From Sorex araneus (lineage: Eukaryota > Chordata > Mammalia > Eulipotyphla > Soricidae), in NCBI RefSeq assembly GCF_027595985.1, contig NC_073313.1, positions 103,899,552-103,963,551 on the forward strand: 64,000 nt of DNA. The letters are read 5' to 3'. Position 1 is the first letter of the stretch. Each line of letters begins with the position of its first letter. The position numbers were made by a program, and so were the translations under genes. This document shows positions 1 to 64,000 of the stretch, piece after piece. The notes beneath the pieces are model-generated. The model did no database searches, was not told the DNA's origin, and saw nothing but the letters and a program-made list of their open reading frames with translations.

Positions 1-705
1 GGAGTTTTCAGGTGGCCTTCTCAGTCATTTTGCATTGAAATCACTGACAATGATCTTGTAGAAGCTGTGGTCTTCTTTATAGAACTTCTCCTGCTCCATG
101 TAGAATTTCCCAATTTCTTCTTCATCGTAGTTGGATGTTGGTGTGTAGGCGACGAAGATAGAAACTGCTCGAGTGAGCCACATCTATTCAAGCGTAATCA
201 TCTGATTCGGCTTCTTAGGCATTCGAATGAATCAATGTTCATGGCCAAGTTCATGTTGACAAGGACACCGACACCACTGATGCCTCTATTGTAGCATATT
301 CTGAGGAACAGTTTTTCTCCAGTGTCAAAAGTGGTGTAATGTGATCGATGCCTTCTGGTCTCGGTCAGACCAATGATCTTCTGTGCTTGCACCATGAGAT
401 CCTCAATGGATGCTTCTGATACCAGCGTCCATGCACTGAAAGTACAGACAATCATTTTAGTCCTTCGTTTTGGCAGTCTAGTTCATCCCTGAGATTTTAT
501 CAGCCTCTTCTTGCTCATCCTTCTTAAAGGTGCTGTATTGGGGGCTTTTTTATTGTCAGCGGAATTAGACCCATTGTTGTTACCTTTTTTTTGGCATATT
601 GAATACACCACGGGTAGTTTGCCAGGCTCTGCTGTGTTGGTAGGATACTCTCGGAAGCTTGCTGGGCTCTCTGATAGGGATGGAGACTTATAGGGCTATC
701 TCCAA
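1..705 (-). mobile_element. RTE-clade LINE, 5' UTR and endonuclease start, runs off window edge
   Basis: Read on the minus strand, 455 down to 1 encodes the N-terminal endonuclease of an RTE/BovB-type non-LTR retrotransposon. Visible motifs are LTETRR (about 351-368), GVGVLVN, YTPTS and SDFNAK (the GDFNAK motif with its G changed). A frameshift near 190 and a stop right after SDFNAK show a dead copy; the rest lies left of base 1. Bases 456-705 are the 5' UTR. This stretch recurs in the deleted RTE derivative (63460-63660), and its outer part recurs in the bodies of the composite SINEs, which anchors those families to this LINE. The family assignment comes from protein motifs. Confidence 0.85.
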
Positions 706-764
706 AAACCCTTACTGGTGTTCCCGTGCTTCATTACCAGTGATAATGGTCTACATAAAAGAGT

Positions 765-965
765 CCAGGGCAGAAAGATATTACAGGCGTTAAGGAACTT
801 GCATTACATGCAGAAGACTCCCGTTCTATCTCTAGAACCATATAGGGCCCTGTAATCACTTTCCCGACTCACGCTTGAACACAGAGCCAGGAATATTTCT
901 TGAGAACCACCAGGTATGTTCCCCACCTCCAAAAGACTTTAGAAACAGTAATTTCTGGCAGGGAA
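765..965 (+). repeat. Old degraded tRNA-derived SINE (shrew type)
   Basis: It shows a diverged order of SINE landmarks: a run ending CTTGCATTACATGCAG, then a B-box-like stretch, ACCATATAGGG, and ACACAGAGCCAGGAATA followed by TTGAGAACCACCAGG. It is much more diverged than the young copies, so its ends are approximate. Confidence 0.45.
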
Positions 966-1014
966 GTTGAGAATAAAGAACTCTTATTCACTAATAGTAA
1001 TTGTTGCCTCGTTC

Positions 1015-1485
1015 AGCCTCTTTAGAAAATAGTTTGGAGACTTCTAGAAAAATTAAGAATAGAGTATCCATTTGATCCTGAAATTCTATTCTTGGTAAAC
1101 TACCCCAAGAAGGCAAAAGCATTAAATTTAAAGGACAGTTGCACACCTATTTTCATAACAGCATTGTTTATAAGACCAAGATCTGGAAATAACAAAATAT
1201 ATGAGTGGATAAAGAAATTGATTTTATATATGCATATATAATGGAATACTACTTAGCTATGAGAAAACATGGAATCTTTCAGTTTGCTGCAATGTGTGTG
1301 GATCTGGAGGAAGTCATGCTAATGATAGTGAGTCAGGAAATATATTAGAAACACCAGAATATATTACTCATTTAGGAATCAAAGCAAAACAAATAAAATA
1401 ATCAGACAATCCCAGTAGGCATGGTGTAACATCAATGTAAGTGTAAGATTATAATATTGGTACTGTTGCAAAAAAATAAAATTTC
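1015..1485 (+). mobile_element. L1 fragment, end of ORF2 to 3' UTR
   Basis: It holds the standard L1 ORF2 C-terminal landmarks in order: a CATAACAGCATTGTTTATA-like segment, a GAGTGGATAAAGAAATTG segment, AATGGAATACTACTTAGCTA, and CAGTTTGCTGCAATGTGTG. It is 5' truncated and closed by an A-rich tail near 1480-1515. Reading frames are broken. Confidence 0.7.
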
Positions 1486-1515
1486 AAATTTATTGAAAAT
1501 CTAAAAAACAAAAGA

Positions 1516-2330
1516 AAGAAATTCTGTTCCTTAGTTATAGGGATGTAGATGCCCCAAGTATCATAGTCCTTTTTTCTACAGAGTAGTAACCTTTACTTTA
1601 TCTTTAACTGGAAATCCCCACAGGTCTAAGTCCCATAGAAAACAACCTTTGTCAAGCTGGCATAAAGTGCAAGGAAACGTATTACAAATATGATAAGCCT
1701 ACAAAACAATAAAACTTAACTTTGAGCAGGGAGAAGATGAACTAGCAATATTCTCCACGATACATGCTTTTTTTGGGACATGAATGAGTAAGCCTCCTAG
1801 GAAACAACTGAGTTATAAAGTTGAATAAAAATATGAAGTGATAGAGTCATAAAATAAATTTCCAGCAAATAATCTAGGATATCAAGTTGGACATGCACAG
1901 TAACATGACATCTCTAAACATACATTTTGGACCCTCACTCCAATAAATAATCTCCACAGAATTTATATGGAATTTGTACTTTGTTGAGAATTTACAAAAC
2001 TATAAAATAGAGAAAATTTCTGTGGACTTTAGTGAACCAAATTTTAAGGCACTAGAAACTAAAGGGAAAAAACAAACCACTATCCAAGAGTATTACATGA
2101 TATGGGATAACTTGCACTGTACATGATGTTGACATTGGATCTGCAGAGACAAGACTGTAATTCAAAAATTATCTTGACTTATCAGTGCCCAATAGTGAAG
2201 TAGTTCTATAATATGATGTTAGCTTTGAGTTTTTAAGCTTTATAATCAATCTATGGAAAAATATGAAAACTTAATCTGATTACAAACCAGAATACAATTA
2301 TATTAATTTTGAAAAAAATAAAAATAAAAA
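1516..2330. other. No recognisable gene; old unassigned sequence
   Basis: This AT-rich stretch has frequent stops in all frames and no motif, microsatellite or SINE head that I recognise. It is probably old decayed repeat or unique intergenic DNA. Confidence 0.4.
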
Positions 2331-2333
2331 CAG

Positions 2334-2520
2334 GGCTGGAGCTGGTAGAGCTCTTTCCTTGCATGTAACCTACCCAGGTTTAATTCCTAGCACCACATAT
2401 AGTTCCCTACACCCCAACAGCAGTGACCCCTGAGAGAAGAGCCAGAAGTAAGCCCTGAGAACCTCTAGGTGTGGCCCAGAAACCAAACCAGACAAAAAAA
2501 AAATAAAAACAAACAAAAAC
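2334..2520 (+). repeat. tRNA-derived SINE (shrew type, older subfamily)
   Basis: The head GGGCTGGAGCTGGTAGAGC, the B-box region CCAGGTTTAATTCC, the body ACCACATATAGTTCCC and GAGCCAGAAGTAAGCCCTGAG, and the tail GTGTGGCCCAGAAACC lead into an A-rich end. The element is full length but carries many substitutions. Confidence 0.75.
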
Positions 2521-2635
2521 ATCCCAGAAACTAAGGGAGTAGCACTAGGAGGAGAAGAGTTAATTGAGGCAAGAGAAAGAAAGTCAACATAGTAATTTCA
2601 TAGAGTGGGAGTAAACAGATAATAAGAAAATGTGA

Positions 2636-2965
2636 TGAGGAGCTTGGGCATGGCTCAATGGTAAAATTACCAGCCTTGAGAACATGAGTTCATGAGTTAG
2701 ATCTCCATTACCACCTATATGTATAGAGTGCCCATTGACTCTGTTGTTTGGGATCCCTGGCACTATAACAAAAATGTGTGATCTCATATGTACTACAATC
2801 AGGTCCGTGCGAACTTCACAACTAAAGTATGTAGCCGCTGGCAAGCACAACTAAAAAGATGTGAACACTGGGACCAGATGTGCAATCCCAAGTGAGGATG
2901 TGTGTACACCACAATTAAAGTGTGTGAAACTCTGGTAATTGCAACAGCAGCAAAGTGTGGGGGGT
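2636..2965 (+). repeat. Possible old tRNA-headed SINE of another family
   Basis: The segment begins with a tRNA-like A box (TGGCTCAATGGTA) and a B-box-like GAGTTCATGAGTTAGATC about 40 bases later. A loosely periodic body of GTGTG and CACAA blocks follows. It does not match the common shrew SINE body. It may belong with the tRNA-Ala-like relics at 6770-6835 and 19964-20040. Confidence 0.3.
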
Positions 2966-3480
2966 ATTAAAACAATAAATGACAAAACAAATTATCCCAC
3001 CATAATGTGGGTAAATTCAAATGTATTATTTAGGAAGGACAAAATACTAAAATTAAAAATGGAGTTTGTGAAACTAAATAACTTATATGACTCATAACTG
3101 ATAGTAAAGGAATTTTGAGAAATAAAAAATGGAATAGATACAGCATTAAGTATTACATAATAATAGACTAAAAATTTACAAAGGGAAACAATACTTTGGC
3201 TTGTGGGGCTTAGGTTGTCGAATAGTGTATACTTTTGTAACTATGATATATTTATGCACAAATAATATACATGTATTATAAAGAATTAATAACGTTAATG
3301 TTTACAACGAAAAATGGATACCTACTTTCATCATTTCTTTTCATAGTCATATTTTTATAATCTTAAATTAAATGTAAGTAAAATATTTGATTTAAATAAA
3401 ATGTTTAATAATACACATTTTTAAATGGAAAGCTAAACTAAATAGTAGGCCATAAACTTCGGAGAGGTACCTATGCCTGC
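2966..3480. other. Intergenic sequence upstream of the AGO2-like retrogene
   Basis: AT-rich, without a recognisable element. It ends where CpG density rises, near 3480. Confidence 0.4.
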
Positions 3481-3622
3481 AGTGATTTTGTGTGATATCG
3501 GCACTCTGACTGTGACTTAACTTGGACCCAGGTGCCTTGCCCTCTGGCGCACGCAAGCAGTCAAGCACAGACATAGTGCGCCTGTATGCACATACTTACG
3601 GACACAGGCACGCAAGCACGTA

Positions 3623-3630
3623 TTACGTAA
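3623..3630. promoter_or_regulatory. TTACGTAA bZIP palindrome
   Basis: An exact 8-bp palindrome matching the core bound by PAR-bZIP, NFIL3 and C/EBP-type factors (D-box-like). It lies about 70 bp before the first ATG of the AGO2-like ORF. A single site of this length can occur by chance. Confidence 0.4.
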
Positions 3631-3659
3631 GCACGCACGCACACACGTACTTAGCTAGG

Positions 3660-3671
3660 TGCGCATGCGCA
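3660..3671. promoter_or_regulatory. NRF1-type site
   Basis: TGCGCATGCGCA is a perfect match to the palindromic NRF1 consensus. It contains three CpGs in a sparse-CpG region and sits 22 bp before the ATG at 3694. NRF1 sites are common in TATA-less housekeeping and testis promoters, so this is the strongest candidate for a core promoter element of the retrogene. Confidence 0.6.
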
Positions 3672-3693
3672 TCAGCCACCTTGGAGCTGGTTG

Positions 3694-6291
3694 ATGGAGG
3701 TGCCCAAGATGGAGTTGTCGAAGCACAAGGCTGAGTCATCTCAGCCATGGCAACATCCCGAAAGTGATGCTTTCAGGCTTCCTCCGAGACCTGACTTTGG
3801 GACCTCTGGGAGAGTGATCACCTTGAAGGCCAATTTCTATGAAATGAACATTCCAAAAATTGACATCCATCATTATGTCGTGGATATCATGCCAGATAAG
3901 TTTCCAGGACGGATTAACAGGGAAGTCATAAGATATTTAGCTGAACTCTTTAAAACTCAGATCTTTGGGGACCAGAAACCAGCTTTTGATGGGAAGAAAA
4001 ACCTCTATACAGTTATGCCACTGCCGATCGGGAGAGATAAGGTGGAACTAGAAGTAACGCTGCCTGGAGGAGGTAAGAGCCGCCTCTTTAAGGTGGCCAT
4101 CAAATGGGTATCCTGTGTGAGCCTGGGGACCCTTCAAGACATGTTAAAAAGTAAGGAGGGCGTGCATCCTGTCCCTTTCACCACTGTCCAGGCCCTGGAC
4201 GTGATTATCAAACATTTGCCGTCCATGAGATACACTCCTATAGGCCGTTCCTTCTTTACGGCCGCAGAGGGTAGTGCCCTCCCACTGGGTGGGGGATTTG
4301 AGATCTGGTCCGGTTTCCACCAATCGGTTCGGCCAACGATGTGGAATATGATGCTCAACATCGATGTCTCGACCACAGCATTTTACAAGGCCCAGCCAGT
4401 GATCCAGTTCCTGTGTGAAATTTTGAATTTACAAAATATTGAAAAGCAACAAAGGCCTCTGACAGATGCCCAAAGGATGAAGTTTGCCAAAGAAATAAAT
4501 GGCCTGAAGGTAGAGGTTACACACAGTGGGCAGATTAAAAGGAAGTACCGCGTCTGCAGTGTAACCCGTCAGACTGCCCGTCATCAAACATTTCTGTTGC
4601 AGAAAGAGAAGGGACAGACTGTGGAGTGCACGGTAGCTCAATACTTCAAGAACAGGCACAAGGTAGTTCTGCGCTACCCTCACCTCCCATGTTTACAAGT
4701 TGGGCAGGAAGAGAAGCATACTTACCTTCCCCTAGAAGTGTGCAACATTGTAGCCGGACAGAGGTGCGTCAAGAAGCTAAGTAACAATCAGACTGCGACT
4801 ATGATCAAGTTAACTTCCCGCTCAGCACCCAGACGGCAGGAGGAAATCAACAAGCTGATGAGGGAGGCGAATTTTAACTCAGATCCCTATGTCCAGGAAT
4901 TTGGAATCACCATCAGCGAAAATATGACCGACATGACTGGCCGTATCCTCCAGTCTCCTGCCCTCCTTTATGGGGGCAGGAATAGAACAGTCATCACCCC
5001 TGTGCATGGGGTTTGGGACATGCGCGACAAACAGTTCCACACAGGCATCGTGATCAAGATGTGGGCTGTGGCCTGCTTTGTCCCTCAGAGCCAGTGCACA
5101 CAGGCCCAATTGAAGTCGTTCATTCTACAACTCAAAAGGATCTCGGGTGATGCAGGAATGCCCATCCCAACACAGCCTTGCTTCTGTAACTACACCCAGG
5201 GAGTAAATAGTGTGGAGCCAATGTTCCGGCACCTAAAGAAGACCTACCCCAACCTACAGCTGGTTTTGATCATCTTGCCAGGTAAGACCCCCATTTACGC
5301 TGAGATCAAAAGAGTGGGGGATACAGTCCTGGGCATAGCCACACAGTGTATCCAGGTGAAGAATGTGCAGAGGGTCATACCACAGACACTTTCCAACCTT
5401 TGTCTGAAGATAAATGTCAAACTGGGTGGCATCAACAACATCCTGCTGCCCCAGAGCAGGTCTCCAGTGTTCCAGCAGCCTGTCATCTTCCTGGGGGCCG
5501 ACGTTACACACCCTGCGGCAGGAGATGACAAGAAACCTTCCATTGCTGCTGTCGTGGGAAGCATGGACACTCACCCCATTCGCTATTGCGCCTCTGTGCG
5601 TGTCCAGCAGCACCGCCAGGAGATAATACAGGAACTGGCACCCATGGTTCGGGAACTGCTCGTCAAATTCTACAAGTCCACACACTTCAAGCCCAGCCGC
5701 ATTATCTTCTACCGAGATGGTGTATCAGAGGGCCAGTTCCAGCAGGTTCTATTCCATGAATTGCTGGCTATCCGAGAGGCTTGCACCAGTCTGGAGAAGG
5801 GCTACCAGCCTGGGATCACATTCATCGTGGTGCAGAAGAGACACCACGCCAGGTTCTTCTGCACCGAGAGGGAAGACCAGGTTGGGAGAACTTGCAATAT
5901 TCCTGCAGGCACTACAGTGGACACGAAAATCACCCATCCAACCGAGTTTGACTTCTACCTGTGTAGTCATGCCGGCGTCCAGGGAACCAGCAGGCCTGCC
6001 CACTACCATGTTCTCTGGGATGACAACCATTTCTCTTCTGATGAGCTACAGATCCTCACCTACCAGCTCTGTTACACCTATGTGCGATGCACACGCTCAG
6101 TGTCTATCCCAGCACCAGCCTACTATGCTCATCTGGTAGCTTTCCGGGCCAGATACCACCTCTTTGACAAAGATCGTGATAGTGCCGAAGGAAGTCACAC
6201 CTCTGGACAGAGCAACGGTGCAGACCAACAAATGATGGACAGGGCTGTCCAGATCCATGAAGACACTCTGCGCACCATGTACTTTGCTTGA
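3694..6291 (+). CDS. AGO2-like: Intronless AGO2-like Argonaute (intact retrogene)
   Basis: Argonautes hold a small RNA guide and repress or cut matching RNA in the cytoplasm. This single open frame of 865 codons aligns with mammalian AGO2 (859 aa) from [11 protein letters not shown] (residue about 30) to the C-terminal TLRTMYFA. Approximate domains: N 30-145, L1 146-234, PAZ 235-353, L2 354-451, MID 452-586, PIWI to the end. Slicer tetrad present: D603 (GADVTHP), E643 (RQEII), D675 (YRDGVSEG), H813 (YYAHLV); AGO1 has R at the last position. MID pocket residues Y535, K539, Q551, K572 and K576 are kept, as is the C-terminal Ser/Thr cluster. AGO2 rather than AGO1/3/4 is indicated by [14 protein letters not shown] and YYAH. 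There are no introns, stops or frameshifts, so it is a retrocopy, evidently under selection. Residues 1-25 match no AGO. There is a 2-residue insertion near residue 145. Start: the ATG at 3694 is first but in weak context; the ATG at 3709 (860 aa) has A at -3 and G at +4 and may be preferred. Confidence 0.93.
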
Positions 6292-6560
6292 TAGACTTTC
6301 GTTTATGACAGCGTGCAAAAGTTGGACTCACACAAGGTCAGCTACACTGAGACCAGAAGAGGCCCAGCACTTACCTTTAGTCAGCATGGAACATGAAATA
6401 ACACCATTTTAAGAAGGCTCGTCATTTCCAGAATGTCTTCCATCCCAGATTTCAAAACTGAATTTGCAGTTGGAGACCTGTCTGAAGACCTACTGTGGTA
6501 AGAAATATGGTTTTCTAGAATCTATATGTTGCTGATTAAAATAGTAATGTGTTTTTTAAA
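6292..6560 (+). other. Probable 3' UTR of the AGO2-like retrogene
   Basis: Moderately GC-rich sequence follows the TGA stop and then gives way to AT-rich DNA. A variant poly(A) signal, ATTAAA, lies at 6535-6540 with a U/GU-rich run just after it (6549-6557). I see no retrocopy poly(A) tail or clear target-site duplication, as expected for an old copy or one primed inside a long 3' UTR. Confidence 0.45.
6535..6540 (+). promoter_or_regulatory. Candidate poly(A) signal ATTAAA
   Basis: This is the commonest variant of the hexamer. It lies 244 bases after the AGO2-like stop and is followed within 10-20 bases by TGTGTTTTTT, a plausible downstream element. Expression data would be needed to confirm use. 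Confidence 0.35.
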
Positions 6561-6702
6561 AATACGGGAACTAGTCAGGGCGCTAAGCATTTAAAATTTA
6601 TTTGGTTATTCAGTATACTTATTTTTAACACTAGTTATTATTTTGTGAATGAGTAAGCCACTTACTGTGCAAAGTGATTGTCTTTTTTGTGAGGACAGAG
6701 TA

Positions 6703-6768
6703 GTAATAATAGTAGTACTGGTGGTGGTAGTGGTAGTAGTAGTAGTAGTAGTAATGGTAGTTGTAGTT
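6703..6768 (+). repeat. (GTA/GTG)n microsatellite
   Basis: An imperfect trinucleotide run of GTA and GTG units of about 60 bases. It creates only low-complexity Val reading frames. Confidence 0.9.
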
Positions 6769-6769
6769 T

Positions 6770-6835
6770 TGCAGTTTGGAGGACTAAACTCGGGTCTCAT
6801 GGCTGCCAGTCTCCACTTTACTACTGAGCCACATC
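6770..6835 (-). repeat. Relic of a tRNA-Ala-like SINE head
   Basis: On the minus strand it reads GATGTGGCTCAGTAGTAAAG followed, at tRNA spacing, by a B-box-like CGAGTTTAGTCC. This resembles a decayed tRNA-Ala promoter rather than the common shrew SINE head. A related stretch is at 19964-20040. Confidence 0.4.
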
Positions 6836-7569
6836 ACTATATGTTTGTTTGCGCACTTATATTTTGGACCTCCCATGTGGAGGGAGGCCTTTCCCTGTTT
6901 ATTCTCTGGAATGGCCATTGAACTGGGGTGAGACTGTGTTTCTTAATCCCTTATCTCTTTAGTCTTTGCATGATAGGGGTCTGGAACCTTCTGATATTTT
7001 CATTAAAGTCAATTTCCAAGTGACCCAAGTGTGCCCCTGCCTGGGCTTACTCAAGTCTTTTGTGACCCCTTCTGTCACCACCTTCCTCTCACTGCACTTG
7101 ACATAAGTAGTGGTGACAGAAGATGAGCCATGTGTGTTTACAACACTTGTATATCCAAATAGATTGTCAGACAAGTACAACTTTAGTGAAAAGTGTTGTT
7201 AAAAATTAAAGACAAGTTTCCAGCAGTCTAATTATAAGGCTTGTCCTTCAGGACTGTGATGTTTATTTTTCAGTCTCTAAAGAATATGGATATGTGCAGG
7301 GAGACATAAAACAGGTCTTAATTCTTTGTCCTTAATGTAAGAGAAAATATGCATATTGGGTTTTCAGTGTTAATGTGAAAAACCAAATTTTTTTAACTTC
7401 TAATTAAAAACTGCATGCTAATTATTGCATATCATGCAATAGGATACCATACTGTTTAGTTTTACTTTGTTTAGTGAAACAAAATAGTTTCACTAATCTA
7501 TTTTTAACATATAAGTTCCAAAATGTTTATGATTCTCAGGAACAATGCTGTGTGGAAAGTGCCCATCCA
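6836..7569. other. No recognisable gene
   Basis: Unassigned intergenic sequence with short frames only and no repeat that I recognise. Confidence 0.4.
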
Positions 7570-8272
7570 CTGCAAAAAATGGAACCTATATAATTTCGTT
7601 TATTGTAAAGTATAAAAACCAACAGAACACATGAGAATCGTTAAATTCAAGATAAAAGAGCACACAAGAGTAGTCTATGAATAGAATGTTCTATTTCTTG
7701 TTCTGTTTGCAAATAATCTGATAAGTTTCTGTTTGGCACACAATAATTATAATTGTTCATAGTTATAAATTATAATTTATAGTCAATAATTTTAATGTTT
7801 ATAAATTTATAAATTATAATTCAATATAATTTATATTGACAACCTTTAGACAATAATTTATAATTGTTCAATATATAGAAGTTTTGTGTCAATAAAAGTT
7901 TAACAAAGTTTACTAAACAATAAAAAATTAACAAATTTCAATATAGATAATGTACATCTGCAGCCAAAACATGCATAATTTTCATAAACAATGTTAGGTG
8001 TAAAAAGCTCCCCCAAAATACAATTGACAACTTGTATTATTGCTTTTATAAAAAGCACAAAAACAAAATCCATGTGTACTGTTAGAATCCAAGATAGCCA
8101 TAAAAGAGAAAACAGGGAGAAGTCTGTGAATCAGCTGTTCAATTTCTTGTTCTTTTTGACAATGTTCAATTAAATTAATGGTTGTTCAGACAATAATTAT
8201 TTGTCTATGTATGTTGTACTTCAATAAAAGTTTAACAAAGTTCAAGAAGTTTCAATAAACAATTTTTAAAAG
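7570..8272. repeat. Diverged tandem duplication, AT-rich
   Basis: Two related copies lie head to tail. Matching landmarks include ATTTCTTGTTCT at 7693 and 8142, and AATAAAAGTTTAACAAAGTT at 7891 and 8223. The offset falls from 449 to 332 bases because copy one carries an extra AT-rich stretch (about 7740-7860). The family is unknown. Confidence 0.6.
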
Positions 8273-8785
8273 TAATAATATTAATATATTTCCTAGTGAT
8301 TATTATAATCGTTTGAAGTATTATAATACTTAAACACAATGTAACATGTTCCAAACACTGTTGTGAGTGATTTTATATTCATTAGTTCATACTGACCCTC
8401 CTAGACCTGCCCATTGGTACCTGTTCTTTGCTGTAATTATTTTCTTCATCAGGAATAATGTTTCCCTCATTTTCATGTGGCTAGCTCCTAACTTCTGCTC
8501 AAAATTAAGCACAATTTCAATTATACTGCTCTACTAAAATTCATTATTTGTCATTTGTCACAGCTTGAAAGTTTTCCTTTTTATTTATGTGCTGGTAATT
8601 TGCTGCCTACCTCTACTAGAGTGCAAGGACTGTTTCCTTGCATTTCAGTATCTTCAGAAACTAAAACAATACTCAGTACCTAATAGGTGTTCAATATACT
8701 TTTTCTGAGTGGACAACTATACAATCAGATTTCCTGTTTATTTTCCCGTAATCCATTCTTCAGACTGTAACCCAAATTGTCTAGT
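8273..8785. other. No recognisable gene
   Basis: Intergenic sequence. I see nothing beyond short frames and scattered A/T runs. Confidence 0.35.
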
Positions 8786-8798
8786 TAAAGCACAATTT

Positions 8799-8947
8799 CT
8801 TTTTGCTTTTTGGGTCACAACCCAGCGATGCTCAGGGGTTACTCCTGGCTTTACACTCAGGAATTACTCCTGGAGGTGCTTGGGGGACCATATGGGATGC
8901 CGGGGATCGAACCCGGGTCGGCCGCGTGCAAGGCAAACGCCCTACCC
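8799..8947 (-). repeat. Young tRNA-derived SINE, head truncated
   Basis: A near-consensus copy in minus orientation, with GGGTCACAACCCAGCGATGC, GGGGACCATATGGGATGCC and GAACCCGGGTCGGCC. The first part of the tRNA head is missing. Flanking duplication TAAAGCACAATTT (8786-8798) matches TAAAGCACAAATTT (8948-8961) apart from one extra A. Confidence 0.93.
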
Positions 8948-9214
8948 TAAAGCACAAATTTTGATCAAGATCATCCCATCTTAAAATATTAGAAGTGTTT
9001 TCCTATTGCTTATAAGGTATTCCAAATCTTTAGTATGATTTCATTGATGTCTAAACTGCACTAACTTATGAAGCCTCATCTTTTTATTGGCGACAGTCTC
9101 CCAAGCAGTACTCAGAAGGCTTGATGGCCCAGGCAGATGATCCTCAGTCAACTGGGCCTGTGGTTCAATGTTGAGGGCCCAAAGAGCAAGAGTTGCTCAG
9201 ACCCTGTGTGCTGG

Positions 9215-9335
9215 GGTTTATCCAAGCAACCTCGGTGCGACTTTGGGACCTCCAGGGCTGCACCAAGTGATATTTAGGAGACCATGTGGTGCTGGGTATA
9301 GAACTGGGGTCAGTCATGATGTCTCATTTTCTTCC
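9215..9335 (-). repeat. Old degraded SINE
   Basis: It keeps GGAGACCATGTGGTGCTGGG and GAACTGGGGTCAG in minus orientation, matching the body and B-box region of the shrew SINE. Other parts are unrecognisable. Confidence 0.45.
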
Positions 9336-10195
9336 ATTTTTCTCCTCCATAGCCTCATTTTCCTAAACACACTAATTTTCACTCATCTTCCAGCCTGTGA
9401 ATCTGGTGTTCTTTTTCCCTGTGGTGGTTTCATATTGCTTTTCTGTCCTCCTCCTCACCTAATTAACTTCTCCTCCTGATAGCTCTATTTTTTAGACATT
9501 GCTGTCTCCAAGAAGCATCCATGAGCCAAATATGGTTGGAACCTTTCCTATATGCTCCCATATAATCCTCACATGTCACACACAATGCTGAGGTGGACAC
9601 CAAGAATAGATGCAGTTTCCTGTTTACTGAAACCCTGGGGAGATCTGTGTAAGGGTCAGATGCAGCTGGACATATTGGGTTTTTGCAGCTGGACACATTG
9701 GGCCTCTAGGAGAAGGAATCAACCACTCTTTTTTTTCATAGAGAAAAATATTAGAGAAGCCTTACCAGAAGAGCATAAGGAAATAAGATTCTGACATCAG
9801 ATGATTTAAACTTGGGAATCAGTTTTCCTGGGTGTTGCTGATTCTTATTACCTAGAGCCCATCATTACCTGGAGATCTTGGGGGGAAAGTTAAGGTCTTA
9901 CCAAGGGAAGAGGGAGCACAGATAGTTCATTGCTTGGTGTCATTCATCTTGCTGCTCTTTACCAGACTTAAGTAAAATTTCGTGCAAACTTTTTCCAACT
10001 AGTCTGAATGACTTTTGAGGCCAGAGACTCTGTTTTATGGATTAGCATAGCTCCAACATCTAGCCAGTTTTTACCTATTTAGTTCTTTTGAATGAATCAA
10101 TTAGCAAATGGTATGCTTTCTGAAATTATGCTTGGAAGGAGCTGTTGAAATAAATTATTTAACTTATATGTATGTTTCTGAGTCTTGAAAAGGAT
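9336..10195. other. No recognisable gene
   Basis: Unassigned sequence. The reading frames here (up to 103 codons) lack any recognisable motif and I regard them as chance. Confidence 0.4.
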
Positions 10196-10199
10196 GGAT

Positions 10200-10700
10200 A
10201 AGGTCCAGTGAAGTTTAGTGGCTTATGGCACTTGTTCGGCAAGTACAAGGTCTTATGTTCAAATCTTATTACTCCTACCCCACAATAATTGAGACAGTCT
10301 TGACAATTCTGTAGTTAGTAATTCCCAGTATGAAAGAGTCTCAAATGCCTCAGTGGCTTACAGAAATGCCCAGGGTGAAGTGTGAGGTCCTGAGCTTAAT
10401 GCCTTGTGCCGCATTTATTCCAAGGTAATCCTGATAGCTCCAAGGTCCCCAGTGAAGATAAAAATCAACAACCAAAGTAATAATAAAAGTATAGATACCA
10501 CGGATATAGAAATAGTACATGAGTTAATGTGCATACAGTGCATATGGTTCCACATGGTTCCCCCAAACATACCCTAGGGTGTGGTACTGGTGGTTCCAGC
10601 ACACAGGGCCGGAGCAGGACCACATTCTTGGGGCTTTTTACTGAACCACATGCCTTATTGGCCTCGGATCTCTGGATGGGCCCCTGGACCTCTTGAGCAC
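10200..10700 (+). repeat. Cluster of old SINE remnants
   Basis: Decayed SINE-like pieces are strung together: a tRNA-like region near 10205-10270 (TTAGTGGCTTATGGC then TTATGTTCAAATCTT), a second near 10330-10450, and at 10540-10715 a piece with GGTTCCCCCAAACAT and TGAGCACTGCTTGTGTGG. Boundaries and orientation are uncertain. Confidence 0.35.
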
Positions 10701-10879
10701 TGCTTGTGTGGTCCCCAAGAAAGCATGGATGGCTTGGTGATTAGAAAACACTAACAGACTAATGAAAAAATCCAAAAGCTTGTATAAATCCTCAGTATTA
10801 TCAAGATGAGGAATCAAGTTCTTTTGACTCCTTAGTTTGTGTGCACATGTATGTTTGCATTCTTCATTCTCCACTGGCA

Positions 10880-12650
10880 TCAGTCATGATCTCCAAGAAA
10901 GGACAAACAGTTGTACTGGAACTCGGATAGAAACTGTATCAGAAAGCTTACTGGTTCCAAGTAGAATCTCTGAAGACATAAAGATAATATAAAACATTGG
11001 CCTACATAATATAAGAAAATCTCCCTTGTGAGTGATTTTAAAACATTGAAAATATTTCTAAACTCTTTTTGGAACACTATTCTGTCTTTCTGTTTGTTGG
11101 ATAATTTATAAAGTCATAGCAACAGATCAACTATTTGTTTTAGAGCAGCAGCCGGGTTCTGAATGACCCCTCAGTGATTACTGTGAAGACTCCAGCCAGG
11201 CCTATTTCTCCCCCTCTTTGGGTGAAACACTGAGCCCTGTAAGAAGCTAAAAGGCCTATTTCAGGTAAAGGAGAGAGCAGTAATACTTGGAATCTAACTG
11301 AATGTACTGATAACTACCATGGAATTACTAAAAAGGAGCAGAATTAGGGCTCATCTGAAAGAAATGTCCTATTTGAAAAAATAAAGAACAAAATTGATTC
11401 TGTTCTCTCAAGAAAAAAAATGATTGATTTATTTTAAGTTGTTTAGTGTGGAGAAATACAAAGTTAATAATGAAAAGAAACATCAATTGAATTTTTAAAA
11501 ATGTTATTATGCCATCAACACAACTAACTGCTTTCGAACTTAAAAATCAATTCAATGAAGCTCACTGTTTTTAAGTAGCTGATGAAGCTGTTCTCATTCT
11601 TCACTTTATAAGTCAGGTAGGCTTCCCATTGCAAATGGGCTTATTTCTACAGTGCATCTTAAAGCAAATCTGCCAGAATTAACATTTGGAGGAAATTCTC
11701 TGGAGGATATAAATGTGTTACCCATTGTAAATATGTTTGTAGGACCAAATTGCCAAATAGCAAATATCTTATAAATTATTCACACTAAAAAGGTGACAAT
11801 AGCCTGAAGTACTGTTCCTTCTAGAATGTGACTCATTAACTATCTGTGCTATTTGTTAATGAGGAAATTATGAAAATATATCATGATTAGTAAATGAAAA
11901 GGTATCTATCTTGCCACATATATGCATGCCTGCCATTGAATTTGGAATTTTAAAATTTAGTATGAGGTAGAAATCTATTTACAAAAGGATACATAACCTT
12001 TGTTAGCTTATGTAACCAAGAGTAACATAACCTAACCAAAATGTTAGAGATTAGTCATACTTGACTTAGGTCTTTGTGAAAAATTTTCTAAGGACAACAC
12101 ATGTAGTATTTAAGCACCATAGGGAATATTCCTGTTCAGTGTAAAAGTTAGTTTACATTTATCTCTTTCAAACTAAACTTTTCTTGAAAAAGATTTAATT
12201 CTGTATAGATTTCCAGTTTTACCCTAGATAAATTGCAACAAACCATTCTTTTTTTCTTAGTTTTCTCTACAAAGTTTTTGAAGGAATTTCTATCTACAGA
12301 ACATTTTAAAGTGGAGAAACCGAATAAGATACATATTTGTTGTAATTTTTCTTCAAAATTGAGCCTTCAATAAGTTAAAGTCAGTTTTTCTAATCACCAG
12401 AGAATTCTAGAATCCAAGAGTTGGATGTGATCTTGGAATTTATCTGGTCCACATCTGCATTTTATGAATGTGAAAAATGAACCACAGGGAAGATTGAAAT
12501 ATATATTATTGAAGAAGAAAAATAAAAATATAAATTGATCATTTTAAGAAGAAATTGCTTGAGTGTCAGATATTTTAGAAAGTTTATTTTTTTAGAAAGT
12601 TCAAAAATAATTTTATTTCTCACCTGCACTTTAATTTGTAGATTTCAGGA
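10880..12650. other. Repeat-poor intergenic island
   Basis: About 1.8 kb without a recognisable SINE, L1 or microsatellite, unusual in this window. There is no long frame or splice-like structure that I can support. It may be unique DNA with regulatory content, but nothing in it proves that. Confidence 0.35.
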
Positions 12651-12689
12651 AAGCATATGCATTTTTTCTTCAGAGTCATGATTATTATT

Positions 12690-12870
12690 TATTTACTTTT
12701 TGGTTTGGGGACCATACTCGGAAGTTCTCAGGGCTTACTCCTGGCTCTGCACTCAGGGATCACGCCTGGTGGGCTATGAGGACCATCTGGGGTGCTGGGG
12801 ATAGAACATGCGTTGACCATATGCAAGGCAAATGCCCTAACGGGTGTAACTATAACTCTGTCCCTGCGGG
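12690..12870 (-). repeat. tRNA-derived SINE, moderately old
   Basis: Minus orientation, with TCAGGGCTTACTCCTGGCTC, GCACTCAGGGATCAC, GGACCATCTGGGGTGC and GCAAGGCAAATGCCC in order. The tail side is T-rich. Confidence 0.8.
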
Positions 12871-13329
12871 GGCCACATATTTAAAACTCAGTAAAATTAA
12901 GTGAAATTTTCTGTGTTAAGGTAACTTTAATTTAAAACTAATTGATATATATCATCTTTCTCTTGCTATGGTCCCATAGGTAAAATAATAAAAAAATCTC
13001 TCCTTTCATCACTCAGATGATAGTCATTTCTCTGTTCTCTGGCCTCTGGGATCCCTTGTTCAGAAAGCATACACAAGTTTATTGTGCTGAAAGATAGACA
13101 TAAAAGGTAGCTGTCAGAAACTCAGGAAACAATTGTTTAACCAGGGGTTGTGGTGTGTGTGGGGTTCCACGAAGTTGTCTGAGGACCCAGGGGCCAATCC
13201 AGTGTATTTGGCTAACCTGTTCACTGCTAGAGCCAGAAGATGAAGAGTTGCTTGGGCCCTATAATTCCACCATCACCACCCTTACAGTTCTTGGGGACTC
13301 AAAGTACTATCATTCTGGTTCAGAAACAA

Positions 13330-13522
13330 TATTTTTCTTTGGCAGTGTTGGGGAGGATTGGGCTACAACTGGTGATGATCAGGAGTTATGCCTGGCTCTG
13401 CATTCAGGAATCAGAATGCAGCTCCTGCTGTGCTCAGGTGACAATATGGGATCCTGGAGATCCAACCCAGGTTGTTCGTGTGCAAAGCAAGCACCATACT
13501 TGTTGCATTATCACTCCAGCCT
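13330..13522 (-). repeat. tRNA-derived SINE, old
   Basis: Minus orientation. Recognisable pieces are TCAGGAGTTATGCCTGGC, GCTCAGGTGACAATATGGG, CCAACCCAGGTTG and CATTATCACTCCAGCC. It is full length with many changes. Confidence 0.75.
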
Positions 13523-13615
13523 AGAAACAACTTTTAACAGGGCTTGTTCAGGGAACTGTTGACGATAAACCAATTTATACTTGAAATTCACTTGTTCAGA
13601 AGCAACCGGATAATG

Positions 13616-13796
13616 GTTTTTTTTTTTTTTGCTTTTTGGGTCACACCCGGCGATGCACAGGGGTCACTCCTGGCTCATGCACTCAGGAATCACCCCTGGC
13701 GGTGCTCAGGGGACCATATGGGATGCTGGAATTCGAACCCAGGTCGGCCGCGTGCAAGGCAAACGCCCTACCCGCTGTGCTATCACTCCAGCCCCA
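13616..13796 (-). repeat. Young full-length tRNA-derived SINE with TSD
   Basis: A near-consensus copy: a 12-base T run, GGGTCACACCCGGCGATGC, GGGGACCATATGGGATGC, CGAACCCAGGTCGGCC and GCTGTGCTATCACTCCAGCC. Flanking duplication GATAATG occurs at 13609-13615 and 13797-13803. Confidence 0.95.
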
Positions 13797-14224
13797 GATA
13801 ATGTTGTTTTTAAAGGGGGAAATATTTTTCTTCCATAGTTTCTAATTTTTTTCTTATTTTTTTCTCATTTTTACTGGATAGCATTGCTATCAAACAATGC
13901 AGGAGATACATAGCCATAAAATGTGATTGATTCTGGACTTCCCATTGGTTCTGATAACTGAAGGCTTGAAGCCAAATCTGATTCATTTTAGAAAAATAAA
14001 ATAACATAACAGTAGGTTTAAATAATCGTTTACATTTTCATGAAATATGAAAAATTCCAAATGCCATACTATTGGTAATTTATATACATTCTCTAGATAG
14101 GGCAAAAGGGAAAATTTTTGGCATCTAGGGCAGTATGTTTTCAAGGGTTGAAGCTGGGGTGCAGGGGTGGCCAAATGAAGATTATTGTACTTTGAATTAC
14201 ACCATTTTCCCTTCTCCTTTTTTG

Positions 14225-14708
14225 AAAACAGCTATGCTGCTTGACAGTCCAGTAATAGTCTTAAAACATGAGGGGGAAGACAGAAGCTTTTTGTTTCACG
14301 TAATCACCATGAGATACACAGTTACAAAGTTGTTCATGATTGGGTTTCAGCCATACAACATTCTAACACATGTCTCTTCACCAGTGTACATTTGCCACCA
14401 CAAATGTCCCCAGTTTCCCTCCCATCACCCCCACGACAGACATTTTTTCTCTTCTTCTCCTTTCCTTCCTTCTCCTCCTTCTCCCTATCCTCTTCCTCTA
14501 CCCCCTCTTCCTCCTCCTCCTCCTCTTCCTAATTCCTTGTTCCTTCTTCCTCTTCTCTCTTCTTACTCTTCTTCTCCTCCTTATCCTCCTCATCCTCATT
14601 TTCTCTGTCTTTCATTTTGGGCATTTTGGTTTGCAATGCAGACACTGAAAGGTTATCATTTATTTACAGCTATCATTGTCCTAGTGGTCTCTTCTCAAAA
14701 TCAGAAGT
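14225..14708 (-). mobile_element. L1 3' UTR fragment with pyrimidine tract
   Basis: In antisense, a GAGATACACAGTTACAAAG start is followed by the CACCAGTGTACATTTGCCACC block and then a TCC/TTC-rich tract (14456-14600). That tract is the complement of the G-rich polypurine run typical of L1 3' UTRs. A CATTTTGGTTTGCAATGCAG block follows. A second L1 begins immediately at 14709. Confidence 0.75.
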
Positions 14709-15985
14709 CTTTTTTTATTGGATCACCGTGAGATAGTTACAAGCTTTCATGTTTGGGTTACAATCACACAATGATCAAACACCCATCCCTCCACCAGTGC
14801 ACATCCCCCACTACCAATATCCCCGGTTTAACCCCCTTTCCCACCCTCCCCCTACCTCCATGGAAGATAATATTCACCATACTCTCTCTACTTTTGGGAA
14901 TTATGGTTTACAATACAGATACTGAGAGTTTATTATGTTTGGTCCATTATCTACTTTCAGCACACATCTCCCATCCCGACCGATTCCTCCAGCCATCATT
15001 TTCTTAGTGATCCCTTCTCTATTCCAGCTGCCTTCTCCCCTCCGCTCATGAGGCAGGCTTCCAGTTATGGAGCAGTCTTTCTGGCCCTTGTATCTACTGT
15101 CCTTGGGTGTCAGCCTCATGTGATGTTATTTTATACTCCACAAATGAGTGCAGATATTATATGTCTGTCCCTCTCCTTCTGATTCATTTCACTTAGCATG
15201 ATAGTCTTCATGTCTATCCATTTATAAGCAAATTTCATGACTTCATCTATCCTAAAAGCTGCACAGTATTCCATTGTGTAGATGTACCAAAGTTTCTTTA
15301 ACCAGTCATCTGTTCTAGGGCACTTGGGTTGTTTCCAGTTTTTGGCTATTGTGAACAGTGCTGCAATGATCATATAGATACAGATGTCATTTCTACTGTG
15401 GTTTTTTTTTGCATCCTCAGGATATATTCCCAGAATTGGCATTTAAGGGTCATATCGAAGCTCCATTTCTAGATTTTGAAGGACTGTCCATATTGTTTTT
15501 CCGAAAGGCTGGACCAGTTGGCATTCCCACCAACAGTGAAAGAGCGTCCTTTTTTACCCACATCCACTCCATCACTGGTTGCTTTTGTTCTTTTGAATGT
15601 GTGCCAGTCTCTGTGGTGTGAGATGATATCTCATTGTTGTTTTGATTTGCATCTCCCTGGTGGCTAGTGATGTGGAACATTTTTTCATGTGCCTTTTGGC
15701 CATTTGTATTTCTTTTTGAGGAAACTTCTCTTCATTTCTTCTCCCCATTTTTTGATGGGGTTGGAAGATTTTTTCTTGTACAATTCTACTAGTGTCTTGT
15801 ATGTACTAGATATTAATCCCTTATCAGATGGGTATTGGGTAAATATTCTTTCCCATTCTGTGGGATCTTTCTGTATTTTGGTCACTGTTTCTTTTGCAGT
15901 GCAGAAGCTTCTTAATTTAATGTAGTCCCATTTGTTTATGTTTGCTTCCACTCGCATATTCAGTGGTGTTGCATCCTTAAAGATG
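14709..15985 (-). mobile_element. L1, 5' truncated: ORF2 C-terminus and 3' UTR
   Basis: The T run at 14709 marks the poly(A) end. The 3' UTR runs to about 15120. The ORF2 C-terminus then follows in antisense with MEYCAAF (from AATGGAATACTGTGC), ALFTIAKNWKQPKCP, LLGIYPEDA and [14 protein letters not shown] blocks. Internal frameshifts separate the pieces at 15131-15442, 15450-15680 and 15685-15985. It is a dead but fairly young shrew L1. Confidence 0.9.
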
Positions 15986-16179
15986 AAAAGCAGAAGTTTT
16001 AACAATAAGAAGAATGACGAAAAATAGAAGACTGGGTTTTGGATAATAGTGGAATCAACCTCAGACATGCGTGTGAAGGAATCATAACAATATTTTGATA
16101 TTTTAAAGGAAAGCATAATTGCCAACCTAACAAAAGCAATATGATTTACCTTAATATACTTAAAATTTTCTTTTGGGTT

Positions 16180-16312
16180 ACAGAGCAGTATTCAGGAACC
16201 ACCAAGGTTATACTTTGCAGAGCTGATGATGGTAGCACCAGAGATTGAACCCAGAACGTCACACATGGTATGCTTATGCTCTACCAGTTGAGTGGCATTG
16301 CCAGTACCAAAA
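16180..16312 (-). repeat. Old SINE remnant
   Basis: Minus orientation. GAGATTGAACCCAGAACGTC and GCTCTACCAGTTGAGTGGC represent a tRNA B-box and A-box region. Confidence 0.5.
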
Positions 16313-16389
16313 TCAATTTTTGAGAAAGAACAAATCAGGAGTCATTATAGTTCATGACTTCAAAATATGCTGCAAAACTAGTTAACAAA

Positions 16390-16560
16390 ATAGTATGGGA
16401 GATAAAGGTGATAGCTCAAAAGGGTGGGGTACCTGCTTTGCATGCAGAAATCCTGAGTTCTGTTCCCAACACCACTCAGAGAAACACCAGAAGCTATCCC
16501 TGAGCAATAAGCTGGGAATAGAATCTAAGTACTGACAGGTATGGCCTCAAAGCAAAACGA
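16390..16560 (+). repeat. Old tRNA-derived SINE
   Basis: Plus orientation. GGTGATAGCTCAAAAGGG, GCTTTGCATGCAG, GAGTTCTGTTCCCAACACC and ATCCCTGAGCAATAAGCTGG are in SINE order. Confidence 0.6.
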
Positions 16561-16667
16561 AACAACCCCCATCACCCAAAGAATATGATAGTGGCACAAA
16601 AACAGACAGTGTTACAGAATATAAAATCCATAAATAAACCCATGCATATATATGAATATACATAGCG

Positions 16668-16726
16668 AATATATATACATACACATATCTATATCTATAT
16701 CTATATATCTACACATCTCTATATAT
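16668..16726 (+). repeat. (TATC/TATA)n microsatellite
   Basis: An imperfect TATC and TATA run of about 55 bases. Confidence 0.85.
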
Positions 16727-16917
16727 AGCAAACCAGACAAACCAAAACATATGCTAGGGAGGATACACTGGGGAAAGAACAGTCGAACAGTCTTTTCAAT
16801 AAATGCTTCTAGAAGAATGGGTCAGATATGCAAGAATAAAGTCAGATTATTGTCTTATACCATAGGAAAAAGAAACAAATGCAAATGGGTTTAAATTTTA
16901 AAATAAAATCATACACT

Positions 16918-17100
16918 GAGACTGGAGAGATAGTAAAGTAGGCAGGGCTCTTGTCTTGCACACAGCAAACCTAAGTTTCGTCCCTGAAACTTCATATGGT
17001 CCCTCAGGCACCTTCAGAAGTGATCCCTGAGTGCATAGACAGGAATAATTCTTGAGCACTGCTGGGTGTAAACCCAAACCAAACTAAGCCAAAACAACAC
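16918..17100 (+). repeat. tRNA-derived SINE
   Basis: GAGACTGGAGAGATAGTAAAG head, CATATGGTCCCTCAGGCACC, AGTGATCCCTGAGTGCATAG and GAGCACTGCTGGGTGTAAAC in order, inside an L1. Confidence 0.85.
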
Positions 17101-17160
17101 AAAACTTAAGCTGCAAAACCCTTAGAAGAAAATATAGGAGATATGCTTATTAACAGTGGT

Positions 17161-17405
17161 CACTGTCGCTGTCATTCTGTTGCTCATCGATTTGCTCGAG
17201 CGGGCACCAGTAACATCTCCACTGTGAGACTTGTTACTATTTTTAGCATATTGAATATGCCACAGGTAGCTTGCCAGGCTCTGCCGTGCGGGTGAGATAC
17301 TCTCGGTAGCTTGCCGGGCTCTCAGAGAGGGTTGGAGGAATCGAACCCGGTTCGGTGGTGTGCAAGACGAATGCCCTACCCGCTGCACTATCGCTCTAGC
17401 CCATC
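17161..17405 (-). mobile_element. Composite SINE: tRNA head + RTE 5' UTR piece + RTE 3' end
   Basis: Read on the minus strand. A tRNA-like head (17402-17336) holds the same promoter as the common SINE. A body (17335-17221) matches the RTE 5' UTR seen at 560-705 (GAGAGTATC, CAGAGCCTGGCAAGCTACC). A tail (17220-17161) matches the last bases of the RTE LINE at 60773-60830 (GAGAYGTTACTGG, GAGCAAATCGATGA). The ends are exact, because AACAGTGGT is duplicated at 17152-17160 and 17406-17414. There is no poly(A); the tail is a GACAGT-type repeat, as expected if RTE enzymes moved it. Confidence 0.93.
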
Positions 17406-17534
17406 AACAGTGGTATCAGTTACAATTTATTTGGCTCTGATGACAAAATCAAATGGAACAAAAGCAAAATTAAACAATTTGGACTACATGAAACTAAAAA
17501 GCTTGTGAACAACAATAGAAACAATGAATTAATG

Positions 17535-18075
17535 ATTATGTAACCTAGTGAATCACGATCATGATCACGAAATCCCGTTGATCGTCGAGTTGCTCGAGCG
17601 GTCTCAGTAACCTCTACATCCATCCTATCCCTGAGATTTTAGAAGCCTCTAAAGGCTTCAGGGTCAGGGGAATGAGATTCAGCTGGTTACTGGCTTTGGC
17701 ATATAGATACACCATGGGAAGCTTGCGAAGCTGTCCCATGTGGGCAGGAAGCTCTCAGTAGCTTGTGAGTTTCTCCCAGAGGGAAAAGTAGGTTATAAAA
17801 TATTGCATGGCTGTTTTGCGGCCACGTGCTTCTGGGAGCTTGCTTTTAAGTCTCTGGATGTTGGCCATTGATGGGATTACACACACATGGGTTCCTCTGC
17901 CGGTACCTTCATGTATGAGGCCTGTTCGAACGTGTGGAGAGGGACCTTGAGCATGGCTGCGGCTAGGTTCCAGTTGTCTTCAGCTGCCGGGAGCTCTGCT
18001 TGGGGCAGGGAGGGAAGCTGGAGCCCATCCCCTCTGAGGGGCCCTGGGGATGACAGCCAAGCATGCGGGCAAGAG
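17535..18075 (-). mobile_element. Internally deleted RTE derivative (5' UTR joined to 3' end)
   Basis: Homologous, in opposite orientation, to 63105-63722. It includes the block CCATGCTCAAGG / CCTCTCCACACGTTCG and the CCCTGACCCTGAAG segment. It ends in an RTE-like tail (GAGGTTACTGAGACCGCTCG, then GACGATCAACGG). No protein-coding part lies between the 5' UTR and the tail, so it depends on RTE machinery supplied in trans. Confidence 0.85.
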
Positions 18076-18123
18076 ACTCTCTTGTGAATAGGATAAAATA
18101 TTTGGGTTCTGTATATTGCAAAT

Positions 18124-18440
18124 CTTGTCATCCTGTTGATCTTCAATTTGCTCGAATGGGCACCAGTAAAGTCTCCATTCGTCCCTGTTGCGTGCTAGTG
18201 TAGCCCAATGGTATCTGCTCACTCCAGGAACATGAAGAGCCTCAAACCGTTCATTCAAGGGTTTGACGAAGAAGTCTGACCATCTAGTTGGTGGGCAGCC
18301 ACGTGTTCTTTTGATGTCCCATGGAATCCAGTCAGTAACAGTTCTAGTCCAGCAGTCTTCTCTGAATCGCATTACGTATATGGTCCATCTGATTTTTGAC
18401 GGCTTGGCAAATGAGACAGCGTCCCTGATTGTCTAAGGCA
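18124..18440 (-). mobile_element. RTE LINE, 5'-truncated 3' end
   Basis: The minus strand encodes the C-terminal RTE ORF2 block with [22 protein letters not shown] and QIEDQQDDK, matching the 3' end of the longer copy at 58570-60836. It lies within 50 bases of another RTE-derived element in the same orientation. Confidence 0.9.
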
Positions 18441-18484
18441 AGATGGTGAATCAGGTTCCGGAGAGCTCGAGGGGTTCGGGCCAT

Positions 18485-19340
18485 CTTGCCTCCATCTAAT
18501 TATTAGGAAATGAAAATAAAAACTAAAATGAATTGTCACACCTATTAGAATGGCTATTATAATACAGTCGTGAAATAGCAATGTTTATAAGGATATTGAA
18601 AAATCAAATCCTGGTGCAGTTGGTGGGAATGTTATTTGGTAAAGCCTCTATGGAAAGCCATATGGAGTTTTCTTAAATTAAAAATAAATAACTGCCATGT
18701 GATCTAGTAATTTCACTTGTGTATATTTATACAAAAAAATGAAAACACTCAGAAAGATATATGTACTCTCTTGTTTATTGTAGCATTATCTACAGTAGTC
18801 AACATATGGAAACAACTTCAGAGACCACAGATGGATGAACAGATAAAGAAAATGTGGTACACACAAAAAGTAATATTGTTTCATTTAAAATGTGAAGTCA
18901 TGACATTTGAAAAGATATGGATAGTCTGTGAGTAGTGGCCTAAGCAAACTACATCAAAGACAAATAATCATTTGTATGTGAATCTAAGAAAAATAAACAT
19001 CATAGATTTAGAGGAGATAGGTGGTCAAAAGGTACAAACTTCTATTTAAACCCTTGCACACTGTTGGGTGTGCTCAAAAACAATAAAAAAGAAAAGAATA
19101 AAACACAGATATTCTATCAGCAACAGTATTGTAAACCACAGTGCCTAAAAGGGGGAAAAATGGAAAGGGAAAAAGTTCCTACCCTAGAGGCAGGAAAGTG
19201 ATGGGAGAAAAATGTGATATTGGTGGAGGGAAGTGGACAATGGTGAATGGATTAGTATTAAAATATTGTATTCCTGAAACTCAAACATGAATAATTTTCT
19301 ACCTCTGTAATTCACAATGATTCAATACTTTTTTTTAAAA
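18485..19340 (+). mobile_element. L1 3' part: end of ORF2 and 3' UTR
   Basis: ORF2 landmarks in order: TATTAGAATGGCTATTATAA, GGTGGGAATGTTATTTGG, TTTATTGTAGCATTATCTAC and ATGGAAACAACTTCAGAG. A 3' UTR with GATATTGGTGGAGGGAAG and TGTATTCCTGAAACTC follows and ends in an A-rich tail at about 19330. Confidence 0.8.
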
Positions 19341-19344
19341 AAGA

Positions 19345-19740
19345 CCAAGAAAATAAAAATAAAGATACTCTAGAAACTAAATAAGTTATGGAGATGTAAT
19401 ATATACCATAATGATTATGGTTAATACTATTGTATTGAGTATTTAAAATTTGCTGAGAGTAGACCTTAAATTTTTCTCATGAAAAGAAAAATTAAGGGAG
19501 CAGTGTTGAAACATTTTCTGCCTGAAATCCAGTCATGAGAACTTTGTAATTTCACGGTGACTAAATTGAAAAAGAGGGAAAAATATTGCAAATATATATT
19601 GAAGTGGTTGTTAACTAGATTTGTTATGGTGAACATTTTGAAGTATGTTCAAATATTGAACCAGTATGTTGTACACCTGAAACTAATATAACGCTATATT
19701 ATATTATGCCTCAGGAAAAGATAAACAAATACATATAGAG
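19345..19740 (+). mobile_element. L1 3' UTR fragment, L1MA/MB-like
   Basis: It contains ATAATGATTATGGTTAATAC, TTGCTGAGAGTAGACCTTAA and GTTGTACACCTGAAACTAAT, typical of older eutherian L1 3' ends (established family knowledge). No coding part is present. Confidence 0.7.
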
Positions 19741-19963
19741 TATTTTAAAGTGTGGTTTTAAAAGACACTAGATAGCAATGAAAAACCACAGGAACAAATA
19801 AAGAAAAGTTAAATAAGAATGTTAATTTAACAGACTATAATATGTACTTACAGTCCCTTTTTCATCAGCTTCTTTTAAGTTTTACAATATAATACAATAT
19901 ATTTTTGAGTAGCATATGTAGATCAACTGTAAATTAATACAGAATGAAAGTTTCTATATTGTT

Positions 19964-20040
19964 CTGAGATGTAGATCAGTGATAGAGCCTTGCATATGTG
20001 AGGTTTGACTTCAGTCCCCAACAGCACACAAAAAAGCAGC
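19964..20040 (+). repeat. tRNA-Ala-like SINE relic
   Basis: GAGATGTAGATCAGTGATAG, GCCTTGCATATGTGAGG and TTCAGTCCCCAACAGCAC follow the order of a tRNA-Ala promoter, and an A-rich tail follows. This head differs from that of the common shrew SINE. It is a SINE or tRNA pseudogene, not a working tRNA. Confidence 0.5.
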
Positions 20041-20206
20041 AAATTTGAGTATTGCACTGGAATTAATTCCGTATAAATCTCATAATTAAAATATGTGTTG
20101 TAAACTATAATAAAAACCTAAAATTGTAGTGTTTAAAATAAATGAATATAGTTCTTTAAATAGTTTATATATAGTTCTTTAAGTTTTTCTTTAAAATAGT
20201 ATAGAT

Positions 20207-20383
20207 GGGGCTGAAGCGATAGCATAGCAGGTAGGGCGTTTGCCTTGCATGCGGCCGACCTGGATTCGATTCCCAGCATACCATATGGTCCCCCGAGCAC
20301 TCCCATGTGTAACTCCTGAGTGCAGAGCCAGGGGTAAACCCTGTGCATGGCTGGGTCTGACCCAAAAAGCAAAGAATTTTAAA
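20207..20383 (+). repeat. Young full-length tRNA-derived SINE with TSD
   Basis: Near-consensus: GGGGCTGAAGCGATAGCA, GGATTCGATTCCCAGC, ACCATATGGTCCCCCGAGC and CTGACCCAAAAAGC. The 13-base flanks at 20194-20206 and 20384-20396 match at 12 positions. Confidence 0.95.
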
Positions 20384-20559
20384 AAAATAGTAGAGAGAAA
20401 CAGGGTGTTGGTCCTTTAAGATCAGCAGTAAAATAGGAGAAAGGAACTATTTGAGATACAGCATATCTCCTAAATAAAAATCACACACACAAAACAATCA
20501 CAGAATTCCACATGTACCACATCACACCGTAGAGGAAGTGCATAGCGGGATTCAGAGAC

Positions 20560-21289
20560 TATCTCCAGAGATTTTCTACAGTGGACCAAGGAACAGGAGT
20601 ATCAGGACAAACAAGAAATGCCCTCAGGAAGAAGAGAGGGGCAGAGCAGAAGCAGTGAAAGCACGGAACATTGCCGAAAAAAAGGGAGCAGAGGGCTGAA
20701 AACCTGCACCCCAGCCTTCTAAAACTTTAACTTCATGAAAGTTGATCAGAAGGCAAGACCTAGGCCAGTTAAGATGTCCAGAAAAAAAAAATAACCTGCA
20801 CCTATATGTGCCTCTAGGCAGAAAAGCAATCCTCAGTTGTTCAAAGATGATGGTTGCTTGCAGACTGCTGCTTGCCACAGGCAAAAACAAAAGATGGTCC
20901 CTTTCCAACCCCATAGCATATGACTGCGTTCAGGATTTTGCCCAGAGGCAGAAAGATTTTCTCCAAAAACTAAGGAAATCTTGTTTTATTGTACACTGCT
21001 TCCGAAAATTAAGAACTTTTGACCCCCCCAAAAAAAGAGGCCATGGTGGGGCACTGATAATCACTAACACTGGGAGGCAGCACTGGACTATATAGCAATT
21101 TTTCAGCAGCAGTGGAAGCAACTCAGCACCAAATCCTTAAGTAGAATCAATGAATAAGAGCCCTGGACTGTCACTCAGGCCTTCAGAAAACTTGACCCTA
21201 ACACCTCCCCTCACAGCAGAACAGACATGGTGCAGAAATGGATGAATGCATCTAAATCAATGGACAAAAGACCAGGAACATCCACAAAT
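20560..21289 (+). other. Unassigned sequence upstream of an L1 3' end
   Basis: It could be older L1 or HAL1 sequence, but I cannot place it. Frames up to 117 codons (20742-21095) show no recognisable domain and are probably chance. Confidence 0.35.
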
Positions 21290-21857
21290 ATACAAGTCCT
21301 TTAACCTCCCAGATAAAGGTTTCAAAATGAGTCAGAAAGAGAGGGACAGACATAGAAAGATTGCACTTATCTATGGAATAGAAAGAAACAAAATGGGAAA
21401 CTAACACTCAAGAATAGTCGAGATAAGTACTAGGAGGTTTGCTCCACGGCTTGGAAGCCTTTCTCACATGCTGGAGGAAAAGGAAGCCCAAATAGAGAAG
21501 GGAACACCACGTAGAGGGGTTCTGGAGGTTCCGCTTGGGATGGGAGATGTGGGCTGAATGTAGACTATAGAACGAACACAATGGGCACTCAAGACCTCTA
21601 TTGCAAACCACACCACCCAAAAGGAGAGAGAGAGCAAAAAGGAATACCCTGCCACAGAGGTGGGGTGGGGGAGAGGGGGTGGTAGTGGTGGGAAGGATAC
21701 TGGGATCATTGGTTTTGGAAAATGGGCACTGGTGGGGGGATGGGTACTCAATCATTGTATAACTGAAATGCAAGCACGAAAGTGTGTAAGTCTACAACTG
21801 TACCACATGGTGTTTCACTAATAAAAAATTTAAAATTAAATAAAAAAATAAAAAAAG
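21290..21857 (+). mobile_element. L1 3' end with poly(A)
   Basis: It contains AGAGAGGGACAGACATAGAA (end of ORF2), the 3' UTR block TTGCAAACCACACCACCC, a G-rich polypurine run (21655-21695) and GAAAATGGGCACTGGTGGG. It ends in an A-rich tail at 21818-21857. It is the sense version of the antisense L1 3' UTRs elsewhere in the window. Confidence 0.85.
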
Positions 21858-23829
21858 TTTCAAAGTGACAATGGTAAAGACGTTCACTAAACTGAGGAGA
21901 GCTATATAATAAACGTCTAACAAGGAAACATAAAGTATGAGAAAACTTCTATCAGTGTTACTGAGATGAGTAACAGTGTACATGAACTAAAAAGAATAGC
22001 AGGCAGATTCATCATCAGCTTGATAGAAGCTGAGGAACAAATCAGTGTACTTGAGGATAAGATACATGAAACCAATAATAAAGAACAGAAGAAGGGCATA
22101 AGAATTCATAACAAAATGAAGAAATCGGTCTTGACACCAGTCAGGCTGTCTTCATCTGGCCTACTCAGAGAGAGGCCGGTTGAGTTTCCCTCCCCACCTG
22201 AGCAGATCCCCGGCAGCTGAAAACCTCCAGAACTCAACTACAGCCAAGCTCAAAGCCACACTCCACAAGCTCCCACGAGCCTCACACAGGTGGGAACCTG
22301 CAAAATAACACAAGTATGCAGGGCTCATGACTGAAATCTCTAAGCTCGCTTGGAGCAGGACTGGGGTTCCTCCTCCCAGCTCCCAAGTTTTCCAGTAGCG
22401 TGGCAGTCACATGCAAACTGCCTCCAATACCATATAATTTCATCAACGGTCAAGACCCCGAGACTCTGAAATAAAGCTCCCAAAAGAGAGTGACATAGGC
22501 TTTACCATGAGTAAATCTGCTCTATAATCGTATTCTAAATTTCAGAATTTCTGGAGCAACCTCTCATACTCTACACCACTGATATACCAAAAGTAGCACA
22601 CATTTGACTGGGTTTAACATACATGTTTGTAATCTTTTATAGAAGATCTTAATGCCCCCAGGATGAAATACAACAATCTTCACACACTTTCCTCTTATGG
22701 TGGTGGGAAGGTGCATGGTGGTGGTATTGGTGTCTGAATATTAATGTAATGAACTATTGTGAACGAACTTATAAAAGTTTTAAAAAAATTAAATTAGGAA
22801 ATCATAAGAGATATTTCGGAAGATTTAAAGAGAAATAACACCCACATTATAGTCATAGGAGGAGAGGAAAGAGAATGGGGAAGAATTATTGGTTGGAGAA
22901 ATTATAGCCAAGAAATTTCCCAGTCTGAGGATGGAGTTATGTACCCAGATCCAAGAAGCTCAGAGTTCCAAACAATATAAACCAAGATACCAAGACACGC
23001 TGCAGTTAAAATGACCAAAGACATAATACTGAGTGCAGCAAAATAAAAACAAAGATTATATGTAAGGGAGGCCACATAAAAGTCATAACTGATCTATCAA
23101 ATGAAATCCTACTGACCAGAAAGGATGGAATGACCTCAACAGCATGTTGAATGAAATAAACAACAGCATCAAAAATACCCATTGCAGCTAAGTTATTATA
23201 AAATTCAATAGAGTAACACAAAGCTTTACAAACAACAAATAATGAAGTTCATGGGCACTAAATGAGATCTTCAAGAAACACTAAACAATCTTCTATAAAA
23301 GGCAAAGAAATCCTACTTTGTAGGAGGTAATATGATACTGAAAACACAAAATATAGGAAAGGAGAAAAAGGAATAATGGAATCTGCAGTGAACTTAAAGC
23401 TCACTTGTATTGAATTTAAGAAGTGACGTAGATGCTAATCTTCAGAAGTAAACTACAGGGTGTTCTCAGGACAAGGTATTCAGTAGACACAAACAAGCAT
23501 AGGCAAATGGAAACTGATCACTACCTAAAGGCAGATATCAAAGTTACAGGGCAGAAAGTAAAAGAAGGTTAACAAAGAAAATGTAAACTTCAGAAACACC
23601 CAGAGTCCATAGGAAAAGATGACAGAAATTACTTTCTTCGAATAACGTCACTTAAAGTCAATGAACTGAACTCACCAATCAAAAGGCACAGAGTGTTATT
23701 CCCAGTCCACTTCAGCATTCTCTCTTGCTCATTCTCCCTTGCATTAAACCCATTAACATTGTATACATATAACCTAAACTATGATAATTGAATTTAAAAT
23801 AAAATTAATTAAGTTAAATTAGTTTTTAA
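21858..23829 (+). mobile_element. HAL1 (L1 ORF1-only relative), interrupted
   Basis: 21858-22135 encodes an ORF1-type coiled coil (ELKRIAGRFI, EAEEQISVLEDKI). Beyond an insertion at 22136-22787, the sequence resumes at 22790 with the HAL1 3' half: GTTAAAATGACCAAAGACA, ATCAAATGAAATCCTACTGACC, and AACTCACCAATCAAAAGGCA near 23665. It has many stops and is non-functional. Confidence 0.65.
22136..22500 (+). mobile_element. Diverged RTE derivative fragment
   Basis: Aligns with the first half of 63105-63722: GAGTTTCCCTCCCCACCTGA, a GAGCCTCACACAGG block and TTCCAGTAGCG. It begins at the same point in the family consensus (near GCCTGGCTGTCTTC) as the copies at 18075 and 63105, which suggests a real 5' end. 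It splits a HAL1 element. Confidence 0.65.
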
Positions 23830-24104
23830 AGGCACAGAGTGGCCATGTGGATCAGAAAACTGAACCCCATAGCAGTGTTGAGAACTCAGGATATAAAAAC
23901 AACCCAAATATCCACAACATATGGCTAGAGAAAGAAATTGTGCTATATATACACAATGGAAACTATGCAGCAATAAGAAAAGATGAAAGCATGCAGTTTG
24001 CTGCAACTTGGTTGGAACTGGAGGATATCATTGAGTAGAGTAAGTCAGATGAAGAAGGGCAAATAGAAGATGATCTCACACAAGACAGGAGTTGGAAACA
24101 GGGT
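23830..24104 (+). mobile_element. L1 ORF2 C-terminal fragment
   Basis: It contains AACCCAAATATCCACAAC, ACACAATGGAAACTATGCAG, GCAGTTTGCTGCAAC and GATGATCTCACACAAGAC, the usual L1 ORF2 end motifs. Confidence 0.75.
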
Positions 24105-24345
24105 AAGATGTCGTTTCTGGGAGCTTGGTTTTATAGTCTCTGGATGTTGGCTGTTGAGGGGATTACACGGCATGGGGGCAGTTTCTGGGTGTGACTGCCT
24201 AGCTACTGGAAAATGGGGGATCTGGGTGGAAGAGGCCCACTCCCGATCCGAGCAGGCTTGGAGATCTCGGCCCCAGGTCCTGCTCACCTGGGTTCCTCTG
24301 CCTGTTCCTTCATGCATGAGGCTCGTCCAAACTTGTCCAAAAAGG
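24105..24345 (-). mobile_element. RTE derivative fragment
   Basis: The reverse complement matches 63240-63470 of the deleted RTE derivative, including the GAGCCTCATGCATGAAGGAA segment and CTTCCAGTAGCTAGG-like blocks. It is truncated on both sides. Confidence 0.75.
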
Positions 24346-24797
24346 TTGATATAGACATACTTAAATCAAACTTAACTTCAATTTTGAAAGGGTTATAAGG
24401 GACAGAGATGGATTTTATATATGGATTAGGAATCAAGAGGACTTAACACTAATGTCTATGAACTGTACAAAATATTGAAATATGTAAAGCTACCACTAAC
24501 AGACATGAGAAAAGATGTTGACAGCACACAATAGTAGATATTAACAGTCCCTACTCACTATTGGGGGGCCAGAATAAATCAATAAGAAAACACTGACTTT
24601 AAAGGAAGATATGGAAGAGTTTGGCTTAATAGACATATATAGGTCCCACCTTCTACCAGGAGCCAAGTACACATTCTTCTCCAATAAAAACAAGTGCCCA
24701 TAAAATCATGAAGGAAGAAATCGTTTCAAGTATCTTTTCATAATTCAGTGCCTTGAATGTGAAAATAAACCACAAACAGAAAACTGGGGAAAAACTC

Positions 24798-24968
24798 AAG
24801 CAGTTGGGGCCAACATTAGTACAGGAGTTAAGAAGCGTACTTTACATACAGCTGACCTGGGTTTATTCCTGGTACTGCACATAATCGCCTAAGCTCTGGC
24901 ATGAGTGATCCCTGAGCAGAGAGTCAAGAGTAATCCCCGAGCACTGCTGTGTGGCCCCCAAAACAAAA
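24798..24968 (+). repeat. tRNA-derived SINE, older
   Basis: CAGCTGACCTGGGTTTATTCC, AGTGATCCCTGAGCAGAGAG, GTAATCCCCGAGCACTGC and GTGTGGCCCCCAAAAC in order. Confidence 0.75.
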
Positions 24969-25129
24969 CAAACAAAAAAGAAATAGTAAACCTATATAGT
25001 AAAGTAGCAGATTATGGAATCAACAAACAGAAATCTGTTGTATTTTTAAATGCAAGCATTGAGGTAGAAGAAAAAGAAAAAAATACAATGCCATTTACAA
25101 TTGTGTCCTCCAAAACCAAGTATTTGTAG

Positions 25130-25390
25130 CAGAGGGGATGCTGGAGATATAGTACAGGGGTTAAGTTTCATGTTATTCACGTAACCATACCAGTTAGATC
25201 TCTAGTACCACATGGTTGCCAAGCCCTAGAGGCTCCCAAGCATCACTGGGGTGACCCGGATAATCTCCTGCACCACAGGACCCAAGAAACACCACATTCT
25301 TGGGTGCTTGTATTGAATGGCTGACTCTGTGGGTCAAGTATAGATAGAAATGATCCCTGGTACTCATGAGCACTGCTTGAAAGAGTCCCT
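25130..25390 (+). repeat. Old SINE or fused SINE pair
   Basis: A head (GATGCTGGAGATATAGTACAG) and B-box region (CCAGTTAGATCTCTAG) are followed by an extended body with GATCCCTGGTACTCATGAGC. It is longer than usual, so two elements may be merged. Confidence 0.5.
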
Positions 25391-25460
25391 CAAAATCAAA
25401 TACCTGGGAATCAACAATAAAAATGGAAACAAAATGTTGAACAATAAAACTATAAATCAC

Positions 25461-26753
25461 TGTAGGATATCATTGGTTTGTCCTTTCTCCCTTGCCACGG
25501 AGTTTGGGCTTATCTGGTAATAATCTCTAAACATTTTAAGACAACATTGGTATGTCCTGTTCTCCTTGCCACAAGGAGCTTAGGTATATCGGGTCACACC
25601 CATCAAAGTGCTCCCGAGTCACTCCCATTCTTTTGTCTATCTGTAACCACTTCTCTATGCTCTCTTCCCCAACCAGTTAATCAGCTTTCCCCCCTAATCA
25701 GACTCTGTTAATTTGTAAGCTCAGACCTTTCTAGGACACTGAACTTGTAAGTTAATATTGCCTTTCTCCTCTCCTTGTGTCTTTTGAATAGTTTAAAGCA
25801 ATGTTCTTTTTGTATGGACAAAGAAAGACAGTTGTTAATATGTTTTTGTAACATGGTATTTAATTGACTTCAAATATTATTCACTCCAGGGCATCTGCTT
25901 TCTCGACTTAAGCTTCAGCTGCCCTTACTTCCTAGCACCCCCAAAAACAGGGTCCCGACAAGGGACAGGACGGACCCAGGGAAAGTGGTGAGTTATGTGC
26001 TACCCTGTCATCGAGATGTGCCTGGCCAAAGTGCCTAATGCTTAACTATAAGTTAAGGACTTGGTCATGGGCAAACACTGTCATGATCCAAAAGCAACGA
26101 CGAGACTAGGACCCTGCTAGAGATAGGAAAGACTAATCTGGCCTGAGCACTGTAGTCTGAGATCGAGGTGACCCCAGGAGAGCAATTCTATAAGCTTAAT
26201 GCATCTCTTGCTATGTCCATACAAAATGATTAATATTATGATTACTTATATGCTAGTTGGACAAGGAGAGGAGAAACACACCCATGGGATTCCACTCTTG
26301 GGAGGGTCGTCCTGCTGTCCTGGAAGCAGCATCCCCTGAGGAAAAGAACTTTATCCCTATTTATTGTGACCACACCTATGTGTAAGCCCCAACCCCTCAT
26401 GCTGGGGGATTTAACTAGGCTGTAAGAGTGGGCTGGGGGCCAGTCCCAGAGCCAGATCTGGGGAAGTTAGATTGAGATCCAGATTCAGAGCGAGAAGGAG
26501 AGTGAAGTAGCATGGGGGAGAAAGAAACAGGAGGAGAATCAGAGGAGAATGGCGATGGGAATGGAATAAACTGCAATTGAGACCAACCATCCTGGCCCTC
26601 GCTCCTTCCTTCGCCTGCCTCATCATCACCATCAACCTCCCCGGGGTGGGGGAAGTGGCTGGAGACTACTGAATGCAGGCGGCAGGAGAGATAGAGCGCC
26701 GCTGCCCTGTGCCCGGTGTGGTGTCCCTCCCTTCCTTTTTGTGTGTTTACACA
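25461..26753 (+). mobile_element. Solo LTR of an endogenous retrovirus (class II-like)
   Basis: It begins TGTAGGAT and ends TTTACACA, the TG...CA form of LTRs. It is flanked by 6-base near-identical duplications, AATCAC (25455-25460) and AACCAC (26754-26759), the length typical of ERVK-type insertions. A poly(A) signal AATAAA lies at 26565-26570, followed by a GC-richer U5-like part. No gag/pol/env frame or second LTR is seen, so it is a solo LTR left by recombination. The U3 start holds an imperfect 73-bp-period duplication (about 25470-25515 and 25543-25590). It sits inside an L1. Confidence 0.7.
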
Positions 26754-26817
26754 AACCACTATTAAAATAAATAGAACAGGTCTGGAGAAATGACCTTCTG
26801 TGCACTCCTTGAGAGAC

Positions 26818-26860
26818 TACACACACACAAATACACACACATGCACACACACACACCAAA
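26818..26860 (+). repeat. (CA)n microsatellite
   Basis: An imperfect CA run with single interruptions. Confidence 0.85.
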
Positions 26861-26904
26861 TTACCAAGTTACCATCAACTTTAAAAAGGAGGTAGAAGTC
26901 GCGG

Positions 26905-27062
26905 GCTGGAGAGATAGTCCAGCATGCTGGACGTTTGCATTAAACACAGCCAACCCAGGTTCAGTCCCTGACATCCCATATGGTCCCCTGAGTGGCTCCA
27001 GGAGTGATTCCTGAGTGTAGAGCTAGGAGTAACCCTGAGCACCACTGGGTGTGAAACAAAAG
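26905..27062 (+). repeat. tRNA-derived SINE
   Basis: GGGCTGGAGAGATAGTCCAG, CCAGGTTCAGTCCCTGAC, CCATATGGTCCCCTGAG and GAGCACCACTGGGTGTG in order. Confidence 0.88.
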
Positions 27063-27149
27063 GGTTTACAAACAAAAAGAGGTAGAATACTTCTTAAATA
27101 AAATCTATAAATGAATATTAAAATAAAAAGAAATAACTGAATAGATGAG

Positions 27150-27290
27150 TCAAAGGCTGGAAGGCATGCTTTGCATGGTGTTTCAATCTCTGGAACTGCA
27201 TGGTCCCTTGAGCACCATGCAGAATGACTCCCAACAAAAAAGCTGGGAGTAGTCCAAACCGCACTGGGTATGGTGCCCAAACCACAATTT
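27150..27290 (+). repeat. Partial old SINE
   Basis: AAGGCTGGAAGGCATGC, GCATGGTCCCTTGAGCACC and CTGGGTATGGTGCCCAAACC remain in plus orientation. Confidence 0.5.
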
Positions 27291-27484
27291 AAGAAGTAAA
27301 ATATAGGAAGACACAAGGAAATGGAAACATATCCTTTATTCATGTATTGGAAGAATGAACATGATGACAATTACCATCCTACCCAAAACACTATATAGAT
27401 TCAATACAACCCCCTTCAAAATTTCCACAGTATCTCTCAAATATATGGAACAAATATTGTTAATTTAAAAATTGGGAAGCCATA

Positions 27485-27600
27485 CCAGTCAGTATTCAGG
27501 GACTACTCCTGGCTCTGTACTAAGGAATGACTTCCTAAAGGGCCTCAGGGGACCATATGTGGTGTCAAGGATCAAATCTGGCACCTTATATAGCTCCTTG
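27485..27600 (-). repeat. Partial tRNA-derived SINE
   Basis: Minus orientation: CAGGGACTACTCCTGGCTC, GGGGACCATATGTGGTG and ATCAAATCTGGC. The head is decayed. Confidence 0.65.
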
Positions 27601-27734
27601 GCAAATTTAAAAAGATATACACTATGTGTGTTATGATCACTGCAGCACTATTTACACTAGCCAAAAATCTGGAAACAACGTAAGTGCACAACAACAGATG
27701 AGTGGATGAAGAAATTGTCATATGTATATATGTA

Positions 27735-27968
27735 GCACTGTAGCACTGTTGTCCAGTTGTTCATCGATTTGCTCGAGTAGGCACCAATAACGTCCCCATT
27801 GTGAGACTTGTTGTTAATGTTTTTGGCATATCGAATATGCCACAGTAGCTTACCAGGCTCTGCCGTGCGAGAGGGATACTCTTGGCAGCTTTCCAGGCTC
27901 TCTGAGAGGGATGGGGGAATCAAACCTGGGTCGGCCAGGTGCAAGGTAAATGCCCCACCCGCTGTGAC
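27735..27968 (-). mobile_element. Composite SINE (tRNA head + RTE pieces)
   Basis: Same three-part structure as 17161-17405: part of a tRNA head at the right end, a body with GCATATCGAATATGCCACAG and CAGGCTCTGCCGTGCG, and an RTE 3' tail with CATCGATTTGCTCGAG. The tail repeats GTAGCACT, a short tandem end rather than poly(A). It is inserted in an L1. Confidence 0.9.
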
Positions 27969-28334
27969 ACACACAGATACACACACAATGGAATACCACT
28001 CAGCTATAAGGAAAGCTGAAATCTTGCAGTTCACTGAACCTTGGATGGAACTAGAAGATATCATGCTAAGCTGAGTTAGCAGGGTAAGGACAAAGACCAA
28101 ATGATCTGTCTCGTTGTGGAATATATAGAAATACATAAAGGGAATATATGAGAATACATGATGAACAATGAAAATAAACAAAGAGATTTTTTCTACAGAA
28201 TTTTGCTATGTATGGAGGTGTGGGTATGACATGGAACCTAGATAATCTGATGATGAATGTGGTGCAGTAACACTGTATGCCTAAAATAATAGTAATATTA
28301 TTATAAATCGTGATACTTTGATGAAATAAAATTA

Positions 28335-28490
28335 AGAACCAGAGAGACAGTACAAGGATTAATGTGCTTTCCTAGCATACAGCCAATACCAGTTCAATGC
28401 CTTCACCATATATGGCTGACAGTACTTCCAAAAATGATCCCTGAGTGGAGATTGTCCTGAGTTGCACATAGTGTGGCCCTCAAAGAAAGA
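28335..28490 (+). repeat. Old tRNA-derived SINE
   Basis: CCAGAGAGACAGTACAAGG, CCAGTTCAATGCC, AATGATCCCTGAGTGGAG and GTGTGGCCCTCAAAG in order. Confidence 0.6.
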
Positions 28491-28556
28491 ACAAATCATT
28501 AGTTAATTAAAAGCTTCTAGACATAGATATGGAACTCTACAAGAATAACTTTTGGA

Positions 28557-28740
28557 GGGGGCTGGAGCAATAGCACAGTGGGTAGGGCGTTTGCCTTGCA
28601 TGTGGCCAACGCGGGTTCGATTCCCAGCATTCCATATGGTCTCCTAACACTGCTAGGAGTAATTCCTGAGTGCAAAGACAGGAATAACCCCTGTGCATCA
28701 CCGGGTGTGACCCAAAAAAGCAAAAATAAAAAATAAAATA
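28557..28740 (+). repeat. Young full-length tRNA-derived SINE with perfect TSD
   Basis: Near-consensus head, B box GGGTTCGATTCCC, body and tail GTGTGACCCAAAAAAGC with an A-rich end. The 13-base duplication AATAACTTTTGGA is perfect at 28544-28556 and 28741-28753. Confidence 0.97.
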
Positions 28741-28936
28741 AATAACTTTTGGAAGGGTTGGAACAAAGGCATATGACTCAGAAAAAAGACCAGGAGCAAA
28801 TCAAAGATGCCCTCTATCCTGCTCCTATGCAATATTGTCTCACAAGTCTTAGCTAACACAATACATAAATAAAGAGAAATAAACTATGTGACAATTGAGA
28901 AGGAAGAAAATTAACTGGCCTTGCAGAAGATACGAT

Positions 28937-29113
28937 CCTATTTTTTTTTCTTTTTGGGTCACACCTGGCAATGCACCGGGGTTACTCCTGACTCTGCACT
29001 CAGGAATTACTCCTGGCGGTGCTCAGGGGACCATATGGGATGCTGGGAATCGAACCCGGATTGGCTGCGTGCAAGGCAGACGCCCTACCAGCTGTGTTAT
29101 CGCTTCAGCCCCA
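28937..29113 (-). repeat. Young full-length tRNA-derived SINE with TSD
   Basis: Minus orientation, near-consensus: GGGTCACACCTGGCAATGC to GTTATCGCTTCAGCCCC. Flanks at 28930-28944 and 29114-29128 share 14 of 15 bases (ATAYGATCCTATTTT). Confidence 0.96.
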
Positions 29114-29277
29114 ATATGATCCTATTTTGGTAGAAAAACCAAAGTAATAAAAAAAAACTCCCCTTGCAGATAGAAAAGTTGCAGAATACAAGATTAGGAA
29201 ACAAGAGAGAGCTGCCGTAATACTGGCAATGAATAATTAGAATTAGAAATTATAGAAACAATACCTACCATTTATAA

Positions 29278-29447
29278 TATCAGGACTAAAGTGATAGTAC
29301 AGCATGTAGGGTGCTTGCCTCACACACGGCAAACCCAGATTCCATCCTTAATATCAAATATCACATATGACCATGCCTGCCCACTAGGAGTGATTCCTGA
29401 GTGCATAGCTAGGACAAGTCCTGAGCAGTGCTGAGTGTGGCTCAAAA
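29278..29447 (+). repeat. tRNA-derived SINE, older
   Basis: AGGACTAAAGTGATAGTACAG, GTAGGGTGCTTGCCTCAC, GAGTGATTCCTGAGTGCATAG and GAGTGTGGCTCAAAAAC. It ends in an AT microsatellite. Confidence 0.85.
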
Positions 29448-29478
29448 ACTATATATATATATATATGTATATATATAA
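29448..29478 (+). repeat. (AT)n microsatellite
   Basis: A TA run grown from the tail of the SINE before it. Confidence 0.85.
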
Positions 29479-29829
29479 CATTTATGGTATCAGCCACACA
29501 TGAAACACTACATATGCATATAAATATGTATAATATATATGATAAATACTATAAAATCGGGATAAAAAGAAAACAAGATCTTATTATGAAGCTACAGCAC
29601 ATGGTGTAGCCCTGGCAGAACAAAAAACAAATTGATTAATGTAATACAATTGAGAGCCTAGAAACATACCCACACAATATTTGAATGTATACACACATAT
29701 GTGTATACACATAGAGTTAGATATATGCATACAAGTCTTGAAGGATAAGAAGGAATCTTAAATGCATATTGTGGTCAGATTACTTCAACAATAGAACAAA
29801 TACAATCCAATAGAGGAAATCATAATCTT

Positions 29830-30006
29830 TTTTGTTTTTGTTTTTGCTTTGGAGATACACCTAGCAGTGCTCGGGGCTTACTCTTGGCTCTGCACTCAGG
29901 GACAACTCCTGGTGAGTTAGGGGAACCATATGTAGTTCCAGGGATTGAATCTGGTTAGCTGCATGCAAGGCAAACATCCTACCCACTCTACTATTGCTTC
30001 TGCCCC
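29830..30006 (-). repeat. tRNA-derived SINE, moderately old
   Basis: Minus orientation: TTTTTGCTTTGGAGATACACC, GCAGTGCTCGGGGCTTACTC, GGAACCATATGTAGTTCC and GCATGCAAGGCAAACATCC. Confidence 0.85.
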
Positions 30007-30860
30007 AACCATAGATTTTTTTAAAATCCAATGCTGCTAGAACAAGTGAATATCCATATGAAAAAATGAAAAACAAAACAATCTAAATACAGTTCTTACA
30101 TCTTTATACCAAAAATAACTCAAAATATATTTAGGGTTTAATTTGAAATGTGAAACAATTGTAAAACGTATGATTGAAATCAAACAGAAGACTGAAAGCA
30201 AAGCTTCTAGAAGGCAGCATAAGAAAAAAATCTAGATGACCTTGGGTTTGGTCATAAGTATTTAGATACATGCCTAAAGCACAAATATATGAATAAATAA
30301 ATTGGTAAGCTCTGTTATAGTTACTATCAACTGAATAAAAATACAAGCTGAAGGTTGAGAACAAATATTTGCAAAATACTTATTCAATAACAGACTTCTA
30401 TCCAAAACATTGTCCATGAAACTACTGAAAATGCAACAAGAAAACAAACTACCTAGTTGAAAAAAATGGGCAAAATGTCTAAATAAACACCTTATCAAAG
30501 AAAATATACTGATGGCAAATAGCATGTGAAGGGATATTTAACATCATATATCATTAAGGAATTATATATTAAAACAAATAAGATTACTGCACATCTTCTA
30601 GAATGGTTAAATATAAAATTCAGACAATACTGTTGACTAGGATATAGAACAAAAACTCATTAATCACTGGTGGTAATTCAAAATGGGAAATTTGCTTTGG
30701 AAGACAATTGTACAGTTTCTTCTGAAGCCAAACCAAGACTAAATTATATGATATGCTGCAACATGCCCCTTGACGTTTACCCAAAAGAATTCAAAGCTCA
30801 TCCACACAAAAACTGAATTTCTAGAATATGGAATCAGCCAAGATATTTGAATGTATGAAC

Positions 30861-31047
30861 CAGAGGTTTCCAAACTTATTTGACCTACTGGCCCTTTTCA
30901 GAAAAACAAAATTACTCATTGCTTCCTGGAAATCTACTTTCCTTAAGCAAACAATAAAAAAATCCCTCAGCTGGACCCAAGGCTACTACCTACTCCAGAT
31001 TATTCTAGTTAGTTTGGGGGCAGCATTATCCAGTTTGGATAACACTG
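30861..31047. mobile_element. hAT-type MITE with TIRs and 8-bp TSD
   Basis: The left end CAGAGGTTTCCAAACT and the reverse complement of the right end, CAGTGTTATCCAAACT, match at 13 of 16 positions, and CAG ends are typical of hAT elements. Flanks GTATGAAC (30853-30860) and GTATGTAA (31048-31055) fit a decayed 8-bp duplication. There is no transposase, so it is non-autonomous. A truncated relative lies at 49425-49560. Confidence 0.7.
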
Positions 31048-31107
31048 GTATGTAAACAAGAAATAGTATCCATAGATGGGAATATTGGTCAGCAACAAAA
31101 TAAATGA

Positions 31108-31240
31108 TCCTTCTCTCACCAGACTGTGAGGCTCAGATTGATCTCCAGCACCTCATCGTCCTGCAAGTGGGGCTGTGAGCAGCTTAAGAGTGCAGAGCCA
31201 GAAGCAGCCCCTGAGAACCACAGGATGTGGCCCATCCCAA
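31108..31240 (+). repeat. Old SINE fragment
   Basis: GAGTGCAGAGCCAGAAGCAGC and CAGGATGTGGCCCATCCC match the SINE body and tail. The head is decayed. Confidence 0.45.
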
Positions 31241-31785
31241 ATGATCTATCAAGTCATGGAAAAACTCAGAGGAAATCTAAATGCACATCACTAAATAATA
31301 GAAGCTGCCTGGAAAGGCTACACACCGTATGATTACAACCATATGACACTCTGGAAAAAAAACAGAACTATATATAGACTTATAAAGTGTTGTCAGAACA
31401 CCATGAGGAAGGAGTTACAGATGAATAGGTGTAATACAGGAAAATTTTAGGACAGTGAACCTATTCTGTATAATGCTCCACTGATGGATAAAAATATGAG
31501 TTTGGCATTCCAATAGAACTGTGCAATAAGAAGAGCTAACCCTTATGCAAACTGTGGAGTTTCACTTAATAAGAAGCCTCTTTATCAGTTGCATGTAGTA
31601 AATGTAGCAATACTGCTGTAAGATGTTAATAATAGCACAACTGTGCGTGGAAGAGGTTGCCGTAGTTTCTGTTGTCTTACTCTATAAACCTAAAACTGTC
31701 CTGGAAATAAGATTCATAAATAATGAAAAGCATTAAAATAATTACAGCATTAAAGTGGAAAATACTCGTTTAGTACAAAAGACGT

Positions 31786-31818
31786 TTTTAGTATATGTGC
31801 TGCCATGGAAGTGAACAC
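31786..31818 (-). pseudogene. RNU6-like: U6 snRNA 5'-end fragment
   Basis: The minus strand contains the first ~30 nt of U6 snRNA: GCAGCACATATACTAAAA is exact, and the outer GTGYTCRCTTC block matches after a 3-base insertion. The rest of U6 is absent. It may be the 5' end of a chimeric retrocopy or simply a truncated pseudogene. Confidence 0.5.
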
Positions 31819-31889
31819 CAAGACAATTTTAAAAGGAAGAAAAGCACTTAAGATATACATGCTAAATAGCAAAGGAAACAAATCAAAGG

Positions 31890-32395
31890 CTGAACTGATA
31901 CATTTGCACACCTATATTCACTGCAGCACTATTCACAGTAGCCAAAATATGAAAACAAATCCAAGTGTCCAAGGACAGATGAGTGAATAAAGAAACTATA
32001 ATACATATACAGTGTAATTCTATTCAGCTTTAAGAAAAGACAAAATCATGCAATTTGCTGCTACATGGATGGATATGGAGAGTATCACATTGAGTGAAGT
32101 TAGAAGAGGACAGGTACAGAATAATTTCCAGTATATGTGGGATATAAAGAAACATAGCAAGGAAACAACATATGCCCAAAGACAACAGAAACTGATAACT
32201 GGTCTTTAGTGGGAAGTAAGGGGGCTGAAGGAATAGGAAGAGGGTCACTGAGATAACAGTGGAGAGAAGAGGATGTTCTGATGGAGAATGGGGTCCTGGA
32301 ATGTTTTATACATGAAACCCTATCATTAACATATACTATTGTAAATCATGGTGCCTACATTTTTTTCATCACATACATATATATGTGTAAAATAC
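31890..32395 (+). mobile_element. L1 ORF2 end and 3' UTR fragment
   Basis: ATATTCACTGCAGCACTATT, CAAGTGTCCAAGGACAG, TCATGCAATTTGCTGCTAC and GGAGAGTATCACATTGAG are standard L1 ORF2 end motifs. A 3' UTR to about 32395 follows. Confidence 0.8.
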
Positions 32396-32439
32396 AAGAT
32401 ACACCAGGAGAGGATGGTGTTGCAGGAGAAATCTGGGCC

Positions 32440-33560
32440 TCTTCCGCCACCTTCCACAGAGTTCCCATCCGCATCTCAGTTTATTGGAGAGAAGCAAGTG
32501 GCCCTTAGAGTGTGTTGGAGTTGAACATTGAGCATCCCGTACTGGGGTCTCTGTCCTGAGCTGATGGTGACTATCCAAATGCTCTGACTAGGAATGGTCA
32601 AGGCCAAGGACCTACTCTACTTTAACCACTACACCTTCCCTTCTGAGTTTTGGGGCTGGGCCAGGGAGAAAATACTCCCCAGTTCCCCATTAGCCTGTGA
32701 AGATACTGCCCTTACATGCCCCCAGTGAGGTCCAAGGCCAGGATTCAGGGAGGCTGCCTACACCCCCAATGGTCAGGGTGTCTCTGTGGAGCGGGGAGGT
32801 ATCCCATCAGCCACTTTTTTCCCCATGAGTCCCCATTTCTGTCTTTGCACTTTGCAACACCCACACCTCCATATTCCTCACTCCCAATCCAGGCTCTCCA
32901 TCTCAGGCCTGGGAATCCAGGCCTGCTTCTCTGTATCCTGTCTGACTAGTCCCCACACTGCAGCAAGACATGACCCTGAGGCTGATTCTATGCCCGGCCC
33001 TGCTCTGGCTGCTGCTTCTGTGAGGGAACAAGAGCCTCAGCTATCAGACAGCATTCCTGCCCCTCTGTCAGCTCTGGCTGCCTTGCCACCCTCTTCCACT
33101 TCCAAGAACCACACTTCCTCACTAAGCCAACCACCAAAGGCCCCTTCCCCTTTTGACTTATCTGTGGATTGTCCGCCTGCAGTTCTTCACACTGACACTA
33201 TGAACGTTTACGTTTCTCACATGGTATTGATAGCCAACACAAGGCATCAGACAAAGATCGAGGCTTGCTGGCTGTCAGTGAGCATCACGGGAGGCTCACT
33301 GCTCTTTCTGCAGATGAACTTGCTATGTTCAGTGCTGTCCCACCTGCCCTGGATACGGCCCTGAAGTTTCCTGTTTGGTTCCTGTGCCAGTGAGCAACTC
33401 TTTCTTTGTCATCTGTTCTCTGACTTGTCTCTACCAGGTCAGCCTTAAAGAGGGCAGGGAATTCCCACTTGTATTGACTTATAGCTACAGGAGGGTGGTG
33501 TGTGCCAGCTCATGTCAACAGATAGCATCATGCTCCTGCTCTAGTACAATATCTACTAGA
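32440..33560 (+). other. Unclassified GC-richer block with competing open frames
   Basis: This block differs in composition from its AT-rich surroundings. One frame is open for 192 codons (32786-33364) with a Ser/Pro/Ala-rich middle (AALPPSSTSKNH). Near its end an overlapping frame at about 33255-33390 reads more protein-like (LLAVSEHHGRLTALSADELA) and stops at LCQ. The frame switch suggests a decayed coding sequence, perhaps a processed pseudogene, but I cannot name the family. I do not call it a gene. Confidence 0.35.
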
Positions 33561-33574
33561 AGAGTATATGATGT

Positions 33575-34150
33575 GGTGGGGCCGCTTTGTGGTCACACAA
33601 TTTTGGATTTCTGATATTTTAGTAATAAGTCTGGAGGGATTTCTGCCAAAAGCCTCTGGGTTCTGAGATGGGTTTGTGTGCCTCTGGGATCATGGCCATT
33701 CAGGCACCAGGAGCAGTTCATGGGTGGCAACTCTGGGCCTCGTCGGGGTGGAGAGAGGGGCCAGTTCCACCCCCCATCCCGTGAGGCCCATGTGTCACAT
33801 CACTGCAGTCTCATACCTGGCTGTACAATAGGCTCTGAAAAGGTGATGGCCACAGTGCTGCTGGGGAGAAAAGGTCGAAGGGGCAAACACCTTTCCCCAC
33901 CCAGGGTGGCTTGGTACTGTAGTTTAGTGCTCAGTCCAGATGCATTTCTTCCAGAAGCCACTGGGTTCTGAGATTGATCTGTGTGCCTCCGGGATCATGG
34001 CCGTCCGGGAGCCAGGAGCCATTTGTGGGCAGCAACTTGGGGCCTCAATGGGGTGGGGAGAGGGGCTGGTTCTACCCCCTTATCCCATGATGCCCCACGT
34101 GTCACCGCTATCTCTCTAGTTTTGGGCAAGGGCAGACGCTAGATCATTTA
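33575..34150 (+). repeat. Two-unit tandem repeat, 305-bp period
   Basis: GGGTTCTGAG occurs at 33658 and again at 33963. The following stretches (GTGTGCCTC-GGGATCATGGCC, then GGGGTGG-GAGAGGGGC) align between units. The same motif order (CTTCCCCACC block, ATTTCT block, GCCTC-GGGA-CATG block) recurs in the array at 61670-63057, so both loci belong to one repeat family that I cannot name. Confidence 0.65.
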
Positions 34151-34608
34151 TTTTCCATCGCTCACTTTGCATATAAGGAAAGGTCACGTGGCCACGAAAG
34201 CAGCCCTGAACTTCAGAGGATTAGTCCTGATATCCACATACCAGAGCCATGCTTGTAGAAGCTCATGGTCCCTGGGATTCCATCTGCAGAAGGCGGGGAG
34301 ACTGCACTTGCTCCATCTGGGCTCCCTGAGATATACAATCCGTATGGAGCCCAAAGAATTCTCCAGTGTTGTGGTGTCTGTCGGCTTTCTTCGCTGCTGA
34401 GTGCCTAAGTAGACATTATTCTTAATCCATTAGAAAGCAACAACAAGCACTATGAATGAATAACATACTCAACTGCAAGGTCCTGAGAAGTTAGTCTTGT
34501 TTTGCAAACATTGTATGAGGGAAAAACAAGCTTGAAAATGTGTGAATCTGTATGTGTACCCTCATGGTGACTCATTAATTAAAGAATAAAATAAATTAAA
34601 AAAAAAAG
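34151..34608 (+). mobile_element. Unassigned retroposed sequence ending in poly(A)
   Basis: Non-repetitive sequence, moderately GC-rich to about 34400, ends in AATAAAATAAATT and an A10 tail at 34595-34608. The tail indicates retroposition, with 33575-34150 possibly its 5' part. The source is not recognised. Confidence 0.35.
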
Positions 34609-35009
34609 AAATTCCTTTAACGCTTCTTGCAAGATGGGTTTCAAGGCTTTGAATTTCTTCAACTGTTGTCTGTCCATGAAGCATTGTATCATTCCTTCCA
34701 GTATGAATGATAATTAACTGGATAAATTATTCTTGGTAAGGTGTTAATTTAACAGATTATTTTTTGGGGTTTACTTGTTTTTTTTTTTTCACTCTACCCA
34801 ACCATTCTCTTCTGGCGTATTAAATCTCATTTGAAATGCTATGTGAATCTAAAGGAAGTTCCCTTCTTTGATCTTGCTACTTTCAATGTTCTTTTCATCA
34901 TTTTGAGTACAATGGCTTTTGAAGGTTTTCTATTTGGGGATATTTTTGCTGGGATCCATCAGCATCTTGTATCTGGGTGTCTGCACTCCTCAACTGTAGA
35001 ACATTCTTT

Positions 35010-35182
35010 TTCTGTTTTGTTTTGCTTTGGCCACAACCAGCTGTGCTCAGGGTTTACCCCTGGCTCAGTGCTCAGGGATCATTTATGGCAGGGCTCAGGG
35101 ATCATATGAGGTGTTGAGGCTTAACTGCAGGCTGGCTACTTGCAAGGAAAGTGTTTTATCCTCTGTTCTATGTCTCTGGCCC
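35010..35182 (-). repeat. tRNA-derived SINE, old
   Basis: Minus orientation: GCTGTGCTCAGGGTTTACCC, GCTCAGGGATCATATGAGG and CTATGTCTCTGGCCCC. Confidence 0.8.
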
Positions 35183-35536
35183 CAAAACTGGACAGTCCTC
35201 ATCTATGAGTTCTTTAACTAATAATGGCTACTTGTTGAATTCCCCTTCAGGGACACCAATTACTTTTTTATTGTTTCCTTTCAACTCATCCCATAGTTTT
35301 CTGATGTGCTGCTCATTTTGTGACCTATTTTAACCTTCTGTTGTTTTCTAGAGATTTACTGCATCTCATTTTTGAGTTCCTTGAACTTTTCCTCTGCTGC
35401 CATTATCCTGCTGCTCAGAATTTCTACTGAGTTTTTTTTTTATGTCACCTACCTCAGTCTTCATTTCTGCCATTTCTGATTGTGGTTTCTTCATTTCTTC
35501 TCTCATGCTTTCTTGCACTTTACTACCTACCGTCAT

Positions 35537-35710
35537 TTTTTTTTTGCTTTTTGGGTCACAACCCAGCGATGCTCAGGGGTTACTCCTGGCTTTACACTCA
35601 GGAATTACTCCTGGTGGTGCTTGGGGGACCATATGGGATGCCGGGGATCGAACCCGGGTCGGCCGCGTGCAAGGCAAATGCCCTACCCGCTGTGCTATCA
35701 CTCCGGCCCC
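35537..35710 (-). repeat. Young full-length tRNA-derived SINE
   Basis: Near-consensus in minus orientation, from GGGTCACAACCCAGCGATGC to GCTATCACTCCGGCCCC. Short flanks with TCATTTTTTTT occur on both sides. Confidence 0.95.
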
Positions 35711-35937
35711 CCTTCATTTTTTTTGAGTTCATTAAAAATCATCAACAAGGTGTCACTAAAGTCCTTCTCTGAGAGTTTAGAAAACTGGTACTGGTAGGGT
35801 TTTCTTTGCAATGTTTTTACTCACTGAGCTTTGTGGGTTCTTGGCTTCATACACATGCTGTGCTCAGAGAGAAAATGTTAATAGTTAGCACCTCGGAAAA
35901 ATTTCTTTTTTTGTTGTTGTTGCATTTTATTTTTTAT

Positions 35938-36102
35938 TTATTTTTTGGGTCACACCTAGCAATGCTCAGGGGTTACTCTTGGCTCTGCACTCAGAAATTA
36001 CTTCTGGCAGTGCTGGGGGACATATGGGATGCCAGGAATAGAACTCAGGTCAGCTGCATGCAAGGCAGACACCCTACCCGCTGTGCTATGCTCCAGCCCC
36101 AC
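35938..36102 (-). repeat. tRNA-derived SINE
   Basis: Minus orientation: GGGTCACACCTAGCAATGC, CAGTGCTGGGGGACATATGG and GCATGCAAGGCAGACACCC. Confidence 0.93.
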
Positions 36103-36217
36103 CCGAAGTTTCTGTGGAATTCGACTGGGTGTCACTCTTTTTTTCCCCTGCGGGTCTTTATCCAGAGAAAGGAAGCATAATTTTCAGTACAAGGTGTGGT
36201 TAGTAGAGCTGTAGTGT

Positions 36218-36256
36218 GATTGTGCGTGTGTGTGTGTGTGTATACATATATACACA
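36218..36256 (+). repeat. (TG)n microsatellite
   Basis: A TG run followed by TATACATATATACACA. Confidence 0.9.
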
Positions 36257-36534
36257 GGACTAGCACAACAGTGAGCTTAGTTATGGTTTGGATATTGGTC
36301 TCTACGGTTGAATGAGCAAGAAGCAGGTCTGAGATATGGCAGAGGTCGGGTCCAATTAGAAATGAGAGGAATCTGCTTCTGCTCACCAAATGGTCCCAGG
36401 GACGTCAATTTGGGGGTTAACCTCACCTTATCTGGAAAGTTAAATGAAAATACAGTGCTTGAGATGTGTATGTAGGCCTGATGAGATATGTCCTTAATTT
36501 TTATTTGAAGAATACCAAAATTGATAAGAGAGGC

Positions 36535-36690
36535 TATGGAGCCAGCTCAAAGGGTTAGTATACATGATTTGCACACAGAAGATCCTGGTTTGATCCTTGG
36601 CACCTCAGTCTCCTAAGTAGTGCTGGGCGCAACCCTAAACACTGTGCCAGTTGTAAACCCCCACAGCCACACCAAATGTTGCCCCTCCCC
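36535..36690 (+). repeat. Old SINE
   Basis: GGAGCCAGCTCAAAGGGTTAG, CCTGGTTTGATCCTTGGC and GTGCTGGGCGCAACCC in order. Confidence 0.55.
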
Positions 36691-36994
36691 CAAAATGCAA
36701 ATTAGTGAGAAAAACACTCTCACATAATGTGACAAAAATGCTATTTATCTGATAGGAAATGTGTTCCCATAATATATAAATTACTCTCCAAGGAGGCCAT
36801 GGAAAATAGTGAAATTGATGAAAAGAGTTATTTTGAACTAGGCTAACCTAAATGTGAAGATTTCAGTGGTCTTGATTATGGCTGAGGTGGATTAGGTGGC
36901 AGAGGTCCAGAAGGCTTTGCAGAGCAGGTGGGATTCTGAGGAGCTAAAGATTACAATCCACAGTGAAAGAAGGTGAAGTGTATTGTTTTTAATT

Positions 36995-39265
36995 TTTTAT
37001 TTTTTTAAAAAGAATCACCATGAGATAGTTACAAACTTACAAACTTTCATAATTATGGTTCAGTCATACAATGATCGAGACTACCAATCCCTTTATCAGT
37101 GCCCGTTCTCCACCACCAATGTTCCCATTATTCCTCCTGAAATTCCCTGTCCCTCTGCCTCTGTGGCAGACACATTCCCTTTTACTCTCTCTCTCCTTTT
37201 GGATGTTATGGTTTGCAATATGGGTACTAAGTGGCCATCATGTTCGGTCCATAGTCTACTTTCAGCACACATCTCTCATCTTGAGTGAGCTCTCCAAGCA
37301 TCATTTACTTGGTAGTGCTTTCTATATCTCAGCTGCCTGCCCAGCATGTGAGGTCGGCTTCCAAGCCATGGAGCAATCCTCGTGGCCCTTATCTCTATTA
37401 TCCTTGGGTGTTAGTCTCCCATTGTATTACTTTATATTCCACAAATGAGTGCAGTAATTCTATGTCTGACCCTATCTCATTGACACATTTCACTTAGCAT
37501 GTTGCTCTCCATGTCAATCCACATATATGCGAATTTCAAGACTTCACCTTTTCTAACAGCTGCATAATATTCCATTGTGTAGATGTACCAAAGTTTTTTT
37601 GCCCACTCATCTGTTCTCGGGCACTAGGGTTTTTCCAGATTCTGGCTATTGTAAATAGTGCTACAATAAACATACAAGTGCAGATATCATTTCTACTATA
37701 CTTTTTTGCATCTCTGGGATATATTCCCAGAAGTGGTATTGCTGGGTCAAATGGGAGCTCAATTTTTAATTTTTTGAGAAACGTCCATGTTGTTTTCCAA
37801 AAGCATTTACACCAGCAGTGAAGGAGAGTCCCCTTCTCCCTACATCCATGCCAACACCGGTTGCTTTTGTTCTTTTGGATATGTGCCAATCTCTGTGGTA
37901 TGAAATGGTATCTCATTGTTGTTTTGATCTGCATCTCCCTGATGAATAGTGATTAATAGCATATTTTCATGTGCCTTTTGGCATTCAGATTGGTTCTTTG
38001 AGAAAGTTTCTATTTATTTTATCGCCCTATTTTCTGATGGGATTTGATATTTTCTTCTTGTAGAGTTCAGTCAGTGCCTTGTATATTCCTGATACTAACT
38101 CCTTATCAGATGGTTATCACTTGTATCACTTGTCTTTCCATTGATCTTCGATTTGCTCAAGCAGGCGCCAGTAACATCTCCATTTGTCTCCAATGATATC
38201 TGCTCGCTCCAGATCCTCAAACCATTCATTCAGGGTTTTGACGAAGAATTCTGACCATGTCGTTGGTGGGTGACCACACGGTCTTTTGACGTCCAGTGGA
38301 ATCTAGTCGGTAACAGCTCTAGTCCATTGATCATCTCTGAATTGCATTACATGTCCAGCCCATCTGATTTTTGATGCCTTGGCAAACTGGACAGCCTCCT
38401 TGATTCTTGACCATCGACAGAGGTTGGAACTCCAGATTCCTTCTCTCACTTGAGTGAGACGTGATACTCCTAGCTTAGCTCTTTTGATTCCTCTTTGGGA
38501 TACCCAAATAGTGTTCTCACCCTGTTTTCATAGGGCCCAAGTCTCTGAGGTGTACATTAGTGCAGGAAGAACGGTGAAATAAAAAATATGTCCCCAGAGG
38601 CAGAGGTCCTTCGTCCTCTTAACCAGATGGGTATTGGGTGAATATCTTTTTCCATTCTGTAGACTGTCTTTGTATTCTGGTCACTGTTTCTTTTGAGGTA
38701 CAGAAGTGTCTTAGCTTAAGATAGTCCCATTTGTTTATCTCTGTTTCCACTTGCTTGGTCAGTGGCATTTCATCTTTGAAGATACCATTAGTTTAAATGT
38801 TGTGGAGGGTTTTGCCAATGTTTTCTACAGTGTACCTTATGGATTCTGACCTGATGTTGAGGTCTTTAATCCATTTGGATCTGACTTTTGTGCATGGTGG
38901 TAGGTAGAAGTCTGAGCCCATTTTTTTTGCATATAGCTGTCCAGTTTTGCCAGCACCATATGTCAAAGAGGCTTTCCTTGCTCCACTTCACATTTCTTGC
39001 CTCCTTATCAAAGACTAGACGATCATATATTTGAGGGTGTGTGTAAGGATATTCAATCCTGTTCCATTGGTCTGTGTCTCTGCCTTTGTTCCAGTACCAT
39101 GCTGTTTTAATTATTAGCTCTTTGTAGTAGAGTTTGAGGTTGGGGAAGGTGATGCCACCCATCTTCTTTTTCCCAAGAATTGCTTTCGCTATTCTTGGGG
39201 CTTTGTTGTTACTTATGAATTTCAGGAGTGTTTGATGAATTTCTTTGAAGAAAGTGAAGTTTAAA
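36995..39265 (-). mobile_element. Young-ish L1 (ORF2 C-terminus and 3' UTR), split by an RTE insertion
   Basis: Antisense L1. The 3' UTR is at 36995-37500. The ORF2 C-terminus is at 37501-38113, including MFIVALFTIARIW, LLGIYPRDA and the CWHGC / CWCKCFWKTTW blocks. Farther N-terminal ORF2 is at 38631-39265, with ITFPNLKLYYKELIIKTAWY and SLFDIWCWQNW in a 98-codon undisturbed frame. The two parts join cleanly if 38114-38630 is removed. The 5' end is truncated near 39265. Confidence 0.93.
38114..38623 (-). mobile_element. RTE LINE 3' fragment inserted in L1, with TSD
   Basis: The reverse complement matches 60313-60836 of the long RTE copy and ends in a TGATACAAGTGATA tail. CAGATGG is duplicated at 38107-38113 and 38624-38630, restoring the L1 sequence. 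This shows RTE was active after this L1 arrived. Confidence 0.94.
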
Positions 39266-39684
39266 TAGTTTTTTCTATCTCTTAATCTTTTTCTCTTCTG
39301 TTTGAAAGGACTCTGAAGTTTTTACTCTGTTATCTGATCAATTACAGTGTCTCTGATGACATTCCAAGACAGTATACTGTCCTGTGGTCTGCTTGGAAAT
39401 CAGTGTAGATATTATATAAAGGGAGATAATAGTGTTGGTTTGGCTGGAAAGTCTTATAAGCTTTATAAGAGTGATGGAACTAATCCTTATTTTTTAGTTT
39501 TGAATTTTTATTCTTTCCATGTAAAAAAGCATTTTTCTGCAAAGAATTTGTGTGTTTACGTGTGCATTTAGGGTGTAAAGGAAACCAGAATGTATTCTTT
39601 ATATTTCAGCAACTTTGGGACAATTTAATAGTCCTGAACTCTGGAAAAAAGAATTCTTATATCCAAATAATAACAAAGAACACA

Positions 39685-41130
39685 GTATTTTAATTTTTAA
39701 ATTGAATCACAGAAATAAACACTTTTACAAAGTTGTTCATGATTAGATTTCAGTCATATAGTGTTCCAACACCCGTCTCTTGATCCAGTGTAATTTTTCC
39801 ACCACCATTGGTCACCCTTTCTCTCCTACCCTCCACTCCACTCTTCTTCCTTCTCCTCCTCCCCCTTCTCCTCCTCCTCCTCCTTCTCCTTCTCCTCCTC
39901 CTCCTTCTCCTCCTCCTCCTTCTCCTCCTTCTCCTTCTCCTCCTCCTCCTCCTCCTCCTCCTCCTCCTCCTCCTCCTCCTCCTCCTTCTTCTTCTTCTTC
40001 TTCTTCTTCTTCTTCTTCTTCTTCTTCTTCTTCTTCTTCTTCTTCTTCTTCTTCTTCTTCTTCTTCTTCTTCTACTTCTTCTCCTCCTCCTCCTCCTCCT
40101 CCTCCTCCTCCTCCTCCTCCTCCTCCTCCTCCTCCTCCTCCTTCTTCTTCTTCTTCTTCTTCTTCTTCTTCTTCTTCTTCTTCTTCTTCTTCTTCTTCTT
40201 CTTCTTCTTCTTCTTCTTCTTCCTCTTCTCTCTTTTACACTCTCTCTCCTTTTGGACCTTATAGTTTGTAATATAGATAATTAAAGGTTATCAGGTATAT
40301 AACTTTACCTACTTTCAACACTCAGTTCCTGTCCAAAATCATCATTTCCAACTATTCTCATACTGATACCTTCTCTCCCTTCTCTATTCTAACTGCCCTT
40401 TGCTGCCCACACACTCTTTTGGCAAGTTTGCAACCATTGACCATCCTCTTGGCCCCTGTTTACCCTTGCCTTAGATATTGGTCTCATTATATATACACAC
40501 ATATATCCCACAAATTAATGCAGTCATTCTATACTTATAACTCTCCCTCTGACTCATTTAACTCAGAATGTTACTCTTTATGTCTATCCATTTATAAGCA
40601 AACTTCATCATTTCATTCTTCCTAACAGTTGAGTAGTTTTCCATTATGTAGGTGTACCATAGTTTCTTTATCCAATCTTCTGTTCTTGGGCACTCGGGTT
40701 GTTTCCAGATTCTGGTTATTGTGAATAGTGCTGCAATGAACATAGAAGTGCAGATGGTGTTTCTACGTTGTGGTTTTTGGCACCCAGGGTATATTCTCAG
40801 AAGTGGTATGCTGGGTCAAATGGGAGCTCAGCTTCTAGTTTTTTGAGGAATGTCCATGTTGTTTTCCACAAAGGCTGAACCAGTTGGAATTCCCAAAAAT
40901 AATAAAGGAGAGCCCTTCTTTCCCTGCATCCATGCCAGCACTGGTTTCCCTTGTTTATTTGGATGTGTGCCAGTCTCTGTGGTGTGATTAGCATCTCCCT
41001 GATGATTAGTGATATAGAGCATTTTTATGTGTCTTTTGACATTTGAATTTCTTCTTTGAGCAAGTTTCTGTTCAGTTCCTCTCCCCATTTTTTGATATGG
41101 TTGGATGTTTTTTTCGTGTAAAGTATTACC
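39685..41130 (-). mobile_element. L1 3' UTR and ORF2 C-terminus with expanded pyrimidine tract
   Basis: Antisense L1: poly(A) side at 39685, CAAAGTTGTTCATGATTAG, then a giant CTC/CTT tract. The ORF2 end is at 40558-41130 (MFIAALFTITRIWKQPECPR, MLYITNHQGDANH). Frames are shifted, so the copy is dead. Confidence 0.9.
39841..40236 (-). repeat. 396-base (GGA/GAA)n polypurine tract (pyrimidines on + strand)
   Basis: All bases are C or T on the plus strand except one A at 40074. Blocks of TCC units alternate with blocks of TTC units: TCC-rich, TTC, TCC, TTC. It occupies the position of the G-rich polypurine run of the L1 3' UTR. The poly-Leu/Pro/Ser frames through it are artefacts of the repeat. 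Confidence 0.97.
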
Positions 41131-41445
41131 AGTGTCCCATATAACACACTTTTAAAATGGTAAAGCGATTTGAATAAATATTTCTCTAACTAAGATACAT
41201 AAATGGCCCATAAGTACCTGAGAACTGTTAAATATCATTAGTCACTAGGGAAATGTAAATCAAAACAACCATAAGAAAGCACTTCACACCCACTGAGAGA
41301 GCTGTAATTCTTAAAGAAACATAATCATAAGTACACATGAGGATATAAAGAAATTGAAACCCTCATACACCACCAGTGGAGATATTAAAGGTTGCATTCA
41401 CAGTGTAAATAATTTGGCAGTTCTGTCAGTGGGATAATTTCCCAG
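41131..41445 (+). mobile_element. L1 ORF2 fragment, sense
   Basis: GGGAAATGTAAATCAAAACA, CTTCACACCCACTGAGAGAG and ACACCACCAGTGGAG match the late ORF2 segment in plus orientation. Confidence 0.65.
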
Positions 41446-41985
41446 CAAATGTATTCTTGCTCTGGGTGTGAGAGGACTCATGTCACTGATCAGACTATGA
41501 AAGTTGCTTTTCTTTCTCCAAGCCAAGTCAAGGGTTTACAGAAATTATTCAAATGGGAAAATTTCAGGCCATTACCTCTAAATGCACAACTGTTATCAAA
41601 GATAGTGTCTGTGCACAGGGATTATATCACTTCTTAGCAAGCTCATGGCCAGCAATGACATAGGACCCTGCAGTGTGATGTATTCTGCTGTCTGGCCCTA
41701 TAAGTTGAGCCGTGGAGAAAGGACAGCTGGTCTCCTTCTCTGTGTGGAGCTTGTGAGGCAGCTAGTAATTTAAATGGACTCTTTCTTGTTTTCTGCCTCA
41801 GGCTCAAAACAGGTGCGAGATGGCAAGAACTGACAGGCAAAAGTGGTGCTGTCTGCATAATAAGGGATATAAAAATATTTTAACAACTATAACAGAAATA
41901 TTATAATGAAGCAATGAAAACCTTAAGAGTTGTTTAAATTTATTTTTATTTTAGACTCTGTGGTTTAAAATGGTTTTCATGTTAA
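41446..41985. other. No recognisable gene
   Basis: Unassigned sequence. Frames of up to 71 codons have no motif. Confidence 0.35.
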
Positions 41986-42950
41986 ATTTTCACACAGAAA
42001 ATATTCCAGCAACATGTCTTCCACCAGAGTATTGATTCTCTTCACCATTTTCCCAGTATCCCCAACTCCCATTCTATCTATACTCCATATCTTGGCTCCC
42101 ATGGTAAGCTTCATGCTCAAGACCAGTTCTGTTTTTGTTGCCTTTGGATATTTGTTATTCCCTTACTATTTTCTCTTATATCCCACATATGAGAGAGATC
42201 ATTCTCCATCTGTCCCTCTAACTTCTGATTTATTTCACTCAGCACGATACTCTCCAGATCCATCCATGTAGCTACAAATTGCATGATTTAATCTTTTCAA
42301 GTAACATTCCATTAAATTCCATTATATGTACCATAACCTCTCTATTCACTTATCTGTTCTCGGACACTTTGGTTGTTTCCAGATTTGGACTCTTGTGAAC
42401 AGAGCTGCAATGAACACAGGAGTGGAAATGTCTTTTCTCAACAGTTTTTGTACCCTTGGGTAGATTCCAAGAAGTCGGATTGATAGGTCATATGGAAGTT
42501 CAATTCCTAGTTGTTTTTTTTAAAATTTTATTGAATCACTGTGAGATAGTTACAAGCTTTCATGCTTGGGTTACAATCACAGGATGATCAAACACCCATC
42601 CCTCCACCAGTGCACATTCCCCACCACCAGTATCCTGGTATACCCCCCCTTTTCACCCTCCCCCTGCCTCCATGGCAGACAATATTCCCCATACTCTCTC
42701 TCTAATTTTGGGCATGATGGCTTGAACACAGACACTGAGAGGTCATCATGTTTGATTCATTATCTACTTTCGGCAAACATCTCCCATCCCGACTGATTCC
42801 TCGTTTTCTAAGTACCATCCATATTATTTCCCCATAAGGCTGGACCAGTCAACATTTCTACCAGAAGCGAGTAAGAGTTCCTTTTTCCCCACAACTGCTA
42901 TTACACCGGTTGCTTTTATTCTTTGTAATATTTGCCAGCCTAGCAGTTCT
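41986..42950 (-). mobile_element. L1 ORF2 C-terminal region, interrupted
   Basis: Antisense ORF2 end at 41986-42510 (ATCTGTTCTCGGACACTTTGG, ATTTCACTCAGCACGATAC, GATAGGTCATATGG). It resumes after an insertion at 42815-42950 (CCATAAGGCTGGACCAGTC). Confidence 0.8.
42517..42806 (-). mobile_element. Short 5'-truncated L1 3' UTR insertion
   Basis: It begins with a T run and GAATCACTGTGAGATAGTTAC and contains the CATCCCTCCACCAGTGCAC block and CCATGGCAGAC. It interrupts an older L1. Flanks with ATTCCT(A/C)GTT suggest the target duplication. Confidence 0.85.
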
Positions 42951-43480
42951 TTATAAAGTTAAACATGGAGAGGCCATATGGCACAGCACTTTGAGGCCTA
43001 GGTATATATCCAGGATAATTGAGGACACACATTCAAACAGAAACTTAAATGCTGTTAATCATAGCATTATTCATAGCAAATGTACAGCTAATCAAAAAGT
43101 GGTACATTTATACGATGGAACATTGTTCATGATATAAAGGATAAAATATTGGTACATGCAATAACATGGTCTAATCTTGAAAAGGATATGTTAACTGTAA
43201 GAGCGAGGCAGGCCACACATTTATCAATTATATTCACCTGCAATATCTAAAATAGGCAGAATTTTTGCAGACAAAAAGTTTATTGGTGGTTGCTTATGGG
43301 ATAGTTGTCACAATAGGAGATAAAAGTACAGTGACTTTTAGGGTATAGAGTTGCAAGGAGGATTGAATGTTTTAAAATTTTATTGTGGAGAATATACTAA
43401 AAACCGTTGAAATATACACTTTAAATGGATGGGTTTCTGTGAAATAAATCTGTGCAAACTTTAGAAGAAAACTTTGGTTG
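42951..43480 (+). mobile_element. Old L1 3' part, sense
   Basis: TGGAGAGGCCATATGGCACA, AGTGGTACATTTATACGATG and GTGGTTGCTTATGGGATAG match the ORF2 end and 3' UTR of older L1 families. It is strongly decayed. Confidence 0.55.
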
Positions 43481-43643
43481 ATTTTGGAATTATTCTGAGA
43501 CTAATGCACCAAGTTATAGGCAATGTAGTGTGCCTAAATGAAATATATATTCTCTTTTATGACTTAGAGGAGAAACAACTTGTGGAATATATTCAATGCT
43601 ACCTACATTATCCCCAGTTAAGATAAATATATATCTATATATT

Positions 43644-43809
43644 TTGCTTTTTGGGTCACACCCAGCAATGCTCAGGGGTTACTCCTGGCTTTGCACTCAG
43701 AAATTACTCCTGGCAGTGCTTGGGGGACCATATGGGATGCCGGGGATCGAACCCGGGTCGGCCGCGTGCAAGGCAAACGCCCTACCTGCTGTGCTATCGC
43801 TCCGGCCCC
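43644..43809 (-). repeat. Young full-length tRNA-derived SINE with perfect TSD
   Basis: Near-consensus in minus orientation: GGGTCACACCCAGCAATGC to GCTATCGCTCCGGCCCC. TAAGATAAATAT is duplicated at 43619-43630 and 43810-43821. Confidence 0.97.
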
Positions 43810-43829
43810 TAAGATAAATATTTTAACAA

Positions 43830-44760
43830 TGTTTATTTATCCAATCCATGAACATGGATACCTTTAAACTCCTTTATGACTTCTATTTATTTTGGAAATA
43901 TAACTTTCAGTTTGTAAGTCTTTCACCTCCTTTGTTAGATTTATTTCCAGGTATTTTATCTTTTTGGATGTAATTGTAAATAGGATTTTTAAAAACGTAT
44001 TTTATTAAGGAACCATAATTTACAAAGTTATTCATAGTTGATTATTGGCATCCTATGTTCCAGCACCAGTCAACTTCCACCACTATCCCCTGCCTCCAAA
44101 TCTGTCTCCTTGGCAGGGACCTTTTAAAGTTTGATTGCTATGGTTTTGATCTCTTGCTTTCAGTGTTGTTGACTCTTTGATTTGGATATATAGCCATACC
44201 ACTCCTCTGCATCAGTGATGTATCTGAGGCCCTTGACCCCTGACCCTGTTTCTTACCATTACATACTTCTTGCTACACAACCCCAATTCCCTTCCCTCTC
44301 TCTCCTTCTCCTTTGTATATTTTAGGGTCAAGGGTCAAGAATTATCTCCCCGGGGGCTGGAGCAATAGCTCAGCGGGGAGGGTGTGTGCACGCAACTGAC
44401 CCGGGTTCAATTCCCAGCATCCCATCTGGTCTCCAGAGCACCGCCAGGAGTAACTTCTGAGTGAAGAGCCAGGAGTAACCCCCCTCCCCCAAAAAAGAAT
44501 TATCTCCCAATTTAATGCCTTGTTTTCTTTCATCCAGTTATTTTACATACCAGAGATAAGAAAGATTATTCTGTGTATGTCCTTCTTATGGCTTATTTTA
44601 CTTACTTATCCTGCAATTCCACTCAAGTTTCAGCAAATTGATGAAATTGCATGATTTCATAGTTCCTTGCAGTTGAATAGTTTTCCGTTGTGTACATGTA
44701 CTACATCTTCAATCTGTCATTGGACAACTCGGTTGATTTTATTATTTTTTCCTCTCCAAC
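43830..44760 (-). mobile_element. Old L1 pieces, antisense
   Basis: 43830-43990 matches antisense ORF2 (TTAGATTTATTTCCAGGTAT). 43991-44760 resembles an older L1 3' UTR and ORF2 end (TTTACAAAGTTATTCATAG). A SINE is inserted at 44351-44494. Confidence 0.6.
44351..44494 (+). repeat. tRNA-derived SINE with perfect 14-bp TSD
   Basis: GGGGCTGGAGCAATAGCTC, CCCGGGTTCAATTCCC and GAGCCAGGAGTAACCCCC in order, with the last part of the tail missing. AAGAATTATCTCCC is duplicated at 44337-44350 and 44495-44508. Confidence 0.96.
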
Positions 44761-44821
44761 TCATTGTTTCCATATCAAACTGACACAGAATTGTGTATTT
44801 TTATTTTGTATTTGCTACATT

Positions 44822-46260
44822 ATTTTTTTAAATCACCATGAGGTACAGTTACAAAGCTTTCATGTTTGAGTTTCAGTCATGCAATGATCAAACACCCATC
44901 GCTCCACCAGTGCACCTTTTTCACCACCAATGTCCCCAGTATTCCACCCATCCCACCCCTCCCCCTGCCTCTAAGGCAGAACATTTCCCCTATAATCTCT
45001 CTCTACTTTGGGGCATTATGGTTTGCAATACACATGCTGAAAGGCTATCACGTTTTGTCCTTTATCTACTTTCAGCCACATCTTCATCCCGAACTATCCC
45101 TCCAACCATCATTGACTTAGTGATCCCTTCTCTATTCCAGCTTCCTTCTCTCCCAGATCATGAGGCAGGCTACCAACCATGGAGTACCATTCCTAGCCCT
45201 GTCTCTACTGTCCAAGTTTGACAATCTCATATTATGTTACTTTATATTTAACAAATGAGTGCAGTCCTTCTATGTCTGTCCCTCTCTTGCTGACTCATTT
45301 AACTTAGCATGATATTCTCCATGGCCATCTATTTATAAGCAAATTTCACGACTTCATCTTTCCTAACAACTGCATAGTATTCTATTGTGTAGATGTACCA
45401 AAGTTTCTTTAATCAGTCCTCTGTTCTTGGGCATTAGGGTTGTTTCCAGATTCCGGCTGTTGTGAACAGTGTTGCAATGAACATACAGGTGCAGATGTCA
45501 TTTCTATTGTGCTTTTTTGAACCCTCGGGATATACTTCAAGAAGTGTTATTGCGAGATTGCATGAAAGCTCAATTTCTAGTTTTTGAAGGACTGCCCATA
45601 CGGTTTTCCAAAAAGGCTGGACCAGTTAACATTCCAATCAGCAATGAAAGTGAGTCCCTTTCACCGCATATTCGCGCCAGCACTGGTTGTTCTTGTGCTT
45701 TTTGATGTGTGCCAGTCTCTGTGGTGTGAAATGATGTCTCATTGTTGTTTTGATTTGTGTCTCCCTGATGATTAGCGATGTGGAGCATTTTTTTTTTTAA
45801 ATTTATTTATTTTTAATTAGAGAATCACCGTGAGGGTACAGTTACAGATTTATACACTTCTGTGCTCACACTTCCCTCATACAAAGTTTGGGAACCCATC
45901 CCTTCACCAGTGCCCATTCTCCACCACCCGTAAACCCAGTGTCCCTCCCACCCTCCCCAATCCCATCTCCCCCCCACCCCACCCTGCCACTGTGGCAAGG
46001 CATTCCCTTCTGCTTTCTCTCTCTAATTAGCTGTTGTGGTTTGCAACAAAGGTGTTGAGTGGCCGCTGTGCTCAGTCTCTAGCCCTCATTCAGCCCGCAA
46101 CTCCCTTCCCCCACATGGCCTTCGACTGCAATGTAGTTGGTGATCGCTTCTCTGAGTTGACCTTTTGTGGAGCATTTTTTAATGTGCCTTTTGTCTGCCA
46201 CATTATTGCAATCAATCCTTTCCAGTATTTTTGGTGGATTCTCTATTTATAGAAGTGTCA
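44822..46260 (-). mobile_element. L1 3' UTR and ORF2 C-terminus, split by a younger L1
   Basis: Antisense L1: T run at 44822, 3' UTR to about 45290, ORF2 end at 45291-45793 (MLHIANHQGDTNQNNN, LVLARICG region). It continues after the nested insertion at 46181. Frameshifts are present. Confidence 0.9.
45794..46165 (-). mobile_element. Nested 5'-truncated L1 3' UTR with perfect 15-bp TSD
   Basis: TGTGGAGCATTTTTT occurs at 45779-45793 and 46166-46180, so the inserted 372 bases are exactly delimited. The insert is an L1 3' UTR of a different subfamily (GAGAATCACCGTGAGGGTAC, CATTCTCCACCACCCGTAAAC). It is younger than its host L1. Confidence 0.96.
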
Positions 46261-46737
46261 TTGCAAATAATCAGTTTTAGTTCTTTTCCAATTTGGATTC
46301 TTCTATGTCTTTTTCTTGCCTAATTTCTCTGGAGAGAATTTCCAAATATATTTAACAGTTATGGTGATAATGGATATCCTATTATTTTTCCTATTATTAA
46401 ACATATTAGGGGGAAACCTTTTCTGCTTCTCACCATGAATGTGCTGTTTAGTCTGTGTGTGTCATATATAGTCTTTATTATGTTGAGATATATTTCTTCT
46501 ATTCCCAATTAATTTATTTTAAAATTCTTATTCTATGCAAAAGCTTTATTTCTTAAAAGTTCAGTGATCTCATAAATAGAGACCCTAGATGAGAGTTTCA
46601 TGCATAGAACTCCTTAGTGGGGTTCCTCTGGTAGGCAGAGCTGGATGGCTAATGCTCTGCCAGGTTGTAACTGCCTTCATCTTTCTTTCTTATGTGATAG
46701 ACTTTAAGCAGGATGAGGAAAATTGGAAAGAGAAAGA

Positions 46738-46848
46738 AAAATATGAAATGTTTCACAAATTTGCATGCCATCCATGTTCAGGAGTCATGCTAAAATTTTA
46801 TTGTTCTAATTTTAGCATATGTGCTGCCAAGTCAGCATCAGTTTATTG
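46738..46848 (-). pseudogene. RNU6-like: U6 snRNA pseudogene
   Basis: The minus strand aligns with U6 snRNA over essentially its whole length: GGCAGCACATATGCTAAAAT near the 5' end, the central TAGCATGA region, GCAAATTTGTGAAACATTTC and the 3' ATATTT. About 20 substitutions and small indels rule out function. It is a retroposed copy. Confidence 0.85.
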
Positions 46849-46869
46849 ATATTATCACAAATTGATGTT

Positions 46870-47012
46870 TTAGTTCTTTATTTGGTTTCTGTACTACACC
46901 AAGCAGTAAGTACTTGGTGGTTTGTTCTGATGGTGCTTAGGGATGGGCCCTGTGCCTCCTGCATACAAAGTACACACTCTAGTTCTTTGAGTTATCTCTC
47001 CAGATCCTTTCG
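46870..47012 (-). repeat. Old SINE
   Basis: Minus orientation: GGTGCTTAGGGATGGGCCC, CATACAAAGTACACACTC and GAGTTATCTCTCCAGATCC (A-box region). Confidence 0.55.
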
Positions 47013-47140
47013 ATTGAAGTTAAAGTTTGTCAAACGCATTCAAATGCATTAATTATTTGCATATATTGAGTCATTTTGTAAAAAATAATCATTTTGTATG
47101 ATCCTTTTAATGTGTTGTTGAATTTTGTTCAGTAATATTT

Positions 47141-48300
47141 TGTTGAATATTTTGTGCCTATGTTCATCAGAAATACTGATTTGTATTTTTGGTGATAATG
47201 ATAATTATTTAAGTTTATGTTGCTAAGATAGACTTTTTGTATTGGAATTGAATGGACTTTTAGACTAGACAAATTCTGTCCTGTTTTCTTCCCTTTGATG
47301 CTTTGTTGTTGACTTATATTTTTACATTTCTCTATTATTATTTATCATTATTTATTGTTACTTATTTCAGCATTGCTCATACTGCACATTCAGTGGTAGC
47401 AAATTCCATTAACCCTGTACTACTTTCCTGGCCCCATCTCTACAATATTTGAATAATAATTTTCCATGGTAGAATACCTTTGACTAGAAATGTCTATTTT
47501 TCTAATTATGAGCGTATCATTCCACTTTAGCTAAGCCTGTATGGTTTCTGCTGACAAATCTAATGATCACTTGATCAGAGTGCCTTTCCATGTTACTTTT
47601 ATTTTTTTCCCTAGCAACTTTTATATTTTTCTTTATTTTTTTATTCCTAATTAAGAGATTATATGTCTCAGTGTATTTTTTTTAATTTAGAAATTTTGGT
47701 GTTTTTGCGGCTTTTTGGAATTCTGACTGTTTCCATAGGTTTAGAAAGTTCTCAGATATTATTTCCTTACCTAGGCACGCTGTTTCCCCTCTCTCACTTT
47801 TGCTTCTGATATTCCCATTATTCTAGGATTACCTCTTCTAATGGACTCCAACAGTTCTCAGAGTGTCTCCATTTTCCCTAATTCTTATTTCTTTCTTCTC
47901 TTCCACTTAGGTCATTATTGGGATTTTTATTCAATTTAACTTTTCTTCTGTGGGATTAATCCTGTTTATTGTGCTTTACATTTCATTGTGATTTGCATAT
48001 TTAGTCTCTGTTAAGAATGTTTTAATAGCTTTAATCTTTTTGGTGAAGAATTTGCTCTGCTCCTGTCATTAATATCATTAATATTTTATTCTTTCTTTGG
48101 GGCATTTTATGTATTTTATTGATTTCCTTCATAATTTGAAATTCACTGCTAGAATTTCACTGACATTCAGGATGATTTCTGAAGAAATTTCTTTTTTAAT
48201 TGATTCTGTCACTAGGATGCCCTATGGCTCTCATTCAATCCTGGCACTGTGTAGGCGGGACCAGTCTGGGTATGAAATCTCTTGCCATTCCCTTTCTTTT
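47141..48300 (-). mobile_element. Probable old L1 5' region, antisense
   Basis: The blocks GTTCTCAGATATTATTTCCTT, CTCCAACAGTTCTCAGAGTG and CTTCTCTTCCACTTAGGTC resemble the antisense of older L1 5' UTR/ORF1. It is strongly decayed and the ends are uncertain. Confidence 0.4.
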
Positions 48301-48535
48301 TGTGATAGACCCATTCTCTGTCTAAGCTCACAGACCTTTTACCTAGGCCTATGAAGTAGTGACTGCTGTCATCAGTCTTCTACACTGACCAAAAAGCTTG
48401 CTGGATTTCTAACGACACGGGGAAGGGTGTCAGCTTTCCAAATTTTGCCAGATCTCCTGCAAGGCCTGAGGTTGAGGAGAGGTTTTGTCACCCAATTTCT
48501 AATGGTTTCAGAAGCTTATCAAAGACGGTATAAAG

Positions 48536-48693
48536 CAGTGTTCTTCAACTATGGTGCCAGTCTGCAGAGATATAGAAAGGTTGAAAAAACACCAGTTGAC
48601 CACCTTGATTATAACTGCTAATCTAGAGAGAGCATGCAGGACAGGTGCCGAACAGGTGTTGGTCTGCAGGTGTAAAAATGTTGAAAGACATTA
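48536..48693. mobile_element. Second hAT-type MITE
   Basis: The left end is CAGTGTTCTTCAAC. The reverse complement of the right end, TAATGTCTTTCAAC, matches at 10 of 14 positions. Internal pieces CAGTCTGCAGA and GGTCTGCAG are inverted relative to each other. Flanks GTATAAAG (48528-48535) and GTGTAAAT (48694-48701) fit a decayed 8-bp duplication. No transposase is present. Confidence 0.6.
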
Positions 48694-48701
48694 GTGTAAA
48701 T

Positions 48702-49265
48702 AAAAAGGGTTATGCCAGGTTATGTGGGCTGTAATCACTGGGACATTTGTCTAGGCACAGATTCCTCCCTTAACTGCAATGTAAATTCTTTTCTCCATGA
48801 ATGTCTGCTTGTTCCATAGAGATTTGTGTGACTCCAAGTGTCAAGACATTTGTTCTTTTTGGATTATAAACCAACAAAGCCTTAGAAATCCCTCTATGCT
48901 GGGAGATGAAGTTTTAGGCTCTGAATTAGAGGCTTAGTGTTGATATGTGAGAGTGGCGGTGGAGTGGGGTGGAGAGAGGGGAGACAGCACACAACACCTG
49001 CAACAATTGTCAGAGTTTATAACTCAGTCATAGCACCCGTTTGAATAGTTTAGTGATCTTGTTTCCTTTTAACATAATACAGTGTGCCTGTATTTCCAGT
49101 AATACTTCTTGTCTAAAGATGACTTTGTCTTATATCTATATAACTGACAAATTTGTTAATGTTATCACTTGTGTGATATATTTTCCATCTTTCTCATTCT
49201 TATAAACAAGTGTGTTTCATTACTATTATTATTGATGTAGCATAGGTTACCATATTATTAATCTT
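48702..49265. other. No recognisable gene
   Basis: Unassigned intergenic sequence. Confidence 0.35.
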
Positions 49266-49424
49266 TATGCTTTAGGTAAATATTATTACTACACCACACC
49301 CAGCACCAGTGAGCCAATTTCCTTCCAGCACTGTCCCTAGATTCTTTCTTGTCAACCTCCTCCCTCCCTGCATAACTCTCCTTCCTCTATCTCCACCCCT
49401 CACTTTTGTCAGAGTATACCAGTG

Positions 49425-49640
49425 GTTCCCTGTTTTTGGCTTACTGCCCCATTTTAAGAAAAAAGTCAGTGTCCCCTTAAAAACTTTGTCCTATAAGCAA
49501 ACTGAATGCACTATCAAATTGTACCAGGACTTGGACTGCCTCCATGGATTATTCCAGTTCCCCCAGGGCCTACTCCCAGCAATGTTCAGGGGACCATGCA
49601 TTTCCAGGGATTAAATCTAGATCTGCTAAATGCTACACTA
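49425..49640. mobile_element. Truncated hAT MITE overlaid by a SINE piece
   Basis: CAGTGGTTCCCTG then TTACTGCCCC is the left end of the same MITE family as 30861-31047. The right end is missing. From about 49558 a minus-strand SINE fragment (CAGGGGACCATGCATTTCC) follows. Confidence 0.45.
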
Positions 49641-49816
49641 TTCAAATTTATAATGTATGTATTTGAAGTTTGCAAGTATCCCTCTGCTGCTCTTGCTACA
49701 TCTGATAATTTTTGATATGTGGTGTGTTTGTTTTCATTCACTGAATATATTTCTAGGGTTTCTTATTGACCTATTGAGTTAAAAAGTCTGTTATTTTATT
49801 TTCACATGTATATGGA

Positions 49817-50055
49817 CTGGAGCGATAGCACAGTGGGTAGGGCGTTTGCCTTGCACACGACTGACCTGGGTTTGATTCCTCCATCCTTCTTGGAGAGCCT
49901 GGCGAGCTACTGAGAGTATCCCACCTGTTCGGCAGAGCCTGGCAAGCTACCTGTGACATGTCCGATATACCAAAAACAGTAACCACAAGTCTCACAATGG
50001 AGACGTTACTGGTGCCCGCTCAAACAAATCGATGAACAATGGGATGACAGTGACA
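49817..50055 (+). mobile_element. Composite SINE (tRNA head + RTE pieces) with TSD
   Basis: Sense copy. Head GGAGCGATAGCACAGTGGG with B box GGGTTTGATTCC; body with GAGAGTATCCCACC, CAGAGCCTGGCAAGCTACC and GTCCGATATACC; RTE tail GGAGACGTTACTGGTGCCCG then GGGATGACAGTGACAG. GTATATGGA is duplicated at 49808-49816 and 50056-50064. It is the cleanest full-length member in the window. Confidence 0.95.
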
Positions 50056-50084
50056 GTATATGGATGTATACCTCAGTATCATAG

Positions 50085-51700
50085 CAGTTTCTGAACCATC
50101 ACATTATTATAGAGATGATACTTGATATGGTTTCAATCATTTACAATTTATTGAGACTCAATTTGTGGCCTAATTTGTGGTCTATTCAAGATATCTTTTT
50201 GTGTATTTGAAAGGAATGTACTTTTCTGTTGTTGGATGGGATATTGTACAGAGGTTAAGTTTATAATGTTGTGCAAGTTCTCTACTATCTATTTGCTATG
50301 TGTGTTACCCAAGTGTGATATTGAAATATCCAACTTACAGCTGGCTGTATTTCCCTTCAATTCTCTCAATTTTTGATTTATGTATTGGTAGCTCTATTGT
50401 GAGAATTATATATACTTATACCTTTTATTTCTAGGTGGATTTAATTTTCATCAAATTATAAAGTCATTTTTTGAACCTAATAACAATTTTAATCAAAGTC
50501 TATTTTTCTTAATACTAGAGCTGCCATTCTCTCTTTGGACACTGTTAGGATGCAATGTCTTCTCCTGTATTTATATTTGTAAAATGTGTTTTGAAATCTA
50601 CAGTGAATTTCTTTCAGGAATATAAAATACTATTTTATGATCCATTCTTTAAATCTCTATCTTTAATTTAGGCACTGTGGTTTACAGTGCTGTTAATAAT
50701 AGAATTCCAGGCATGCACTGTTTCAACACTGAACCTACCACCAATGTCAGCTTACTTCCACCCATGAGCCAAGGTTCCACTCCCCTACCCCAACTCTGCC
50801 TCCTTATCAAGCTCACTTTTCAGTTTAATTATAGTATTTTGGACAGATGCACACAATAGTATTGGTTCTCATAATTTTAATATACAATTGTCTCACTTCT
50901 ACATCACCACAGCATCCAAGTCCACTGATCAATATCACCAGTCTGTCACCTCTTCTTTTCCCCCATTCCTTCCTTTATTGGAAATCTCATTTGTATAATA
51001 CAGAGCCAAGGACTTGTCCACATTAATCCTTTCCATTCCGTTGTCATTATATTTTATATGCTATAAATAAGAAAGAATATACAATATTTGTCATTCTGCC
51101 TCTGACTTACTTCACTTAATAATACTCACTTCAGTTCTATTAAATTAGAAGAGAACTGCCTGGTTACATCTTTCCTTGTAGCTGGGCAGTATTCCATTTT
51201 ACATATATTCTACAATTTCTTTATCCATTCATCTGTCTTTGGGCATTTGGGTTGTTTCCATGTCCTGGTTATAGTGCTAAGTCACTGAAGTTAACAGGGG
51301 TGTGCATATCTTTTTTTTGTTATTTTTGTTTATTTTTTATTCATTAAAAATGAATAGCTGGTTCAAATAAGAGATATATTCTTAATTTTTTGAGAGAGAG
51401 ACCTCCATAATGTTTTCCATAGGGACTGAACCAGACTGCATTCCCAATAGCAATGAATGAGACTTCCTTTTTTTACCATATCCCTGCCACAGTGGTTGTT
51501 TCTAGTCTTTTTATATAGCTATTCTGATTGTGTGAGATGAAACCCATTAATCAGAGAGTCTTATATATTTACTTTAAATTACTTATAAGGACTATGTTGT
51601 TACCTATTTCTTGTTTTCTTATTTCCCCCTCAATGACATTAAACAATCTTCTTCTATCTCTCCATTATTGCCTTCTTTTGTAACACTTTTAGGTAGTATA
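50085..51700 (-). mobile_element. Old L1 pieces, antisense
   Basis: 50085-50660 matches antisense L1 ORF2 N-terminal sequence (TTTGTGGTCTATTCAAGATA, TTGTTGGATGGGATATTG, AATATCCAACTTACAGCTGG). 50665-51570 is the 3' end of another antisense L1 (GGGCATTTGGGTTGTTTCC, ACTGAACCAGACTGCATTCC). All are decayed. Confidence 0.65.
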
Positions 51701-51751
51701 CCTTTTAATTCCATTCACAATACATTTTCTGTATAGTTTAGTTTATATTTT

Positions 51752-51888
51752 TTGGGGGGGCACACCTGACTCTATGCTCAGTGACAGAGTCCCATGGCAG
51801 GGCTCAGAGGGCTATATGTGGTGCTGGGACCAAAACCAGTTGGTAGCAATGCAAGGCAAGGACCCTACCTGGTGTCCACCCACTGTAT
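51752..51888 (-). repeat. Old SINE
   Basis: Minus orientation: GCACACCTGACTCTATGCTC, GGCAGGGCTCAGAGGGC, GTGGTGCTGGGACC and GCAATGCAAGGCAAGGACCC. Confidence 0.65.
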
Positions 51889-52730
51889 ACTTTAGTTAGA
51901 GTCTTAGTAATTACTTTGGGACTTAAAATTGAAACAACTTAGTTTGAATGAATACCACATTTGATTCAATAGTATACAAACTTTTCTTATACATCTCCAT
52001 CCCTCTAGTTGATGTGCTACTATCAGATATTGCAAATATGTACACCTTTGCTCATCATTAATAAAGGTTTTTAATTATTGCTTTAGCAATGTATTTTAAA
52101 TAATAAAGAAAAAATGAATGACAAAATAATAATTACTTGCATTTGAATACATAATTATTTTACCAGTGTTAATTTTTACTTTATTATGAACTTATGTTTT
52201 TTTGTTTTTACTTCATCCAGAAAGTTGACATTAAAATATCTTATAGAATAGGTCTACTAGTTACTAATTTGGGTAAAGTAATTTTGATTTCTAAGAAGAG
52301 GACGATGAATGAGAGCAGAATAAGGGGGCAGGATAGAAGTAACATAACATTAGTGGATAGTATTGGGCATTTTTATGGTGGTGAGGTGGTGATGAATGTT
52401 ATTATTGTAGATATGTAATTTTAATTACAATAGCTTTAAAGGAAAATTAAAGAACAATATTACTGATGAACTGAAGTGTAAAATTCTCAAGAAGATACTT
52501 TCCAATAAAAGTAATCAGCAGTTTCTCAAAATGATCATCATAAACTTAATCCAGGCATACAAGATTGGCTCAACCTACAGAAATGAATCGATTTTAGATT
52601 TTTAGGTTTCACAGTGCTACAAATCACAAATGTGCAACAATGTTACAAATTAAAAAATGAAATTTAGTGTTAGGGTGATGTTAACTTTAGGGTAACTATT
52701 ATGGTGGGGCCCAGACTAACTGATAGAAGA
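51889..52730. other. No recognisable gene
   Basis: Unassigned AT-rich sequence, probably with some decayed L1. No frame is supported. Confidence 0.35.
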
Positions 52731-52731
52731 G

Positions 52732-52793
52732 AGTTAGGAATAGGTTAGGGTTAGGATTAGGGTTAAGATTGGGGTTAGTTAGGGTTAAGTTTG
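52732..52793 (+). repeat. Degenerate interstitial telomere-like (TTAGGG)n
   Basis: About 60 bases of GTTAGG, TTAGGG and near variants (GGTTAGGGTTAGGATTAGGG and flanks). It lies about 20 bases left of a truncated RTE fragment. Confidence 0.8.
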
Positions 52794-52812
52794 GAAATGT
52801 TAAAAATGTTAA

Positions 52813-53379
52813 AAATCTCAACAAGACGATGCTCATGAAAAACAAACTAGTCTCTGAAGCTCCATTTGCTCTCAATGGAATGAACATCTCTGAATGCAGC
52901 AGCTATGTGTACCTGAGTCGAGAAATTAACATGAGGAAAGACTTGGCACCAGAACTGCGCAGGAAAAAGAGAGCAGTGTGGAATGCCTTCAAAAGCGTTG
53001 AAGAAGTGGTTAAAGTGGTTAAGAGGACGAAGAACTCCAACTCCGGGCACATCTTTTCGATTCCACCATTGTTCCTGCACTAACATATGCCTCAGAGACC
53101 TGGGCCCTACGCAAACAGGATGAGAACGCTATTCAGGTATCCCAAAGAGGAATGGAAAGAGCTATGCTAGGAGTATCACATCTCACTCAAGTGAGCAAAG
53201 GAATCCGGAGTTCCGACCTCTGTCGACAGTCAAGAATCAGGGACGCTGTCTCGTTTGCCAAGGCATCAAAAATCAGATGGGCTGGTCATGTAATGTGATT
53301 CATAGATGACCACTGGACTAGAGCTGTTGCCGACTGGATTCCACAGGACGTCAGAAGACCGCGTGGCTGCCCACCACAT
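52813..53379 (+). mobile_element. RTE LINE fragment truncated at both ends
   Basis: It starts inside ORF2 with the NKTMLMKN block (CAACAAGACGATGCTCATGA) and encodes CSSYVYLSREINMRKD and ASETWALRKQ. It stops at CCGCGTGGCTGCCCACCACA, about 180 bases before the RTE 3' end. Losing the 3' end is unusual for a LINE, which normally truncates at the 5' side. It matches 60113-60655. Confidence 0.92.
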
Positions 53380-53524
53380 GTAAATAAACACACACATTTA
53401 CTAACATATAATGTTTGATAAAAATAATTTTTTCAACACACAGTGCTGGGAAACTAAACAGGATCATTCAAATTAGTGAGACTGACTTCTTTAGAACCCC
53501 ATATAAAAATAAGTTTAAAATAGA

Positions 53525-53692
53525 GCTGAAGTGATAGCATAGGAGATAGGATGTTTACCTTGCACAAGGCTAACCTGAGTTCAATCCCCCGCACCCAATA
53601 TGGTCTCCCAAGCACATTAGGAGTGATCCCTGAGTACAGAGCTAGAAGTAATGCATGAGCAGTGCCTGGTGTGCCCCCCAAAATGTTTTAAT
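53525..53692 (+). repeat. tRNA-derived SINE, older
   Basis: GAGCTGAAGTGATAGCATAGG, GAGTTCAATCCCCCGC, AATATGGTCTCCCAAGC and GAGCAGTGCCTGGTGTGC. Confidence 0.88.
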
Positions 53693-53959
53693 AGATTAAA
53701 GACCCCTGAACTTCTGCTTGTTGCTCCACCATCCCAGGTGATACTTGCCTCTAGCTGATATCACTGGGTCTATTCCAAATGACAGGCAGGGCTCAAATGG
53801 AAGGAAGAGCCCCCCTCCCGTTCCTGATGGATCCCAGCAGCCTTCACACCTGACTTGTGCTGTATTAAGGGCCCATAGCACAGCTCCTGATGTGAAAGAT
53901 CTACTTAGTAAATTACATATTGCTCACAGTATTCTTCCTGCCATTGTTTGAGGAAGCCA

Positions 53960-55015
53960 GAAGACAGAGAGCAACCTCTGTATTAATCCCTCAGCATCTT
54001 CTAGGGGGTTGAATTCAGAGACTCACCTCCAGCACAAGGAAAATAGAAAACCAATAGGGAAAACACATAGAGAATCACCATGTTTAATGAGCAAAAACTG
54101 AAGCCATGAACAACACCAATAAATCCTCTGACAGTGTCTTTAGTGACACTATGATAAGGATGCTCAATGAGTTCAAAGCAACGAGAGCGCAGGTAGTCAG
54201 CAAGTACAAGACTGTATGGAAATTGAAATGATACAACTACTACAGTCAGAAATGACAGCAATAAAGAACCTGATACATGACTTTTAAAAGTCAATAGAAG
54301 TCTGAACATTAGAATAACAGAAGCTGAGCAAGACTATGGAGCTCCAAGATGAGGAGAAAATCCCTAGGAAACAGCATATATCCAAAAATAGTCTGAAAAG
54401 AAATGAACTGCATAACAGAGAACTATGGGATGAGTTCAAGAGAAGTGATATAAGAATCATCAGAGTCCCTGAAGAACAAGAAGGCAAATGTTATGAAGAA
54501 ACAATAGTTAAATCATCTATAAGTTCCCGGTTTTGAGGATTACAGGTATTTAGATCCAAGAGGCCCAAATGGTCCTGGTGAAAATATACCCAATTAGGAA
54601 AACTTCAAGACACACTATACTTAAAATGACAAATTTCAAAGATAGAATCTTGAAAGCAGCAAGATCAAAAAAGAATTTACATTTAAAGGAAAGTTCATAA
54701 GATGTACAAAAGATTTATTAAATGATACTCTACAAGCCAGAAAAATATGGGACGATACAGTAAAAAAAAAAAAACTCAACAAAATTAACACCTCACCAAG
54801 AATACTCTACTCAGATAGATTATCATTCATATTTGAAGAAACTATACAAAGATCCACGGACAGGCAATAAGCTTAGGGAATTCATAGTACTAAAACCAGT
54901 TTTGCAAGAAGCATTAAAAGAGCTTATTTAAAGAAAAGGAGAAACTGCCCATAATGTGGCATTGAGTATGGCACTCAGTAATAGTCCATATAGTTGTGCT
55001 CTACTAGATTAATAA
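53960..55015 (+). mobile_element. HAL1 element
   Basis: The ORF1-like part encodes an L1 ORF1-type stretch (WDEFKRSDIRIIRVPEEQEG; 54336-54536). The HAL1-type 3' region follows: CTTAAAATGACAAATTTCAAAG, AGAATCTTGAAAGCAGCAAG, AGAATACTCTACTCAGATAG and GCAAGAAGCATTAAAAGAGC. There are stops throughout. It is a second, sense copy of the family at 21858-23829 and 34609-35930. Confidence 0.75.
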
Positions 55016-55281
55016 AAATTAAATGGGCACATATGCTGCCTGAGCTCATGTGCTACTTTCACCCATGTGGCCAAGCACATGTGGTGCTAGAGCAGATGCA
55101 CCACCCGTACGTATCTCCCCCTTGAAGTATGTACTTTTATGTCTAATGCTGCAATGTGTGTAGTAGGGGCTCTCTCTGCCCTTGGAGAAGTCCAGGTCTC
55201 TCTTGAGCACGTTACCCTCCACTCCCTACCACTTTCTCTTCCTCCTTCCTTTCAAAACCTCAAAATAAAATCTGTTTTATT
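55016..55281 (+). other. Possible LTR or retroposon 3' fragment
   Basis: A CT-rich stretch ends in AAAATAAAATCTGTTTTATTTC and an A run, like the R-U5 part of an LTR or a retroposed 3' end. Evidence is thin. Confidence 0.25.
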
Positions 55282-55925
55282 TCAAAAAAAGTTAAATCAT
55301 GTAGCAATTAATGATCACAAATAGACTTTTTTTTGCTTTTCGGGTCACACCGGCGATGCTTAGGGGTTACTCCTGGCTCTGCACTCAGGAATCACTCCTG
55401 CCGGTGCTCAGGGGACCATTTAGGATGCTGGGAATTGAACCTGGGTCAGCCGTGTGCAAGCCAAATGCCCTACCCGCTGTGCTATCGCTCTAGCTCCACA
55501 AATAAACTTCTGTTAATTTATTTTCTGATAGTTTTGTTTGGCATTCTTTTAAAGTATTTTTGGACAAAGTAATATGAAATAAATTTGTTATGTGCCTGCC
55601 AAGGGGACAAAAAAAGCTTCATTTATGATAGGGAATATATGATGACTTCTTCAATAAGATTCAAGTAAAAAATAAAATTCAATGCAAAAAAATTTAAATG
55701 CCAGAGTTGAAAACTTAGTCATGCAAATGAGAATAGGCAATATAATATACTGTTTTAAACTATTTTAATTTCTTTATTTTTGAAGGTTAAAATCATATAG
55801 CAATCCATCACTACAAATTGGCTTTTGTTGATTTATTTTCTGATAATTCTATTCGCCATTTCTTTACATTATTTAGGAACAAATAATATGAAATTACTAT
55901 ATACCTGCAAAGGTAGCAAGGAAAC
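55282..55925. repeat. Diverged direct repeat of unknown family
   Basis: 55282-55315 plus 55497-55610 (split by a SINE) align with 55785-55925. Shared pieces are AATCATGTAGCAAT / AATCATATAGCAAT, TTAATTTATTTTCTGATA / TTGATTTATTTTCTGATA and AATATGAAAT. Confidence 0.55.
55329..55496 (-). repeat. Young full-length tRNA-derived SINE with TSD
   Basis: Minus orientation, near-consensus, ending GCTATCGCTCTAGCTC. CACAAATAGACTT (55316-55328) and CACAAATAAACTT (55497-55509) differ at one base. Confidence 0.95.
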
Positions 55926-57055
55926 TGGAGCAACTACTGGAGGGAAGGGGATATTGGTGGTGGGATTGGTATTGGAACTTTGTGTGCCTAAAACAACTCT
56001 TAGAAATTTTGTAAGTAATGGTGTCTTGATAAAAAAATAAATATTTAAAGACTGAGATGTTAGACCTGGCACTATAAAGTACATAGATGTCTCACACAGG
56101 TGAGCCATTCCATAATATTTGTGTTGAGATATTTCTGGCGACTTGATCCCAATAGCAAGGAAAAAGGTAAAAATAAACAATTGGGACTACATTAAATTAA
56201 AGTTTTTATATAGAAAAAAACAAACAAAAAGCCATTTGAATGGGAGAAGATATGTGCATATCATACATATGATAAGGGATTAATAGCCAAGCTGTATAAA
56301 GAACTCATATCACTTACCAATAATAACAAAAACTCCACAAATGACCCAGATTTAAAATGGGATGGACAGACTTAAATAATCTTAAAAATTTTAAGAATCT
56401 TCTTAAAGGGGAACATAAAGGATGACCAACAGGCACTTGAAAAAATGCTCACAATTATAGATTATCAGAACACAGTGAGATACCACTTCATGCCCTCTAG
56501 AATGGCTTACAATAAATGTAGCAAAAATAACAAGTATTGGAAAAGGGTGAAGAAAAAGAAACTCTAGTATACTTATTTGGGGAAGGTCTATTGGTACAAC
56601 CATACTGGAGAAACAATGTTTCTTCTTTAAGAAGCTAAAGACAGAGCTACTACATGATCCAACAAGCCCAATTTTGGGTATTTAGCCAACAAATACAAAA
56701 ACATACACATAAAAACTTAAGTTTTATCTGTCCAAAGTTTATTGCAGTTTACAATAACTAAATTACGGAAGCAACTAAAGCACCCACAGGTGGATAATTG
56801 AGTAAAAATGTAGTATGTATATACAGTGGAACACTACTTAAAAATAAAACAAACGTCTGCCATTTGCTACATAAGGGAAGAAGTTCAAAGGAATTACTCA
56901 TTGAAAAAGTCAGACAGAAGATTAATTTTAATTGATTTTACCTGCACGTGCAATAAGAATTTAATTTTGATGCACAGGAAAAATAAAAATGCAAACAAGT
57001 GGACACGGATAATAGAACTAAGGTTACCTAAAAAAGGTGTTGTGGTTTGTTATAA
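55926..57055 (+). mobile_element. L1 3' pieces, sense
   Basis: 55926-56045 is an L1 3' UTR end (ATATTGGTGGTGGGATTGG, A-rich tail). 56080-57055 is ORF2 (AACAATTGGGACTACATTAAA, TGATAAGGGATTAATAGCCA, CAGTGAGATACCACTTCATG). Frames are broken. Confidence 0.75.
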
Positions 57056-57065
57056 AAGATGTGTG

Positions 57066-57241
57066 GGGGCTGGAACGATAGCACAGCGGGTAGGGCGTTT
57101 GCCTTGCACGTGGCCAATCCGGGTTTGGTTCCCAGCATCCCATATGGTCCCCTGAGCACCGCCAGGGGTAATTCCTGAGTGAAGAGGCCGGAGTAACCCC
57201 TGTGCATCGCCGGGTGTGACCCAAAAACAAACAAAAAAAAT
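57066..57241 (+). repeat. Young full-length tRNA-derived SINE with TSD
   Basis: GGGGCTGGAACGATAGCAC to GGGTGTGACCCAAAAACAAAC. GATGTGTG is duplicated at 57058-57065 and 57242-57249. Confidence 0.96.
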
Positions 57242-57249
57242 GATGTGTG

Positions 57250-57402
57250 ACACCTGAAGTGATAGTATAGCAGGTAGGGTATTTCCCTTGCATGTGGCCA
57301 ACCCAGGTTAGATCCTTAGCATCCCATATGTTCCCCACAGCACTACCACGATTTCTAAGTGCAGAACCAAGATTAGGCCCTGAGCACTGCCTGGTGTAAC
57401 CT
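57250..57402 (+). repeat. tRNA-derived SINE adjoining the previous one
   Basis: ACCTGAAGTGATAGTATAGC, GGCCAACCCAGGTTAGATCC, ATCCCATATGTTCCCC and GAGCACTGCCTGGTGTAACC. It is older than its neighbour. Confidence 0.88.
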
Positions 57403-57452
57403 CCAGCACATACATACATACATACATACATACATACATACATACATACACA
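57403..57452 (+). repeat. (CATA)n microsatellite
   Basis: Ten to eleven pure CATA units at the tail of the SINE. Confidence 0.95.
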
Positions 57453-58000
57453 GGCACACAAAGAGACATGTGTGTTAAATAGGGTGGGCAGGACTTAAAG
57501 AGAAACTGCTGTTCAAGAGCTACTCAGGTTCTGAAAGAGTGGGTAGGAGGGCAAAACAAAAGCAAGTACCTGAGCTGATTCCTTAAGAACCCACCAAGCC
57601 AAGGTAAAATGCATAACCACAGTTCTTGAATTATAAAGTCTGAATTGTCCTCTCTAGTATCAGCAAGCTGGCCTTTCCATGGCTGTCACTGACCTGATGA
57701 TTGGAGATGGTAGACAGGTAAGTAAAAGTGCTCTAGTACTCTCACTGAAACTCACCAGTCTCTTTCTTCATCAAGCACTACCATGTATATTTTAAGATGT
57801 TTGAAAATTAAACCTTATAATATGACAAAGTTTATTCTGACAAGTTTATTTAACCAACTTAATCATTACATTAGTGGAGGGATCGGCACTTGAATTTTCC
57901 TACATTGCTAATTTTAGTAGTATTTCTATCACAAATTTGCATTTGCTAACTAACATGAAAAGTAGTTAAATGTTTTTTTTAGTTTAATTTAAAATTACAT
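57453..58000. other. No recognisable gene
   Basis: Unassigned intergenic sequence. Confidence 0.4.
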
Positions 58001-58004
58001 TGCT

Positions 58005-58192
58005 TAAGGGCCAGAGCCATAGTACATTGTGTAGGGCTGATTTCCATTTCTGCCTTGCATAGCTGACCTGAATTTGATCTCTGGCACCTCTCATAGTTCT
58101 TTGAGCTCAACAGTACTGACCCCTTATTGCAGAGCCAGGAGTAAGCCCTAAGTATGGCCCTTGTATGGCCCTCCAAAGGAAAAAAAGGGCAT
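58005..58192 (+). repeat. Old tRNA-derived SINE
   Basis: AAGGGCCAGAGCCATAGTAC, GACCTGAATTTGATCTCTGGC, GCAGAGCCAGGAGTAAGCCC. A 20-base insertion lies in the head. Confidence 0.7.
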
Positions 58193-58412
58193 AAGATTAC
58201 ATTGCTTATGAACACATGTGAGAATAGAAAGAAGAGAGGGATGAAGAATATATGTTTAACTTGGATAATACTGACATTTACTAAATAGGGAAGGACTAAT
58301 AAAACATTGGTTTGCAGAGATAGGTAATGAAGTTATCTATTTTGGATTGTTGTATTTGAGGTGGCTTTAAACATTTGAGTGACCTTGTCAGGGAATTAGT
58401 TGGATATTAGAA

Positions 58413-58560
58413 TCTGGGGTGGAGGCAATGCAGGTAGGACTCTTGTCTTGCATGAAGCTGACTCAGGTTCAATTATTGGTACACCGTATGGTCCCCTGAG
58501 CCTCATCAGGAGTTAGTCTCAGCACCTCCTGGTGCAGCTCTCTCCCCAAACCTTCGGAAA
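58413..58560 (+). repeat. tRNA-derived SINE, older
   Basis: GGTGGAGGCAATGCAGGTAGG, CTGACTCAGGTTCAATTATTGG and CCGTATGGTCCCCTGAG. Confidence 0.7.
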
Positions 58561-58569
58561 AAAAGGGGA

Positions 58570-60836
58570 TCTGGAGCTCAATTGAGACATGGGAGTCTCC
58601 CGGTGGACAGTTCACAATGAAATTCACCACATCATATTCAATCAAAGGTTTTGTCTGACCAATATCGCTGTTGTCCCAAAATTCCAAATATCTCCTTCGT
58701 GCAAAATTCTACTTCACAAACCGGGGAAAAAGGTCTGCAAAACTTAAGTTTAAGAAGGGAACTCCCAGAATTGACCACCAACTGGGAGCTCTTTGGCACT
58801 ATTGCAGCAATGTGGGAAGATGCTGTCCTTAACAATATCGACAAGGAATACGATCGACTGGTTCAGCACCTCCATGACTGCGTGAAGATTGTTGAGAGCG
58901 AGAAAGCCACAAAAAGATGCCTGTCTTTGGAAATTCTCAAGTTGATTCATCAACGTGGTTTGGCGCAAGCCTCAGGAAACCACAAGCTAACTAAGTCCGA
59001 GCTCGCAAAGCTGTGAAGATAAGCGATAAAGGAAGACCTAAAAGAGAAAAGAGCAGCAGGGTTGGCCAATGCGGCAGAGGCTGGGAATAGTATTCGAAAC
59101 ACTTGCCTATCCTTCACCAATTACAAGACCAAGATGACTGCCCTCTGACATCCTGATGGATCTATCACATCTTCCAGAAAAGCAATGGAGAGAATTATTC
59201 ACGACTTCTACTCGGATCTCTTTGACAGCCATGTCCACCTGCCCACATACCAAATTCCGCAGGATTGATACGTCGTTCCCAACATATCAATGTTGGGAAC
59301 GACATGCCATTTCGTTGGTAAAGACGAGTACAGCACCTGGTCTGGATAATTTCAGACCCAAACACCTGAAGAATTTGCCACCAGTACTCGTCAATACATG
59401 GGGTCAGCTCTTCACATGCTGCCCGTCTGAATGCAAGGTTCCATCCCAATGGAAAATCAGCAGGACCGTTCTGTTGTACAAGAAGGGAGAAATCCACAAC
59501 ATCGGCAACTATCACCCAATCTGCCTGCTGTCTGTCATCTACAAGTTATTCACTCGTGTCATCCTGAATAGAATAGGCAGAACACTAGATGAAGGACAAC
59601 CATGCGAGCAAGCCAGGTTCAGAAAAGGATTCAGCAAGATTGACCATATCTACAAAGCGACCAAACTCATTAAAGTTTCGTGAGAGTTCAAGATGCCGCT
59701 CTGTTTAACGTTCATTGATTTAAAGAAGGCCTTTGATTCTGTTGAGACTGAAGCAGTCATCGAAGCCTTAGCCAAACAGGGCATTCAAACTCAGTACATC
59801 AAGATCCTCCGCAAGCTGTATTACAGATTCACCACCAGGATCTCACCATTCTACAAGGAAGTCATCATTGACGTAAAGAGAGAGATTCGGCAGGGTGATA
59901 CCATTTCACCAAAACTCTTCAGTGCCACCCTCGAGAACATCATGTGACGACTGGAATGGGAAGGAATGGGAGTGAAGATAGATGTTCAGCAACTACACCA
60001 TCTCTGCTTCACTGATGACATTGTTCTCATAAAGCCAAACATTAGCCAAGATGCACAAATGCTGGCCGACTTCGACCATGAGTGTGGAAAGGTCAAACTG
60101 TAGCTGAATGTCAACAAGACGATGCTCATGAAAAATGAACTAGTCTCTGTTGCACCATTTGCTCTCAATGAAACGAACATCTCCAAATGCAGCAGCTATG
60201 TGTACCTGAGTCGAGAAATCAACATGAGGAACGACTTGGTGCCAGAACTGCGTAGGAGGAAGAGAGCAGCGTGGAACGCCTTCAAGAGCACCGAAGAAGT
60301 GGTTAAGAGGACGAAGAACCTCTGACTCCGGGCACATCTTTTCGATTCCACCATTCTTCCTGCACTAAAATACGCCTCAGAGACCTGGGCTCTACACAAA
60401 CAGTATGAGAATGCTATTCGGGTATCCCAAAGAAGAATTGAAAGAGTTATGCTAGGAGTATCACGTCTCACTAAATGAGAATAGGAATCCGGAGTTCCGA
60501 CCTCCATCTACGGTCAAGAATCAGGGACACTGTCTCATTTGCCAAGACGACATAATCAGATGGGCCGGATACGTAATGTGATTCAGAGATGACCGCTGGA
60601 CTAGAGCTGTTACTGACTGGATTCCACATTTCGTCAAAAGACCACATGGCCGCTCACCAACAAGATGGTCAGACTTCTTCGTCAAAACCCTGAATGAATG
60701 GTTTGAGGCTCGTCCTATTTTTGGAGTGAGCAGATATCATTGGACTACACTAGCACGCAACAGGGACAAATGGAGACGTTACTGGCGCTTGCTTGAGCAA
60801 ATCGAAGATCAGCGGGATGACAAGTGATACAAGTGA
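58570..60836 (+). pseudogene. RTE-clade LINE ORF2: linker, reverse transcriptase, C-terminus and 3' end
   Basis: The longest RTE copy here, truncated at the 5' side so the endonuclease is missing. A region with ELTTNWELFGTIAAMWEDAV and LEILKLIHQRGLAQAS leads to the reverse transcriptase: APGLDNFRPKHLK, SRTVLLYKKGEIHNIGNYHP (about 59458-59517), catalytic motif A FIDLKKAFDS (59711-59740), REIRQGDTISPKLFS, and the active site FTDDIVL at about 60008-60028 (usually FADD). Downstream are CSSYVYLSREIN and ASETWALHKQ. Stops interrupt the RT frame at 59014, about 59681, 59945 and 60101, several being CGA-to-TGA type changes, and there is at least one frameshift (59017-59156). The element ends at GATGACAAGTGATACAAGTGAT, a short tandem tail instead of poly(A). 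It cannot make a working protein. Confidence 0.93.
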
Positions 60837-61330
60837 TTTTCCCAATCTGTTTTTCTATGGATAAATAGATTGGGAAATAAATTGAGTAGTCATACGTCTA
60901 GAAACAGTCATATATAATTATGAAACTAGACAGGAGCTTTGAAGGAGACTAAAGGAGACATGCTAGTGAGCATGCCTGGGTAAGTAGAGAATCAGAAGAG
61001 CCATAAAGGAGTTGGAAAATTTCAGTGAAGTAGGACGAAAATCAGAGTAGTGATTTTACCAATGCCAAGAGAATAGTGTTTCAAAAAAGGATCGGTAAAC
61101 TTCACTGAACACAACTAAGGACATAGGATAAGAGGACAGAGAAATTGCTACTGGGTTGGCAAGATGGATGGGGTGTTACTGAATATCTCACCAAGAGCAG
61201 TGCATTATTGGAGAGGATTTAAGAGAAACTGCAAGAAGAGATGGTTACAGAGAACTTTAACTCTGAAGGATTTCATTGTGAATACACAGAGTAATAGCTT
61301 GATGATAATATAAGGATATGGATGCTATTA
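60837..61330. other. No recognisable gene
   Basis: Unassigned purine-rich intergenic sequence after the RTE copy. Confidence 0.4.
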
Positions 61331-61669
61331 TTTTCATTTAGATGCCGTAATTTACAAAGCTTTTAAGTACTATTTTGAGCATTCAATGTTCCATCTATAA
61401 ATTCACCACCAGTGTCAATGTCCTTGCGCCAATTTACTATTTTCCCTTCATCTCTCTAACTACATACTTTTTTTTCTTTTTTTAAGTTATTTATTTTATT
61501 GAATCACCATGTGGAAAGTTACAAAGTTCTCAGGCTTATGTCTCAATTATACAATACTCAAACACCCATCCCTTCAGCAGTGCCCATATTCCACCACCAA
61601 TATACCTCCGACCCCCCGCCCCCTACCCCCGCCTGCGTAAATAATAAATTTCACTTCATTTTCTCTTTA
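61331..61669 (-). mobile_element. Two L1 3' UTR fragments, antisense
   Basis: 61331-61465 is an old fragment (AATTTACAAAGCTTTTAAG). 61470-61669 is younger: a T run, GAATCACCATGTGGAAAGTTAC, then the CATCCCTTCAGCAGTGCCC block. Confidence 0.7.
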
Positions 61670-63057
61670 CCGTGATTAAATTCCATATTTCAACGCAAAA
61701 CTCACTATAGTTGTTGGAGTTTCCACCCAAAAAAGACAGCCCTACTGCCAAGGAAGCATTTGTAATTAGTTTCCCATTGCTGAGAATGAAGAGATATGAA
61801 GTCCCGCTGTTCCACGTATATAACTCTTTTTTTTTCTCCTTCCCACGCCAACAAGTTCGTTCCTGCTTAATCGTCCTCATAATATGGTGGATGCCATGCC
61901 ACTTCTCCCTGAAAAGGGAAAAAAAAAACGAGAAAGAAGGATATTTCCCCTCCTCGGCCGGCGTGGGTCTATGGCTTAGTTCACAGTCTAGAGACATGGC
62001 TGCAAGCAGTTTCTGGGACCAAAAGTAGACTAGTTGGCCTCCGGATCCTGATCTATCAGCAACAAAGTGGCCACACAAAAGTGTGGCCACCTGGGTCGAA
62101 TCTTGGCGGAGCGCGAGCCAGTATCAGCCCCAGCCCGAGACTGCCCAAGCGTCCCGCTGTTCCAAGGACATATTTTTTTTCTCCTTTCCGCGCCACCAAG
62201 TTTATACCTGCTTAATAGACCTCATAATATGGTGAACGCCACGCCGCTTCTCCCCGAAAAGGGAAAAAAAAAACGAGAAAGAAGGTTATTTCCTCTCGTT
62301 GGCCGGCGTAGGGCTATGGCTTAGTTCACAGTCTAGAGACATGGCTGCTACTTTGATTACCTTCAATATTTCAACAAAAAACTCACTATTATTGTTTGGA
62401 GTTTCCCCCCAAAGTCAGATCTGCTAAAAAGGAACCGTTTCACATTGCTGACAATTAAGATATTAGGTCTCTGTTGCGGCCGTGCAGTTTTGGATTTCTG
62501 TGTAAAGTCCAGGGAAAATTCTGCCAGAAATTGAATTTCTGCAAGCTTTTACTTCTCTTTTGTGGTGCTCATATGATGGAAAAGCCTGGAGAGAGAAACC
62601 CTACCCTCCTGGCGCCGCATGGGGCAGTTCACAGCCTAGAGGCATTTCTGCTAGCTGCTGGTGTACAAAGTAGTTTAGTTGGCCTCTGCGATCATGCTCG
62701 TGCAGCAGCGGAAAGGCCACACACGTCTGGCCACTGTGCTTCAATCTCAGCGGAGGGCGGGGCCTGTACGTGTGGAGAGGGCCTTGAGCATGGCTGTGGC
62801 TACATACATGCTAAGTATGTAGTTAGATCTCCCGCGCATCCCGTAGCAGCTGGCTGATACCTCCATTTTGTGCTCAAAAAGCGGTGATTGCCATGCTGTG
62901 CCCGGAAAGGAAGGGATGAGAGAGAGAAACCCTTCCCCACCTGGCACCGCATGGGGCAGTTGCTCAGTTCACAGTCTAGAGGCATTTCTGTGAGCTGCTG
63001 GTATACAAAGTAGTTTAGTTGGCCTCTGGGACCATGCTCATGCAGCAGCAGAAAGCC
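61670..63057 (+). repeat. Array of about four diverged monomers, family unknown
   Basis: Two A-type units (about 61680-62130 and 62131-62470) share TCCCGCTGTTCCA, TAATATGGTG, GAAAAGGGA-A10-CGAGAAAGAAGG and ATGGCTTAGTTCACAGTC. Two B-type units (about 62560-62760 and 62860-63057) share GAGAGAAACCCT, CGCATGGGGCAGTT, GTACAAAGTAGTTTAGTTGG (or GTATAC...) and GGCCTCTG. A and B align with each other through TTCACAGTCTAGAG-CAT. The locus at 33575-34150 holds two more units. There is no coding frame of note. Confidence 0.75.
62067..62090. repeat. Perfect 10-bp hairpin, AAAA loop
   Basis: GTGGCCACAC, AAAA, GTGTGGCCAC. It lies between two A-type monomers. Confidence 0.9.
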
Positions 63058-63241
63058 CTAACTACATACTTAGCACAGTGAATTTTTAAAAATTTACTCA
63101 GTGCCCCCGCGCCTGGCTGTCTTCCCCAGGGCCCCTTGGAGGGGGTGGGCTTCAGTTTCCCTCCCCACGCTGAGCAGAGCTTCTGTGGCTGAAGACCTCC
63201 ACAGCCTAGCCACAGCCATGCTCAAGGCCCTCTCCACACGT
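62768..63241. repeat. Large fold-back: two perfect inverted segments
   Basis: A 35-base segment at 62768-62802 is the exact reverse complement of 63207-63241. A 17-base segment at 62810-62826 (GCTAAGTATGTAGTTAG) is the exact reverse complement of 63058-63074. The left copy lacks about 125 bases present between the two on the right. The right arm belongs to the RTE derivative, so the left arm is an inverted, deleted piece of it inside the monomer array. Confidence 0.9.
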
Positions 63242-63722
63242 TCGGATGAGCCTCACGCATGAAGGAACCAGCAGAGGAACCCAGGTGTGTGGGACCCGGG
63301 GCTGAGACCTCCAAGCCTGCTCTGATCGGGACTGAGCCTCTTCTGCCCAGATTCCCCATCTTCCAGTAGCTAGGAGGTTACACCCAGGGACTGCCCCCAC
63401 ACTCTGTAATCCCACCAATGGCCATCATCCAGAAACTTTAAAACCAAGCTCCCGGAAGTTTATGGCCTAGTTCTCCCTTTGGGAGAGCCTAGCAGCTACC
63501 AAGAGTTTCCTGCCCACAAACTGCCTCACAAACTCCCCATGGCATATTAATATGCCAAAACCAGTAACAACGATGGGTCTCATTCCCCTGACCCTGAAAG
63601 AGCCTCCAATGCGGCACCATTGGAAAGGGCGAATAAAGAGAGGCTTCTAAAATCTCAGGACTAAGACAAATGGAGACGTTACTGAGACCGCTCGAGAAAT
63701 TCGACGATCAACGGGGATGATG
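63105..63722 (+). mobile_element. Internally deleted RTE derivative (5' UTR joined to 3' end)
   Basis: From about 63105 to 63660 it matches the other derivative copies. Its later part (63460-63655) matches the true RTE 5' UTR at 456-705 (GTAACAACRATGGGTCT, ATAAAATCTCAGG-type). It then jumps to the RTE 3' end (ACAAATGGAGACGTTACTG, GACGATCAACGGGGATGATG), as at 60763-60830. All coding sequence is missing. This is the type copy for 17535-18075, 22136-22500 and 24105-24345. Confidence 0.9.
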
Positions 63723-63734
63723 AAGACTCAGTGA

Positions 63735-63900
63735 GGCCTGAGCAATAGTACAGTGTGTAGGGTGGTTACCTTTCATATGGACGATTTAGATTTGATCACT
63801 GACATCCTATATGGTCCCCCATTCCTGGCCAGGAATGATACCTTAGTGTAGAGCCAGAAGTAATCCCTCAGCACCGCTGGGTGTAGCTCCCCACCCCCAT
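63735..63900 (+). repeat. tRNA-derived SINE, older
   Basis: AGGCCTGAGCAATAGTACAG, TTTAGATTTGATCACTGAC, CTATATGGTCCCCC, GAGCCAGAAGTAATCCCTCAG and CCGCTGGGTGTAGC. Confidence 0.8.
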
Positions 63901-64000
63901 TTTTTAAAAATTATTTAGGTTTGGGTCACATGCTTAGAATAGAGTTGACTCTTATGGTTGTGATTTCACCAGTTTATTAGATATTGATGCTATTTATTTA

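Follow-up and report, generated by a model that had tools for sequence, protein, structure and literature searches.

The window, by which we mean the whole stretch of 64,000 nucleotides analysed here (C12:103899552-103963551 in a 2.41-Gb assembly), contains an intact and intronless coding frame derived from AGO2, flanked by remnants of the parental 3' UTR and preceded by a short palindrome (Table 1). Alignment of 838 codons of the frame to the introned AGO2 of the same genome leaves a sole gap of six bases, which is in frame, and neither a stop codon nor a frameshift is present. Extended from stop to stop, the frame spans 878 codons and is the longest within the window and its 20-kb flanks; the runner-up in the same region has 411 codons and resembles LINE-1 ORF2-type proteins. 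Named hits to the neighbouring LINE-1 frame come for the most part from mammals, and the SINE sequences of the window suggest a shrew-like genome. Six Argonaute Pfam models score above their cut-off in the 865-residue product, in the order N, L1, PAZ, L2, MID and PIWI. No second long intronless Argonaute frame was found among the 54 best-candidate matches in the assembly.

Table 1. Positions of the retrogene and its flanking features in the window
Feature	Position	Strand	Details
Intact intronless AGO2-derived coding frame	3694..6291	+	865 codons plus stop, ATG to TGA
N-terminal tail, residues 1-25, without alignment to unmasked AGO2	3694..3768	+	Protein alignment from residue 26, DNA homology from 3767
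Remnant of parental AGO2 3' UTR (positions 1-351 past the stop)	6292..6631	+	241 identical and 93 mismatched columns, 8 internal gaps
About 280 bases in excess of the parent between the UTR blocks, including an (AGT)n tract	6632..7008	+	From alignment to the parental UTR
Second remnant of parental AGO2 3' UTR (about +444 to +890)	7009..7440	+	60.9% identity over 414 columns to 7399
Perfect palindrome TGCGCATGCGCA	3660..3671	+	Ends 22 bases before the ATG; 1 match at ≤1 mismatch, 0.01 expected

The surroundings of the retrogene are rich in LINE and SINE elements, and inspection by eye of the nearby frames of at least 90 codons, which does not amount to a gene search, revealed none that is host-gene-like. 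On the minus strand, 10.6-12 kb before window base 1 (about 8-9.4 kb into locus L029), two open frames with lengths of 246 and 194 codons resemble, on inspection by eye, pieces of retroviral protease and gag. A protein database holds an identical product of 815 residues, which corresponds to residues 51-865 and starts at Met51. The contig of this record (P0002) measures 374,364,821 bases and is thus 14,866 bases longer than C12 (374,349,955 bases); it represents another assembly version or else another haplotype, and is probably a second assembly.

The copy is a processed AGO2 retrogene. Ranked against solved structures, the 865-residue product scores best with human AGO2 (1580 bits), followed by AGO1 (1435), AGO3 (1402) and AGO4 (1369). 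The parental AGO2 of the same assembly lies on a different contig (C2) and was spliced from genomic DNA as residues 20-859 in 18 exons, with all 840 positions identical to human AGO2. The copy lacks all 17 introns that interrupt residues 20-859 of the parent, a range that starts after the first intron of the gene. Lying on another contig (C12 versus C2) and lacking introns, the copy is not the orthologue of the AGO2 locus. Identity between copy and parent is 77.7% in protein (838 residues) and 78.6% in DNA. The copy falls within the AGO2 group of tetrapods and coelacanth in a tree (seven rows, 100/99) with a branch length of 0.64 compared with 0.005 for the parent; the tree program flags the placement of so long a row as unsure, and shark AGO2 falls outside the AGO2 group. 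An origin from AGO1, AGO3 or AGO4 is ruled out by the bit scores together with the tree. The first-pass annotation had placed an intronless 865-codon frame here and called it an AGO2 retrocopy. Its coordinates are exact, the absence of introns holds when checked against the parental AGO2, and the identity follows from the intron loss, the AGO2 3' UTR remnant and the best score to AGO2. Its count of about 42 differences over the last ∼300 residues (∼14%) also agrees with the 42 of 279 PIWI residues that differ (15.1%).

An AGO cluster is also present in the assembly on C5, and on the basis of parental splicing matches and the order of these genes in human, we take its members to be AGO4, AGO1 and AGO3. 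A degenerate AGO fragment is found at C5:191542798 (L026:4798-5428, minus strand) and consists of two exon-sized pieces with 448 bases between them, one of which has an in-frame stop.

The retrogene would have arisen from an AGO2 mRNA that was reverse-transcribed and inserted long ago at a distant site on another contig. Neither a poly(A) tract of the copy nor a target-site duplication was found, the longest word common to the flanks being 11 bases, which is at chance level; decay of both marks is expected at a dS of about 1. Over ungapped columns, the UTR identity of the first block is 72%; for positions 7001-7520, a range that exceeds the clear homology, it is 68%. A short GCATATCA match prolongs the second remnant to about 7440, and its 3' end is not sharp. 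The excess between the two blocks was either inserted into the copy afterwards or lost from the parent, and no second copy of it occurs in the 284 kb examined. Immediately behind the UTR remnant lies a direct repeat of ∼400 bases (7458-7839 and 7897-8299, 64% identity).

At the other end of the frame, the N-terminal tail consists either of diverged AGO2 exon 1/2 sequence or of newly recruited codons. As for the parental 5' UTR as its source, the DNA further upstream matches neither exon 2 nor the unmasked part of the CpG island that precedes AGO2, an island that partly reads N, and the first exon of AGO2 was not found in the parental stretch examined. The base at position -3, which carries weight in the choice of a start codon, is T for the first ATG and A for Met6. 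The database record starts at Met51, so that the protein may begin at a methionine other than the first. The palindrome before the ATG, the motif of which we take to be of the NRF1 type, sits in a CA/CG-rich degenerate repeat (one is called at 3588-3653); the CpG o/e is 0.89 at 3501-3650 and 0.45 across the following 150 bases. It is a candidate promoter element in a locally CpG-rich stretch, but may be incidental.

Selection on the protein was evaluated by comparing the copy with the spliced parent. The GY94 codon model with F3x4 frequencies yields an omega of 0.113 (dN = 0.127, dS = 1.13), and fixing omega at either 0.5 or 1 is rejected (2 delta lnL of 191 and 408, respectively). The NG86 method, used beside it, gives 0.133 with a bootstrap range of 0.105-0.168. 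Over the 838 codons, the differences at codon positions 1, 2 and 3 number 127, 77 and 335. As the parent equals human AGO2 in protein, the protein changes are assigned to the copy, the branch of which has an omega of about 0.13 if all silent change occurred on it and of about 0.27 if half did. Of the 144 differences at fourfold sites, 104 replace a G/C of the parent by an A/T in the copy, compared with 13 in the opposite direction; this skew suggests that a large part of the silent change took place on the copy. Among the individual domains, omega is lowest in PIWI (0.094) and PAZ (0.097).

Neutral simulations starting from the parental frame, with branch lengths of 0.1, 0.2, 0.3 and 0.5 substitutions per site, produced on average 7.1, 12.1, 16.7 and 22.8 stops, and none of the 400 runs at each of the four branch lengths remained stop-free. 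The 3' UTR of the copy itself (340 bases) served as an internal control for the gap rate: one gap is seen in 2,520 coding columns versus eight in 357 UTR columns (p = 4e-7). The proportion of silent differences (pS) is 0.47-0.62 in all 12 windows along the gene. This even silent divergence argues against a converted tract, and gene conversion from AGO2 is thereby rejected as the reason for the intactness of the frame. Mis-spliced parental exons are likewise excluded as the source of the selection signal by the 840/840 match to human AGO2. We conclude on strong grounds, from the selection at the codon level, that the copy has been maintained as a retrogene that codes for protein. It would also have gained its own transcription.

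The dS of about 1 and a fourfold K2P of 0.84 between copy and parent mark the copy as old, and its origin likely predates the living Sorex species. UTR divergence is lower than silent-site divergence, and the parental AGO2 3' UTR may be constrained. The first-pass annotation had attributed the intactness of the frame to long purifying selection, had expected stops in a neutral copy of this divergence and had named a dN/dS near 1 on this branch as the value that would refute it. The pairwise omega of 0.11-0.13, with both 0.5 and 1 rejected, lies well under that value, as does the 0.27 on the copy branch that results if half of the silent change belongs there. Every neutral simulation run contained stops, and long persistence is borne out by the dS and the fourfold K2P.

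No orthologue of the whole protein was seen among the best 120 of 1134 protein hits, none of which, its own record aside, exceeds 78% identity over at least 90% of the query; searching with residues 140-450 gave none above 78% among the best 120 of 235 hits. This absence means little, as shrews are perhaps thinly represented in the protein database (no shrew-named hit occurs among the best 120 of 3115 hits to the LINE-1 frame, at 46-63% identity). An 'argonaute-2-like' protein of 294 residues from Pontoporia blainvillei (P0171) shows 51% identity over 93% of residues 140-450 and is possibly another, unrelated Ago retrocopy. A literature search, mostly of papers available without subscription, gave no report of an intact mammalian AGO2 retrogene.

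Over the whole length, 187 of the 838 aligned residues are changed (22.3%), which exceeds the figure for PIWI. The linkers L1 (31%) and L2 (30%) are changed most and PIWI (15%) least. Alignment columns were classified over a metazoan AGO set of 21 proteins, one of which is the parent, and columns with more than two gaps were left out; the number of changes is 189 in this multiple alignment and 187 in the pairwise one. Changes affect 57 of 476 invariant columns, 51 of 163 columns with two residues and 81 of 201 columns with three or more, and hence shun the metazoan-invariant positions (57/476 versus 81/201, p = 1e-15). In 72 of the 189 cases, the new residue is found elsewhere in the family at the same column.

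The catalytic tetrad DEDH is kept in the copy (Asp597, Glu637, Asp669 and His807 in AGO2 numbering), Asp669 being residue 675 of the copy. Arg179, Arg635, Lys709, Arg710, His712, Arg714, His56 and Lys98 are also kept, and the basic central loop is preserved apart from T713A. All eight residues that we take to line the 5'-phosphate pocket (Thr526, Tyr529, Lys533, Gln545, Asn551, Lys566, Lys570 and Arg812) are identical. V547I is the one change within the set of residues that presumably contact the seed and the guide backbone. A slicing-structure paper (PMC11893014) names these catalytic and basic residues, together with Arg68 and Arg97, and their roles. The latter two are replaced in the copy (R68G and R97K), and a single alanine at either position shifted the slicing rate of AGO2 by no more than twofold in the same paper.

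An AlphaFold model based on an 88-row alignment has a pLDDT of 74.7, and its top matches are human AGO2 structures (TM 0.83); a 19-row alignment gives a pLDDT of 45. In the 88-row model the pLDDT drops below 50 at residues 1-24, 180-186, 605-615, 626-629, 637-640 and 800-865. The last four of these segments lie around parts of the active site, so that the model provides no check on active-site geometry. The product is an Argonaute of the AGO2 clade and keeps the pocket for the 5'-phosphate of the guide, all four catalytic residues and the basic residues by which the target is placed for cleavage. A second slicer-type Argonaute beside the parental AGO2, as proposed in the first-pass annotation, is predicted, and this prediction is well founded in sequence.

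AGO3 also retains the catalytic tetrad. Its slicing activity is described as limited (PMC11893014), and kept catalytic residues are therefore no guarantee of slicing. This lends some weight to a maintained retrogene with a product that binds guides but is slicing-dead, acting as a competitor or as a miRNA-type repressor. The 57 changes in columns that are invariant in the 21 metazoan AGOs, which include R196F and F200S in L1 and the N-domain contact change R68G, point in the same direction; they count against strict equivalence with AGO2 and could have altered activity. On the other hand, the catalytic residues are in place, as is the basic central loop save for T713A, constraint is strongest in PIWI and PAZ, and alanine at Arg68 or Arg97 alters AGO2 slicing at most twofold in PMC11893014. 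We consider a slicing-dead product to be unlikely, although not negligibly so.

Ser387 is replaced by asparagine in the copy, where it is residue 393, and 15 of the 16 positions on PIWI that we take to form the tryptophan pockets are unchanged, the remaining one being A620T. According to PMC5507773, Ser387 is the Akt3 site by which AGO2 recruits LIMD1/TNRC6, an S387A mutant does not rescue silencing and binds less LIMD1, TNRC6A and DDX6, and a shift of AGO2 away from cleavage and towards repression is ascribed to phosphorylation of Ser387. That paper also reports that overexpression of S387A left the colocalisation of AGO2 and TNRC6A unchanged and that human AGO3 and fly AGO1 do not have this serine, which makes any deduction from Ser387 soft. 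Judged by these published AGO2 mutants, loss of Ser387 would bias the copy to guide-directed slicing over TNRC6-dependent repression, and the Argonaute is possibly cleavage-biased.

We therefore favour, with a probability of roughly three in four, the reading that an old AGO2 retrogene has been kept as a slicer-type Argonaute, which would join AGO1-4 as a fifth protein of the AGO clade and would lean to slicing. That a long-selected retrogene lost its function lately and is intact by chance appears very improbable, as no disabling change is present throughout the frame and the identical 815-residue product is encoded on another contig, probably of a second assembly. Even less credible is a non-coding role through antisense small RNAs against AGO2. 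For this there is a direct mammalian precedent, and a functional Ago2-derived mammalian insertion is already in print: the mouse pseudogene fragment piC-as(Ago2) lies in a pachytene piRNA cluster and its piRNAs lower Ago2 mRNA (PMC12637555). The mouse fragment is partial and only partly processed (exons 11-19 plus intron 18), acts by antisense piRNAs, has high identity to Ago2 and carries no intact frame, whereas the retrogene described here has an intact frame, a DNA identity of 78.6% and a selection signal at the protein level. A neutral processed pseudogene that is stop-free by luck or by AGO2 gene conversion, with which the LINE/SINE-rich setting, the lack by eye of a nearby host-gene-like frame of at least 90 codons and the retention of only 39 of 140 parental CpGs would agree, is refuted by the omega tests, by the stops in every neutral simulation and by the even silent divergence, the parental splicing being secure (840/840).

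Compared with mammalian AGO2 (human PDB entries 4OLA, 4F3T and 9CMP), the retained retrogene shares the domain order, the DEDH tetrad, Arg710/His712, the 5'-phosphate pocket and the Ser824, Ser828, Thr830, Ser831 and Ser834 cluster. It differs in being intronless, in its 187 substitutions (human AGO2 and the AGO2 of this animal differ by none), in the unaligned N-terminal tail, in two inserted codons in L1 and in S387N, R68G and R97K. Vertebrate AGO1, AGO3 and AGO4 belong to the same AGO clade, but are old introned paralogues, and the copy groups with AGO2.

As a tentative refinement of the slicer-type reading, the product may be an Argonaute for germline- or virus-directed RNAi, by analogy with the Drosophila obscura group and its testis-specific Ago2 duplicates. 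The candidate NRF1-type motif before the ATG would be in keeping with such a role. In the flies, as described in PMC6505081, at least six Ago2 duplications have occurred and all duplicates but one are testis-specific. These duplicates are likewise surplus slicer Argonaute copies held by selection; there, however, many such copies exist, most of them testis-specific and often under positive selection, whereas here a single processed copy is under purifying selection. Mammalian retrogenes have also been linked to male fertility: UTP14, a housekeeping gene of another family, has intact retroposed copies that were kept in separate lineages, shrew among them, and primate UTP14C is reported to be expressed in testis (PMC5750009).

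More speculative still, and in our view doubtful, is the proposal that a retroposed AGO2 free of Akt3/LIMD1/TNRC6 control has long been kept in this mammal lineage, perhaps over tens of millions of years, with slicing by siRNA-type guides as its dedicated task. The guides would be of viral or transposon origin or germline endo-siRNAs, and RNAi would be split from miRNA repression much as it is between insect Ago2 and Ago1.

AGO2 is extremely conserved, with none of 840 residues differing between human and this animal. A maintained copy with 22% of its residues changed and with the slicer machinery in place is thus a natural variant series for the surfaces of AGO2 that are free to vary. With it one can further test directly whether a mammal has separated slicing from miRNA repression, which bears on the debate on antiviral and endo-siRNA RNAi.

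Elsewhere in the window, a long TCC/TTC tandem array with 91-95% matches occupies positions 39842-40234, and a telomere-like interstitial GTTAGGGTTAG repeat is found at 52733-52794.
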